NCBI RefSeq assembly: GCF_947623445.1
Contig: NC_135246.1
Location: 20,332,288 to 20,396,287, forward strand
Direction: 5' to 3'
Origin: Clavelina lepadiformis
Lineage: Eukaryota; Chordata; Ascidiacea; Aplousobranchia; Clavelinidae
Length of the DNA stretch: 64,000 nucleotides
Part shown: in pieces, positions 1-64,000 of the stretch
Numbering within the stretch: position 1 is the first letter of the stretch
Layout of the letters: each line of letters starts with the position of its first letter
Position numbers and translations under genes: made by a program
The notes under the pieces: model-generated
Seen by the model: the letters and a program-made list of their open reading frames with translations, nothing else
Database searches by the model: none
Told to the model about the DNA's origin: nothing

Positions 1-159
1 TGTGACGTGCACAATATATAGAAAATGACACCCCATTGCTTTTCGATACAATAATTCCGGTAACAAGCGCTTATTTATCACGCACGAGAAATGGAAACCT
101 GAATTCATTAGGGTGTCTCCTGCTATTTTGAAGAAATTTGTTTTGTTTTCTACATTTAG

Positions 160-280
160 CCACTGCTGTTACCGACGCCAGTCAATAGCATTCCCTCGAT
201 TAATTTGAACAGTCTTTCTCCACCCGATCAGCGTCGATTTCGTCCAGAGATTCGCACCAAGACTGAGTCTTCCGTGCAAG
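160..280 (+). CDS. Candidate internal exon of GPCR-like gene (first seen)
   Basis: The stretch is preceded by a pyrimidine-rich tract ending TTTAG and followed by a good donor (CAAG|GTTAGT). One frame is open throughout, 40 codons plus 1 nt, beginning PLLLPTPVNSIPSINLNSL and ending TESSVQ. Its exit phase of 1 matches the entry phase of the next proposed exon at 409. The peptide is polar and proline-rich with no membrane segment, so its place in a receptor is unclear. The 5' part of the gene must lie left of the window. Exon status is inferred from splice signals and phase only. Confidence 0.35.
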
Positions 281-408
281 GTTAGTTTCAACATCATTGC
301 CCAACATAAAGTTTCAAATTGAAACGTGTCTATACGTAAAAAAATAAAAAAAGCACCAGGCAGGAACAACGTGGCTTGTTTTTTTCAGTTGTTGCGTGAC
401 GTTTACAG

Positions 409-629
409 CGTTTATATTGATGTACCGTTATATCATGCAAGCAGCAGGCGAACATCTATGCGAACGCAAAATGGAGCCACACTCCAACAGCTTGGTTAGA
501 TCAAACAAATCATACAACCGCCAATGCCACAAAGAGGGATACGGCAAACTATGTGATAGAGCTGATGGCGGCGTCCAACTTCGGCTCACGTCTCTGACAA
601 ACGTTGAAGAAAGAAAGTCGTCTTCAGAG
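409..629 (+). CDS. Candidate exon of GPCR-like gene: TM5 end and third intracellular loop
   Basis: The acceptor is TTTACAG at 402-408; an alternative is TTTTTTCAG ending at 388, which would add the hydrophobic CCVTFT. The donor is CAGAG|GTAATT. The open frame starts AFILMYRYIMQAAGEHLC, like the cytoplasmic end of a fifth transmembrane helix with its conserved Tyr. A long basic and polar stretch rich in Ser, Lys and Arg then ends EERKSSSE, as expected of a third intracellular loop. Entry phase is 1 and exit phase 0, so it joins the next exon in frame. The reading as a receptor rests mainly on the exons that follow. Confidence 0.45.
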
Positions 630-715
630 GTAATTCGTGCAGTTGTTATTTGATTGTGACGTATAACAATTTTCTAATATGGTTTGCTTTTGACTTTTCA
701 AACAGCTCCCGCGAG

Positions 716-829
716 AGCTTACCTTGGACGAAAATAGCTTGCATTATCAGTTTATCACTCGCCGACGTCCCCTTCGTGATTACCTGTTTTGCCGCATATA
801 TAGCAATTGTTAACGTTCAGCAGCCTGGC
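716..829 (+). CDS. Candidate exon of GPCR-like gene: TM6-like segment
   Basis: The 38 codons run from SLPWTK through a continuous hydrophobic stretch of about 28 residues (IACIISLSLADVPFVITC and on) to IVNVQQPG. A Lys before the helix and a Pro in its middle fit TM6 of rhodopsin-family receptors. The donor is GGC|GTAAGT. Phase 0 in and out uses the weak acceptor GCGAG at 711-715. The stronger acceptor AAACAG at 701-705 would shift the frame and stop after about 35 codons, giving an alternative C-terminus (…FCRIYSNC). The hydrophobic frame is preferred because it continues into the TM7-like exon. Confidence 0.5.
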
Positions 830-2117
830 GTAAGTAATAAGTTGGCCCGGAATGAAGGCAAGGTCTTCGGAAGATGACTAAGAGCGTATTCTTGTATATT
901 CCTTACGGGTTCGCGAGCCTTTGAGAAAAGGATTCCACCTTTGATAAAGACATTGTTTTGTCGCTGCTATCATTTAACACACAGATGCCGACCTGAAGTT
1001 TTTAAGACTAGCAAACGATTACCCACGAAATTCCTGCAGTTCTTTTTAGGCAGTCCATTTACTAAAGATATAAAATTATTGCGGAAAAATCTAGTATGAT
1101 AATAATTAAAACTTAACCGCATAAAACGATTACATAATGCGTTACGTGAATTACCCTCATTTTAGTATAAATCATGATCAATGAACTGCGGTTTGGACTT
1201 AGTGACGTATACCTCATTGTTGTTCATTTATACGCTTATAGCAGTGCAACAACTCGATTATATATTTCGCATGAGCGTCAAGTGCTTTCAGAACGTCCCC
1301 TAATCGTATTGTTTGTTTCCTAAGTGTTGGCTTGGTGTAATCTATAAATACACCACAGCCGTAGGGAATTTCATTTTCATTACATTGTTTGAAAATTTTT
1401 GTCCCAGGAAATTTTATTGTTTTTTTGCATGGCCTCTAGTAAAGCTATGAGTGTCATTGTAACATTGTTGGCTGACGTCCAATTATAGTCACATTTTTGG
1501 AGCTTTAGGTTCAATCAAAGAATCTTAACCGTTTTAAATTTCGTAGTGTTGAAAATTAAGACTTCCGTGCAGTGATAGGACTATACAGAATGTTATTAAA
1601 AGAAGTAAGTGTTTCCAACCAACCAACCTTAATATCACTCCTTACACAAAAAGTCCGCTTAATAGATAAGACGCAGTTTAATGGAAGGTACGGAAACCTG
1701 GCAATTATGCTACTTTTAAAGTCGTGAAGTAACCACCACATTTGAATAAGTAAGCAACGACCAAACAAATACCGACACCCACGTAAGTTGGTACGTATAA
1801 TGATGTATTGTGGGCCTGTTAATGGGTAATAAAACAAGCTCTTCACTGCCGACCTGTAGGACGCTGGCCTTGACGAAATTTGGATAAGTTTCCTTGACGT
1901 ATCGACCGCCGATTGTTTTTTGTGAACATATGCCTGTCACATTTCCATGTACTTACTTTTTATTACACAATCGTGTACACGGATTTAGTTTCCGTCCTTA
2001 GAAGAGACGGTGCATTATCGGCGGAGGAAAAATATTTCGCATTGAACAGGAGCGCGCCTTCATTGATAGACAAACAATTTGCTGAATGAAACATTGCTTT
2101 ACATCCCGAGGAAACAG
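830..2117 (+). other. Intron-sized gap in the GPCR-like gene
   Basis: This lies between the TM6-like and TM7-like exons. It is AT-rich, with no open frame having recognisable protein similarity, no tandem repeat and no RNA gene that I can see. It starts with GTAAGT after position 829. Confidence 0.4.
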
Positions 2118-2246
2118 AGATTCGATTCACTTGCCTATCTCCCCATACAAAGAGCACTTTTGATAGGTCTTCATGTTATTGTCGATGTCGCGAATCCTGA
2201 CAGGCTATGTTTGAGATCATGTAATCGAAATTTATGGGACATATTG
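2118..2246 (+). CDS. Candidate exon of GPCR-like gene: TM7 and helix 8
   Basis: The frame reads RFDSLAYLPIQ, then a hydrophobic stretch ALLIGLHVIVDVANP, then DRLCLRSCNRNLWDIL. An Asn-Pro at the end of a hydrophobic helix, followed by an amphipathic stretch with Arg-Asn, is the layout of the NPxxY region and helix 8 in rhodopsin-type receptors, although the Tyr is Leu here. The donor is ATATTG|GTAAAT, phase 0, matching the exon at 3525. The acceptor is uncertain: AAACAG at 2112-2117 is poor, and TGATAG ending at 2069 is an alternative that also keeps the frame. Confidence 0.5.
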
Positions 2247-3524
2247 GTAAATACGTTTCCTTGTCAATAGACGGAAGTGAAAACAAGTCACCCCATTCCA
2301 TTCAAATCTTTCTTATCGCATGAACGTTCCTTTCAAAGGATTTGTTTCAAGATATAAATGTCCCAGTTACGTGTAATCTTATATATGAGTACACCGATCG
2401 GCACATAAGGGTATTTGGCGTTAATTTTTTCCTGCATTCATGGAAGATATTCCCTGCCTTATTGTATGGGCCATCATTTCTTTGCCAGGCCACCTGTCGT
2501 CATTGAACGTAGCGAAAGTCATGACTTTAAAAGCAACTTTGCCATAGATGCAATTTACTTCAGTGACTAAGAAGTACAAAAAGCAATCAGTAATTAACTG
2601 TTCAATTTATCAAATTGTCGATTGAAACGAACATTATCGCCACGTCCACTGCTTTGCTCTAATGGCTCTCCCGAGACAAGCCTAATGTTTATAATTTCCA
2701 TTTCCAATTGCCATAGTTATGTGCAAACATTAACAAATAAATGGCCTTAAATTCTTTATTGAACTTTGTTGCTGTAATCTGTTCCGCAGTTTTTTTGATT
2801 TTTTGTGTTTTAACATATTTTTGACTTGTCTCAGAGACATACGAGTACAAGTGACCAATAATTAATAACACGTGATCTCAAAGACTAATCTGTAAGTTAC
2901 GTTGTTTGCGATTACTTGTAGGCTTGATCAATACTATATAATACAGCAGAACATCAAGTTACGCCCCACACTGTCATAATTCGTGACCATCTTAATGCAG
3001 TGAAGTTACTGATATGGAGCTACAACCGATAAAAAAATACAAATTGCGCACAACTTATTTGCCACTCGAGCTGTTCAGATCAGATTTATAAATAACATTT
3101 GCCTTCTTACACCATTACAGGCCGCTGACGACAATACCTTAACAATGCAAACAATCTTGTAATCTTAAACGCAATGTTCATAATGAGAATTTTCTCATCT
3201 TGTTTATCGTGCTGTGATAATTATGACACTAACCAGGACAGTTTTACTGTCACCGCCGTCCAGACAACAAAGCCACTTAAGACATTTATCCAAACTATTT
3301 GCAAACGGTAATGGAATTTGGGCAGATATCATGCGTTCTTGAAGTCGACAATAGTAATGAGTCAAGGTATCATATATTGCTGAATTTCCCGTCTTTGATT
3401 GTTGTCACTGCAAACGGAGCCCATTTAATTAAGACATTTTTAATCCCGTTTCCACTTGCTTTATTAGTTATTTTGGTTTAGTTCCAACTTCAGTACTACA
3501 TTGTTTGTTTCATTATTTTTCAAG
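2247..3524 (+). other. Second large intron of the GPCR-like gene
   Basis: AT-rich sequence between the TM7-like exon and the tail exons. It ends with a pyrimidine tract TTATTTTTCAAG. No gene or repeat is recognised inside it on either strand. Confidence 0.4.
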
Positions 3525-3621
3525 GATGGTCCGATTAATCTTACGCGTAAGGCGTCGTCGTCAAGCATCGAGCCATCAACTTACTGTATGTCGTCACCTT
3601 CGAGTGACGTCAACGATAAAG
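3525..3621 (+). CDS. Cytoplasmic-tail exon of GPCR-like gene
   Basis: A good acceptor (TTTTTCAAG) and the donor AAAG|GTAAAA bound 97 nt, open in the frame inherited from the previous exon. The peptide starts DGPINLTRKASSSSIEPS and ends SSDVNDK. It is Ser-rich, like the phosphorylatable tail of a receptor. The exit phase of 1 matches the next exon. Confidence 0.5.
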
Positions 3622-4415
3622 GTAAAATTAAATGAATAACAAAACTTTTCGTTACAATACAGTGTGTCATTGCCTATGCCCTATAGGCTATAATTGGTTA
3701 TTTAGAAATTAATATCTACCATTTGTCATAAAGTCCTTTTTGCTAACCATAAATAAAAATCAGCAAAACGTATATCTTAAACCGACAATGACACACACTG
3801 TTGTGGTAGGAAAAAGTATTAGTCAAACAAAATAAAATGCATATTTCCGTCTCTGGAGCAAATTATTTTTGTAATTATTTCATTTGAAATTCACCGTCAG
3901 CAGCTTTTTTTCGACAGGATTTGTTTAGTTAAAGTGATTAATTAATCGGAAGTATTCATTACGGATTAAAAGCATTAAAGTTCACGAATGTGAACTTAAA
4001 ACCGGATTTTGATGTCAGAAATAAAACGCCGGATCTCAGATAGAACCAGGCTTGACTGTTTTTCATCTCCCATTATAATACTGGTGTTGTCAAAAACGCG
4101 AAGTCCTTCATGACTTTTAATGTTGAATAAGCCATTCTGTCACGATACCGCGTGTGAATCCAGTGAGATAAAGCCAGAAGTTGAGCACCGGGTCATTTTG
4201 CCGACTATTATGCTCAAGCACGCCATCTTGGGATTAGATTTATTTCCCCTCTACGTTATAATTTATCTCCCGTGTAAGCACAAAAAGGTGAATGTCCGTT
4301 TCTCTGTTTCGTGTCATTGGCATTTGAAGCATTATTTATGTTTTAAGCAACAGCACTTTGCTTCACTGGACGTACTGTATTGCAATTTAACGAGCTGACT
4401 TTTTGAATTTTTCAG

Positions 4416-4468
4416 ACAGGTCCCACCCATCACTGTGTTCTAAGAAACGACGAGCTTCTACTGACGAG
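4416..4468 (+). CDS. Cytoplasmic-tail exon of GPCR-like gene
   Basis: A short exon after TTTTTCAG and before GAG|GTATAT. Entering in phase 1 it reads DRSHPSLCSKKRRASTDE and leaves in phase 0. The basic KKRRAS segment resembles a basophilic kinase site, which is inference only. Confidence 0.5.
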
Positions 4469-4587
4469 GTATATTAATTAACACGTCCACAAAGCACGTT
4501 GGTGATGCCATCTTTAGCTATAAAGTTATGCTAACTCTACCTCAAAATGCTCTATAGCTGACTTTAAACTCCATCTCATCTTTACAG

Positions 4588-4626
4588 ACTGAAGCAGTAG
4601 AAAGCAAACAAAGTTACCTGGGTTAA
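4588..4626 (+). CDS. Last coding exon of GPCR-like gene
   Basis: The acceptor is CTTTACAG. The phase 0 frame reads TEAVESKQSYLG and stops at TAA (4624-4626). All proposed exons from 160 to here join without a phase conflict, which is the main argument that this is one real gene running off the left end of the window. I see no clear AATAAA just downstream. Confidence 0.5.
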   Translation, partial: TEAVESKQSYLG

Positions 4627-5100
4627 CAACGGTAAGTTGTTAACCGTTAACAACGGTAAGTAACAGAACGTATTGCAGGGCCTACACTAGGGTTATGACT
4701 TAAAAAAAAATTTTAAATTTTGTGTGTCCTGTAGTTACAAATGATGAACTTTTATGTCCTGATTTGAAAACTCACAAAGTTAAGACTGTTTAACAAAAAA
4801 CTCCCGCACCAAATTTTTCCAGTTTTCAATGTGATATATATATATATAAATCGACTAATTTGAATTTGACTGACACAATTTCAATTGCGAAGATTTGAAA
4901 TTTTATTTTGGTAAATTGTGATTGCACAGATTAAATTATTCATATCATGTTCTTGTTTACAGTCAAAGATTAATATAAGTATAAATGATTAATAATTTCT
5001 TTTGTAGATATATACTATATATATCGAGTAATTTGAATTTGCCTGACATAATTTCAATTGCGAAGATTTGAAATTTTATTTTGGTAAATTGTGTGAGCAG
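4627..5100. repeat. AT-rich spacer with a 76-bp direct repeat
   Basis: No gene is seen. A segment at 4845-4920 recurs at 5018-5093 with few differences (both end TTTTGGTAAATTGTG). An interrupted TA run lies beside each copy. At 4620-4665 the motif TTAACAACGGTAAG is repeated with an inverted TTAACCGTTAAC between. The repeats may belong to the end of the transposon remnant that follows. Confidence 0.6.
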
Positions 5101-5305
5101 TTATAAGAGATGACAACAATGCAAAGCTAAAATTAAAATCAATTATGAAAGAAGAGAATAATTTCTGTTTACACTTTGATGGAAAAATGATTGGCAAACA
5201 TGAATATCAGGTAGTATGCTTGAAAAGTCCATCAAGATAAATCAAACTGGGTGTTCTAAAATGCGAAAGTGGAACAGCTCAAGATATTTTCAGCAGCCTA
5301 GAAAA

Positions 5306-5711
5306 CCTACTAGTGTCACGAGAGTATTTTTATACACCGTTTTTATATCCATCACGTTATACACCGTTTTTATATCCATCACGTTATACACCGTTTTTAT
5401 TCGCATTGTATTTCTTTATATGCATGTTCACGATATGCCGTGTTTTACTTGTTTATACTCGTGACGTCTCAGATCGTTAGCCCGAGGGCCCAATTGGTAA
5501 TGTATTTAGCGTCCCACGGGGAATCCTTAGTCGCGTGGAATTTGTTTTGTGGTAATGTTGCGCTCGGCTGTGTGGTGCTGAGCTAGTGTAAAATCAGTCT
5601 ACGTGAGGTTTTAATAAAGAGAACACGTTTGTTTTTATTTAAGAAAGACTCGTAAAAATAAGAGAGTCTGGCTGATTGACTAGCCGTTAAAGCGGGGAGC
5701 TTACCTGGCCA
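5306..5711. mobile_element. Insertion within the transposon remnant, possibly LTR-derived
   Basis: About 406 bp separates two blocks of the surrounding transposon protein. GAAAA stands on both sides (5301-5305 and 5712-5716), which fits a 5-bp target duplication. The insert has no coding potential but contains TTTTAATAAAGAG (about 5610), a polyadenylation-like signal, as in the R region of a long terminal repeat. A TG at 5314 and CA at 5710-5711 would be candidate ends, though these do not fit the GAAAA flanks exactly. A solo-LTR fossil is one reading; another kind of insertion is possible. Confidence 0.35.
5329..5402 (+). repeat. 27-bp tandem repeat, about 2.7 copies
   Basis: The unit ACACCGTTTTTATATCCATC plus ACGTTAT is repeated directly. 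It lies near the left end of the insertion described at 5306. Confidence 0.8.
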
Positions 5712-6311
5712 GAAAAAGTTTGGTTACACTAGATGAATATGATGCATGGAAAAAATTGAAAATGATCATATGTGACACAACATCTGTTAATACTGGACGG
5801 CTGAATGGCGTTGTTGTGAAACTGCAAAATGCAATGATCAGCAAGGGTTTTGATAAACCACAGTATATTGGTTGCCAACATCATATTCTTGATAGAGTCT
5901 TAAAGCATGTATTATAGTTCTTCAATCCAACGTCTTCAACAAAACCAACTCCCAACTACAAATTTGTAGATGATGTGGTGAAACACTACGAAAACTTGCA
6001 GCAATCATACAAGCCAGAAATTGAGATGGAAATGGTTGAAAACCCAGGATGGAGGATGATTTTAAGTTTCTCTTTGAGTTGTGCAGAGCATTCCGCTTCT
6101 TCAAAGGAAATGGTAGATTTCCACTAATCAAATGGCATGAATTTACATCTCTACACAATGCTAGATGGAATTCAAGAGCCATTTATGCTATGATTGCCTA
6201 CTTCCTCATCCATAGATGGAGATTAACTCTGGAGATATCATGCTCATTCATTGCAAATGCGTGGCAGGAAGCCTCGTTTTACATTGCAAATGCGCGGCAG
6301 GAAACCTACAA

Positions 6312-6407
6312 AACGCATCACGCTTTTCTGGAATAACAGTTTTATGTACTGCTGTTCAGTTTGCCAGCCAGCTGAAGGGACACACGTGGCTTGGACCGAA
6401 AGTTTTA
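6312..6407 (+). repeat. About 95-bp repeat, inverted copy at 18260-18353
   Basis: The sequence from ACGCATCACGCTTTTCTGGA to GAAAGTTTTA is found in reverse complement at 18260-18353 with a few differences. Both copies stand just before members of the 41/53-bp repeat family or the LINE remnant that accompanies it. No coding role is seen. Confidence 0.75.
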
Positions 6408-6429
6408 CAGTTTTTTAACCATTTTCAAT

Positions 6430-6748
6430 TTAGAAATAGTCGTTGGTCAGATAACCATTTTCTAAATAGGGTTAACAAATGTCTACTGAGTGTAACCATT
6501 TTATAAATAGGATTGGGGTTAGTTATAATTCGCACGGGTACAAACGTAAGTTTTGTAAGTTATAATTCGCACGGGTACAAATATGCACGAAGTAACTATT
6601 ACCAAATGTATCTCGCAACGTATACGGGTATCAAATTGCACGAAGTAACAATTACCAAATGTATCTCGCAGCGTATACGGGTATCAAATTGCACGAAGTA
6701 AAAATTACCAAATGTATCTCGCAACGTATACGGGTATCAAATTGCCTT
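6430..6748 (+). repeat. Short copy of the 41-bp / 53-bp composite repeat
   Basis: It starts with about two units of the 41-bp minisatellite (TAAATAGGGTTAACAAATG). The junction motif TATAATTCGCACGGGTACAA follows twice, then about three units of the 53-bp repeat (ACCAAATGTATCTCGCAACG, then TATACGGGTATCAAATTGC and ACGAAGTAA). The core and the opposite arm of the larger copies are missing. Confidence 0.85.
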
Positions 6749-7429
6749 TGTTTGTGATCCTGGAATTGATCTGGGCTGTGGTCAACTAGTTCAAAAATTC
6801 TGAATATATCTGGCCTGGCTTTTTGTCGACCAAATAAATCGCATCTGCTCGCGTGTTTGTTTTATTTAATCATTGTCCATTCATTCATGATAAAAGACTT
6901 CTATGACGTCATAAATTTATTAATTACCTTTCAGTTTCAATAAACACAGAATGCTACTTCGTGCGACAGCCTTAACAACACGGTGGTGGCCGGCACAAAG
7001 CAAGTGGTTGTCCAGTGCTACATCGCCAATTATGACGAAATATTTATGGTTTTTACGAATTTTTGCAGCGCTTTCTGACGTAAAATAACACTACGTAACA
7101 CAATTTTTGTTTGGCTACTTTTTTAATGCCCCTTTACGTATTTATGGATGCTGAGTTCAAAAATCCAGTTGGTTTTTTCGTACCATCGTTACTTTTTGAG
7201 ATATTTAAACTTTGATATAGCTGTAAGTATAGCAAATTGTATTATACTCTTGCAGTAGATTTTAACTCCACATCAAGGTTCCGTTTGGTTTATTAAACAC
7301 AAAAACCAGTGTAAAACCGTTAATAAGAAAGGCTTGAAAATAAATGTAACATAGTTTTGTCAAACAGTAAGAGTCGTTCAAAAATGTACTTTTCAGCGAG
7401 CTTTTCTTTTATGACGACTCCTGTCTAAC
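6749..7429. other. No gene seen
   Basis: AT-rich DNA directly after the last 53-bp unit. No open frame, tandem repeat or RNA gene could be supported on either strand. Confidence 0.5.
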
Positions 7430-7800
7430 CTTACTAAAGACCAAATGTAGTCTCCCATCATTGCCCTGTCCCAGCAATCTTTATATAGTTTTTCCATTGG
7501 CTCAATATCTTGATGAAATCTCTCACCATGCTCCTCACTGAAGTCACCTAGATTTTCTTGAAAAAAAATCCAGATGAGAACATAAAAAATGAAGTTTGAC
7601 AGACATGTGACAACTTATGTTCCGGTAACTTTTAATAAGTTTCTTCACCAACTCTATGTAATTTCTGTCACTTTTATTTCCCAAAAATCCATCAACCACA
7701 CCTCGAAATGCGACGACATAGACATCCAACAAAACGAGGATATTTTTTTCTTGTTTTTTTATTATATTTGTGCGTTTCACAACAACAACCGTTCCCAAGG
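7430..7800 (-). pseudogene. Transposon-associated protein fragment (SEEHGERFHQD family)
   Basis: On the minus strand one block reads GVVDGFLGNKSDRNYIELVK and then MSVKLHFLCSHLDFF (about 7760-7565). A second block in another frame reads ENLGDFSEEHGERFHQDIEP and then MEKLYKDCWDRAMMGDYIW (about 7560-7445). Both blocks are familiar from a multicopy invertebrate protein family found near transposons; its function is unknown to me. The frame change falls at an A/T homopolymer, and both ends of the protein are missing, so this is a broken partial copy. Confidence 0.6.
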
Positions 7801-9874
7801 TAATATATTTATTAAGAGTTTTGCAAGCATTAGTGCGCAGTTATTGAATAGCTTGCAGTTGTGGCGGTGCAAATCGGAAAACCGGTGGCTTGGACATCAT
7901 ATTAGAGCGTACATCGGTGGATGACCCAGATCTACTCCGGAAACTGGGGTCGTGGGTTTGAGGCTATCTTTTGAGAAATCGGGACTGAATACATATGAGG
8001 CATCGGTAACTCCATTTGCAAGCGGGAAAGCTGAACAACACATTGGCATCATGAACGGTTTTGGTAGCAGCAAACTGCTTTTAAGTTATATGCCAAACCA
8101 TTACCGTGTGGGACTGGCAATCAATATGATTTCTTCTGGCACTGAACAAGATCACTCCCAGTCAAAAATTATGTAGGTTTTATCTATGGGCTTTACATGG
8201 CTACGAAGTAGCATGTAAACTGTCATTCATGTGTTTAAAATTTAAACACAATTTTACTTCTTCAAACATGTTAAAGTGTTTAATTATGTGTTTAAGTGTA
8301 TAGATTTTGTTAATTTGACAAAATTTAAACACTTTATGGATTAAACACCACAATCCATGACACGTTTAATAATGATTTATGCCTATTCTACACTTTTTCC
8401 AGGCTTTAGGCGTTTAAATGTTAAACACATAACACAAAGATTACAAAATGTGTCAAACAAAAAGGTGTTTAGGAGGAATGTGTTTATTTTGATGAGTTTT
8501 ATTGAATTATATCTTATACTATACTTTAAGTTGCTTTAGAAAGAATCTATCAAAAACAGTTCGGTACTATATGCTTTAGACTTGTTCGCATTACCCAATT
8601 ACACGAGCTATTGTTCAGTATAAATTTGTATCTCGGACTCAATTCTTAGGTTTAAAGTTGGAAAATGGAATAAAAAGTTGGCAACTTGAAGTCGTTTTAA
8701 AAATTTTCCTGTATGGAGTGGCTGAACACTAAATTGTATTGTTCAGGCCTTACTGTAGGCTATATTTCAAAGGGGTGAAAGGGGCCTTGGCCACCCCGCC
8801 TCCATATTTTGTGTCTATAGGTTTCTACATCGGGTGGCGGTGTCTTAAAACCAACAATTTGTATAGTTCTCTTTATAATCTCATGAAATATTTGACCCCC
8901 CCAATTTTTTTCCGGCTACGCCACTGGCTGTGATTGGTTTTCAAGTAAAGCCATTCACCCAGGAATGGAGGGTGAAAAAACAATTACCATACTTTGCCCA
9001 TCAAAGTTTAAAATTACTCGGGCATGGCCTAACGTGGGCGTTCTCTTCTCGTCGTTTGATTGAAAGGTAAATGACAAGCGTTCACCATCAGTTAGTGGAA
9101 CGTCTGAATAACGTTTGTTCATATAATGTAGAATGTGTATCTGAAAATAGTAGGTTATAACTATTTATTCCATGTTTAAATAACTCAAAATCTAAAATAT
9201 TAAAATAAAAAAAACTTTCATAACATTACATTAAACGTATTTTTTTTACATTAGAACAAGCAATTGTTGTTTTTATTTGTTTTTTATTCAGCAAGTTTAC
9301 CATTTCAAAATTATTTTAAGTTCTATGAAATAATATGTTAAGTTCTACCATTGTCAAAAATGTGGGCGCGCATTTCCTCCTTCAGGCAGCTACAAGCTAT
9401 CTCTAAAATCTGAATCCTCTTTTCAGCTAATCAGCTTACATAAAGACAGCGAATTGTTTTATGATGTTTCGTAGGGCTGTAGCTTATTGTCCCAGTTTAT
9501 TTTCTGTAGCCTATATAGGTAGCCTGGTGTAACGTATTTGGCTGTATGGTTCAGGTTTGTTACTGCAAGCTAGGCCTATATTCCATGCAGGCAGAAAGGT
9601 TTACAGAGTTACAGACAATAACAAATAGGCCTACTTATAGCATGTTTTCGATACCCGGTGGTGCCATACCGTTTTAATGCTCTTGGGCAAGGCATTGGCC
9701 TTCGGTAAGCATTTGATTTTGATAATTTAGTAGTAAGAAAATTATTGTAATAATTGTAATGATAAATTTCCTACATTATAAAATATTTTTGTACGCAGTA
9801 GGCTATAACAGTCTATACTAAGCTGTTTCTTCAGGCGTTTTCTGTAGAAAGTTATTGGAAAAGCTTAGAAACTT
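7801..9874. other. Intergenic, with a GTGTTTAA-rich cluster and dispersed repeats
   Basis: No gene was recognised. At 8228-8470 the motif GTGTTTAA or its complement TTAAACAC occurs about ten times in both orientations, including a near-palindrome GTGTTTAAAATTTAAACAC. A related cluster lies at 11808-11990. At about 9645-9710 there is CTTGGGCAAGGCATT, which recurs in similar form at 10138-10160; it is the type of short dispersed repeat common in marine invertebrates. Confidence 0.5.
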
Positions 9875-9959
9875 ATGTTGAAGAGAAGCCATCCACCTGT
9901 GCCATCACATAGTAAACAACCCTCATCATTAGGTTTCCTTCAGCTACAAAGACTGGCAG
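9875..9959 (+). CDS. Uncharacterised 189-aa gene, exon 1
   Basis: The ATG at 9875 is chosen because an in-frame TAG lies just upstream (9866). The exon reads MLKRSHPPVPSHSKQPSSLG and ends LQLQRLA, then 1 nt before the donor GGCAG|GTGATG. Exit phase 1 fits the next exon (G|AT gives Asp). The full five-exon model encodes 189 residues with no phase conflict. The N-terminus is basic and Pro/Ser-rich, with no signal peptide. Function unknown. Confidence 0.5.
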
Positions 9960-10420
9960 GTGATGCAGAATTATATATTTTTGATCCACATGACATTTAT
10001 ATTATTAACAATATTGAGTTAATTTTAAAATATACTGTGCATGCCAAAAAGTGTTGCTTCAGTGTTGGATTGGCTTAGCACCAGGTTCAAACAATGCGGA
10101 CTTATTGCAAATGTCCAGTGTTACTACTTTTGTAATGTTCTTGGGTAAGGCATTATTAATCTTTACTCTTCTGGTACCGGTAAGCAGTGTCAGGGTTGGT
10201 CAATACGTTATAAAATTCAATTTATAAACAAATGAAAATTGAGTTTTTGTGGAAAACTGCAGAGAGTGGAGGAATCATTGCCGAGTCCGAGTCTTCTAAA
10301 GACGTTCCTTAGGCCAAGAAGAAAGATTCTGATACCTTATCAAAAAGCTTAAATAATAATTACATCTCACTACTGTTTTAAAAGCTATATTGTTTAGTTT
10401 TATATTTGTAATCACTGTAG

Positions 10421-10509
10421 ATTCAGAATGGACAAAAAAGGCTACTGAAGTTATTAGACAACATTTAGAAAAAGAAGAATCAGAATGGGAATACGGTCTA
10501 CTAAAACAG
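10421..10509 (+). CDS. Uncharacterised 189-aa gene, exon 2
   Basis: The acceptor is ATCACTGTAG and the donor AACAG|GTATTT. Frame: SEWTKKATEVIRQHLEKEES, then EWEYGLLKQ. It is highly charged and predicted helical by eye. Enters with 2 nt completing an Asp codon and leaves in phase 0. Confidence 0.55.
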
Positions 10510-10796
10510 GTATTTAAGACCAATGTCTGTCTTTCACCAAGAAGCAATTAGTTTAATGTAAAGATGGATGCATTAGTGGAATCATTGAAAATTTTTCATT
10601 ATTAGGACAAATGTCTTTTGTCAGTGTTTGAAAGAAACTATGATAAGGTGTTTTAGATTTTGATGCATTTTTAAGAGAATACAGTTGTAGATCATGTTTA
10701 GAGGCTGCAACATGGTTATTGATATGATGATAACTTATGCAGATTGAGGAAAAATTCAGAAACGTTTATCAATTTGATTACAATACGATTTAAGAG

Positions 10797-10871
10797 GCTT
10801 GCGTAAGCATGCTAACCACACTAGACAACAAATGTGACAGCAATGTTGAGCGGCAATGCCATGAGACTAAG
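10797..10871 (+). CDS. Uncharacterised 189-aa gene, exon 3
   Basis: 25 codons (ACVSMLTTLDNKCDSNVERQ, then CHETK) end at the good donor AAG|GTGAGC. The acceptor TTAAGAG has a weak pyrimidine tract and is the least certain splice site of the model. Phase is 0 at both ends. Confidence 0.45.
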
Positions 10872-11051
10872 GTGAGCAATCTGAGCATTCATCCAGCAAT
10901 TAACAAAAATCTAATTTGGTTGTTTGTGTATTAGTTTATTGCTTTGTTGAGGAATAATGTGTTCAGATCTTGAGACACTTAATATATATTGAGGGAAAAA
11001 TAGAGTCATTATTATTAATAGTGTAAAAATCTAACAAAACTTTTGACATAG

Positions 11052-11153
11052 GATCCATCATCAGAGAAAAAACTTAATCTCTTTTTGAGGTCACAAAAAC
11101 AACTTTGGCCGACCCGCAAAACAAATCTTTTTCATGCAATGCAGACTGTTAAT
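11052..11153 (+). CDS. Uncharacterised 189-aa gene, exon 4
   Basis: 34 codons lie between TTTGACATAG and AAT|GTGAGT. They read DPSSEKKLNLFLRSQKQLWP and then TRKTNLFHAMQTVN. The exon is basic, phase 0 in and out. Confidence 0.6.
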
Positions 11154-11246
11154 GTGAGTTGTAGTTGCTTTACAGAACAATTGAACAGAACATGCGGCTT
11201 TACAGAACAATTTGTATACATTGACATTTTTGTTTTAATTTTTTAG

Positions 11247-11465
11247 GCATCACGGATTACTTTAAACTCCAGAAAGAAAATACCGCCAAGTTTGCTTGTT
11301 TCTTACAACGAAGCCGGAACCATGAAAACATTCATTGTTGCTGATTCAATCCACGTCAGATGTAACAACGATGCAACTTGTCGGTTGTTATTATGCTTAG
11401 CAATTGCAATACCCAAAGGTTTACCCTATTTTGGGTTTTTTACAAGCTCATCTCTTGAAGGATAG
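11247..11465 (+). CDS. Uncharacterised 189-aa gene, last exon
   Basis: A strong acceptor (TTTTAATTTTTTAG) is followed by 72 codons and TAG at 11463-11465. The block IPPSLLVSYNEAGTMKTFIV, then a short gap, then CRLLLCLAIAIPKGLPYFGF resembles the C-terminal block of multicopy 'SAM domain-containing protein 3-like' genes (a small beta segment, then LLxGLxxxLNxxYPK). That likeness is from memory and weak. A similar C-terminal block appears in the minus-strand gene at 16484-16790, so both may come from one expanded family, possibly transposon-borne. Confidence 0.6.
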   Translation, partial: ASRITLNSRKKIPPSLLVSYNEAGTMKTFIVADSIHVRCNNDATCRLLLCLAIAIPKGLPYFGFFTSSSLEG

Positions 11466-12558
11466 TCTGTCTGGTTATCTTATCATAAGTCCTCCAAATA
11501 CGTCTTCTTTGAGAAGTATGTGAACAATATGAACATAGAACATTATGAGTAATGATTTTACACTAAACTTATTGCAGCAATTATTATTACTCACGGGTGC
11601 CGGAAGAGGAAGGGCAGAGAGGACATCGCCCCCTTTTCTTTCTTTATTTTCCAAAATGACATTCAAAAAGTGTCCTTTTTTCGGATTTTGCCCCCTGCCA
11701 AAAATAATTCCGGCGCCCGTGATTGTACCTGCCTTGTTTCTGTTGCGCTGCTGTAATAAACGCTATTTTGGAAATTTTGACTGCCAAGTGACAATACGCA
11801 TAAAATAGTAAACACCTAGTTAGTAAACACGTACAACATTTAAACATAAACACCAAAGATAATAAACACCTAGTTAGAAAACACGTACAACATTTAAACA
11901 CAAAACAGAATAAACATGTGCGATTTAAACATGTAACCATTTTAGGCGTTTCTTTTTGGCCTCACTTTTCGTGTTTAATTAAATGTTTAACAAAATAACA
12001 GTGTATGGCTTATGTGTGGGCTTACTAAGGAATGGCCAAATCATTAAATGCCAAACAAGGGCCATACATGGCTTTTGTCTGTGAAAATGCAAAAACATTT
12101 TTATTTGACTATATCTACTTCATCCTGATAACAATTGCAGTGTTTGTTGCATTTCATTATCGTATAGTTCAATATTTCTGTATAAATTTTCTCAAAACCT
12201 TTGCCTAACTTCATGTGCGAAAAATGCTGCAGTTTGTAGTTTTTAAAAGCTGAAATAGAAGCAATCAGTGTATTATTATTTTATAAAGCAATTGATGAAA
12301 GATATCTTTCATTTAAATTCAAAACGTATACACATTTACGGTTACGAAATTGCTGTTTTGATAATAACGTTTAAGAAAAATTAGAAGTCAGTAATTTATT
12401 GAACTTTTAAAAACCCAAATAATAAGATGTTAATTGGCAATCAGTCTATTCATACGTTTAAATCAATGTCATTATAACACAATATCTCAAATAAACAAGC
12501 TCTACGAGTCTACGGGACCAGTTGGTAGTGCTATTATTCTTAAATTATCGTCACTTAC
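11466..12558. other. Intergenic, second GTGTTTAA/TTAAACAC cluster
   Basis: At about 11808-11990 the motifs TAAACAC and ACATTTAAACA repeat (ACACCTAGTTAG and ACGTACAACATTTAAACA each occur twice). The rest is AT-rich with no supported gene. The next downstream semaphorin exons expected on the minus strand were looked for here and not recognised. Confidence 0.5.
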
Positions 12559-12711
12559 CCGGAGTTTGTTCTCGAATAAAGAGGAATCGCGTTGTGTGGT
12601 TGCGTCACGTTGCTATGGAGATCCCACGCGTTGACGCTCTGGTACATTACGGGATGCATGCGCATGAAGTTGAGACTGCGGACGGATAATTTGCTTGGAT
12701 CGCTCGCACAG
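12559..12711 (-). CDS. Semaphorin Sema-domain exon (third downstream exon)
   Basis: Minus strand: acceptor CATTTCCAG, donor CTCCGG|GTAAGT, 153 nt. With the split codon from the previous exon it reads S-CASDPSKLSVRSLNFMRMHP, then VMYQSVNAWDLHSNVTQPHN and AIPLYSR. This is the Sema-domain segment with the family's 'LxFxxxHPxM…V…PL' pattern. Semaphorins are secreted or membrane guidance ligands of plexins. The C-terminal blades, PSI and later domains would follow, but no such exon was found to the left. Confidence 0.85.
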
Positions 12712-12820
12712 CTGGAAATGAAAAAATACGTCATAATTACTAACCCTTGTGCATAGCACGATGATCAAATATTACGTCAAAAACGACTTTTATGAGACGT
12801 CATAATAATGTATGATGTAC

Positions 12821-12973
12821 CTGGCCAGGTGAGGTTCGGAGTAGTTGTCCTGCTGAGCCCAGTATTGTGCACTGGTCTTTGCATCGGCGAATTTCTCATA
12901 AAATGCGCCGTTCCTGGAAGCTTCAATGTCCGGCAGAGAGAATGCGCAAATGGCCGATGCAGGGATGCTGTTG
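12821..12973 (-). CDS. Semaphorin Sema-domain exon
   Basis: Minus strand: acceptor CTCCTCGCAG and donor GGCCAG|GTACAT. After completing a Ser codon it reads NSIPASAICAFSLPDIEASR, then NGAFYEKFADAKTSAQYWAQ, matching the family signature 'SAxCxFxLxDIxxxFxGxF'. Entry phase 2 fits the exon at 13084 (AG|C) and exit phase 2 fits the exon at 12711. The Cys is the conserved disulfide residue of this blade. Confidence 0.9.
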
Positions 12974-13083
12974 CTGCGAGGAGGAGCGAGAATTCAATGT
13001 GGTGTGGTTAAGCTTGGGTTATGCTGCCGGGTGCCTTCATACTAGTTCGAGGTTTGTGAATATTCAGCCCTATGCTAACCCAC

Positions 13084-13307
13084 CTGGGCGTGTTCATGAG
13101 AGCGAAAACCATCTTTGTCTTCCCGACCTTGTACAACTTGTCCAACGTCACCAGCTCAGTGACGTCACTAAGCTCGTTGAAGTAGAACGGCGGTTGTCCT
13201 GGCAACGAGCAGTTCAGTCTCGCTTTGAAGAATGACGAGAACTGATTCCTCAAATTGCGCCATCCACCGTCGTGCTTGCAAACTTGACCGATGCGTGTGT
13301 AAACTTG
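13084..13307 (-). CDS. Semaphorin Sema-domain exon (core motif)
   Basis: Minus strand: acceptor TTTTCCCTACAG, donor CCCAG|GTGGGT. It reads QVYTRIGQVCKHDGGWRNLR, then NQFSSFFKARLNCSLPGQPP and FYFNELSDVTEL. This is the hallmark 'RxxRVCKxDxGG…FxKARLxCSxPG…FYFxxL' run of the Sema beta-propeller. It resembles class 5 semaphorins most (KARLNCS…PFYYNEL), but the subclass is a guess. It ends MVFALMNTP plus 2 nt, where other semaphorins have 'YGVFTT'. Four in-phase exons in order make the identification strong. Confidence 0.93.
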
Positions 13308-13382
13308 CTGTAGGGAAAACATTAATTTAACTTTCCCGCCAATTTTAAATTACTGCCTATTATATGAAGTAATTTAATGTAC

Positions 13383-13473
13383 CTCTGATTTATCCTCGAC
13401 GGAGATCTCGGTAAAAACGAATAAACTTTGTTCAAAGACATGCCGCCGTCGACGAATTTAATGAAATGGGGGG
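13383..13473 (-). CDS. Semaphorin Sema-domain exon with a 1-base frameshift
   Basis: Minus strand: acceptor TTATTTTCCAG, donor CAGAG|GTACAT. The first part reads PHFIKFVDGGMSLNKVYSF, as in 'PxFVGSxxxGxxxVYFFF'. The second part reads FTEISVEDKSE only in another frame. The switch is at a run of five T (plus-strand A run 13413-13417). One more T would make the exon 92 nt, restore the conserved motif and give phase 0 into the exon at 13307. So this is either a homopolymer sequencing error or a real disabling mutation. Upstream exons of the gene were not recognised between 13474 and the repeats. Confidence 0.8.
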
Positions 13474-13776
13474 CTGGAAAATAACAACCATTATTTATGG
13501 TCATTAACTGGCAATTAGTTGCTATTTATTAACGAACACCAAGCATTAAAATTTTAATAAATCTTAGACGATAACACTTTTCATTCCGACGAAGTGACTT
13601 GGCGTGACAAGTTTGGGACATAGTCATTTGTTTCTTACATGATAATAGGTTCTATTACATGTCATTACGTCACATAGAGGTCGGGTTTACTTTAGCAAAA
13701 TGCTTATTGTTGCGTGAAGGCTAAAAAAACGACAAGTACCAAGTAAGAAATGCAAGTCTTGTGCAAACGCAGGTTA
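13474..13776. other. No gene seen
   Basis: Sequence upstream of the semaphorin exons in its own orientation. No further Sema-domain exon, repeat or RNA gene is recognised before the composite repeat starts at about 13777. Confidence 0.5.
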
Positions 13777-14240
13777 AGAAACCATCTACTCCAAACGAAG
13801 AAGAAGAGAGAAATGAGAAAAATGGAGCGTAAAGTTAATTCACAATGGGATACAGGAAAACGTACCGATCGAAAACGTTATCAACTTTAAGGTGGTGAGT
13901 TTAGAACTGAAGAAATTTGCTAAATACCATTGCTAAATTTGCCATTTGCTAAAAAGGGTTAACAAATTGCTACTGAGTGAAACCATTTGCTAAATAGGGT
14001 TAACAAATGGCTATAGACAGTAAACATTTGCTAAATAGGGTTAACAAATGGCTACTGAGTGTAACCATTTTCTAAATAGGGTTAACAAATGGCTACTGAT
14101 TGTAACCTTTTGCTAAATAGGGTTTACATTTGGATACTCATGGTAACCTTTTTCTATTTTACAAATGGCTACTTCTAGTTACCATTTGCTAAATAGGGTT
14201 AACAAATGCCTACTGAGTGTAACCATTTTATAAATAAGGT
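13777..14240 (+). repeat. Leader plus 41-bp minisatellite of the composite repeat
   Basis: A leader (AAACCATCTACTCCAAACGA, then GAAGAAGAGAG, to about 13930) is shared with 18745-18890. It is followed by about seven units of a 41-bp repeat built on GCTAAATAGGGTTAACAAAT, then GGCTACTGAGTGTAACCATT. The same order (leader, 41-bp units, 53-bp units) is seen near 18.75-19.27 kb. Each unit contains a telomere-like AGGGTTA. Confidence 0.9.
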
Positions 14241-15525
14241 TAGGGTTAGTTATAATTAGCACGGGTACAAACGTAAGTTTTGTAAGTTGTAATTCGCACG
14301 GGTACAAATATGCAGGAAGTAACTATTACCAAATGTATCTCGCAACGTTGCGGGTATTAAATTGCACGAAGTAACAATTACCAAATGTATCTCGCAACGT
14401 ATACGGGTATCAAATTGCACGAAGTAAAAATTACCAAATGTATCTCGCATCGTATACGGGTATCAAATTGCCAAAAAGTATGGTATCTGGAAAATGGCTA
14501 CGCATTTTGTAGCCATTTCCAGATTAACTTGCAAATCACTACTCCAAATTAGAAATTTAACTGGGCAACTCGCAAAAGGCTATTGTATTGCACAGCGTTT
14601 AACTTTTGCAATTTTAATTTTGTGGTTAGTAAAGAAACATATTGCAATAATTTTGATTAAAAAAGTGTTTTAGGCAAAGAACCGCAAGATGAAGCCAGAC
14701 AAGTCTATTTTTTGAATTTCGATTCATCTGCGTCAAGTGGTGAAAGCGTTTTATTGCAGTAAAATATTGTGTTTGCTGTTTCAAATTTGAGAAAATTAAT
14801 TTTTCTCAAACGCGTAAAAACGCTGTGTGTTAGTGATTGTTGGTAGGCCCAACGTCGAATCGTGTAAGATTGTAGTTAGCGCGCCAACCTAGGTCTGACG
14901 AAGATTTTTTGTTGCAATTTGATACCCGTATACGTTGCGAGATACATTTGGTAATTTTTACTTCGTGCAATTTGATACCCGTATACGTTGCGAGATACAT
15001 TTGGTAATAGTTACTTCGTGCAATTTGTTACCCGTATAAGTTGCGAGATACATTTGGTAATTGTTACTTCGTGCAATTTGATACCCGTATAAGTTGCGAG
15101 ATACATTTGGTAATTTTTACTTCGTGCAATTTGATACCCGTATACGTTGCGAGATACATTTGGTAATTGTTACTTCGTGCAATTTGATACCCGTATACGT
15201 TGCGAGATACATTTGGTATTTGTTACTTCGTGCAATTTGTTACCCGTATACGTTGCGAGATACATTTGGTAATTGTTACTTCGTGCAATTTGATACCCGT
15301 ATACGTTGCGAGATACATTTGGTAATAGTTTCTTCGTGCATATTTCTACCCGTGCGAATTATAACTTACAAAACTTACGTTTGTACCCGTGCGAATTATA
15401 AGTTACAAAAAATACGAACGCAATGCGAATGAAATGAATTTGTTGCTTTAGTACCTCAAGACACTTAGATATATTATTATATATAACAAATATTATTCTT
15501 ATATAAAAGAAATCTATGGCTACAC
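14241..15525 (+). mobile_element. Foldback-like element: 53-bp repeat arms around a 440-bp core
   Basis: The left arm (14246-14475) holds about three 53-bp units in forward orientation behind TATAATT…GCACGGGTACAA. The core (14476-14914) is single-copy within the element and includes a hairpin with AAATGGCTAC and GTAGCCATTT arms near 14491-14518. The right arm (14915-15375) holds about eight units in the reverse orientation and ends with the inverted ACCCGTGCGAATTATA. A tail (to about 15525) follows. Tandem-repeat arms in opposite orientation around a unique middle is the layout of foldback elements. No transposase is present. The core, right arm and tail recur inverted at 23545-24617. Confidence 0.75.
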
Positions 15526-16483
15526 TGTTAAAAAAATCTTGTAAAATTTACCCCTTCAATCTTGGCAGCAGTTTTTACAAAAATTATTGTAAATTTTCCT
15601 CTAAAAACATTGTAAATTTTACTTACTTTTTTCGAAAATGTTCCGATGTTTACTTGTAAAATCTACGTAGCATGGTTTGTAATATTTACTTACTAAAGAT
15701 GGAAAATTTGTTGGTTTAAAGCAGTAAATTTTACATGGTTAGGTGGTATTTTTGATATGAATTTCATTGCGTGATTAAAATGCGAGCACACAACTTTTGC
15801 ACTTAAAATTGAAAACAGACCTACAAACACATTTACACAATTTATTTTACATAATTCGAATTACACAAAACTTTTTTAACATGAAACACATGCCCACTAA
15901 ATGATAAACGTGGGAAACACATCATGAAGTAAATCATATCACATGAAAAACAGGGGTGTTTAAAGTAGAAACAAAGCATTTACAGGAGACATTCAAAATA
16001 ATATAACAATACTAATTTATATAACTAAGTTGACGTTTTTCATTGATTTAAACTGTACATGTATCCTTAAAATGTTGCATGTTGATGAGGCAGAATTGAT
16101 AACTACAGAATTGCACCCTAATAACCCTAACCTAACATACTTTGTTCTGTGGTAATTGTACATCTAAATTTGAAATAGGTGCAATACAAGGTAAATCCAG
16201 TTTAAATTTTGTTTAGAAATGGTGTCATGTCAAATCTCATAAAAGAAAAAAATGTAGTAAAAACATTTTGAACATAGAAAGGTTAACGAAAGCCAACATA
16301 ACGCAGGGTCCTTTTCAACAACACTGTAAAACAGCATAGAACGACTTCTTTCCATCATTTTAGTGATCATTACAAGCTTGAGATATCATTTTGCAAAGTT
16401 TCAAGATTTTAGAAAGAACATCATGTCATAGAAAGAACACAGAACACATCATTACCTTCACATTAAAATTAAACATTAGTAAG
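15526..16483. other. AT-rich spacer with repeated GTAAATTTTAC-like motifs
   Basis: Between 15530 and 15740 the motif TGTAAAATTTAC or a close variant occurs about seven times, after CACTGTTAAAAAAA at 15526. This could be the end of a non-autonomous DNA transposon, but no matching second terminus was established. The rest is AT-rich with no supported gene. Confidence 0.4.
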
Positions 16484-16611
16484 TCAGTATTTTACAGCAA
16501 AGTAATTTTCTTGCACACAAATACAGTACTTTTGCACAAATTTCGTTGTAAATTTGGCCTTTTGTCTTTCTATTGACACGACATATGTTCTTCCAGTCAT
16601 AAGATAACTGC
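16484..16611 (-). CDS. Last exon of an uncharacterised minus-strand gene
   Basis: Minus strand: acceptor TTTATTGCAG. Entering with 2 nt it reads G, then SYLMTGRTYVVSIERQKAKF, TTKFVQKYCICVQENYFAVK and Y, and stops at TGA (16486-16484). The run 'LGSYLMTGRTYVVSIE…FVQ' resembles C-terminal blocks of multicopy invertebrate proteins of unknown function. It is similar in kind to the last exon at 11247-11465. The phase join with the exon at 16727 is exact. Confidence 0.5.
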
Positions 16612-16726
16612 CTGCAATAAATAAAAAGCACATGAAGACAACAAATATAACCGAAAAATTCCTGTTGTTTTAACAGTAAATATAAACCAACAGGCGGAGA
16701 AATAGAACTAATAAAGTTAAACATAC

Positions 16727-16790
16727 CCAATGTGGTAATGAATGGTGTGACTGGAATTCCGCTTAATGTACTTTCCATAGAAACATCTTC
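16727..16790 (-). CDS. Penultimate exon of an uncharacterised minus-strand gene
   Basis: Minus strand: acceptor GGGGTTTAG, donor TTGG|GTATGT. It reads EDVSMESTLSGIPVTPFITT, then L plus 1 nt, which completes a Gly codon with the next exon. Upstream exons were not found between 16800 and 18260, so the gene is either degraded or has exons I could not recognise. Confidence 0.45.
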
Positions 16791-18259
16791 CTAAACCCCA
16801 AAAACAAGACTTAAAAAGCCATCATCACTGATCAACCTTGACAAAAATGAATCCAACAGTTTACTTACAGCAAAGACTTTGTGTTAAATATATCAATTAA
16901 TGAAATATAAAATTGTGTACGACATAGAATTCTCATCTATCGAATCAGTGAAGCATAACACTGCGTGACGTAATCGATTGCTTCCCCTGTGCGTGCATTA
17001 CGAGTCATCACTTTTCAGTCGTATGTTCAACGCCGCAACATGTCTTTGTGCTGTTGCTGTAACAATGTTCTATTTTGATTTATTCGTTCAATGAAGCTTC
17101 AATATAATCAGAATATATAGTTGTCAAGGTGTACAATTAATTCTAAGATTAAAAAAAGCGAAACAACGACCTGAGACTCATTCACTTCGAGGACATTGAA
17201 CAATTCAACAGACAAACTTTGTAATTGAAGTGGTCGCCCTTACAGGCTAAGGAACGACAAACAAACATTTCATTACAACTTCATAGACAGATTGCTTCTA
17301 ATATGACATTTTATATGACTTTGCAAAGACATATCACGAAATTCCTTGTTACATATTGGCAATGTGCACTGAAAACCTACTGTAGATGCCATTTATCGTT
17401 AACCAAGGCTATACCTGTACAAGCACAAAAAAAACAATTCTATAACAATTTTGGCCCAGTGTCATAAAATCGTGTCACAAGAAAAAAGCATACAAAATTT
17501 CAAGTACATTGAAATTCCATTTAGCCTAGTTTCATTACTTGACAGTTGTAACTTAACAGTGGGACAGATAGGCAGGGTAGTGCCAATGGCCTTACAATCA
17601 GCATCATTTATTAAAATATAGACCTAGGAATTAGTTGCGGCAGAAAATAATTAGAATTTCAGTATTTGCATGGCGTAAAACATAGGCTTAGGCTAGAAGT
17701 TATTATTTTCGGCTTAAATCTCCCTGCAATAAAACGCAAGTACTACAGGACTTCATCTGTTCACTCAGCAAATGGTAGTGTATAGGATTAGCCTAGTTTG
17801 GCTCAGGCGTAAATCCTATACGGTACCCGACTGAAAAGTTTGGCAGTTTGACCAGTTGTCGTGCGAGCATACGCAAATTTTGGGCTGGTGATGGATACTG
17901 ATGCCTAATTTCTTTGTTTCATTGCTACAAAATTACACCATCATATCAATCTTTGCACGCACGATTACTCGTCAAAAACTGCCTTACTTTCCAGTCGGTT
18001 CCACTATTGCTACACCGTACCGGTATTATTCGTAGCCTGTAGGGTGATTTTGTCAATAGAGTCTAGCTAGATTTAAAACTTTGCATTGTAATATCCAGTT
18101 AAACACTCATTCTTCCATTAGTTACGTAGCCTATAGTTCAAATAAATAATACTACTAACTTTTTTTAGCGAATTGGGAAACATTATACTGTACTCTAACT
18201 GTTTTTGAGCTCTATCTGATCAACGACTATGGCTAACTTGAAAATGGTTAAAAAAAGAT
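16791..18259. other. No gene seen
   Basis: About 1.5 kb without a recognised gene, tandem repeat or RNA. Earlier exons of the minus-strand gene ending at 16484 would be expected here but none could be supported. Confidence 0.4.
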
Positions 18260-18353
18260 AAAACTTTCGGGCGAAGCCACGTGTGTTCCTTCAGCTGGCT
18301 GGCAAACTGAACAGCAGTACATAAAACTGTTCTTCCAGAAAAGAGTGATGCGT
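18260..18353 (-). repeat. Inverted copy of the repeat at 6312-6407
   Basis: The reverse complement of 6312-6407 with a few substitutions. It is followed after about 90 bp by the LINE remnant. Confidence 0.75.
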
Positions 18354-18439
18354 TATGTAGTCAGTTCCCATTTGACAATACCCTACGGGAAATTTGAAAA
18401 AAATGACCCAATATAGGCAAATACAAAGAAATGAGCATC

Positions 18440-18770
18440 ACCACCGGGTACATCACAGAACATCACCACCGGGAATGTATTTTCCCAGATGTGCTTGGCC
18501 TAAACTCAATCGCCTTCGAACTGGCGTTGGCCATTTTCCGCTCAACCATGCACAAATGGGGCATGGCTCCATCTTCGGCATGTGAGTGTGGTGCAGAAGA
18601 GCAGACTGCAGACCACGTCATAACATCTTGTCCGACATACCGCTATCCTTGTGGAACCGTGGTCTGACAACAATGGATGAAAACCTGGTCAGCTGGCTAA
18701 CAAACACTTGCCCTACAATATGAGGTTTTTTGCTCACTCTCTCAAGAAACCATCTACTCCAAACGAAGAA
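18440..18770 (+). mobile_element. 3' end of a LINE (non-LTR retrotransposon) ORF2
   Basis: Three short frames carry the C-terminal end of a LINE reverse-transcriptase protein. The first is PRCAWPKLNRLRTGVGHF (about 18483-18540). The second is TMHKWGMAPSSACECGAEEQ and TADHVITSCPTYRYP (18545-18650), with the CxC…HxxxxC zinc-knuckle-like motif. The third is TTMDENLVSWLTNTCPTI followed by TGA at 18720. Two frameshifts separate them. A 3' tail of the CAAACGAAGAAGAAGAAA type follows, as in many LINEs. It is a 5'-truncated, dead copy. Confidence 0.85.
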
Positions 18771-19266
18771 GAAGAAAGAAATGAGAAAAATGGAGCGTAA
18801 AATTAATTCACAATGGGATACAGGAAAACGTACTGATTGAAAACGTTATCAACTTTAAGGTGGTGAATTTAGAACTGAAGAAATTTGCTAAATACCATTG
18901 CTAAATTTGCCATTTGCTAAATAGGGTTAACAAATTGCTACTGAGTGAAACCAGTTGCTAAATAGAGTAAAAATGTGGCTACTGACTTTAACCATTTGCT
19001 AAATAGGGTTAACAAATTGCTACTGAGTGAAACAATTTGCTAAATAGGGTTAACAAATTGCTACTGATTGTAACCATTTGCTAAATAGGGTTAACAAATG
19101 CCTACTGAGTGTAACCATTTTATAATAGAGGTTAGGGTTAATTATAATTACCACGGGTACAAACGTAAGTTTTGTAAGTTGTAATTCGCACGGGTACAAT
19201 TATGCACGAAGTAACTATAACCAAATGTATCTCGCAACGTATACGGGTGTTAAATTGCACGAAGTG
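18745..19266 (+). repeat. Composite repeat copy (leader, 41-bp units, one or two 53-bp units)
   Basis: Nearly the same leader as 13777-13930, starting within the LINE tail, then about five 41-bp units and a truncated 53-bp arm. The copy breaks off at GCACGAAGTGG (about 19258-19268), where the tRNA array begins. The core and opposite arm are absent. Confidence 0.85.
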
Positions 19267-19280
19267 GTACGAACGTATGA

Positions 19281-19299
19281 TCGAATCCTGCCGACAACG
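19281..19299 (+). pseudogene. tRNA-Ser 3' stub at the array edge
   Basis: TCGAATCCTGCCGACAACG is the T-arm and acceptor 3' strand of the tRNA-Ser repeat that follows. The rest of the tRNA is replaced by the end of the 53-bp repeat, so this is the left breakpoint of the tRNA array. Confidence 0.8.
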
Positions 19300-19375
19300 C
19301 GGAATTGAAATCATGTTTTCATAAGTGATTCGAGAAAAGTGTGTTTTTATCTATTTGCGTTGAACATTAAGCACA

Positions 19376-19457
19376 GTTGTCGTGGCCGAGTGGTTAAGAC
19401 GACAGAATCGAAATCTGCTGGGATCTGCCCGCGTAGGTTCGAATCTTGCCGACAATG
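19376..19457 (+). tRNA. tRNA-Ser-like, anticodon CGA
   Basis: Class II cloverleaf: acceptor GTTGTCG/CGACAAT with discriminator G, D-arm TGGCCGAGTGGTTAAGA, long variable arm GGGATCTGCCC, T-loop TTCGAAT. The anticodon loop is ATCGAAA, with an unusual A at position 32, and the top pair of the anticodon stem is A-C. Possibly a degraded copy. Confidence 0.6.
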
Positions 19458-19533
19458 CCGAAATGAAATCATGTTTTCACAAGTGATTCGAGAAGAGTGC
19501 GATTTTATCTATTTGCATTGCACATTATGTACA

Positions 19534-19615
19534 GTTGTCGTGGCCGAGTGGTTAAGGCGACAGACTCGAAATCTGCTGGGTCTTGCCGGCGTAGGTTCGA
19601 ATCCCCCCGACAACG
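19534..19615 (+). tRNA. tRNA-Ser-like, anticodon CGA, weak T-stem
   Basis: Acceptor GTTGTCG/CGACAAC and anticodon loop CTCGAAA. The T-stem pairs GTAGG with CCCCC, leaving two mismatches, so it may not fold. Box A and box B are otherwise intact. Confidence 0.5.
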
Positions 19616-19690
19616 TGGAATTAAAATCAGGCTTCCATAAGTGATTTGCGACAGTGCGATTTTATCTATTTGCATTGAACATTAAGCACA

Positions 19691-19772
19691 GTTGTCGTGG
19701 CCGAGTGGTTAAGACGACAGATTACAAATTTGTTGGGCTCTGCCCGCGTATGTTCGAATCTTGCCGACAATG
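19691..19772 (+). tRNA. tRNA-Ser-like body, anticodon ACA (Cys codon UGU)
   Basis: The anticodon stem ACAGA/TTTGT (one G-T pair) closes the loop TTACAAA, giving anticodon ACA at 19724-19726. Body, variable arm (GGGCTCTGCCC) and acceptor are those of a serine tRNA. A near-identical copy follows at 19848. Confidence 0.55.
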
Positions 19773-19847
19773 CGGAATTGAAATCATGCTTCCATAAGTG
19801 ATTTGCGACAGTGCGATTTTATCTATTTGCATTGAACATTAAGCACA

Positions 19848-19929
19848 GTTGTCGTGGCCGAGTGGTTAAGACGACAGATTACAAATTTGTTGGGTTCTGC
19901 CCGCGTATGTTCGAATCTTGCCGACAATG
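19848..19929 (+). tRNA. tRNA-Ser-like body, anticodon ACA
   Basis: Same as the copy at 19691 with one change in the variable arm (GGGTTCTGCCC). The acceptor ends CGACAAT, closing with a G-T pair. Confidence 0.55.
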
Positions 19930-19982
19930 CGGAATTGAAATCATGCTTCCATAAGTGATTTGCGAAAAGTGCTGTTTCGTCT

Positions 19983-20343
19983 CCATGACTACGCTAGACT
20001 GCGCTAGATTGCGCTAGACTACGCTCGACTACGCTCGACTACGCTCGACTACGCTCGACTACGCTCGACTACGCTCGACTACGCTCGACTACGCCCGACT
20101 ACGCTCGACTACGCTCGACTACGCCCAACTACGCCCGACGACGCCCGACTACGCCCGACTACGCAAGACTACGCAAGACTACGCAAGACTACGCCCGACT
20201 ACGCCCGACTACGCCCGACTACGCCCGACTACGCTCGACTACGCCCGACTACGCCCGACTACGCCCGACTACGCCCGACTACGCCCGACTACGCCCGACT
20301 ACGCCCGACTACGCAAGACTACGCAAAACTACGCAAGACTACG
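19983..20343 (+). repeat. 10-bp satellite (CGACTACGCY)n, array 1
   Basis: About 36 units of CGACTACGCC or CGACTACGCT, with a few AGACTACGCA variants at the end. It follows a tRNA spacer (GTGCTGTTTCG…) and runs straight into TAGAATCTTGCCGACAATG, the 3' part of a tRNA unit. Confidence 0.95.
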
Positions 20344-20439
20344 CTAGAATCTTGCCGACAATGCGGAATTGAAATCAGGTTTTCATACGTGATTCGAGAA
20401 AAGTGCGAATTTATCTATTTGCGTTGAATATTAAGCACA

Positions 20440-20521
20440 GTTGTCGTGGCCGAGTGGCTAAGGCGACAGACTTGAAATCTGTTGGGCCTTGCCGACGTAG
20501 GTTCGAATCCTGCCGACAACG
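20440..20521 (+). tRNA. tRNA-Ser, anticodon TGA
   Basis: The best-formed copy of its block. Acceptor GTTGTCG/CGACAAC plus G73, D-arm GGCCGAGTGGCTAAGGC, anticodon stem ACAGA/TCTGT fully paired around CTTGAAA, T-arm GTAGG/CCTGC around TTCGAAT. The variable arm GGGCCTTGCCG is slightly weakened. Decodes UCA and likely the UCN family. Confidence 0.85.
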
Positions 20522-20597
20522 TGGAATTAAAATCACGCTTCCATAAGTCATTTGCGAAAAGTGCGATTTTATCTATTTGCATTGAACATTAAGCACA

Positions 20598-20679
20598 GTT
20601 GTCGTGGCCGAGTGGTTAAGGCGACAGATTCGAAATCTGCTGGGATCTGCCCGCGTAGGTTCGAATCTTGCCGACAATG
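20598..20679 (+). tRNA. tRNA-Ser-like, anticodon CGA
   Basis: Anticodon loop TTCGAAA and acceptor GTTGTCG/CGACAAT. The anticodon stem has an A-C mismatch at its top (ACAGA/TCTGC). The variable arm is GGGATCTGCCC. Confidence 0.65.
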
Positions 20680-20755
20680 CCGAAATGAAATCATGTTTTC
20701 ACAAGTGATTCGAGAAGAGTGCGATTTTATCTATTTGCATTGCACATTATGTACA

Positions 20756-20837
20756 GTTGTCGTGGCCGAATGGTTAAGGCGACAGACTCGAGATCTGCTG
20801 GGTCTTGCCGGCGTAGGTTCGAATCCCGCCGACAATG
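20756..20837 (+). tRNA. tRNA-Ser-like, anticodon CGA
   Basis: Anticodon loop CTCGAGA, with position 37 changed to G. The D-loop has AATGG instead of AGTGG, disturbing box A. The T-stem is GTAGG/CCCGC with one mismatch. Probably a weakened copy. Confidence 0.55.
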
Positions 20838-20912
20838 TGGAATTAAAATCAGGCTTCCATAAGTGATTTGCGACAGTGCGATTTTATCTATTTGCATTGA
20901 ACATTAAGCACA

Positions 20913-20994
20913 GTTGTCGTGGCCGAGTGGATAAGACGACAGATTACAAATTTGTTGGGTTCTGCCCGCGTATGTTCGAATCTTGCCGACAATG
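20913..20994 (+). tRNA. tRNA-Ser-like body, anticodon ACA
   Basis: Like 19848 but with GTGGATAAGAC in the D-arm. Anticodon loop TTACAAA. Followed by spacer and then a 10-bp repeat array. Confidence 0.55.
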
Positions 20995-21046
20995 CGGAAT
21001 TGAAATCATGCTTCCATAAGTGATTTGCGAAAAGTGCTGTTTCGTT

Positions 21047-21308
21047 ACCATGACTACGCTAGCCTGCGCTAGATTGCGATCGACTACGCTCAACTACGAT
21101 CGACTACGCTCGACTACGCTCCACTACGCTCGACTACGCTCGACTACGCCCGACTACGCCCGACTACGCCCGACGACGTCCCACCACGCCCGACTACGCC
21201 CGACTACGCCCGACTACGCCCGACTACGCCCGACTACGCCCGACTACGCCGGACTACGCCCGACTACGCCCGACTACGCAAGACTACGCAAGACTACGCA
21301 AGACTACG
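21047..21308 (+). repeat. 10-bp satellite array 2
   Basis: About 26 units of the same repeat, with the same left and right junctions as array 1 (AAGACTACGCTAGAATCTTG at the right end). Confidence 0.95.
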
Positions 21309-21388
21309 CTAGAATCTTGCCGACAATGCGGAATTGAAATCATGCTTCCATAAGTGATTTGCGAAAAGTGCTGTTTCGTTACCATGAC

Positions 21389-22122
21389 TACGATAGCCTG
21401 CGCTAGATTGCGCTCGACTACGCTCAACTACGATCGACTACGCAATACTACGCCCGACTACGCCCGACTACGCCCGACTACGCCCGACTATACCCGACTA
21501 TACCCGACTATACCCGACTACGCCCGACTACGCCCGACTACGCCCGACTACGCCCGACTACGCCCGACTACGCCCGACTACGCCCGACTACGCCCGACTA
21601 CGCCCGACTACGCCCGACTACGCCCGACTACGCCCGACTATACCCGACTATACCCGACTACGCCCGACTACGCCCGACTACGCCCGACTACGCCCGACTA
21701 CGCCCGACTACGCCCGACTACGCCCGACGACGCCCCACCACGCCCGACTACGCCCGACTACGCCCGACTACGCCCGACTACGCCCGACTACGCCCGACTA
21801 CGCCCGACTACGCCCGACTACGCCCGACTACGCCCGACTACGCCCGACTACGCCCGACTACGCTCGACTACGCCCGACTACGCCGGACTACGCCCGACTA
21901 CGCTCGACTACGCCCGACTACGCCCGACTACGCCCGACTACGCCCGACTACGCCCGACGACGTCCCACCATCGCCGACTACGCCCGACTACGCCCGACTA
22001 CGCCCGACTACGCTCGACTACGCCCAACTACGCCCGACTACGCCCGACTACGCCCGTCTACGCCGGACTACGCCCGACTACGTCCGACTACGCAAGACTA
22101 CGCAAGACTACGCAAGACTACG
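21389..22122 (+). repeat. 10-bp satellite array 3 (longest)
   Basis: About 73 units, some with TATACCCGACTA variants. Because 10 bp is not a multiple of three, all frames read the same 10-residue repeat (RLRPTTPDYA), giving a 265-codon open frame that is an artefact. The right junction is again a tRNA 3' stub. Confidence 0.95.
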
Positions 22123-22218
22123 CTAGAATCTTGCCGACAATGCGGAATTGAAATCATGTTTTCATAAGTGATTCGAGAAAAGAGCGATTTTTTCTATTTG
22201 CATTGCACATTAAGCACA

Positions 22219-22300
22219 ATTGTCGTGGCCGAGTGGTTAAGGCGACAGACTTGAAATCTGTTGGGCCTTGCCCTCGTAGGTTCGAATCCTGCCGACAACG
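22219..22300 (+). tRNA. tRNA-Ser-like, anticodon TGA, A1-C72 mismatch
   Basis: A well-paired body with anticodon loop CTTGAAA. The first acceptor base is A (ATTGTCG/CGACAAC), so the terminal pair is lost. The variable arm is GGGCCTTGCCC. Confidence 0.7.
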
Positions 22301-22376
22301 CGGAATTGAAATCATGCTTCCATAAGTGATTCGCGGAAAGTACCATTTTATCTAATTGCATTGCACATTAAGCACA

Positions 22377-22458
22377 GTTGTTGTGGCCGAGTGGTTAAGG
22401 CGATAGACTTCAAATCTGTTGCGCCTTGCCCGCGTAGGTCCGAATCCTGCCGACAACG
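22377..22458 (+). tRNA. tRNA-Ser-like body, anticodon TCA (UGA stop)
   Basis: Acceptor GTTGTTG/CGACAAC pairs fully (one T-G). The anticodon stem ATAGA/TCTGT closes the loop CTTCAAA, anticodon TCA at 22410-22412. The T-loop is TCCGAAT rather than TTCGAAT, which alters box B and the T55 position, so function is doubtful. It is unlike a selenocysteine tRNA, which has a longer acceptor. Confidence 0.5.
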
Positions 22459-22542
22459 GAGATATTAATTTTGCAAATTCACATGTATATTGAGAAAAGT
22501 GCCACTTTAATCATTTCGTCTATTCATAGATCATTAAGCATA

Positions 22543-22624
22543 GTTTTCTTGGCTGAGTGGTTAAGGCGACAGACTACAAATCTGTTGTGCTCTGCCCGCG
22601 TATGTTCGAATCCTGCCGACAACG
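22543..22624 (+). pseudogene. tRNA-Ser pseudogene, anticodon ACA
   Basis: The acceptor 5' strand GTTTTCT no longer pairs with CGACAAC. The anticodon loop is CTACAAA with a fully paired stem. The upstream spacer is 8 bp longer than usual. Confidence 0.65.
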
Positions 22625-22700
22625 CGGAATTGAAATCAGGTTTCCATAAGTGATTTGCGAAAAATGCCATTTGCTCCATTTGCATTTCACATTAAGCACA

Positions 22701-22782
22701 GTTGTCGTGGCCGAGTGTTTAAGGCGATTGACTACAAATCTGTTGGGCTCTGCCCGCGTATGTTCGAATCCTGCCGACAACG
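22701..22782 (+). tRNA. tRNA-Ser-like body, anticodon ACA, weak stem
   Basis: Good acceptor, but the anticodon stem ATTGA/TCTGT has a T-T mismatch, and the D-loop reads GAGTGTTTAAGG, altering box A. Anticodon loop CTACAAA. Confidence 0.45.
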
Positions 22783-22858
22783 CGGAATTGAAATCATGCT
22801 TCCATAAGTGATTTGCAAAAAAAGCCATTTGATCCATTTGCATTGAACATTAAGCACA

Positions 22859-22940
22859 GTTGTCGTGTCCGAGTGGTTAAGGCGACAGATTCGAAATCTT
22901 CTAGGCTGTGCCCGCGTATGTTCGAATCTAGCCGACAATG
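22859..22940 (+). pseudogene. tRNA-Ser pseudogene, anticodon CGA
   Basis: Box A is changed (GTGTCCGAG), the anticodon stem ACAGA/TCTTC has two mismatches and the variable arm GGCTGTGCCC is shifted. Probably inactive. Confidence 0.6.
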
Positions 22941-23005
22941 CGGAATTGAAATCATGTTTTCATGTTCAATGCGATTTTAACTATTTGCATTGAACATTAA
23001 GCACA

Positions 23006-23087
23006 GTTGTCGTGGCCGAGTGGTTGAGACGACAGATTACAAATTTGTTGGGCTCGGCCCGCGTAGGTTCGAAACCTGCCGATAACG
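23006..23087 (+). tRNA. tRNA-Ser-like body, anticodon ACA
   Basis: Anticodon loop TTACAAA. The T-loop region reads TTCGAAA and the acceptor 3' strand CGATAAC, with one G-T pair in place of G-C or T-A. The preceding spacer is 11 bp shorter than usual. Confidence 0.5.
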
Positions 23088-23163
23088 CGGAATTGAAATC
23101 ATGCTTCCATAAGTGATTCGCGGAAAGTAGCATTATATCTAATTGCATTGCACATTAAGCACA

Positions 23164-23245
23164 GTTGTTGTGGCCGAGTGGTTAAGGCGATAGACTTGAA
23201 ATCTGTTGGGCCTTGCCCGCGTAGGTTCGAATCCTGCCGACAACG
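23164..23245 (+). tRNA. tRNA-Ser, anticodon TGA
   Basis: Fully paired acceptor GTTGTTG/CGACAAC (one T-G), anticodon stem ATAGA/TCTGT around CTTGAAA, variable arm GGGCCTTGCCC and T-arm GTAGG/CCTGC. This and the copy at 20440 are the best candidates for working tRNA-Ser(UGA) genes. Confidence 0.85.
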
Positions 23246-23295
23246 GAGATATTAATTTTGCAAATTCACATGTATATTGAGAAAAGTGCCAGTGC

Positions 23296-23464
23296 CTTTG
23301 CCCGCGTACGCTCGACAATGCTCAACTCGGCTTTGCTCGCGTACGCTCGACTACGCTCAACTACGCACGACTACGCACGACTACGCACGACTACGCACGA
23401 CTACGCACGACTACGCACGACTACGCACGACTACGCACGACTACGCACGACTACGCACGACTAC
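23296..23464 (+). repeat. 10-bp satellite array 4 (CGACTACGCA)n
   Basis: A degenerate start (GTACGCTCGAC, then CTCAACT) leads into about twelve near-identical CGACTACGCA units. It ends the tRNA region; no tRNA stub follows. Confidence 0.9.
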
Positions 23465-23539
23465 AAACATTATCTGCACTAAATTACCTAATATCAAGGT
23501 TTAGTTTTTCGATGTATAATTTCTACGTATAATCTGCAG

Positions 23540-24790
23540 AAACAGCAAAGTATAGCCATAGATTTCTTTTATATAATAATAATATTTGTTATATCTAATA
23601 ATATATCTAAGTGTCTTGAGGTACCAAAGCAAAACATTAATTTCATTCGCATTGCGTTCGTAATTTTTGTAAGTTATAATTCGCACGGGTACAAATATGC
23701 ACGAAGTAACAATTACCAAATGTATCTCGCAACGTATACGGGTATTAAGTTGCACGATATAAACATTACCAAATGTATCTTGCAACTTATACGGGTATCA
23801 AATTGCACGAAGTAACAATTACCAAATGTATCTCGCAACGTATACGGGTATCAAAATGCAAATCAATTGGTAATAGTTACTTCGTGCATATTTGTATAAT
23901 TCCCACGGGTACAAACGTAAGTTTTGTAAGTTATAATTCGCACGGGTACAAATATGCACGAAGTAACTATTACCAAATGTATCTCGCAACGTATACGGGT
24001 ATCAAATTGCACGAAGTAAAAAATACCAAATGTATCTCGCAACATATACCGGTATCAAATTTCACGTAATGTAGTAATAATTACCAAATGTATCTCACAA
24101 CTTATACGGGTATCAAATTGCACGAAGTAACAATTACCAAATGTATCTCGCGACGTATACGGATATCAAATTGCAACAAAAAATATTCGTCGGACCTAGG
24201 TTGGCGCGCTAACTACAATCTTACACGATTCGACGCTGGGCCTACAAACAATCACTAACACACAGCGTTTTTACGCGTTTGAGAAAAAGATAAATTTTCA
24301 CAAATTTGAAACAGCAAACACAATATTTTACTGCAATAAAACGCTTTCACCACTTGACGCAGGTGAATCGAAATTCAAAAAAAAGACTTGTCTGGCTTCA
24401 TCTTACGGTTCTTTACCTAAAACACTTTTTTAATCAAAATTATTGCAATATGTTTCTTTACTATCCACAAAATTAAAATTGCAAAAGTTAAACGCTGTGC
24501 AATACAATAGCCTATCTCGAGTTGCTCAGTTAAATTTCTAATTTGGAGTAGTGATTTGCAAGTTAATCTGGAAATGGCTACAAAATGCGTAGCCATTTTC
24601 CACATAACATACTTTTTGGCAATTTGATACCCGTATACGATGCAAGATACATTTGGTAATTTTTACTTCGTGCAATTTGATACCCGTCTACGTTGCGAGA
24701 TACATTTGGTAATTGTTACTTCGTGCAATTTAATACCCGCAACGTTGCGATATACATTTGGTAATAGTTACTTCGTGCGTATTTGTATAA
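23540..24790 (-). mobile_element. Foldback-like element, inverted copy
   Basis: In inverted order relative to 14241-15525: tail (23545-23665), an arm of 53-bp units (23665-24175), core (24176-24617) and a short opposite arm (24618-24780). Core and tail match 14476-15525 closely in reverse complement. A second GCACGGGTACAA junction lies inside the arm near 23905-23950. Confidence 0.8.
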
Positions 24791-26915
24791 TTCGCACGGG
24801 TAAAACGGAAGTTTTGTAAGTTATAATTCGCATGGCTGCAAATATGCACGAAATAACTAGTACTAAATGTATCTCGCAACGTATACGGGTATCAAATTGC
24901 ACGAAGTAACAATTACCAAATGTATTTCGCAACGTATACTGGTTTTAAGTTGCACGATGTAAAAATTACCAAATGTATCTCGCAACTTATACGGGTATCA
25001 AATTGCACGAAGTAACAATTACCAAATGTATCTCGCAACCTATACGGGTATCAAATTGCACGAAGTAACAATTACCAAATGTATCTTGCAACTTATACGG
25101 GTATCAAATTGCACGAAGTAACAATTACCAAATGTATCTCGCAACTTATACGGGTATCAAATTGCACGAAGTAACAATTACCAAATGTATCTCGCAACGT
25201 ATACTGGTATTAAGTTGCACGATGTAAAAATTACCAAATGAATCTCGCAACTTATACGGGTATCAAATTGCACGAAGTAACAATTATCAAATGTATCTCG
25301 CAACTTTTACGGGTATCAAATGGCACGAAGTAACAATTACCAAATGTATCTCGCAACTTATACGGGTATTAATTTGCACGAAGTAACTAGTACCAAATGT
25401 ATCTAGCAATCTATACGGGTATCAAATTGTACGAAGTAACAATTACCAAATGTATCTCGCAACTTATACGGGTATTAATTTGCACGAAGTAACTAGTACC
25501 AAATGTATCTCGCAACGTATACGGGTATCAAATTGCACGAAGTAACAATTACCAAATGTATCTCGCAACGTATACGGGTATCAAATTGCACGAAGTAACA
25601 ATTACCAAATGTATCTCGCAACGTATACGGGTATCAAATTGCACGAAGTAACAATTACCAAATGTATCTCGCAACTTATACGGGTATCAAATTGCACGAA
25701 GTAACAATTACCAAATGTATCTCGCAACGTATACGGGTATCAAATTGCACGAAGTAACAATTACCAAATGTATCTCGCAACGTATACGGGTATCAATTTG
25801 CACGAAGTAACAAATACCAAATGTATCTCGCAACTTATACGGGTATCAAATTGCACGAAGTAACAATTACCAAATGTATCTCGCAACTTATACGGGCATT
25901 AATTTGCACGAAGTAATTAGTACCAAACGTATCTCGCAACGTATACGGGTATCAAATTGCACGAAGTAACAATTACCAAATGTATCTCGCAACTTATACG
26001 GGTATCAAATTGCACGAAGTAACAATTACCAAATGTATCTCGCAACGTATACGGGTATCAAATTGCACGAAGTAACAATTACCAAATGTATCTCGCAACG
26101 TATACGGGTATCAAATTGCACGAAGTAACAATTACCAAATGTATCTCGCAACTTATACGGGTATTAATTTGCACGAAGTAACTAGTACCAAATGTATCTC
26201 GCAACGTATACGGGTATCAAATTGCACGAAGTAACAATTACCAAATGTATCTCGCAACGTATACGGGTATCAAATTGCACGAAGTAACAATTACCAAATG
26301 TATCTTGCAACTTATACGGGTATCAAATTGCACGAAGTAACAATTACCAAATGTATCTCGCAACTTATACGGGTATCAAATTGCACGAAGTAACAATTAC
26401 CAAATGTATCTCGCAACGTATATGGGTATCAAATTGCAACATAAAATCTTCGTCGGACCTAGGTTGGCGCGCTAACTACAATCTTACACGATTCGACGTT
26501 GGGCCTACCAACAATCACTAACACACAGCCTTTTTACGCGTTACGAATTTGAAACAGTAAACACAATATTTTACTGCAATAAAACGCTTTCACCACTTGA
26601 CGCAGATGAATCGAAATTCAAAAAATAGACTTGTCTGGCTTCATCTTGCGGTTCTTTACCTAAAACACTTTTTTAATCAAAATTATTGCAATTTGTTTCT
26701 TTACTATCCACAAAATTAAAAATTGCAAAAGTTAAACGCTGTGCAATACAATAGCCTTTTGCGAGTTGTCCAGTTAAATTTCTAATTTGGAGTAGTGATT
26801 TGCAAGTTAATCTGGAAATGGCTACAAAATGCGTAGCCATTTTCCAGATACCATACTTTTTGGCAATTTGATACCCGTATACGATGCGAGATATATTTGG
26901 TAATAGTTACTTCTT
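24791..26915 (-). mobile_element. Foldback-like element with an expanded 53-bp array
   Basis: A junction motif at 24788-24850 starts about 30 head-to-tail 53-bp units (to 26436), with variants such as AACTTATACGGG and TTAATTTGCACGAAGTAACT recurring in blocks. The core follows at 26437-26857 and less than one inverted unit to 26912. Blocks of variants repeat every few units, a sign of local amplification by unequal exchange. Confidence 0.85.
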
Positions 26916-27129
26916 GCCTAACACTGAACACAGTCGATCACAGGCTAATGTGTCACAAACATATGTTGCCTAAATAGAACAAGGGTAAAGCACACAGTGA
27001 AAAGCCAATATGTCTCGTCGAAACCAATATTTCATCTATGCTTTCTGAATTTATAGTTTAAAAAGTTGATCGCTTGAAAACGACCAGGCTGTAATTGACA
27101 TTTATTTTACACCATTGTCGAAAATGGTT

Positions 27130-27610
27130 AATTTGTAACATAGTTAACGGGTGTTTCTGCTTTGCTGTATTGTCAAGAAAACGTTCCTCAATGAGCTTGA
27201 TTGAGGCGCGAGTACCAGGATGCGCGATATTACTGGTGTGATAGCTCTGGACAAGAAATCTGCTGCTTGATTGTCCTGCGTAGAAAGTAGGATCAGTTTT
27301 GGGTTATATTGCGATATATAAAGCAAATGTCAATATTGACGCGGCGACAAATGTGTTTGTTTGCCCGATACAATTGCATTGTAAAGAGGTAAGTTTTCCA
27401 CTCTTAAGGTAAAATTACGACCTTCCAAAAAATAAATAAAAATGTTTGTGTCAATCCAAACAAGCACACCGTCTAGCTCAGTAATCATCGCTCGAGAGGT
27501 GAACAACGACGGCCGATTTGATAATAAAAAAAATATTAATAATAAATTTGTATATTCCTTACGTTTCAGGCATAGTCTTGTCTTGTAAATGGACTTTTTC
27601 ACTCACTTCG
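27130..27610 (-). mobile_element. LTR-retrotransposon fossil, Ty3/gypsy-type pol fragment
   Basis: The minus strand carries a short piece of the RNase H end of pol from a Ty3/gypsy-type element, recognised by the family's pattern before and at the 'ADxLSR' end. It is broken, with at least one break, and lacks the rest of pol, gag and both LTRs. Probably old. Confidence 0.6.
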
Positions 27611-27747
27611 ATACGAGAAAAAAGTCTTCCAAGGGGTTGTGTAAGTTACAAAGACAGTCTTTCACATCAAACATTCTAATCAAAAAATTTCAACACTTTC
27701 CGCATTTTAAGATTAACTTAAATCAGTTTACTGAAAACAATCTAAAA

Positions 27748-28245
27748 CAGGGGTGTCAAACTCAATCGCACCAGAGGCCAAAACTCAAAACTTATTTAAC
27801 GCCGCGGGCCGGTCAAGGATAAAACTTGATTGAACATTTCGTGACAAGAAACATGAGTTGGAACAGGCAGCGAAACAACACCAAATTTTTGATGTTTTTG
27901 ACGATTTTTGACTGGGCTATTTTTGATTATTCTTCTCTTACATCGGTATGTTTCATTTTTCTCTTTGCAAAAGCATTAACGAATTAACAAACAATAAAGA
28001 AAAAAGCAGCCCAGATTACAAGCGTTGGAATAAATCGATTTATTCTGTCGTATTGTGGGGCAACTGCTGTGCTGCTGTATTTTACGATTTGTTATAATCT
28101 TGTTTCTTGCTTGAAAAAAGTAAGTTTTACTATACAATGATCTCGCGGGCCAGAAATAGTTCTATGTATAAAATAGCATTGTGGGCCAAGTTTTAATGTA
28201 AAGCGGGCCGGATGTGGCCCGCGGGCCGGGAGTTTGACACGTATG
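27748..28245. mobile_element. hAT-type MITE with 8-bp target duplications
   Basis: 498 bp begin CAGGGGTGTCAAACTC and end GAGTTTGACACGTATG, an imperfect 16-bp terminal inverted repeat. ATCTAAAA stands directly outside both ends (27740-27747 and 28246-28253), the 8-bp target duplication typical of hAT elements. Subterminal GCGGGCCGG motifs occur at both ends. There is no coding capacity, so it was moved by another element's transposase. The 'GGGGTGTCAAACTC' end is a widespread non-autonomous type in animals. Confidence 0.9.
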
Positions 28246-28253
28246 ATCTAAAA

Positions 28254-30313
28254 CAAAAAAAATTTAGCAACTTAAAAATGCTATTTATGGAGTTCCCGCC
28301 GCCAAGCAAACTTTTTTTTTTGCTATGGATGTGTTCTCTTCTCGAAGTCAGCTGATTTTACAGGCAATTAAGCATAGCGGGAAGGCGGCGTAACAAAGAA
28401 AAACTTCTAGAAATGTATCACTTGAAGAAATACTTAATTTACACGAAATGCACTTTCTTTAGTATTACAATTATGATGTACACAGGAAGCTAATTGATTT
28501 TTCTACTAACCTGTAAAAATCCGATCAGTTTACGACGCATAGTTTTCTAGTAATTTACGATTGAAAGTGTGTGTACGGGGTCCTAGTTTTTTAGCCTAGT
28601 TTTTTAGTAAATTTTAGTAAACTCGAGTCTGGTTAGGATAAGGTTAATTGAAGAGAAAACTTAGAGTGGGGCATAAATTAACTAACTAACTCACAACTAA
28701 CTCAGCCAAGACAAGTTTTCAAACTGAAAAAAAATTTCGAGTTTCTCCGTTTTGAAAGTGCAACTGTTCCACGTACTGCGACCGTGGCCAATCACGCCTT
28801 CCCCGGTCAATATAACTGCAATATTCGCGTCTTCTTTGTAACTTCATTGTGGTCTGTCATGCGTGATGCCGCACGTGGTCTGTCATGCCGCACAATGGAG
28901 TTGGCGACGTGTGACGACCTCACGACCTCAGCGCAGTTGGAAAGTAACAAGTCAATAGTTACCTTTATACTGTTTCCAGAATGGACGCGAAGCTACAGAA
29001 TCAATGGAAACATCCGAATCGGCAACGGCTGCATTATGGGTCCGCGAAGGTTTACCCTTCGCGCGTTTCCAGATTTATGTCGAATTTTCCCACCAAACAC
29101 GCGAGCGATCGTTTTCGCGCCCAGGGATAACTTCGCTGCTCCTTGAGGTCGTGGGAAAAGAGCTATTACGGGGAGATTGCTTAAATTAAGTAATAAAGTG
29201 CACCAGCACGCGATTTCTGTAAGAGAACATGCGACGTTTCGTTCTCGAAATAAAATCGTCACATCCGGCGCGTCCTTGAACGAAATGAGCTGGTAAGAAG
29301 TGGGTGGGCGTCGTAAAATTTCACTAAAATTTCAACTCTGCTACTGACGTCATCCCACATACAACTGAGCGGACCTATTAAAATGGGTTCTAATTCGTGG
29401 TATTCAGTGATTTTTAAACAAATGATGAGTTTATCTACAACCAGCATGTTTTCTCACGACTTTGTAACAAAGACAAAAGCTTTAGTTTTGTCTTAATTTA
29501 ATACACTTATGCGTAATGTGCCTTATCAGTTATCAGTAACAGTTAGCTCAAATTTATTGAGTAACAAAAACTTGTATTGAACACATTTACTCGTGATGCG
29601 TTTTATTAAAAGACTGCTACTAATTAATCTTTTAACTCTGCGGCTCGCAATTTTAAGAGCTTAGTTACCTCTGCTCTAAATATTTTCAGAGAATTTCACT
29701 GGAAGTTTAGAAAAAAAATTGACCAAACCTGCTCAAAAGCATTGCATTATATATTTTTTCTAACTTTAAATGTTTTAACCATTAAGTTTCAATCATGAAT
29801 GACTAAAGCTATATTAATGGTTTCATATTCTGTTATGATCAGAGATTAGGAAAATTATCATGCAAGACTATGAAGCCAATGGAATAAAGGGGGAGAATAG
29901 GGGAGTCCATTAATAGTTTTTTGCAAATTTACGGCCTAATGGTTCAATGCCGGAATATATCAGAGTTGTAACGAAACTAAATTGTTGAATTTTTAGTGTT
30001 TTACTTCATCTGAGTAAAACTTCGACAAAATGAAGTTCACAAATGTATTGTACTTCATCCTACATTGAGTTCAATAATTGCAGTTTGTTAAACTTTCTTA
30101 TAAACCAGGTTGAAATTGGCTTAGAACGAAACTTAACTTTTGCACTGCTTCGAAGACAATTTTAATTTTTCGTTCTGGCAGCGCACACGCAATGCGTAAG
30201 CTTTGTGACTTGTACTGCGCTTTGTTACGAATCAATGAAACCAACCATTCTCAATTTAAGCATTAACACGTGGCTGTCAATACACAGACATTAACATTTG
30301 CACTGTTTTAGTT
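28254..30313. other. No gene supported
   Basis: Mostly AT-rich, with a GC-richer island at about 28770-29170. Open frames there overlap on both strands without recognisable similarity. No tandem repeat or RNA gene seen. Confidence 0.4.
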
Positions 30314-30559
30314 TCATTTAAGGCTAAGCGTTGCGTTAAGATGATGCCGTAATATGTGAAGAAGTTTACGAAACAAACAAGTTGAAAAAGACGACAATAA
30401 TAAAGAAAGCTCTGCTGACGCAATCGCTGTGACAACACCAAAAAAATAAAGAAGTTCTGCATGCACTTCATACAATTCGCCAACGACTACAGTTTGAAGG
30501 GGCGGACATGGCCACATTTGTGCGCTTAAAAACACAAATGCAAGAAAGCATGTTTTCAT
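30314..30559 (-). CDS. Small open frame with a signal-peptide-like start (weak)
   Basis: The minus-strand ATG at 30559 starts MKTCFLAFVFLSAQMWPC, a short basic start then a hydrophobic stretch like a secretory signal, followed by about 60 residues rich in Leu and Ser. No family is recognised, and splice signals do not clearly favour or exclude it. It could be a chance open frame. Confidence 0.2.
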   Translation of the reverse strand: MKTCFLAFVFLSAQMWPCPPLQTVVVGELYEVHAELLYFFGVVTAIASAELSLLLSSFSTCLFRKLLHILRHHLNATLSLK

Positions 30560-31599
30560 CTTTTGCGTGCTTGAATGAATGAATGATCGCTACACACAAT
30601 AAAAGTTAGTGTTTTGCGTGTTGACGTCTTTACACGTGACCAGCGTCGCACGTCAAGTAAGAAAATTAGTGGAATTTGCACTTTCTCATAAACGCATAAT
30701 TCGTTTAATCGCATAAAAAGGCTTGGAAAATTGACTATGCAATTGTTATGTTTTGCTTATCTCACTCTTAGAATTCCAGGCATATGTTTTATTTAAAAGC
30801 AGTTAAGTTAAGTTTGTCTTCACACAGCTCATCTCAGGACCACCACTACAAAACTGTCAACTACTTGTCGGACACACGTCGATAAAAAGACACATGTGCT
30901 TAATTAACCATGGAAACGCGCAATCGGCCGCAAGGGACAAACGTAAAAGATACAGGGCAAAACAAGTGTAGCACAATTAACCGGATTCGACTGTATATAC
31001 TTTGTTGGAAGTGTTTTCCATTCTCTGGTGTCTGTCTGTACAGACAAACATAATGACCAAAATTAACCTTGGGACGACGCATGCGAACCGTTTAAAGAGG
31101 ATAACGACTGCAAACCTAGAAAAGGGTGCGGAAAAGCACAGGCTATATACTTTACTCAACTGCATGGTTGAAAATTTTAACGTTTTTGATTAATTATTAT
31201 GTGTCAAATAGAAGTATATTCAGTAATCGTTGCTGCTAATTTTGTTAGATCTATTTCGTTTTTTTGATGCAAATAAAATGAAAAACGAAAGATAAATAAA
31301 GAATAGATAATATATAATTAATGATTGAATAATGCGTATAAGAATTTCGTTCATTTTTGCCGTAAGGTTCACAGAACTAAAAGTAGGACGTATGGTGGAA
31401 CAAAGAACATGCTCACAGCGATCCGTAGGCAGAAAAAAGTGGCAGAGCACTAAGTCTAAAACATGAATAGAAATACAATTGTGCTATAAGTGTTAGGTTA
31501 GCATAACCAACAAGTCTAGGATTTTTATAAAAAGCAAAAACTTGTAGCATGGCTGATGTCGCAAATAACGTTGATTAGAAGTATATTTTATCCTATTTT
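30560..31599. other. No gene supported
   Basis: AT-rich DNA with only short open frames on both strands. No repeat or RNA gene recognised. Confidence 0.4.
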
Positions 31600-32215
31600 A
31601 TGTTTTTACACGAATCCGCTTAATTCGGAAACCGGATAACCCGGAAAACAGCTTTATTCGGCCAAAATGCTCGGGAACGGAACAAAAGTAAAAATTGAAC
31701 GTAAAAAACACCCGTTAATTTGGATAATTATCCGCTTAATTCGGACAGAGGTTCGCAATTCCTATCACTAGGTTATGAAACAATAAACAGTACTTCGTTC
31801 GTTTTAACCGTGCCGTGGCAGCTTCATAGTCGCTTTTACTTCTGTACAATTACGTCCATCTTGTAGAACAGAATGCTGCAGAAAAGTTTAGCAGATAAAG
31901 TGAATTGCTCACTAAAGTAAATGAAGAAAAAAATAAAGACGCTTCCATGACACAGCTATATACAATATTTGTTGAATGGTTTGGTATCGAAATACTCTAC
32001 AATACAACTACCCTGAAGCTATAACTTTTGTGCGTTTTATGCGATCAGTGCCAATTACTGCAGTATAACGCAGCTGCAATTCATTTATTACGCATTGACA
32101 CATTTCTAGAAATTTTTCTTGTTACACCGCGCCCCCACTGTGCGGAAAACCAGCTGACGTTGAGTAGAGAACGAAAGAGAATAGTTAGTCATTTTATTAG
32201 TGCGTAAATGAGTAA
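31600..32215 (+). mobile_element. Pogo/Tigger-like DNA transposon relic
   Basis: CCGCTTAATTCGG occurs at about 31617 and 31731, with CCGGATAACCCGG between them, the kind of sequence found at Tigger/pogo ends. From about 31880 the + strand reads SLADKV in one frame and EEKNKDASMTQL, then WFGIE, in another, like the N-terminal helix-turn-helix of pogo/CENP-B-type transposases. The catalytic domain and a clear second end are missing. The relic abuts the start of the satellite array. Confidence 0.45.
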
Positions 32216-32234
32216 TATTAAATGGAGTCATTTT

Positions 32235-32917
32235 GCCATTTGTGAATTGCCCAGCCAAATTTCTAAGCTTGTGTAGTCATTTGATAATTAGGGCTTGTCA
32301 AATGGCAATTTGTATTTCACAATTGGCTACAAAATTCGTAGCAATTTGTTAAAGACCACACCTTTTGACAAATGACAATCTGCTACGGTACCACTTTGTC
32401 AATTCTGTAGCCATTTTTTAATTGCCCAGCCAAGTTTCTAAGATTGTGTAGTCATTTGATAATTAGCATTTGCCAAATGGTTACTTGTATTTCACAATTG
32501 GCTACAAAATTCGTAGCCATTTGTTAGAGACCATACCTTTTGACAAATAACAATCTGCTACGGTAACACTTTGTCAATTATGTAACCATTTGTGAATTGC
32601 CCAGCCAAATTTCTAAGCTTGTGTAGTCATTTGATAATTAGGGTCTGCCAAATGGCTACTTGTATTTTACAATTGGCTGCAAAATTCGTAGCAATTTGCC
32701 AGAGACCATACTTTTTGACAAATGGCTACCCGTGCACATTGTCAGATACATTTTACAATTTGTAACTCCGTAGACATTTGTAAGTTATGCAATTTTTTGT
32801 CAGTGAGAATTAACAAATTACTACCTAATTGTCAAATGGCTACGTTAAACCACCAGGGATGGGGTGGTGGAGCAGAAAATTTGTTGAATTTTATTGGTAG
32901 GCTGACGTTTCACCCCT
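32235..32917 (+). repeat. 175-bp-unit block at the array start (copy 1)
   Basis: Three units start at 32235, 32410 and 32585 (GAATTGCCCAGCCAA, then TTTCTAAG, TGTGTAGTCATTTGATAATT). They are followed by a unique tail containing GTTAAACCACCAGGGATGGG. This block forms the left edge of the satellite and recurs twice inside it. Confidence 0.9.
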
Positions 32918-35900
32918 AACCCTAACCCCTCAATTAAATGGAGTCATTTTGCCAGATGCAAACGGACATTAGGTTCTAACATTATAAATTTAGAAACCGT
33001 TACTTCATTTATTTAGATCGTAGAGAACAGCTCCACGATGAACAACTTTTCCATTCGCGCATTCCTACGGTTCTAAATCTCAAGTTTAAGGCGCGCTTTC
33101 ACCCCTAACCCTCACCCATAAATTAAATGGAGACATTTTGCCAGATGCGACCGGTCATTAAGTTCTACCCCTGAAGATTCGGAAACCCGTATTGTATTTA
33201 TATTATATCGTAGAGTACAATTCCACCATGGAGAACTTGTCCAGACACCATTTCCTACGCTTCTAACCCTCATTTTTAAAATCGATTTCTCCCCTAACCC
33301 TAACCCATCAATTAAATGGAGTCATTTTGCCAGATGCGACCGGTTATTAAGTCCTAACCCTGAATATTTGGAAACCGGTATTGTATTTAATTTATATGGT
33401 AGAGAACAATTCCACCATAGAGAACTTGTCCAGACACCATTTCCTACGATGCTAACCCTCAATTTTAAAAACGATTTCACCCCTAACCCTAACCACTCAA
33501 TTAAATGGAGTCATTTTGACAGATTCGACCGGTTATTAAGTCCTAACCCTGAATATTTGGAATCCGGTATTGTATTTAATTTATTTGGTAGAGAACAATT
33601 CCACCATAGAGAACTTGTCCAGACACCATTTCCTACGATGCTAACCCTCAATTTTAAGGGCACTTTCACCCCTAACCCTAACCCCTCAATTAAATGGAGT
33701 CATATTGCCAGATGCAAACGGAAATTAGGTTCTAACACTATAATTTTAGAAACTGTTAATGCATTTATTTTAGATCGTAGAGAACAGCTCCACAATGAAC
33801 AACTTTTCCATACGTACATTCCTACGGTGCTAAAATTCAAGTTAAAGGCGCGCTTTCACCCCTAACCCTAACCCCTTAATTAAATGGAGTCATTTTGCCA
33901 GATGCGACCGGTCATTAAGTTCTACCCCTGAAGATTCGGAAACCGGTATTGCATTTATTTTAGATCGTAGAGTACAATTCCACCATGGAGAACTTGTCAA
34001 GACACCATTTCCTACGATGCTAACCCTCAACTTTAGGGGGCTTTCTCCCCTAACCCTAACCACTCAATTAAATGGAGTCATTTTGCCAGATGCGACCGGT
34101 TATTAAGTCCTAAACCTAAATATTTGGAAACCGGTATTGTATTTAATTTATTGGGTAGAGAACAATTCCACCATGTAGAAATTGTCGAGACACCATTTCC
34201 TACGATGCTAACCCTCAATTTTAAAAGCGATTTCACCCCTAACCCTAACCACTCAATTAAATGGAGTCATTTTGACATATTCGACCGGTCATTAAGTCCT
34301 AACCCCGAAGATTTGGAAACCGGTATTGTATTTATATTATATCGTAGAGTACAATTCCACCATGGAGAACTTGTCCAGACACCATTTCCTACGATACTAA
34401 GCCTCAATTTTAAGGGCGCTTTCACCCCTAACCCTAACCCCTCATTTAAATGCAGTCATTTTGCCAGATGCGACCTGTCATTAAGTCCTTACCCTGAAGA
34501 TTTGGAAACCGGTATTGTATTTAATTTATCTGGTAGAGAACAATTCCACCATAGAGAACTTGTCCAGATACCATTTCCTACGATGCTAACCCTCAAATTT
34601 TAAAAGCGATTTCACCCCTAACCCTAACCTCTCAATTAAATGGAGTCAAATTACCAGATGCAAACGGACATTAGGTTCTAACATTATAATTTTAGAAACT
34701 GTTATTGCATTTATTTTAGATCGTAGAGAACAGCTCCACGATGAACAACTTTTCCATACGCACATTCCTACGGTGCTAAACCTCAAGTTTAAGGCGCGCT
34801 TTCACCCCTAACCCTCACCCATCAATTAAATGGAGTCATTTTGCCAGATGCGACCGGTCATTAAATTCTACCCCTGAAGATTCGGAAACCGGTATTGTAT
34901 TTAATTTATATTGTAGAAAACAATTCCACCATAGAGAACTTGTCCAGACACCATTTCCTACGATGCTAACTCTCAATTTTAAGAGGCTGTCACCCCTAAC
35001 CCTCAACCATCAATTAAATGGAGACATTTTGCCAGATGCGACCGGTCATTAAGTTCTACCCCTGAAGATTCGATAACCGGTATTGTATTTATATTAGATC
35101 GTAGAGTACAATTCCACCATGGAGAACTTGTCCAGACACCATTTCCTACGATGCTAACCCTCAGCTTTAAGGGGCTTTCTCCCCTAACCCTAACCACTCA
35201 ATTAAATGGAGTCATTTTGCCAGATGCGACCGGTTATTAAGTCCTAACCCCGAAGATTTGGAAAATGGTATTGTATTTATCTTATATCGTAGAGTACAAT
35301 TCCAGCATAGAGAACTTGTCCAAATACCATTTCCTACGATGCTAACCCTCAAATTTTAAGGGCACTTTCACCCCTAACCCTAACCCCTCAATTAAATGGA
35401 GTCATATTGCCAGATGCAAACGGACATTAGGTTCTAACATTATAATTTTAGAAACTGTTATTGCATTTATTTTAGATCGTAGGGAACAGCTCCACGATGA
35501 ACAACTTTTCCATACGCACATTCCTACGGTGCTAAACCTCAAGTTTAAGGCGCGCTTTCACCCCTAACCCTAACCCATCAATTAAATGAAGTCATTTTGC
35601 CAGATGCGACCGGTCATTAAGTTCTACCCCTGAAGATTCGGAAACCGGTATTGTATTTAATTTATATTGTAAAACACAATTCCACCATAGAGAACTTGTC
35701 CAGACACCATTTCCTTCGATGCTAACCCTCAATTTTAAGGGGCTTTCACCCATAACCCTAACCCCTCAATTAAATGGAGTCATTTTTCCAGATGCGACCG
35801 GTCATTAAGTCCTAACCCTGAATATTTGGAAACCAGTATTGTATTTAATTTATTGTGTAGAGAACAATTCCACCATGTAGAAATTGTCGAGACACCATTT

Positions 35901-38900
35901 CCTACGATGCTAACCCTCAATTTTAAAAGCGATTTCACCCCTAACCCTAACCCCTCAATTAAATGGAGTCATTTTGCCAGATTCGACCGGTCATTAACTC
36001 CTAACCCTGAATATTTGGAAACCGGTATTGTATTTAATTTATATTGTAGAAAACAATTCCACCATAGAGAACTTGTCCAGACACCATTTCCTACGATGCT
36101 AACTCTCAATTTTAAGAGGCTGTTACCCCTAACCCTCAACCATCAATTAAATGGAGACATTTTGCCAGATGCGACCGGTCATTAAGTTCTACCCCTGAAG
36201 ATTCGATAACCGGTATTGTATTTATATTAGATCGTAGAGTACAATTCCACCATGGAGAACTTGTCCAGACACCTTTTCCTACGATGCTAACCCTCAGCTT
36301 TAAGGGGCTTTCTCCCCTAACCCTAACCACTCAATTAAATGGAGTCATTTTGCCAGATTCGACCGGTCATTAAGTCCTAACCCTGAATATTTGGAAACCG
36401 GTATTGTATTAAATTTATATGGTAGAGAACAATTCCACCATAGAGAACTTGTCCAGACACCATTTCCTACGATGCTAACCCTCAACTTTAAGGGCGCTTT
36501 CACCCCTAACCCTAACCCTTCAATTAAATGGAGTCATTTTGCCAGATTCGACCGGTCATTAAGTCCTAACCCTGAATATTTGGAAACCAGTATTGTATTT
36601 AATTTATTGGGTAGAGAACAATTCCACCATGTAGAAATTGTCGAGACACCATTTCCTACGATGCTAACCCTCAATTTTAAAAGCGATTTCACCCCTAACC
36701 CTAACCACTCAATTAAATGGAGTCATTTTGACATATTCGACCGGTCATTAAGTCCTAACCCCGAAGATTTGGAAACCGGTATTGTATTTATATTAGATCG
36801 TAGAGTACAATTCCACCATGGAGAACTTGTCCAGACACCATTTCCTACGATACTAAGCCTCAATTTTAAGGGCGTTTCACCCCTAACCCTAACCACTCAT
36901 TTAAATGCAGTCATTTTGCCAGATGCGACCGGTCATTAAGTCCTTACCCTGAAGATTTGGAAACCGGTATTGTATTTATTTTATTTGGTAGAGAACAATT
37001 CCACCATATAGAACTTGTCCAGATACCATTTCCTACGATGCTAACCCTCAAATTTTAAAAGCGATTTCACCCCTAACCCTAACCTCTCAATTAAATGGAG
37101 TCAAATTACCAGATGCAAACGGACATTAGGTTCTAACATTATAATTTTAGAAACTGTTATTGCATTTATTTTAGATCGTAGAGAACAGCTCCACGATGAA
37201 CAACTTTTCCATACGCACATTCCTACGGTGCTAAACCTCAAGTTTAAGGCGCGCTTTCACCCCTAACCCTCACCCATCAATTAAATGGAGTCATTTTGCC
37301 AGATGCGACCGGTCATTAAGTTCTACCCCTGAAGATTCGGAAACCGGTATTGTATTTAAATTATATTGTAGAAAACAATTCCACCATAAAGAACTTGTCC
37401 AGACACCATTTCTTACGATGCTAACTCTCAATTTTAAGAGGCTGTCACCCCTAACCCTCACCCATCAATTAAATGGAGACATTTTGCCAGATGCGACCGG
37501 TCATTAAGTTCTACCCCTGAAGATTCGATAACCGGTATTGTATTTATATTAGATCGTAGAGTACAATTCCACCATGGAGAACTTGTCCAGACACCATTTC
37601 CTACGATGCTATCCCTCAGCTTTAAGGGGCTTTCTCCCCTAACCTTAACCACTCAATTAAATGGAGTCATTTTGCCAGATGCGACCGGTTATTAAGTCCT
37701 AACCCCGAAGATTTGGAAACTGGTATTGTATTTATCTTATATCGTAGAGTACAATTACAGCATAGAGAATTGTCCAAATACCATTTCCTACGATGCTAAC
37801 CCTCAAATTTTAAGGGCGATTTCACCCCTAACCCTAACCCCTCAATTAAATGGAGTCATATTGCCAGATGCAAACGGACATTAGGTTCTAACATTATAAT
37901 TTTAGAAACTGTTATTGCATTTATTTTAGATCGTAGGGAAAAGCTCCACGATGAACAACTTTTCCATACGCACATTCCTACGGTGCTAAACCACAAGTTT
38001 AAGGCGCGCTTTCACCCCTAACCCTAACCCATCAATTAAATGAAGTCATTTTGCCAGATGCGACCGGTCATTAAGTTCTACCCCTGAAGATTCGGAAACC
38101 GGTATTGTATTTAATTTATATTGTAGAAAACAATTCCACCATAGAGAAATTGTCCAGACACCATTTCCTTCGATGCTAACCCTCAATTTTAAGGGGCTTT
38201 CACCCATAACCCTAACCCCTCAATTAAATGGAGTCATTTTTCCAGATGCGACCGGTCATTAAGTCCTAACCCTGAATATTTGGAAACCAGTATTGTATTT
38301 AATTTATTGGGTAGAGAACAATTCCACCATGTAGAAATTGTCGAGACACCATTTCCTACGATGCTAACCCTCAATTTTAAAAGCGATTTCACCCCTAACC
38401 CTAACCTCTCAATTAAATGGAGTCATTTTGACATATTCGACCGGTCATTAAGTCCTAACCCCGAAGATTTGGAAACCGGTATTGTATTTATATTATATTA
38501 TATCGTAGAGTACAATTCCACCATGGAGAACTTGTCCAGACACCATTTCCTACGATACTAAGCCTCAATTTTAAGGGCGCTTTCACCCCTAACCCTAACC
38601 CCTCATTTAAATGCAGTCATTTTGCCAGATGCGACCGGTCATTAAGTCCTTACCCTGAAGATTTGGAAACCGGTATTGTATTTAATTTATTTGGTAGAGA
38701 ACAATTCCACCATAGAGAACTTGTCCAGATACCATTTCCTACGATGCTAACCCTCAAATTTTAAAAGCGATTTCACCCCTAACCCTAACCCCTCAATTAA
38801 ATGGAGTCAAATTGCCAGATGCAAACGGACATTAGGTTCTAACACTATAATTTTAGAAATTGTTATTGCATTTATTTTAGATCGTAAAGAACAGCTCCAC

Positions 38901-41900
38901 GATGAACAACTTTTCCATACGCACATTCCTACGGTGCTAAACCTCAAGTTTAAGGCGCGCTTTCACCCCTAACCCTCACCCATCAATTAAATGGAGTCAT
39001 TTTGCCAGATGCGACCGTTCATTAAGTTCTACCCCTGAAGATTCGGAAACCGGTATTGTATTTAATTTATATTGTAGAAAACAATTCCACCATAGAGAAC
39101 TTGTCCAGACACCATTTCCTACGATGCTAACCCTCAATTTTAAAAACGATTTCACCCCTAACCCTAACCCCTCAATTAAATGGAGTCATATTGCCAGATG
39201 CAAACGGAAATTAGGTTCTAACACTATAATTTTAGAAACTGTTAATGCATTTATTTTAGATCGTAGAGAACAGCTCCACAATGAACAACTTTTCCATACG
39301 TACATTCCTACGGTGCTAAAGTTCAAGTTAAAGGCGCGCTTTCACCCCTAACCCTAACCCTCACCCATCAATTAAATGGAGTCATTTTGCCAGATGCGAG
39401 CGGTCATTAAGTTCTACCCCTGAAGATTCGGAAACCGGTATTGTATTTATTTTATATTGTAGAAAACAATTCCACCATAGAGAACTTGTCCAGACACCAT
39501 TTCCTACGATACTAACCCTCAATTTTAAGGCGCTGTCACCCCTAACCCTCACCCATCAATTAAATGGAGACATTTTGCCAGATGCGACAGGTCATTAGGT
39601 TCTACCCCTGAAGATTCGGAAACCGGTATTGTATTTATATTAGATTGTAGAGAACAATTCCACCATAGAGAACTTCTCCCGACACCATTTCCTACGATGC
39701 TAACCCTCAAATTTAAGGGCGATTTCACCCCTAACCCTATCCCCTCAATTAAATGGAGTTATTTTGCCAGATTCGACTGGTCATTAAGTCCTAACCCTGA
39801 ATATTTGGAAACCGGTATTGTATTTAATTTATATGGTAGAGAACAGCTCCACCATAGAGAACTTTTCCAGACACCATTTCCTACGATGCTAACCCTCAAT
39901 TTTAAGGGCGCTATCTTCCCTAACCCTAACCTCTCAATTAAATGGAGTCATTTTGCCAGATTCGACCTGTCATTAAGTCTTAACCCTGAATGTTTGGAAA
40001 CCGGTATTGTATTTAATTTATTGGGTAGAGAACAATTCCACCATAGAGAACTTGTCCAGACACCATTACCTACGATGCTAACCCTCAATTTTAAAAGAGA
40101 TTTCACCCCTAACCCTAACCCCTCAATTAAATGGAGTCATTTTGCCAGTTGCGACGGGTCATTAAGTCCTTACCCCGAATATTTGGAAACCGTTATTGTA
40201 TTTATATTATATCGTAAAGTACAATTCCACCATGGAGAAATTGTGCAGACACCATTTCCTACGATACTAAGCCTCAATTTTATGGGCGCTTTCACCCCTA
40301 ACCCTAACCCCTCATTTAAATGGAGTCATTTTGCCTGATGCGACCGGTCATTAAGTCGTTACCCTGAAGATTTGGAAACCGGTATTGTATTTAATTTATT
40401 TGGTAGAGAACAATTCCACCATAGAGGACTTGTCCAGATACCATTTCCTACGATGCTAACCCTCAAATTTTACAAGCGATTTCACCCCTAACCCTAACCC
40501 CTCAATTAAATGGAGTCAAATTGCCAGATGCAAACGGACATTAGGTTCTAACACTATAATTTTAGAAACTGTTATTGAATTTATTTTAGATCGTAGAGAA
40601 CAGCTCCACGATGAACAACTTTTATATACGCACAATCCTACGGTGCTAAACCTCAAGTTTAAGGCGCGCTTTCACCCCTAACCCTATCCCCTCAATTAAA
40701 TGGAGTTATTTTGCCAGATTCGACTGGTCATTAAGTCCTAACCCTGAATATTTGGAAACCGGTATTGTATTTAATTTATATGGTAGAGAACAGCTCCACA
40801 ATAGAGAACTTTTCCAGACACCATTTCCTACGATGCTAACCCTCAATTTTAAGGGCGCTATCTTCCCTAACCCTAACCTCTCAATTAAATGGAGTCATTT
40901 TGCCAGATTCGACCTGTCATTAAGTCTTAACCCTGAATGTTTGGAAACCGGTATTGTATTTAATTTATTGGGTAGAAAACAATTCCACCATAGAGAACTT
41001 GTCCAGACACCATTACCTACGATGCTAACCCTCAATTTTAAAAGAGATTTCACCCCTAACCCTAACCCCTCACTTAAATGGAGTCATTTTGCCAGTTGCG
41101 ACGGGTCATTAAGTCCTTACCCCGAATATTTGGAAACCGTTATTGTATTTATATTATATCGTAAAGTACAATTCCACCATGGAGAAATTGTGCAGACACC
41201 ATTTCCTACGATACTAAGCCTCAATTTTATGGGCGCTTTCACCCCTAACCCTAACCCCTCATTTAAATGGAGTCATTTTGCCTGATGCGACCGGTCATTA
41301 AGTCGTTACCCTGAAGATTCGGAAACCGGTATTGTATTTAATTTATATTGTAGAAAACAATTCCACCATAGAGAACTTGTCCAGACACCATTTCCTACGA
41401 TGCTAACCCTCAATTTTAAGGGGCTGTCACCCTAACCCTCACCCATCAATTAAATGGAGTCATTTTGCCAGATGCGACCGGTCATTAAGTTCTACCCCTG
41501 AAGATTCGGAAACCGGTATTGTATTTAATTTATATTGTAGAAAACAATTCCACCATAGAGAACTTGTCCAGACACCATTTCCTACGATACTAAGCCTCAA
41601 TTTTAAGGGCGCTTTCACCCCTAACCCTAACCCTCATTTAAATGCAGTCATTTTGCCAGATGCGACCGGTCATTAAGTTCTACCCCTGAAGATTCGGAAA
41701 CCGGTATTGTATTTAATTTATATTGTAGAAAACAATTCCACCATAGAGGACTTGTCCAGATACCATTTCCTACGATGCTAACCCTCAAATTTTAAAAGCG
41801 ATTTCACCCCTAACCCTAACCCCTCAATTAAATGGAGTCAAATTGCCAGATGCAAACGGACATTAGGTTCTAACACTATAATTTTAGAAACTGTTATTGC

Positions 41901-44674
41901 ATTTATTTTAGATCGTAGAGAACAGCTCCACGATGAACAACTTTTATATACGCACAATCCTACGGTGCTAAACCTCAAGTTTAAGGCGCGCTTTCACCCC
42001 TAACCCTCACCCATCAATTAAATGGAGTCATTTTGCCAGATGCGACCGGTCATTAAGTTCTACCCCTGAAGATTCGGAAACCGGTATTGTATTTAATTTA
42101 TATTGTAGAAAACAATTCCACCATAGAGAACTTGTCCAGACACCATTTCCTACGATGCTAACCCTCAATTTTAAGGGGCTGTCACCCTAACCCTCACCCA
42201 TCAATTAAATGGAGACATTTTGCCAGATGCGACCGGTCATTAAGTTCTACCACTGAAGATTCGATAACCGGTATTGTATTTATATTAGATCATAGAGTAC
42301 AATTCCACCATGGAGAACTTTTCCAGACACCATTTCCTACGATGCTAACCCTCAATTTTAAGGGCGCTATCTTCCCTAACCCTAACCTCTCAATTAAATG
42401 GAGTCATTTTGCCAGATTCGACCTGTCATTAAGTCTTAACCCTGAATGTTTGGAAACCGGTATTGTATTTAATTTATTGGGTAGAGAACAATTCCACCAT
42501 AGAGAACTTGTCCAGACACCATTACCTACGATGCTAACCCTCAATTTTAAAAGAGATTTCACCCCTAACCCTAACCCCTCAATTAAATGGAGTCATTTTG
42601 CCAGTTGCGACGGGTCATTAAGTCCTTACCCCGAATATTTGGAAACCGTTATTGTATTTATATTATATCGTAAAGTACAATTCCACCATGGAGAAATTGT
42701 GCAGACACCATTTCCTACGATACTAAGCCTCAATTTTATGGGCGCTTTCACCCCTAACCCTAACCCCTCATTTAAATGGAGTCATTTTGCCAGATGCGAC
42801 CGGTCATTAAGTCGTTACCCTGAAGATTTGGAAACCGGTATTGTATTTAATTTATTTGGTAGAGAACAATTCCACCATAGAGAACTTGTCCAGACACCAT
42901 TTCCTACGATGCTAACCCTCAAAATTTAAAAGCGATTTCACCCCTAACCCTAACCCCTCAATTAAATGAAGTCATTTTGCCAGATGCAAACGGACATTAG
43001 GTTCTAACACTATAATTTTAAAAACCGTTACTTCATTTATTTTAGATCGTAGAGAACAGCTCCACGATGAACAACTTTTCCATACGAGCATTCCTACGGT
43101 GCTAAACCTCAAGTTTAAGGCGCGCTTTCACCCCTAACCCTAACCACTCAATTAAATGGAGTCATTTTGCCAGATGCGACCGGTCATTAAGTTCTACCAC
43201 TGAAGATTCGGAAACCGGTATTGTATTTATATTATATCGTAGAGTACAATTCCACCATGGAGAACTTGTCCAGACACCATCTCCTACGTTTCTAACCCCC
43301 AATTTTAAAAGCGATTTCACCCCTAACCCTGACCCCCCAATTAAATGGAGTCATTTTGCCAGATGCGACCGGTCATTAAGTCCTTACCCTGAATATTTGG
43401 AAACCGGTATTGTATTTAATTTATATGGTAGAGAACAATTCCACCATAGAGAACTTGTCCCGACACCATTTCCTACGATGCTAACCCTCAAATTTAAGGG
43501 CGATTTCACCCCTAACCCTAACCCCTCAATTAAATGGAGTCATTTTTCCAGATTCGACCGGTCATTAAGTCCTAACCCTGAATATTTGGAAACCGGTATT
43601 GTATTTAATATATATGGTAGAGAACAGCTCCACCATAGAGAACTTTTCCAGACACCATTTCCTACGATGCTAACCCTCAATTTTAAGGGCACTTTCTTCC
43701 CTAACCCTAACCTCTCAATTAAATGGAGTCATTTTGCCAGATTCGACCTGTCATTAAGTCTTAACCCTGAATGTTTGGAAACCGGTATTGTATTTAATTT
43801 ATTGGGTAGAGAACAATTCCACCATAGAGAACTTGTCCAGACACCATTTCCTACGATGCTAGCCCTCAATTTTAAAAGCGATTTCACCACTAACCCTATC
43901 CCCTCAATTAAATGGAGTCATTTTGCCAGTTGCGACGGGTCATTAAGTCTTAACCCCGAATATTTGGAAACCGTTATTGTATTTATATTACATCGTAGAG
44001 TACAATTCCACCATGGAGAACTTGTCCAGACACCATTTCCTACGATACTAAGCCTCAATTTTAAGGGCGCTTTCTCCCCTAACCCTAACCCTCATATAAA
44101 TGCAGTCATTTTGCCAGATGCGACCGGTCATTAAGTCCAAACGCTGAAGATTTGGAAACCGGAATTGTATTTAATTTATTTGGTAGAGAACAATTCCACC
44201 ATAGAGGACTTGTCCAGATACCATTTCCTACGATGCTAACCCTCAAATTTTAAAAGCGATTTCACCCCTAACCCTAACCCCTCAATTAAATGGAGTCAAA
44301 TTGCCAGATGCAAACGGACATTAGGTTCTAACACTATAATTTTAGAAACTGTTATTGCATTTATTTTAGATCGTAGAGAACAGCTCCACGATGAACAACT
44401 TTTCTATACGCACATTCCTACGGTGCTAAACCTCAAGTTTAAGGCGCGCTTTCACCCCTAACCCTCACCCATCAATTAAATGGAGTCATTTTGCCAGATG
44501 CGACCGGTCATTAAGTTCTACCCCTGAAGATTCGGAAACCGGTATTGTATTTATCTTATATCGTAGAGTACAATTCCACCATGGAGAACTTGTCCAGACA
44601 CCATCTCCTACGATACTAACACTCAATTTCGAAGCGCTTTCACCCCTAACCTATCAATTAAATGGAGTCAATTT

Positions 44675-45177
44675 GCCATTTGTGAATTGCCCAGCCAAAT
44701 TTCTAAGCTTGTGTAGTCATTTGATAATTAGGGCTTGTCAAATGGCAACTTGTATTTCACAATTGGCTACAAAATTCGTAGCAATTTGTTAAAGACCACA
44801 TCTTTTGACAAATAACAATCTGCTACGGTAGCACTTTGTCAATTATGTAGCCATTTGTGAATTGCCCAGCCAAATTTCTAAGCTTGTGTAGTCATTTGAT
44901 AATTAGGGTCTGCCAAATGGCTACTTGTATTTTACAATTGGCTGCAAAATTCGTAGCAATTTGCCAGAGACCATACTTTTTGATAAATGGCTACCCGTGC
45001 ACATTGTCAGATACATTTTACTATTTGTAACTTCGTAGACATTTGTAAGTTATGCAATTTTTTGTCAGTGAGAATTAACAAATTACTACCTAATTGTCAA
45101 ATGGCTACGTTAAACCACCAGGGATGGGGTGGTGGAGCAGAAAATTTGTTGAATTTTATTGGTAGGCTGACGTTTCA
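44675..45177 (+). repeat. 175-bp-unit block (copy 2)
   Basis: Two 175-bp units (44675 and 44850) and the same tail as copy 1, embedded between 189-bp monomers. The left junction is at AATGGAGTCAATTTGCCATT. Confidence 0.9.
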
Positions 45178-47606
45178 CCCCTAACCCTAACCCCTCAATT
45201 AAATGGAGTCATTTTGCCAGATGCAAACGGACATTAGGTTCTAACACTATAATTTTAGAAACCGTTACTTCATTTATTTTAGATCGTAGAGAACAGCTCC
45301 ACGATGAACAACTTTTCCATACGCACATTCCTACGGTGCTAAACCTCAAGTTTAAGGCGCGCTTTCACCACTAACCCTAACCCATCAATTAATTGAAGTC
45401 ATTTTGCCAGATGCGACCGGTCATTAAGTTCTACCCCTGAGGATTCGGAAACCGGTATTGTATTTAATTTATATTGTAGAAAACAATTCCACCATAGAGA
45501 ACTTGTCCAGACACCATTTCCTTCGATGCTAACCCTCAATTTTAAGGAGCTTTCACCCCTAACCCTCACCCATCAATTAAATGGAGACATTTTGCCAGAT
45601 GCGACCGGTCATTAAGTTCTACCCCTGAAGATTCGGAAACCGGTATTGTATTTATATTAGATCGAAGAGTACAATTCCAACATGGAGAACTTGTCCCGAC
45701 ACCATTTCCTACGATGCTAACCCTCAATTTTAAAATCAATTTCACCCCTAACCCTGACCCCCCCAATTGAATGGAGTCATTTTGCCAGATGCGACCGGTC
45801 ATTAAGTCCTTACCCTGAATATTTGGAAACAGGTATTGTATTTAATTTATATGGTAGAGAACAATTCCACCATAGAGAACTTGTCCCGACACCATTTCCT
45901 ACGGTGCTAACCCTCAAATTTATGGGCGATTTCTCCCCTAACTCTAACCCCTCAATTAAATGAAGTCATTTTGCCAGATTCGACCGGTCATTAAGTCTTA
46001 ACCCTGAATGTTTGGAAACCGGTATTGTATTTAATTTATTGGGTAGAGAACAATTCCACCATAGAGAACTTGTCCAGACACCATTACCAACGATGCTAAC
46101 CCTCAAATTTAAAAGCGATTTCACCCCTAACCCTAACCCCTCAATTAAATAGAGTCATTTTGCCAGTTGCGACGGGTCATTAAGTCCTTACCCCGAATAT
46201 TTGGAAACCGTTATTGTATTTATATTATATCGTAAAGTACAATTCCACCATGGAGAAATTGTCCAGACACCATTTCCTACGATACTAAGCCTCAATTTTA
46301 TGGGCGCTTTCACCCCTAACCCTAACCCCTCATTTAAATGGAGTCATTTTGCCTGATGCGACCGGTCATTAAGTCCTTACCCTGAAGATTTGGAAACCGG
46401 TATTGTATTTAATTTATTTGGTAGAGAACAATTCCACCATAGATAACTTGTCCAGACACCATTTCCTACGATGCTAACCCTCAAATTTTAAAAGCGATTT
46501 CACCCCTAACCCTAACCCCTCAATTAAATGAAGTCATTTTGCCAGATGCAAACGGACATTAGGTTCTAACACTATAATTTTAGAAACCGTTACTTCATTT
46601 ATTTTAGATCGTAGAGAATAGCTCCACGATGAACATCTTTTCCATACGCGCATTCCTACGGTGCTAAACCTCAAGTTTAAGGCGCGCTTTCACCCCTAAC
46701 CCTCACCCCTCAATTAAATGGAGTCATTTTGCCAGATGCGACCGGTCATTAAGTTCTACCACTGAAGATTCGGAAACCGGTATTGTATTTATATTATATC
46801 GTAGAGTACAATTCCACCATGGAGAACTTGTCCAGACACCATCTCCTACGTTTCTAACCCTCAATTTTAAAAGCGATTTCACCCCTAACCCTGACCCCCC
46901 AATTAAATGGAGTCATTTTGCCAGATGCGACCGGTCATTAAGTCCTTACCCTGAATATTTGGAAACCGGTATTGTAATTAATTTATATGGTAGAGAACAA
47001 TTCCACCATAGAGAACTTGTCCAGACACCATTTCCTACGATGCTAACCCTCAATTTTAAAAGCGATTTCACCACTAACCCTCACCCATCAATTAAATGGA
47101 GTCATTTTGCCAGATGCGACCGGTCATTAAGTTCTACCCCTGAAGATTCGGAAACCGGTATTGTATTTAATTTATATTGTAGAAAACAATTCCACCATAG
47201 AGAACTTGTCCAGACACCATTTCCTACGATACTAAGCCTCAATTTTAAGGGCGCTTTCACCCCTAACCCTAACCCTCATTTAAATGCAGTCATTTTGCCA
47301 GATGCAAACGGACATTAGGTTCTAACACTATAATTTTAGAAACTGTTATTGCATTTATTTTAGATCGTAGAGAACAGCTCCACGATGAACAACTTTTATA
47401 TACGCACAATCCTACGGTGCTAAACCTCAAGATTAAGGCGCGCTTTCACCCCTAACCCTAACCACTCAATTAAATGGAGTCATTTTGCCAGATGCGACCG
47501 GTCATTAAGTTCTACCACTGAAGATTCGGAAACCGGTATTTTATTTATATTATATCGTAGAGTACAATTCCACCATGGAGAACTTGTCCAGACACCATTT
47601 CCTACG

Positions 47607-50240
47607 ATGATAACCCCCAATTTTAAAAGCGATTTCACCCCTAACCCTGACCCCCCAATTAAATGGAGTCATTTTGCCAGATGCGACCTTACCCTGAATA
47701 TTTGGAAACCGGTATTGTATTTAATTTATATGGTAGAGAACAATTCCACCATAGAGAACTTGTCCCGACACCATTTCCTACGATGCTAACCCTCAAATTT
47801 AAGGGCGATTTCACCCCTAACCCTAACCCCTCAATTGAATGGAGTCATTTTTCCAGATTCGACCGGTCATTAAGTCCTAACCCTGAATATTTGGAAACCG
47901 GTATTGTATTTAATATATATGGTAGAGAACAGCTCCACCATAGAGAACTTTTCCAGACACCATTTCCTACGATGCTAACCCTCAATTTTAAGGGCACTTT
48001 CTTCCCTAACCCTAACCTCTCAATTAAATGGAGTCATTTTGCCAGATTCGACCTGTCATTAAGTCTTAACCCTGAATGTTTGGAAACCGGTATTGTATTT
48101 ATATTATATCGTAAAGTACAATTCCACCATGGAGAAATTGTGCAGACACCATTTCCTACGATACTAAGCCTCAATTTTATGGGCGCTTTCACCCCTAACC
48201 CTAACCCCTCATTTAAATGGAGTCATTTTGCCTGATGCGACCGGTCATTAAGTCGTTACCCTGAAGATTTGGAAACCGGTATTGTATTTAATTTATTTGG
48301 TAGAGAACAATTCCACCATAGAGAACTTGTCCAGACACCATTTCCTACGATGCTAACCCTCAAAATTTAAAAGCGATTTCACCCCTAACCCTAACCCCTC
48401 AATTAAATGAAGTCATTTTGCCAGATGCAAACGGACATTAGGTTCTAACACTATAATTTTAAAAACCGTTACTTCATTTATTTTAGATCGTAGAGAACAG
48501 CTCCACGATGAACAACTTTTCCATACGAGCATTCCTACGGTGCTAAACCTCAAGTTTAAGGCGCGCTTTCACCCCTAACCCTAACCACTCAATTAAATGG
48601 AGTCATTTTGCCAGATGCGACCGGTCATTAAGTTCTACCACTGAAGATTCGGAAACCGGTATTTTATTTATATTATATCGTAGAGTACAATTCCACCATG
48701 GAGAACTTGTCCAGACACCATTTCCTACGATGATAACCCCCAATTTTAAAAGCGATTTCACCCCTAACCCTGACCCCCCAATTAAATGGAGTCATTTTGC
48801 CAGATGCGACCGGTCATTAAGTCCTTACCCTGAATATTTGGAAACCGGTATTGTATTTAATTTATATGGTAGAGAACAATTCCACCATAGAGAACTTGTC
48901 CCGACACCATTTCGTACGATGCTAACCCTCAAATTTAAGGGCGATTTCACCCCTAACCCTAACCCCTCAATTAAATGGAGTCATTTTTCCAGATTCGACC
49001 GGTCATTAAGTCCTAACCCTGAATATTTGGAAACCGGTATTGTATTTAATATATATGGTAGAGAACAGCTCCACCATAGAGAACTTTTCCAGACACCATT
49101 TCCTACGATGCTAACCCTCAATTTTAAGGGCACTTTCTTCCCTAACCCTAACCTCTCAATTAAATGGAGTCATTTTGCCAGATTCGACCTGTCATTAAGT
49201 CTTAACCCTGAATGTTTGGAAACCGGTATTGTATTTATATTATATCGTAAAGTACAATTCCACCATGGAGAAATTGTGCAGACACCATTTCCTACGATAC
49301 TAAGCCTCAATTTTATGGGCGCTTTCACCCCTAACCCTAACCCCTCATTTAAATGGAGTCATTTTGCCTGATGCGACCGGTCATTAAGTCGTTACCCTGA
49401 AGATTTGGAAACCGGTATTGTATTTAATTTATTTGGTAGAGAACAATTCCACCATAGAGAACTTGTCCAGACACCATTTCCTACGATGCTAACCCTCAAA
49501 ATTTAAAAGCGATTTCACCCCTAACCCTAACCCCTCAATTAAATGAAGTCATTTTGCCAGATGCAAACGGACATTAGGTTCTAACACTATAATTTTAAAA
49601 ACCGTTACTTCATTTATTTTAGATCGTAGAGAACAGCTCCACGATGAACAACTTTTCCATACGAGCATTCCTACGGTGCTAAACCTCAAGTTTAAGGCGC
49701 GCTTTCACCCCTAACCCTAACCACTCAATTAAATGGAGTCATTTTGCCAGATGCGACCGGTCATTAAGTTCTACCACTGAAGATTCGGAAACCGGTATTG
49801 TATTTATATTATATCGTAGAGTACAATTCCACCATGGAGAACTTGTCCAGACACCATCTCCTACGTTTCTAACCCCCAATTTTAAAAGCGATTTCACCCC
49901 TAACCCTGACCCCCCAATTAAATGGAGTCATTTTGCCAGATGCGACCGGTCATTAAGTCCTTACCCTGAATATTTGGAAACCGGTATTGTATTTAATTTA
50001 TATGGTAGAGAACAATTCCACCATAGAGAACTTGTCCCGACACCATTTCCTACGATGCTAACCCTCAAATTTAAGGGCGATTTCACCCCTAACCCTAACC
50101 CCTCAATTAAATGGAGTCATTTTTCAAGATTCGACCGGTCATTAAGTCCTAACCCTGAATATTTGGAAACCGGTATTGTATTTAATATATATGGTAGAGA
50201 ACAGCTCCACCATAGAGAACTTTTCCAGACACCATTTCCT
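47607..50240 (+). repeat. Six-monomer higher-order repeat, ~1133 bp
   Basis: Stretches at 48730-49860 and 49860-50240 repeat with a spacing of 1133 bp (six monomers minus 1 bp). The copy at 47607 is 10 bp shorter, from a small deletion near 47690. Near-identity between whole blocks exceeds that between neighbouring monomers, the definition of a higher-order repeat. Elsewhere spacings of 1133 and 1322 bp (six and seven monomers) occur at 35003, 36136 and 37458. Confidence 0.8.
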
Positions 50241-53200
50241 ACGATGCTAACCCTCAATTTTAAGGGCACTTTCTTCCCTAACCCTAACCTCTCAATTAAA
50301 TGGAGTCATTTTGCCAGATTCGACCTGTCATTAAGTCTTAACCCTGAATGTTTGGAAACCGGTATTGTATTTAATTTATATTGTAGAAAACAATTCCACC
50401 ATAGAGAACTTGTCCAGACACCATTTCCTTCGATGCTAACCCTCAATTTTAAGGAGCTTTCACCCCTAACCCTCACCCATCAATTAAATGGAGACATTTT
50501 GCCAGATGCGACAGGTCATTAAGTTCTACCCCTGAAGATTCGGAAACCGGTATTGTATTTATATTAGATCGAAGAGTACAATTCCAACATGGAGAACTTG
50601 TCCCGACACCATTTCCTACGATGCTAACCCTCAATTTTAAAATCAATTTCACCCCTAACCCTGACCCCCCCAATTGAATGGAGTCATTTTGCCAGATGCG
50701 ACCGGTGATTAAGTCCTTACCCTGAATATTTGGAAACCGGTATTGTATTTAATTTATATGGTAGAGAACAATTCCACCATAGAGAACTTGTCCCGACACC
50801 ATTTCCTACGGTGCTAACCCTCAAATTTATGGGCGATTTCTCCCCTAACCCTAACCCCTCAATTAAATGGAGTCATTTTGCCAGATTCGACCGGTCATTA
50901 AGTCCTAACCCTGAATATTTGGAAACCGGTATTGTATTTAATTTATATGGTAGAGAACAGCTCCACCATAGAGAACTTTTCCAAACACCATTTCTTACGA
51001 TGCTAACCCTCAATTTTAAGGGCGCTTTCTTCCCTAATCCTAACCTCTCAATTAAATGGAGTCATTTTGCCAGATTCGACCTGTCATTAAGTCTTAACCC
51101 TGAATGTTTGGAAACCGGTATTGTATTTAATTTATTGGGTAGAGAACAATTCCACCATAGAGAACTTGTCCAGACACCATTACCAACGATGCTAACCCTC
51201 AAATTTAAAAGCGATTTCACCCCTAACCCTAACCCCTCAATTAAATGAAGTCATTTTGCCAGTTGCGACGGGTCATTAAGTCCTTACCCCGAATATTTGG
51301 AAACCGTTATTGTATTTATATTATATCGTAAAGTACAATTCCACCATGGAGAAATTGTCCAGACACCATTTCCTACGATACTAAGCCTCAATTTTATGGG
51401 CGCTTTCACCCCTAACCCTAACCCCTCATTTAAATGGAGTCATTTTGCCTGATGCGACCGGTCATTAAGTCCTTACCCTGAAGATTTGGAAACCGGTATT
51501 GTATTTAATTTATTTGGTAGAGAACAATTCCACCATAGATAACTTGTCCAGACACCATTTCCTACGATGCTAACCCTCAAATTTTAAAAGCGATTTCACC
51601 CCTAACCCTAACCCCTCAATTAAATGAAGTCATTTTGCCAGATGCAAACGGACATTAGGTTCTAACACTATAATTTTAGAAACCGTTACTTCATTTATTT
51701 TAGATCGTAGAGAATAGCTCCACGATGAACATCTTTTCCATACGCACATTCCTACGGTGCTAAACCTCAAGTTTAAGGCGCGCTTTCACCCCTAACCCTC
51801 ACCCCTCAATTAAATGGAGTCATTTTGCCAGATGCGACCGGTCATTAAGTTCTACCACTGAAGATTCGGAAACCGGTATTGTATTTATATTATATCGTAG
51901 AGTACAATTCCACCATGGAGAACTTGTCCAGACACCATCTCCTACGTTTCTAACCCTCAATTTTAAAAGCGATTTCACCCCTAACCCTGACCCCCCAATT
52001 AAATGGAGTCATTTTGCCAGATGCGACCGGTCATTAAGTCCTTACCCTGAATATTTGGAAACCGGTATTGTATTTAATTTATATTGTAGAGAACAATTCC
52101 ACCATAGAGAACTTGTCCCTACACCATTTCCTACGATGCTAACCCTCAAATTTAAGGGCGATTTCACCCCTAACCCTAACCCCTCAATTAAATGGAGTCA
52201 TTTTGCCAGATTCGACTGGTCATTAAGTCCTAACCCTGAATATTTGGAAACCGGTATTGTAATTAATTTATATGGTAGAGAACAATTCCACCATAGAGAA
52301 CTTGTCCAGACACCATTTCCTACGATGCTAACCCTCAATTTTAAAAGCGATTTCACCACTAACCCTCACCCATCAATTAAATGGAGTCATTTTGCCAGAT
52401 GCGACCGGTCATTAAGTTCTACCCCTGAAGATTCGGAAACCGGTATTGTATTTAATTTATATTGTAGAAAACAATTCCACCATAGAGAACTTGTCCAGAC
52501 ACCATTTCCTACGATACTAAGCCTCAATTTTAAGGGCGCTTTCACCCCTAACCCTAACCCTCATTTAAATGCAGTCATTTTGCCAGATGCGACCGGTCAT
52601 TAAGTCCAAACCCTGAAGATTTGGAAACCGGAATTGTATTTAATTTATTTGGTAGAGAACAATTCCACCATAGAGGACTTGTCCAGATACCATTTCCTAC
52701 GATGCTAACCCTCAAATTTTAAAAGCGATTTCACCCCTAACCCTAACCCCTCAATTAAATGGAGTCAAATTGCCAGATGCAAACGGACATTAGGTTCTAA
52801 CATTATAATTTTAGAAACTGTTATTGCATTTATTTTAGATCGTAGAGAACAGCTCCACGATGAACAACTTTTATATACGCACAATCCTACGGTGGTAAAC
52901 CTCAAGTTTAAGGCGCGCTTTCACCCCTAACCCTCACCCATCAATTAAATGGAGTCATTTTGCCAGATGCGACCGGTCATTAAGTTCTACCCCTGAAGAT
53001 TCGGAAACCGGTATTGTATTTAATTTATATTGTAGAAAACAATTCCACCATAGAGAACTTGTCCAGACACCATTTCCTACGATGCTAACCCTCAATTTTA
53101 AGGGGCTGTCACCCTAACCCTAACCCCTCAATTAAATGGAGTCATTTTGCCAGTTGCGACGGGTCATTAAGTCCTTACCCCGAATATTTGGAAACCGTTA

Positions 53201-54803
53201 TTGTATTTATATTATATCGTAAAGTACAATTCCACCATGGAGAAATTGTGCAGACACCATTTCCTACGATACTAAGCCTCAATTTTATGGGCGCTTTCAC
53301 CCCTAACCCTAACCCCTCATTTAAATGGAGTCATTTTGCCTGATGCGACCGGTCATTAAGTCCAAACCCTGAAGATTTGGAAACCGGTATTGTATTTAAT
53401 TTATTTGGTAGAGTACAATTCCACCATGGAGAACTTTTCCAGACACCATTTCCTACGATGCTAACCCTCAATTTTAAGGGCGCTATCTTCCCTAACCCTA
53501 ACCTCTCAATTAAATGGAGTCATTTTGCCAGATTCGACCTGTCATTAAGTCTTAACCCTGAATGTTTGGAAACCGGTATTGTATTTAATTTATTGGGTAG
53601 AGAACAATTCCACCATAGAGAACTTGTCCAGACACCATTACCTACGATGCTAACCCTCAATTTTAAAAGAGATTTCACCCCTAACCCTAACCCCTCAATT
53701 AAATGGAGTCATTTTGCCAGTTGCGACGGGTCATTAAGTCCTTACCCCGAATATTTGGAAACCGTTATTGTATTTATATTATATCGTAAAGTACAATTCC
53801 ACCATGGAGAAATTGTGCAGACACCATTTCCTACGATACTAAGCCTCAATTTTATGGGCGCTTTCACCCCTAACCCTAACCCCTCATTTAAATGGAGTCA
53901 TTTTGCCTGATGCGACCGGTCATTAAGTCCAAACGCTGAAGATTTGGAAACCGGTATTGTATTTAATTTATTTGGTAGAGAACAATTCCACCATAGAGAA
54001 CTTGTCCAGACACCATTTCCTACGATGCTAACCCTCAAAATTTAAAAGCGATTTCACCCCTAACCCTAACCCCTCAATTAAATGAAGTCATTTTGCCAGA
54101 TGCAAACGGACATTAGGTTCTAACACTATAATTTTAAAAACCGTTACTTCATTTATTTTAGATCGTAGAGAACAGCTCCACGATGAACAACTTTTCCATA
54201 CGAGCATTCCTACGGTGCTAAACCTCAAGTTTAAGGCGCGCTTTCACCCCTAACCCTAACCACTCAATTAAATGGAGTCATTTTGCCAGATGCGACAGGT
54301 CATTAAGTTCTACCCCTGAAGATTCGGAAACCGGTATTGTATTTATATTAGATCGAAGAGTACAATTCCAACATGGAGAACTTGTCCCGACACCATTTCC
54401 TACGATGCTAACCCTCAATTTTAAAATCAATTTCACCCCTAACCCTGACCCCCCCAATTGAATGGAGTCATTTTGCCAGATGCGACCGGTCATTAAGTCC
54501 TTACCCTGAATATTTGGAAACCGGTATTGTATTTAATTTATATGGTAGAGAACAATTCCACCATAGAGAACTTGTCCCGACACCATTTCCTACGGTGCTA
54601 ACCCTCAAATTTATGGGCGATTTCTCCCCTAACCCTAACCCCTCAATTAAATGGAGTCATTTTGCCAGATTCGACCGGTCATTAAGTCCTAACCCTGAAT
54701 ATTTGGAAACCGGTATTGTATTTAATTTATATGGTAGAGAACAGCTCCACCATAGAGAACTTTTCCAAACACCATTTCTTACGATGCTAACCCTCAATTT
54801 TAA

Positions 54804-54816
54804 CCCTTATTAGCAC
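54804..54816 (+). repeat. piggyBac left terminal inverted repeat
   Basis: CCCTTATTAGCAC directly after the target TTAA (54800-54803). Confidence 0.97.
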
Positions 54817-55234
54817 ATGCGTTGACATTTTGTCAAAATCGATTTTTTGTGTGACATTGCTCTCGTAGCTTATGCACTAGCTCAGCAAGATCCTTTGACG
54901 ATGGAGAACTTCTGAATAGCTTACTGCTGTAGCGATTTCAAAATGTTAAATTGTTTCCCCAATGAGTTATTTGCGTTTTAACTTAATCGGCACATCTGTT
55001 GACAAAATGTCAACAATCAGAAACAATAGGAGTTTGGAATGTTAAGTCACTACATAGTAGTTAGCTATTATCACAATGTGATAACCTGGGACTTACATGA
55101 GAGTTGCACGTGTATTTAGTCAATCACTGTCTGACTAGGAGGAGTTAGATTGCCAGTTGATAACTTGATATAACTCAGAAGAAAAATATTGTCTAAGCAG
55201 TTGTGTCAGAAACGTTTGCCTTAGCTCTAACTAG

Positions 55235-56200
55235 CTCTTACAAGCTCTGCGAAACGTCTACATTCCTAGGGAATCCTTGACTGTGGATGAACAACTCATC
55301 GGATATCGAGGCAAAATTGCTGGAAGAACATTCATGCCATCGAAACCAAGGAAATATGGTGTAAAGTTCTTTTGGCTGTGTGAAGCCACATCAGGTTTTG
55401 CTCTAAATGGCATTATTTATTCCGGAAAAGAAACCGACTCGGCTCCTGACAGAAATCTTGCAAATGATATAGTGATGAACTTGTGTTTTGTTTACTTTGG
55501 TACTGGTCGTGACATATACATTGACAGATATTTTACATCTCTTGGTCTTGTTTACAGTCTCTTGCTTCAAAAGCTTACATTGGTAGGAACAGTAATGGCT
55601 AATCGCCGTGAAGTTCCATCGCAGCTCAAGTCAGCAAGGAGAAGAGAGGTGGAAAGTACTGAAGCATTGTATGACCATTTGAACAACATTCTGCTATTGT
55701 CATATGTACCAAAACGAAACAGGAATTTCCTCATGATATCTTCTTCACACTCTTCTGTTTCCATCACTGAAACTCACAGGAAACCTACAGCTATCATGGA
55801 TTACAACAAACATAAAGGTGGAGTTGACACTCTTGATGAAAACTGTGAAAAATTCAATTGCTTGAGGAAAACAAATTGTTTGCCAATGGTTAATAATTAC
55901 AATTTGATAAATGTTGCCAGTAACAACGCATTTCTCATTATAAGAGGCAATGGGAAAAGTAACAAAAAAACAGATTTTCTAAAAAACCTTAGCTTTCAGC
56001 TTGCTCAACCATATGTCATCCAAAGAAAATTGGCGGTAGAAGCTAAACTACTTGCCGAAAAGTTGAGGTTCGTTGATGCTGCTACTTCAAGCACTTTCAA
56101 TGGCACAGTTCAAGGTATCAAACGGGGAAGATGCTACAGATGTGCAGAGCATACTCGATCTGCATGTGTCACTTGTAGCCGACGGGTTTACGACTTGTAG
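55235..56200 (+). CDS. piggyBac transposase, N-terminally truncated
   Basis: The open frame starts after a TAG at 55232 and has no ATG before the conserved region; it reads YIPRESLTVDEQLIGYRGK. The catalytic aspartates are present: one in LTVDEQL, one in IYIDRYFTS and two in GGVDTLDENCE. Other family blocks include MPSKPRKYGVKFFWLC, GTVMANRREVP and FNCLRKTNCLPM. The C-terminus has CYRCAEHTRSACVTC, a shortened cysteine-rich DNA-binding domain. At about 320 residues it is just over half the usual ~590; the N-terminal half cannot fit in the 430 bp upstream. Probably unable to transpose on its own. Confidence 0.93.
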   Translation, partial: LLQALRNVYIPRESLTVDEQLIGYRGKIAGRTFMPSKPRKYGVKFFWLCEATSGFALNGIIYSGKETDSAPDRNLANDIVMNLCFVYFGTGRDIYIDRYFTSLGLVYSLLLQKLTLVGTVMANRREVPSQLKSARRREVESTEALYDHLNNILLLSYVPKRNRNFLMISSSHSSVSITETHRKPTAIMDYNKHKGGVDTLDENCEKFNCLRKTNCLPMVNNYNLINVASNNAFLIIRGNGKSNKKTDFLKNLSFQLAQPYVIQRKLAVEAKLLAEKLRFVDAATSSTFNGTVQGIKRGRCYRCAEHTRSACVTCSRRVYDL

Positions 56201-56516
56201 CCGACGGTTCAGAAGAACAAAAATTGTAGTGCTCCACGTTTCTTCGTTTTTGTGTTTGAAAAACACGTGGAAAAATTTTTCTCGTTAAGATTTTCTTGCA
56301 TTTTATCTGAGAACTAGTAAGCTAAAACTATGTCCTGGGAAGACAGCAGACCTCCCAATTAGGATTAATAATTGCTTTGTTAAAGTTTTATCAACATCAA
56401 ATCATCTAAAATGAAAACTTCACTTTGAGACAAGCGCATTGGTATCGAAAAACACAAGGAAATGCCATGTTGACAATTTGTCAACATATGTGCCGATTAA
56501 GTTACCTAAAATCCCT

Positions 56517-56529
56517 GTGCTAATAAGGG
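56517..56529 (-). repeat. piggyBac right terminal inverted repeat
   Basis: GTGCTAATAAGGG, the exact complement of the left end, followed by TTAA (56530-56533). Confidence 0.97.
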
Positions 56530-59500
56530 TTAAGGGCGCTTTCTTCCCTAATCCTAACCTCTCAATTAAATGGAGTCATTTTGCCAGATTCGACCTGTCA
56601 TTAAGTCTTAACCCTGAATGTTTGGAAACCGGTATTGTATTTAATTTATTGGGTAGAAAACAATTCCACCATAGAGAACTTGTCCAGACACCATTACCAA
56701 CGATGCTAACCCTCAAATTTAAAAGCGATTTCACCCCTAACCCTAACCCCTCACTTAAATGGAGTCATTTTGCCAGTTGCGACGGGTCATTAAGTCCTTA
56801 CCCCGAATATTTGGAAACCGTTATTGTATTTATATTATATCGTAAAGTACAATTCCACCATGGAGAAATTGTCCAGACACCATTTCCTACGATACTAAGC
56901 CTCAATTTTATGGGCGCTTTCACCCCTAACCCTAACCCCTCATTTAAATGGAGTCATTTTGCCTGATGCGACCGGTCATTAAGTCCTTACCCTGAAGATT
57001 TGGAAACCGGTATTGTATTTAATTTATTTGGTAGAGAACAATTCCACCATAGATAACATGTCCAGACACCATTTCCTACGATGCTAACCCTCAAATTTTA
57101 AAAGCGATTTCACCCCTAACCCTAACCCCTCAATTAAATGAAGTCATTTTGCCAGATGCAAACGGACATTAGGTTCTAACACTATAATTTTAGAAACCGT
57201 TACTTCATTTATTTTAGATCGTAGAGAATAGCTCCACGATGAACATCTTTTCCATACGCACATTCCTACGGTGCTAAACCTCAAGTTTAAGGCGCGCTTT
57301 CACCCCTAACCCTCACCCCTCAATTAAATGGAGTCATTTTGCCAGATGCGACCGGTCATTAAGTTCTACCACTGAAGATTCGGAAACCGGTATTGTATTT
57401 ATATTATATCGTAGAGTACAATTCCACCATGGAGAACTTGTCCAGACACCATCTCCTACGTTTCTAACCCTCAATTTTAAAAGCGATTTCACCCCTAACC
57501 CTGACCCCCCAATTAAATGGAGTCATTTTGCCAGATGCGACCGGTCATTAAGTCCTTACCCTGAATATTTGGAAACCGGTATTGTATTTAATTTATATTG
57601 TAGAGAACAATTCCACCATAGAGAACTTGTCCCGACACCATTTCCTACGATGCTAACCCTCAAATTTAAGGGCGATTTCACCCCTAACCCTAACCCCTCA
57701 ATTAAATGGAGTCATTTTGCCAGATTCGACTGGTCATTAAGTCCTAACCCTGAATATTTGGAAACCGGTATTGTAATTAATTTATATGGTAGAGAACAAT
57801 TCCACCATAGAGAACTTGTCCAGACACCATTTCCTACGATGCTAACCCTCAATTTTAAAAGCGATTTCACCACTAACCCTCACCCATCAATTAAATGGAG
57901 TCATTTTGCCAGATGCGACCGGTCATTAAGTTCTACCCCTGAAGATTCGGAAACCGGTATTGTATTTAATTTATATTGCAGAAAACAATTCCACCATAGA
58001 GAACTTGTCCAGACACCATTTCCTACGATACTAAGCCTCAATTTTAAGGGCGCTTTCACCCCTAACCCTAACCCTCATTTAAATGCAGTCATTTTGCCAG
58101 ATGCGACCGGTCATTAAGTCCAAACCCTGAAGATTTGGAAAACGGAATTGTATTTAATTTATTTGGTAGAGAACAATTCCACCATAGAGGACTTGTCCAG
58201 ATACCATTTCCTACGATGCTAACCCTCAAATTTTAAAAGCGATTTCACCCCTAACCCTAACCCCTCAATTAAATGGAGTCAAATTGCCAGATGCAAACGG
58301 ACATTAGGTTCTAACATTATAATTTTAGAAACTGTTATTGCATTTATTTTAGATCGTAGAGAACAGCTCCACGATGAACAACTTTTATATACGCACAATC
58401 CTACGGTGGTAAACCTCAAGTTTAAGGCGCGCTTTCACCCCTAACCCTCACCCATCAATTAAATGGAGTCATTTTGCCAGATGCGACCGGTCATTAAGTT
58501 CTACCCCTGAAGATTCGGAAACCGGTATTGTATTTAATTTATATTGTAGAAAACAATTCCACCATAGAGAACTTGTCCAGACACCATTTCCTACGATGCT
58601 AACCCTCAATTTTAAGGGGCTGTCACCCTAACCCTAACCCCTCAATTAAATGGAGTCATTTTGCCAGTTGCGACGGGTCATTAAGTCCTTACCCCGAATA
58701 TTTGGAAACCGTTATTGTATTTATATTATATCGTAAAGTACAATTCCACCATGGAGAAATTGTGCAGACACCATTTCCTACGATACTAAGCCTCAATTTT
58801 ATGGGCGCTTTCACCCCTAACCCTAACCCCTCATTTAAATGGAGTCATTTTGCCTGATGCGACCGGTCATTAAGTCCAAACCCTGAAGATTTGGAAACCG
58901 GTATTGTATTTAATTTATTTGGTAGAGTACAATTCCACCATGGAGAACTTTTCCAGACACCATTTCCTACGATGCTAACCCTCAATTTTAAGGGCGCTAT
59001 CTTCCCTAACCCTAACCTCTCAATTAAATGGAGTCATTTTGCCAGATTCGACCTGTCATTAAGTCTTAACCCTGAATGTTTGGAAACCGGTATTGTATTT
59101 AATTTATTGGGTAGAGAACAATTCCACCATAGAGAACTTGTCCAGACACCATTACCTACGATGCTAACCCTCAATTTTAAAAGAGATTTCACCCCTAACC
59201 CTAACCCCTCAATTAAATGGAGTCATTTTGCCAGTTGCGACGGGTCATTAAGTCCTTACCCCGAATATTTGGAAACCGTTATTGTATTTATATTATATCG
59301 TAAAGTACAATTCCACCATGGAGAAATTGTGCAGACACCATTTCCTACGATACTAAGCCTCAATTTTATGGGCGCTTTCACCCCTAACCCTAACCCCTCA
59401 TTTAAATGGAGTCATTTTGCCTGATGCGACCGGTCATTAAGTCGTTACCCTGAAGATTTGGAAACCGGTATTGTATTTAATTTATTTGGTAGAGAACAAT

Positions 59501-61679
59501 TCCACCATAGAGAACTTGTCCAGACACCATTTCCTACGATGCTAACCCTCAAAATTTAAAAGCGATTTCACCCCTAACCCTAACCCCTCAATTAAATGAA
59601 GTCATTTTGCCAGATGCAAACGGACATTAGGTTCTAACACTATAATTTTAGAAACCGTTACTTCATTTATTTTAGATCGTAGAGAATAGCTCCACGATGA
59701 ACATCTTTTCCATACTCGCATTCCTACGGTGCTAAACCTCAAGTTTAAGGCGCGCTTTCACCCCTAACCCTCACCCCTCAATTAAATGGAGTCATTTTGC
59801 CAGATGCGACCGGTCATTAAGTTCTACCACTGAAGATTCGGAAACCGGTATTGTATTTATATTATATCGTAGAGTACAATTCCACCATGGAGAACTTGTC
59901 CAGACACCATCTCCTACGTTTCTAACCCCCAATTTTAAAAGCGATTTCACCCCTAACCCTGACCCCCCAATTAAATGGAGTCATTTTGCCAGATGCGACC
60001 GGTCATTAAGTCCTTACCCTGAATATTTGGAAACCGGTATTGTATTTAATTTATATGGTAGACAACAATTCCACCATAGAGAACTTGTCCCGACACCATT
60101 TCCTACGATGCTAACCCTCAAATTTAAGGGCGATTTCACCCCTAACCCTAACCCCTCAATTAAATGGAGTCATTTTTCCAGATTCGACCGGTCATTAAGT
60201 CCTAACCCTGAAGATTTGGAAACCGGTATTGTATTTAATATATATGGTAGAGAACAGCTCCACCATAGAGAACTTTTCCAGACACCATTTCCTACGATGC
60301 TAACCCTCAATTTTAAGGGCACTTTCTTCCCTAACCCTAACCTCTCAATTAAATGAAGTCATTTTGCCAGATTCGACCTGTCATTAAGTCTTAACCCTGA
60401 ATGTTTGGAAACCGGTATTGTATTTAATTTATTGGGTAGAGAACAATTCCACCATAGAGAACTTGTCCAGACACCATTTCCTACGATGCTAACCCTCAAT
60501 TTTAAAAGCGATTTCACCACTAACCCTATCCCCTCAATTAAATGGAGTCATTTTGCCAGTTGCGACGGGTCATTAAGTCTTAACCCCGAATATTTGGAAA
60601 CCGTTATTGTATTTATATTACATCGTAGAGTACAACTCCACCATGGAGAACTTGTCCAGACACCATTTCCTACGATACTAAGCCTCAATTTTAAGGGCGC
60701 TTTCACCCCTAACCCTAACCCTCATTTAAATGCAGTCATTTTGCCAGATGCGACCGGTCATTAAGTCCAAACGCTGAAGATTTGGAAACCGGAATTGTAT
60801 TTAATTTATTTGGTAGAGAACAATTCCACCATAGAGGACTTGTCCAGATACCATTTCCTACGATGCTAACCCTCAAATTTTAAAAGCGATTTCACCCCTA
60901 ACCCTAACCCCTCAATTAAATGGAGTCAAATTGCCAGATGCAAACGGACATTAGGTTCTAACACTATAATTTTAGAAACTGTTATTGCATTTATTTTAGA
61001 TCGTAGAGAACAGCTCCACGATGAACAACTTTTCTATACGCACATTCCTACGGTGCTAAACCTCAAGTTTAAGGCGCGCTTTCACCCCTAACCCTCACCC
61101 ATCAATTAAATGGAGTCATTTTGCCAGATGCGACCGGTCATTAAGTTCTACCCCTGAAGATTCGGAAACCGGTATTGTATTTAATTTATATTGTGGAAAA
61201 CAATTCCACCATAGAGAACTTGTCCAGACACCATTTCCTACGATGCTAACCCTCAATTTTAAGGGGCTGTCACCCTAACCCTCACCCATCAATTAAATGG
61301 AGACATTTTGCCAGATGCGACCGGTCATTAAGTTCTACCCCTGAAGATTCGATAACCGGTATTGTATTTATATTAGATCGTAGAGTACAATTCCACCATG
61401 GAGAACTTGTCCAGACTCCATTTCCTACGATGCTAACTCTCAACTTTAAGGGGCTTTCTCCCCTAACCCTAACCACTCAATTAAATGGAGTCATTTTGCC
61501 AGATGCGACCGGTTATTAAGTCCTAACCCCGAAGATTTGGAAACTGGTATTGTATTTATCTTATATCGTAGAGTACAATTCCACCATGGAGAACTTGTCC
61601 AGACACCATCTCCTACGATACTAACATTCAATTTCGAAGCGCTTTCACCCCTAACCTATCAATTAAATGGAGTCAATTT

Positions 61680-62182
61680 GCCATTTGTGAATTGCCCAGC
61701 CAAATTTCTAAGCTTGTGTAGTCATTTGATAATTAGGGCTTGTCAAATGGCAACTTGTATTTCACAATTGGCTACAAAATTCGTAGCAATTTGTTAAAGA
61801 CCACATCTTTTGACAAATAACAATCTGCTACGGTAGCACTTTGTCAATTATGTAGCCATTTGTGAATTGCCCAGCCAAATTTCTAAGCTTGTGTAGTCAT
61901 TTGATAATTAGGGTCTGCCAAATGGCTACTTGTATTTTACAATTGGCTGCAAAATTCGTAGCAATTTGCCAGAGACCATACTTTTTGATAAATGGCTACC
62001 CGTGCACATTGTCAGATACATTTTACTATTTGTAACTTCGTAGACATTTGTAAGTTATGCAATTTTTTGTCAGTGAGAATTAACAAATTACTACCTAATT
62101 GTCAAATGGCTACGTTAAACCACCAGGGATGGGGTGGTGGAGCAGAAAATTTGTTGAATTTTATTGGTAGGCTGACGTTTCA
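61680..62182 (+). repeat. 175-bp-unit block (copy 3)
   Basis: Nearly identical to copy 2, 17005 bp further on, with identical junctions. It therefore arose by duplication of a segment already holding the block. Confidence 0.92.
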
Positions 62183-64000
62183 CCCCTAACCCTAACCCCT
62201 CAATTAAATGGAGTCATTTTGCCAGATGCAAACGGACATTAGGTTCTAACACTATAATTTTAGAAACCGTTACTTCATTTATTTTAGATCGTAGAGAACA
62301 GCTCCACGATGAACAACTTTTCCATACGCACATTCCTACGGTGCTAAACCTCAAGTTTAAGGCGCGCTTTCACCACTAACCCTAACCCATCAATTAAATG
62401 AAGTCATTTTGCCAGATGCGACCGGTCATTAAGTTCTACCCCTGAGGATTCGGAAACCGGTATTGTATTTAATTTATATTGTAGAAAACAATTCCACCAT
62501 AGAGAACTTGTCCAGACACCATTTCCTTCGATGCTAACCCTCAATTTTAAGGAGCTTTCACCCCTAACCCTCACCCATCAATTAAATGGAGACATTTTGC
62601 CAGATGCGACAGGTCATTAAGTTCTACCCCTGAAGATTCGGAAACCGGTATTGTATTTATATTAGATCGAAGAGTACAATTCCAACATGGAGAACTTGTC
62701 CCGACACCATTTCCTACGATGCTAACCCTCAATTTTAAAATCAATTTCACCCCTAACCCTGACCCCCCCAATTGAATGGAGTCATTTTGCCAGATGCGAC
62801 CGGTCATTAAGTCCTTACCCTGAATATTTGGAAACCGGTATTGTATTTAATTTATATGGTAGAGAACAATTCCACCATAGAGAACTTGTCCCGACACCAT
62901 TTCCTACGGTGCTAACCCTCAAATTTATGGGCGATTTCTCCCCTAACCCTAACCCCTCAATTAAATGGAGTCATTTTGCCAGATTCGACCGGTCATTAAG
63001 TCCTAACCCTGAATATTTGGAAACCGGTATTGTATTTAATTTATATGGTAGAGAACAGCTCCACCATAGAGAACTTTTCCAGACACCATTTCTTACGATG
63101 CTAACCCTCAATTTTAAGGGCGCTTTCTTTCCTAATCCTAACCTCTCAATTAAATGGAGTCATTTTGCCAGATTCGACCTGTCATTAAGTCTTAACCCTG
63201 AATGTTTGGAAACCGGTATTGTATTTAATTTATTGGGTAGAGAACAATTCCACCATAGAGTACTTGTCTAGACACCATTACCTACGATGCTAACCCTCAA
63301 TTTTAAAAGAGATTTCACCCCTAACCCTAACCCCTCAATTAAATGGAGTCATTTTGCCAGTTGCGACGGGTCATTAAGTCCTTACCCCGAATATTTGGAA
63401 ACCGTTATTGTATTTATATTATATCGTAAAGTACAATTCCACCATGGAGAAATAGTGCAGACACCATTTCCTACGATACTAAGCCTCAACTTTATGGGCG
63501 CTTTCACCCCTAACCCTAACCCCTCATTTAAATGGAGTCATTTTGCCTGATGCGACCGGTCATTAAGTCCTTACCCTGAAGATTTGGAAACCGGTATTGT
63601 ATTTAATTTATTTGGTAGAGAACAATTCCACCATAGATAACTTGTCCAGACACCATTTCCTACGATGCTAACCCTCAAATTTTAAAAGCGATTTCACCCC
63701 TAACCCTAACCCTTCAATTAAATGAAGTCATTTTGCCAGATGCAAACAGACATTAGGTTCTAACACTATAATTTTAGAAACCGTTACTTCATTTATTTTA
63801 GATCGTAGAGAACAGCTCCACGATAAACAACTTTTCCATACGCGCATTCCTACGGTGCTAAACCTCAAGTTTAAGGCGCGCTTTCACCCATAACCCTCAC
63901 CCCCCAATTAAATGGAGTCATTTTGCCAGATGCGACCGGTCATTAAGTTCTACCACTGAAGATTCGGAAACCGGTATTGTATTTATATTATATCGTAGAG

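Follow-up and report, generated by a model that had tools for sequence, protein, structure and literature searches.

The window, the whole 64,000-nucleotide stretch of Clavelina lepadiformis DNA that was analysed, contains an array of tRNA copies between positions 19376 and 23245, at a distance of 93-97 kb from the contig 7 end. ARAGORN identified 14 copies with class II serine bodies, all of which exceeded the Rfam tRNA gathering score. Four carry the anticodon CGA, three TGA, six ACA (starting at 19691, 19848, 20913, 22543, 22701, and 23006), and one TCA, leaving a serine anticodon in only half of them (7 of the 14, the ACA and TCA copies, lack one). The array is made up as follows, with scores in bits:

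19376..19459, + strand: serine-bodied copy, CGA, block 1 (ARAGORN, Rfam 38.4)
19534..19615, + strand: serine-bodied copy, CGA, block 1 (ARAGORN, Rfam 50.4)
19691..19773, + strand: serine-bodied copy, ACA; mismatches C11:A24 and T52:T62 (39.1)
19848..19930, + strand: serine-bodied copy, ACA; mismatches C11:A24 and T52:T62 (39.1)
19987..20348, no strand: 10-bp minisatellite between blocks
20440..20521, + strand: serine-bodied copy, TGA; top score in the window (62.8)
20598..20681, + strand: serine-bodied copy, CGA, block 2 (50.8)
20756..20837, + strand: serine-bodied copy, CGA, block 2 (49.6)
20913..20995, + strand: serine-bodied copy, ACA, block 2; mismatches C11:A24 and T52:T62 (36.8)
21081..22123, no strand: 10-bp minisatellite of ~104 copies, interrupted near 21312 by a tRNA 3' part
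22219..22301, + strand: serine-bodied copy, TGA, block 3 (57.3)
22377..22458, + strand: serine-bodied copy, TCA; one variable-arm mismatch, B-box T55 changed to C (55.6)
22543..22625, + strand: serine-bodied copy, ACA; T52, two acceptor mismatches and one variable-arm mismatch (34.0)
22701..22783, + strand: serine-bodied copy, ACA; T52, 29:41 mismatch, D-loop GG without its second G (40.9)
22859..22940, + strand: degraded serine body, CGA; called by neither ARAGORN nor Rfam
23006..23088, + strand: serine-bodied copy, ACA; C11:A24 mismatch, A21 changed to G, T stem and B box intact (39.6)
23164..23245, + strand: serine-bodied copy, TGA; TTTT 10 nt downstream (59.7)

An earlier, sequence-only reading had placed an ACA anticodon at 19724-19726 and a TCA anticodon at 22410-22412 on class II serine bodies, and both ARAGORN and the sequence itself confirm the positions. 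The body type is equally clear: in the set of ACA copies first analysed, G73 is present in 34/34, and at least three of the four variable-arm pairs form in 33/34. Seryl-tRNA synthetase relies on the long arm and on G73 and does not read the anticodon, and tRNA-Cys has a class I body, U73, and the anticodon GCA. The class II body, G73, and ACA anticodon led us to reject a tRNA-Cys identity; 77 matches to a cysteine tRNA (GCA) pattern, separate from the serine-bodied copies, are likely the cysteine genes. A tRNA-Sec identity for the TCA copy was likewise rejected, as the general tRNA model outscores RF01852 within the clan and the copy groups with TGA copies, sharing a clade with the one at 23164..23245. 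Among 11016 candidates, of which 53 were scored, RF01852 rose above its cut-off only at C6:239410-239495 (75.3 bits). No other TCA loop with exact arms was found in the genome besides that of this TCA copy, which has a TTTT 10 nt downstream.

Several ACA copies had been described as keeping paired acceptor, anticodon, and T stems, but this was overstated: among the six in the window, the T stem is complete only in the copy at 23006, and in the other five T52 faces C62 or T62. The same defect dominates the genome-wide set, T52 being found in 36/41 ACA copies and 0/94 internal copies. All 24 expected pairs are intact in 0/41 ACA copies versus 44/94 internal ones, and the B box is perfect in 2/41 versus 85/94. 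Mean broken pairs came to 2.80 for ACA copies, 0.83 for internal copies, and 3.02 for subtelomeric copies with serine anticodons (pair (45,55) is untrue in some TGA-type variable arms, making their counts somewhat high). Pairing damage is thus not specific to ACA, and serine-anticodon copies in subtelomeres are similarly damaged. ACA copies have the long arm and G73 of a functional tRNA-Ser and, as a group, lack its full cloverleaf and intact B box; like decaying repeats, they combine high copy number and related flanks with loss of pairing.

Covariance scores, proposed earlier as a way of recognising pseudogenes, gave a divided answer. All six window ACA copies (34.0-40.9 bits) fall below every one of 38 sampled copies of the internal C2 array (41.2-64.4 bits), but the TCA copy at 55.6 bits does not score low, nor do two copies elsewhere: an ACA copy at C1:28741746-28741828 (57.2 bits; B box perfect) and a TTA copy at C2:55527-55608 (63.2 bits). 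Another ACA copy, at C4:25029077, scores 52.6 bits; the A27:C43 mismatch that it shares with the C1:28741746 copy is also present in internal AGA copies, and 7/41 ACA copies have one broken pair or none. Downstream TTTT was a poorer guide. A run within 15 nt at first appeared diagnostic (37/56 internal versus 0/34 ACA copies), but this contrast was abandoned because the internal C2 array has none within 15 nt (0/38). Within 75 nt, TTTT is missing from 20/41 ACA, 13/94 internal, and 11/86 subtelomeric serine-anticodon copies, and from 12/38 in the internal C2 array; in the window, the 80 nt examined downstream of the ACA copies at 19848..19930 and 23006..23088 contain none.

The exact ACA anticodon arm occurs at 32 places genome-wide, compared with none for a reversed control pattern, and so exceeds chance. 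Twenty-eight of these lie within ~315 kb of nine chromosome ends and four at C1:4.22 Mb; in this genome-wide pattern search none fell in the large internal serine arrays. The proposal that the ACA form was amplified, based on its recurrence in three blocks, therefore holds far beyond them. AGA loops number 206 in the genome, and one repeat unit has at least 244 matches. The set of full copies comprises 239, including five added exact ACA places on C6; in an earlier set of 188, 52 of 240 matches had been dropped as partial, the same filter was used for the 239, and the exact ACA loops at C8:92974 and C8:19440177 lay outside the full copies of that earlier set. Copies at C1:4.2 Mb, where identical duplicate units are present at 4.218 and 4.224 Mb, were grouped with the subtelomeric ones, except in the earliest comparisons, when they were grouped with the internal ones or, in one case, also left out. 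Non-serine anticodons are found in 58/145 subtelomeric and C1:4.2 Mb copies versus 0/94 internal copies, a count for which some of the ACA loci had been chosen with an ACA pattern. At 12 sampled ends, the arrays point toward the chromosome end at nine, away from it at two, and in mixed orientation at one.

Relationships among units also cross chromosomes. Five ACA copies from the ends of C7, C4, C6 (two), and C1 form a clade with SH-aLRT support of 99. In the unit tree the ACA copy at 20913 is sister to that at 19848, the CGA copy at 20598 groups with 19376 and a copy from C4 in a clade of three, and the CGA copy at 20756 belongs to a four-member clade that includes 19534. Among distinct units from the subtelomeres and C1:4.2 Mb, C35 is accompanied by A34 in 33/35, while A34 occurs in 11/76 G35 units, an association expected if one ancestor, or a few, had spread. 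The unit tree requires at least 14 changes for ACA, at least four of them forced by well-supported branches, so that a single origin requires gene conversion. A direct change from TGA to ACA was set aside, as it takes two substitutions, versus one from AGA.

Divergence from nearest neighbours was compared between tRNA body and flank for 30 ACA, 87 other subtelomeric, and 52 internal units, after identical and gappy units had been dropped (an earlier version kept 126 units). Across three cut-offs the body/flank ratio was 1.04, 0.81, and 0.65 for ACA units, every interval including 1; 1.24, 1.08, and 1.02 for other subtelomeric units; and 0.70, 0.51, and 0.46 for internal units. At the widest cut-off the ACA value of 0.65 (0.40-1.04) overlaps the internal value of 0.46 (0.33-0.68), and at the tightest the internal value of 0.70 (0.48-1.02) is not clearly below 1. 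The divergence of the ACA copies is compatible with neutrality, and weak constraint is also possible. Positions 26-45 were left out of this final test; earlier ACA ratios below 1, 0.50 (0.41-0.69) and 0.62 (0.45-0.85), were rejected as biased because most ACA loci had been chosen by a 20-nt anticodon-arm pattern that fixed those positions. A singleton count was dropped on account of spacer columns common to diverged internal spacers.

These observations make it likely that the array is a subtelomeric repeat of tRNA origin, composed of decayed copies in which the anticodon is free to change and which cause little or no mistranslation. According to the tRNAscan-SE 2.0 paper (PMC8450103), disagreement between anticodon and isotype strongly indicates, in part of the cases, a tRNA-derived repeat that is slowly decaying. 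We infer that a unit of ~157 bp, one serine tRNA gene with its spacer, was carried into chromosome ends, where it became mixed with minisatellites; its distribution and shared subfamilies suggest that unequal exchange or gene conversion copied it within and between ends. The T52 lineage, with its T-stem and B-box defect, is common at chromosome ends, and a copy falling short of mature tRNA output would leave its anticodon free to change. In an AGA copy, replacement of G35 by C would yield ACA in one step, to spread thereafter with its unit, and the TCA copy would have arisen independently from a TGA copy that underwent its own G35 to C substitution. Probably the copies are poorly transcribed or degraded, and any serine that they add at Cys or UGA codons is slight. 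A few nearly intact copies elsewhere may be expressed at a low level.

It is unlikely that the arrays serve instead as chromatin or boundary elements, acting as TFIIIC-binding or recombination-prone subtelomeric DNA and not as tRNA genes. Such a role would fit the clustering of ACA loops near chromosome ends, the predominant orientation toward those ends, and retention of the A box in 29/34 ACA copies. TFIIIC, however, mainly contacts the B box, which is imperfect in 39/41 ACA and 65/98 other subtelomeric copies, and subtelomeric exchange alone could account for both position and orientation.

We consider it quite improbable that ACA, TCA, and TTA copies undergo transcription and serylation and then decode UGU/UGC, UGA, or UAA at a level kept low by D- and T-stem defects and competition. 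Serine identity features are indeed kept, as the sequence-only reading had it, one ACA and one TTA copy score like internal genes, and yeast serine tRNAs with foreign anticodons function (PMC6827378): G9A made a toxic arginine-decoding serine tRNA tolerable and G26A served the same purpose; an ochre (UUA) serine tRNA was non-toxic even without a second mutation. The further suggestion that ACA copies might work as mistranslating tRNAs was not supported, given the common T-stem and B-box defect, the low scores in the window, and the neutral-compatible divergence. The likely cysteine tRNAs would also compete, and in C. elegans no mistranslation was detectable from mature variable-arm tRNAs bearing the wrong anticodon (PMC4300185). 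A version restricted to a subset of copies, in which charging with serine would yield low, tissue- or stress-dependent Ser-for-Cys substitution or stop readthrough (TTA, TCA) from chromosome ends, is similarly doubtful; its best candidates, judged from their sequences, lie outside the window, at C1:28741746-28741828 (ACA) and C2:55527-55608 (TTA). False copies from collapsed or mis-joined repeats are highly implausible: tandem repeats are hard to assemble and some units are identical, as on C1, but the ACA loops are found at nine chromosome ends, where their flanks and substitutions differ, and the published assembly, if it is the same one, is given a QV of 67.4 (PMC10884593).

The array resembles several known systems in part. 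It shares with the tRNA-derived "IPD" repeats of tRNAscan-SE 2.0 (PMC8450103) many copies, body-anticodon conflict, pairing loss, and related flanks, but differs in being tandem and subtelomeric, with a full serine body and one dominant mismatch (ACA). Nematode nev-tRNAs (PMC4300185) similarly join a class II body to a noncognate anticodon, with potential code ambiguity; the nematode tRNAs accept leucine in vitro, are conserved and exported, and mature to carry CCA, whereas the present copies are described as gene sequences. The yeast tRNA-Ser anticodon variants (PMC6827378) combine a serine body, a foreign anticodon, and weakening secondary mutations, but were engineered and expressed, whereas the Clavelina copies are natural and probably decayed. 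A literature search for decay of yeast SUP4oc found nothing. Entamoeba arrays (PMC2652664) also alternate tandem tRNA genes with short tandem repeats, but hold almost all of that organism's tRNA genes and, within an isolate, mostly vary little, while the Clavelina copies are diverged and exist beside separate internal arrays. As in eukaryotic alloacceptor shifts (PMC3923123), an anticodon substitution alters the codon read; the survey by conserved synteny records only one shift with a Ser/SeC anticodon.

Annotation by anticodon alone would yield entries for "tRNA-Cys," "tRNA-SeC," and suppressor genes at loci that are really serine-bodied repeats. tRNA genes relocated to subtelomeres may escape constraint and come to carry foreign anticodons (ACA, TTA, TTT, CTA, TCA, and others), making the subtelomeric copies a potential source of code-breaking tRNAs. 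Expression of any copy would provide a natural test of mistranslation tolerance in an animal.

The six ACA and one TCA copies with serine-type bodies described in the sequence-only reading were borne out by ARAGORN, with 14 of 14 calls passing the Rfam tRNA cut-off. Labels such as tRNA-Cys rest on the anticodon alone; all bodies in the array are of class II serine type. The array has a period of 157 to 158 bp.

Window 19376-23245: array of 14 tRNA copies (CGA, four; TGA, three; ACA, six; TCA, one), called by ARAGORN
C7:20332288-20396287: placement of the window on C7, one of the chromosome-scale contigs

Rfam scores were 57.3 to 62.8 bits for TGA, 55.6 for TCA, 38.4 to 50.8 for CGA, and 34.0 to 40.9 for ACA, the last lower than every one of the 38 copies sampled from the internal C2 array (41.2 to 64.4). 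The array lies 93 to 97 kb from the C7 end. The C1 end looks telomeric because TTAGGG arrays lie near it (among the matches listed, all on C1); for the others, the end is that of a chromosome-scale contig.

Other repeats accompany the array. The 10-bp minisatellite may be tRNA-derived, because its unit, CCGACTACGC, agrees with the tRNA 3' acceptor strand, CCGACAACGC, in 9 of 10 positions (as did 60 of 5,000 shuffled decamers) and a tRNA 3' part follows minisatellite arrays ending near 20348, 21312, and 22123.

Window 19987-20348, 21081-22123, 23342-23464: 10-bp minisatellites beside tRNA blocks
Window 6571-6745, 14298-15353, 23685-26438: 53-bp satellite, several arrays, both orientations
Window 32908-64000: 189-bp satellite, about 31 kb, CCCTAACCC-like stretches interrupted by other sequence
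Window 55235-56200 (+): 321-aa open frame between satellite stretches, match to Pfam transposase family DDE_Tnp_1_7 (9.4e-40), a piggyBac-like element

A query with the 158-bp unit yielded at least 244 hits in the genome searched (209.06 Mb, 95 contigs). There are 32 occurrences of the exact ACA anticodon arm; of these, 28 sit no more than about 315 kb from one of nine chromosome ends, and the remaining four lie at C1:4.22 Mb. This distribution upholds the earlier claim that the ACA form was amplified.

Exact ACA arms per end (L, left; R, right)
C1R, 1; C3R, 1; C4L, 6; C6R, 8; C7L, 1
C7R, 5; C8L, 2; C8R, 1; C9L, 3

A genome-wide pattern search found no exact ACA arm in the large internal serine arrays of C1 and C2. 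For the exact AGA arm, the count is 206 (the first 100 listed); serine-arm loops with TTA and TCA, counted as exact arms only, occur seven times and once. A tRNA-Sec proper lies at C6:239410 (75.3 bits), and likely genuine tRNA-Cys(GCA) genes gave 77 matches with up to three mismatches allowed. At 12 sampled ends with serine arrays, orientation was towards the nearer end in nine, away in two, and mixed in one. Other large internal arrays carry Lys/Leu units, often about 1,180 bp apart (C9:4.94-5.17 Mb), and Cys(GCA) units about 1,710 bp apart (C4:20.68-20.79 Mb).

The condition of the copies was compared in 239 full copies, 145 from subtelomeres or C1:4.2 Mb and 94 internal ones, a nonrandom sample in which many loci were picked with an ACA pattern and the internal C2 array was covered for 9.9 kb only. 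Anticodons were serine in 87 and nonserine in 58 of the former group, and serine in 94 of 94 (nonserine in none) of the internal copies.

Nonserine anticodons (n = 58): ACA, 41; TTA, 6; TTT, 2; TTG, 2; CAA, 2; CTA, AAA, GCA, TCA, and ACC, 1 each

All 24 pairs were kept in 0 of 41 ACA copies versus 44 of 94 internal copies, and seven of the 41 had at most one broken pair. The T-stem/B-box change T52 was present in 36 of 41 versus 0 of 94, A24 in 16 of 41 versus 0 of 94, and a perfect B box in 2 of 41 versus 85 of 94. Subtelomeric AGA, TGA, and CGA copies were likewise damaged (mean of 3.02 broken pairs; all pairs kept in 9, T52 in 23, and a perfect B box in 28 of 86); therefore, decay is tied to location as much as to anticodon. 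Of the six ACA copies in the window, five carry T52; the exception, 23006, shows G21 and a mismatch in the D stem. In the TCA copy, one V-arm pair is mismatched and T55 in the B box is changed to C, but TTTT lies 10 nt downstream.

The body/flank ratios of ACA copies fit neutral drift, but their intervals overlap those of internal genes, so that some weak constraint may persist.

Nearest-neighbor divergence ratio, body without positions 26-45 versus flanks, at cut-offs of 0.08, 0.15, and 0.25
ACA: 1.04 (0.64-1.59), 0.81 (0.59-1.12), 0.65 (0.40-1.04)
Other subtelomeric: 1.24 (0.89-1.67), 1.08 (0.80-1.51), 1.02 (0.76-1.40)
Internal: 0.70 (0.48-1.02), 0.51 (0.37-0.74), 0.46 (0.33-0.68)

A tree of 126 units, made by a quick method with the anticodon columns left out, has 70 of its 123 inner branches open. 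On it, no fewer than 14 changes are required for ACA, and starred branches force at least four of them. A34 occurs in 33 of 35 distinct C35 units versus 11 of 76 G35 units, and at C4:25.029 Mb adjoining ACA and AGA copies share a three-member clade (85). In our interpretation, ACA had a single origin or a few, by G35C in AGA, and was then transferred between units. Window copy 22543 falls in a five-member ACA clade with the C1, C4, and C6 ends (SH-aLRT, 99). Copies 19848 and 20913 pair as sisters (86), and a TGA copy from C4 joins the CGA copies 19376 and 20598 in a clade of three (93), so that blocks 1 and 2 of the array look partly duplicated. The TCA copy clusters with two TGA copies (98) and is therefore a separate change.

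Serine charging is expected for such bodies if mature RNA is made. That the ACA, TTA, and TCA copies act as mistranslating tRNAs has a low probability; the reading is retained on account of a few copies elsewhere in the genome that seem almost undamaged, namely ACA at C1:28741746 (57.2 bits, perfect B box, without TTTT in the next 110 nt) and TTA at C2:55527 (63.2 bits, TTTT at +45). Further serine-bodied TTA (ochre) copies near chromosome ends lie at C2:70464, C6:20687605, C8:97975, C8:104118 (loop only), C9:15657910, and C9:15662572, and two TTT copies at C8:19.42-19.44 Mb (60.5 bits at 19436790). Searches of open-licence papers listed no publication on these Clavelina lepadiformis serine tRNA arrays. 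According to PMC8450103, anticodon/body conflicts in many cases mark decaying repeats, and its authors allow for code-breaking “hybrid” tRNAs too. In yeast, foreign-anticodon serine tRNAs can function and are weakened by second mutations (PMC6827378); in Caenorhabditis elegans, V-arm tRNAs with wrong anticodons, though mature, gave no detectable mistranslation (PMC4300185). The serine-bodied arrays are most likely tRNA-derived subtelomeric repeats undergoing decay.
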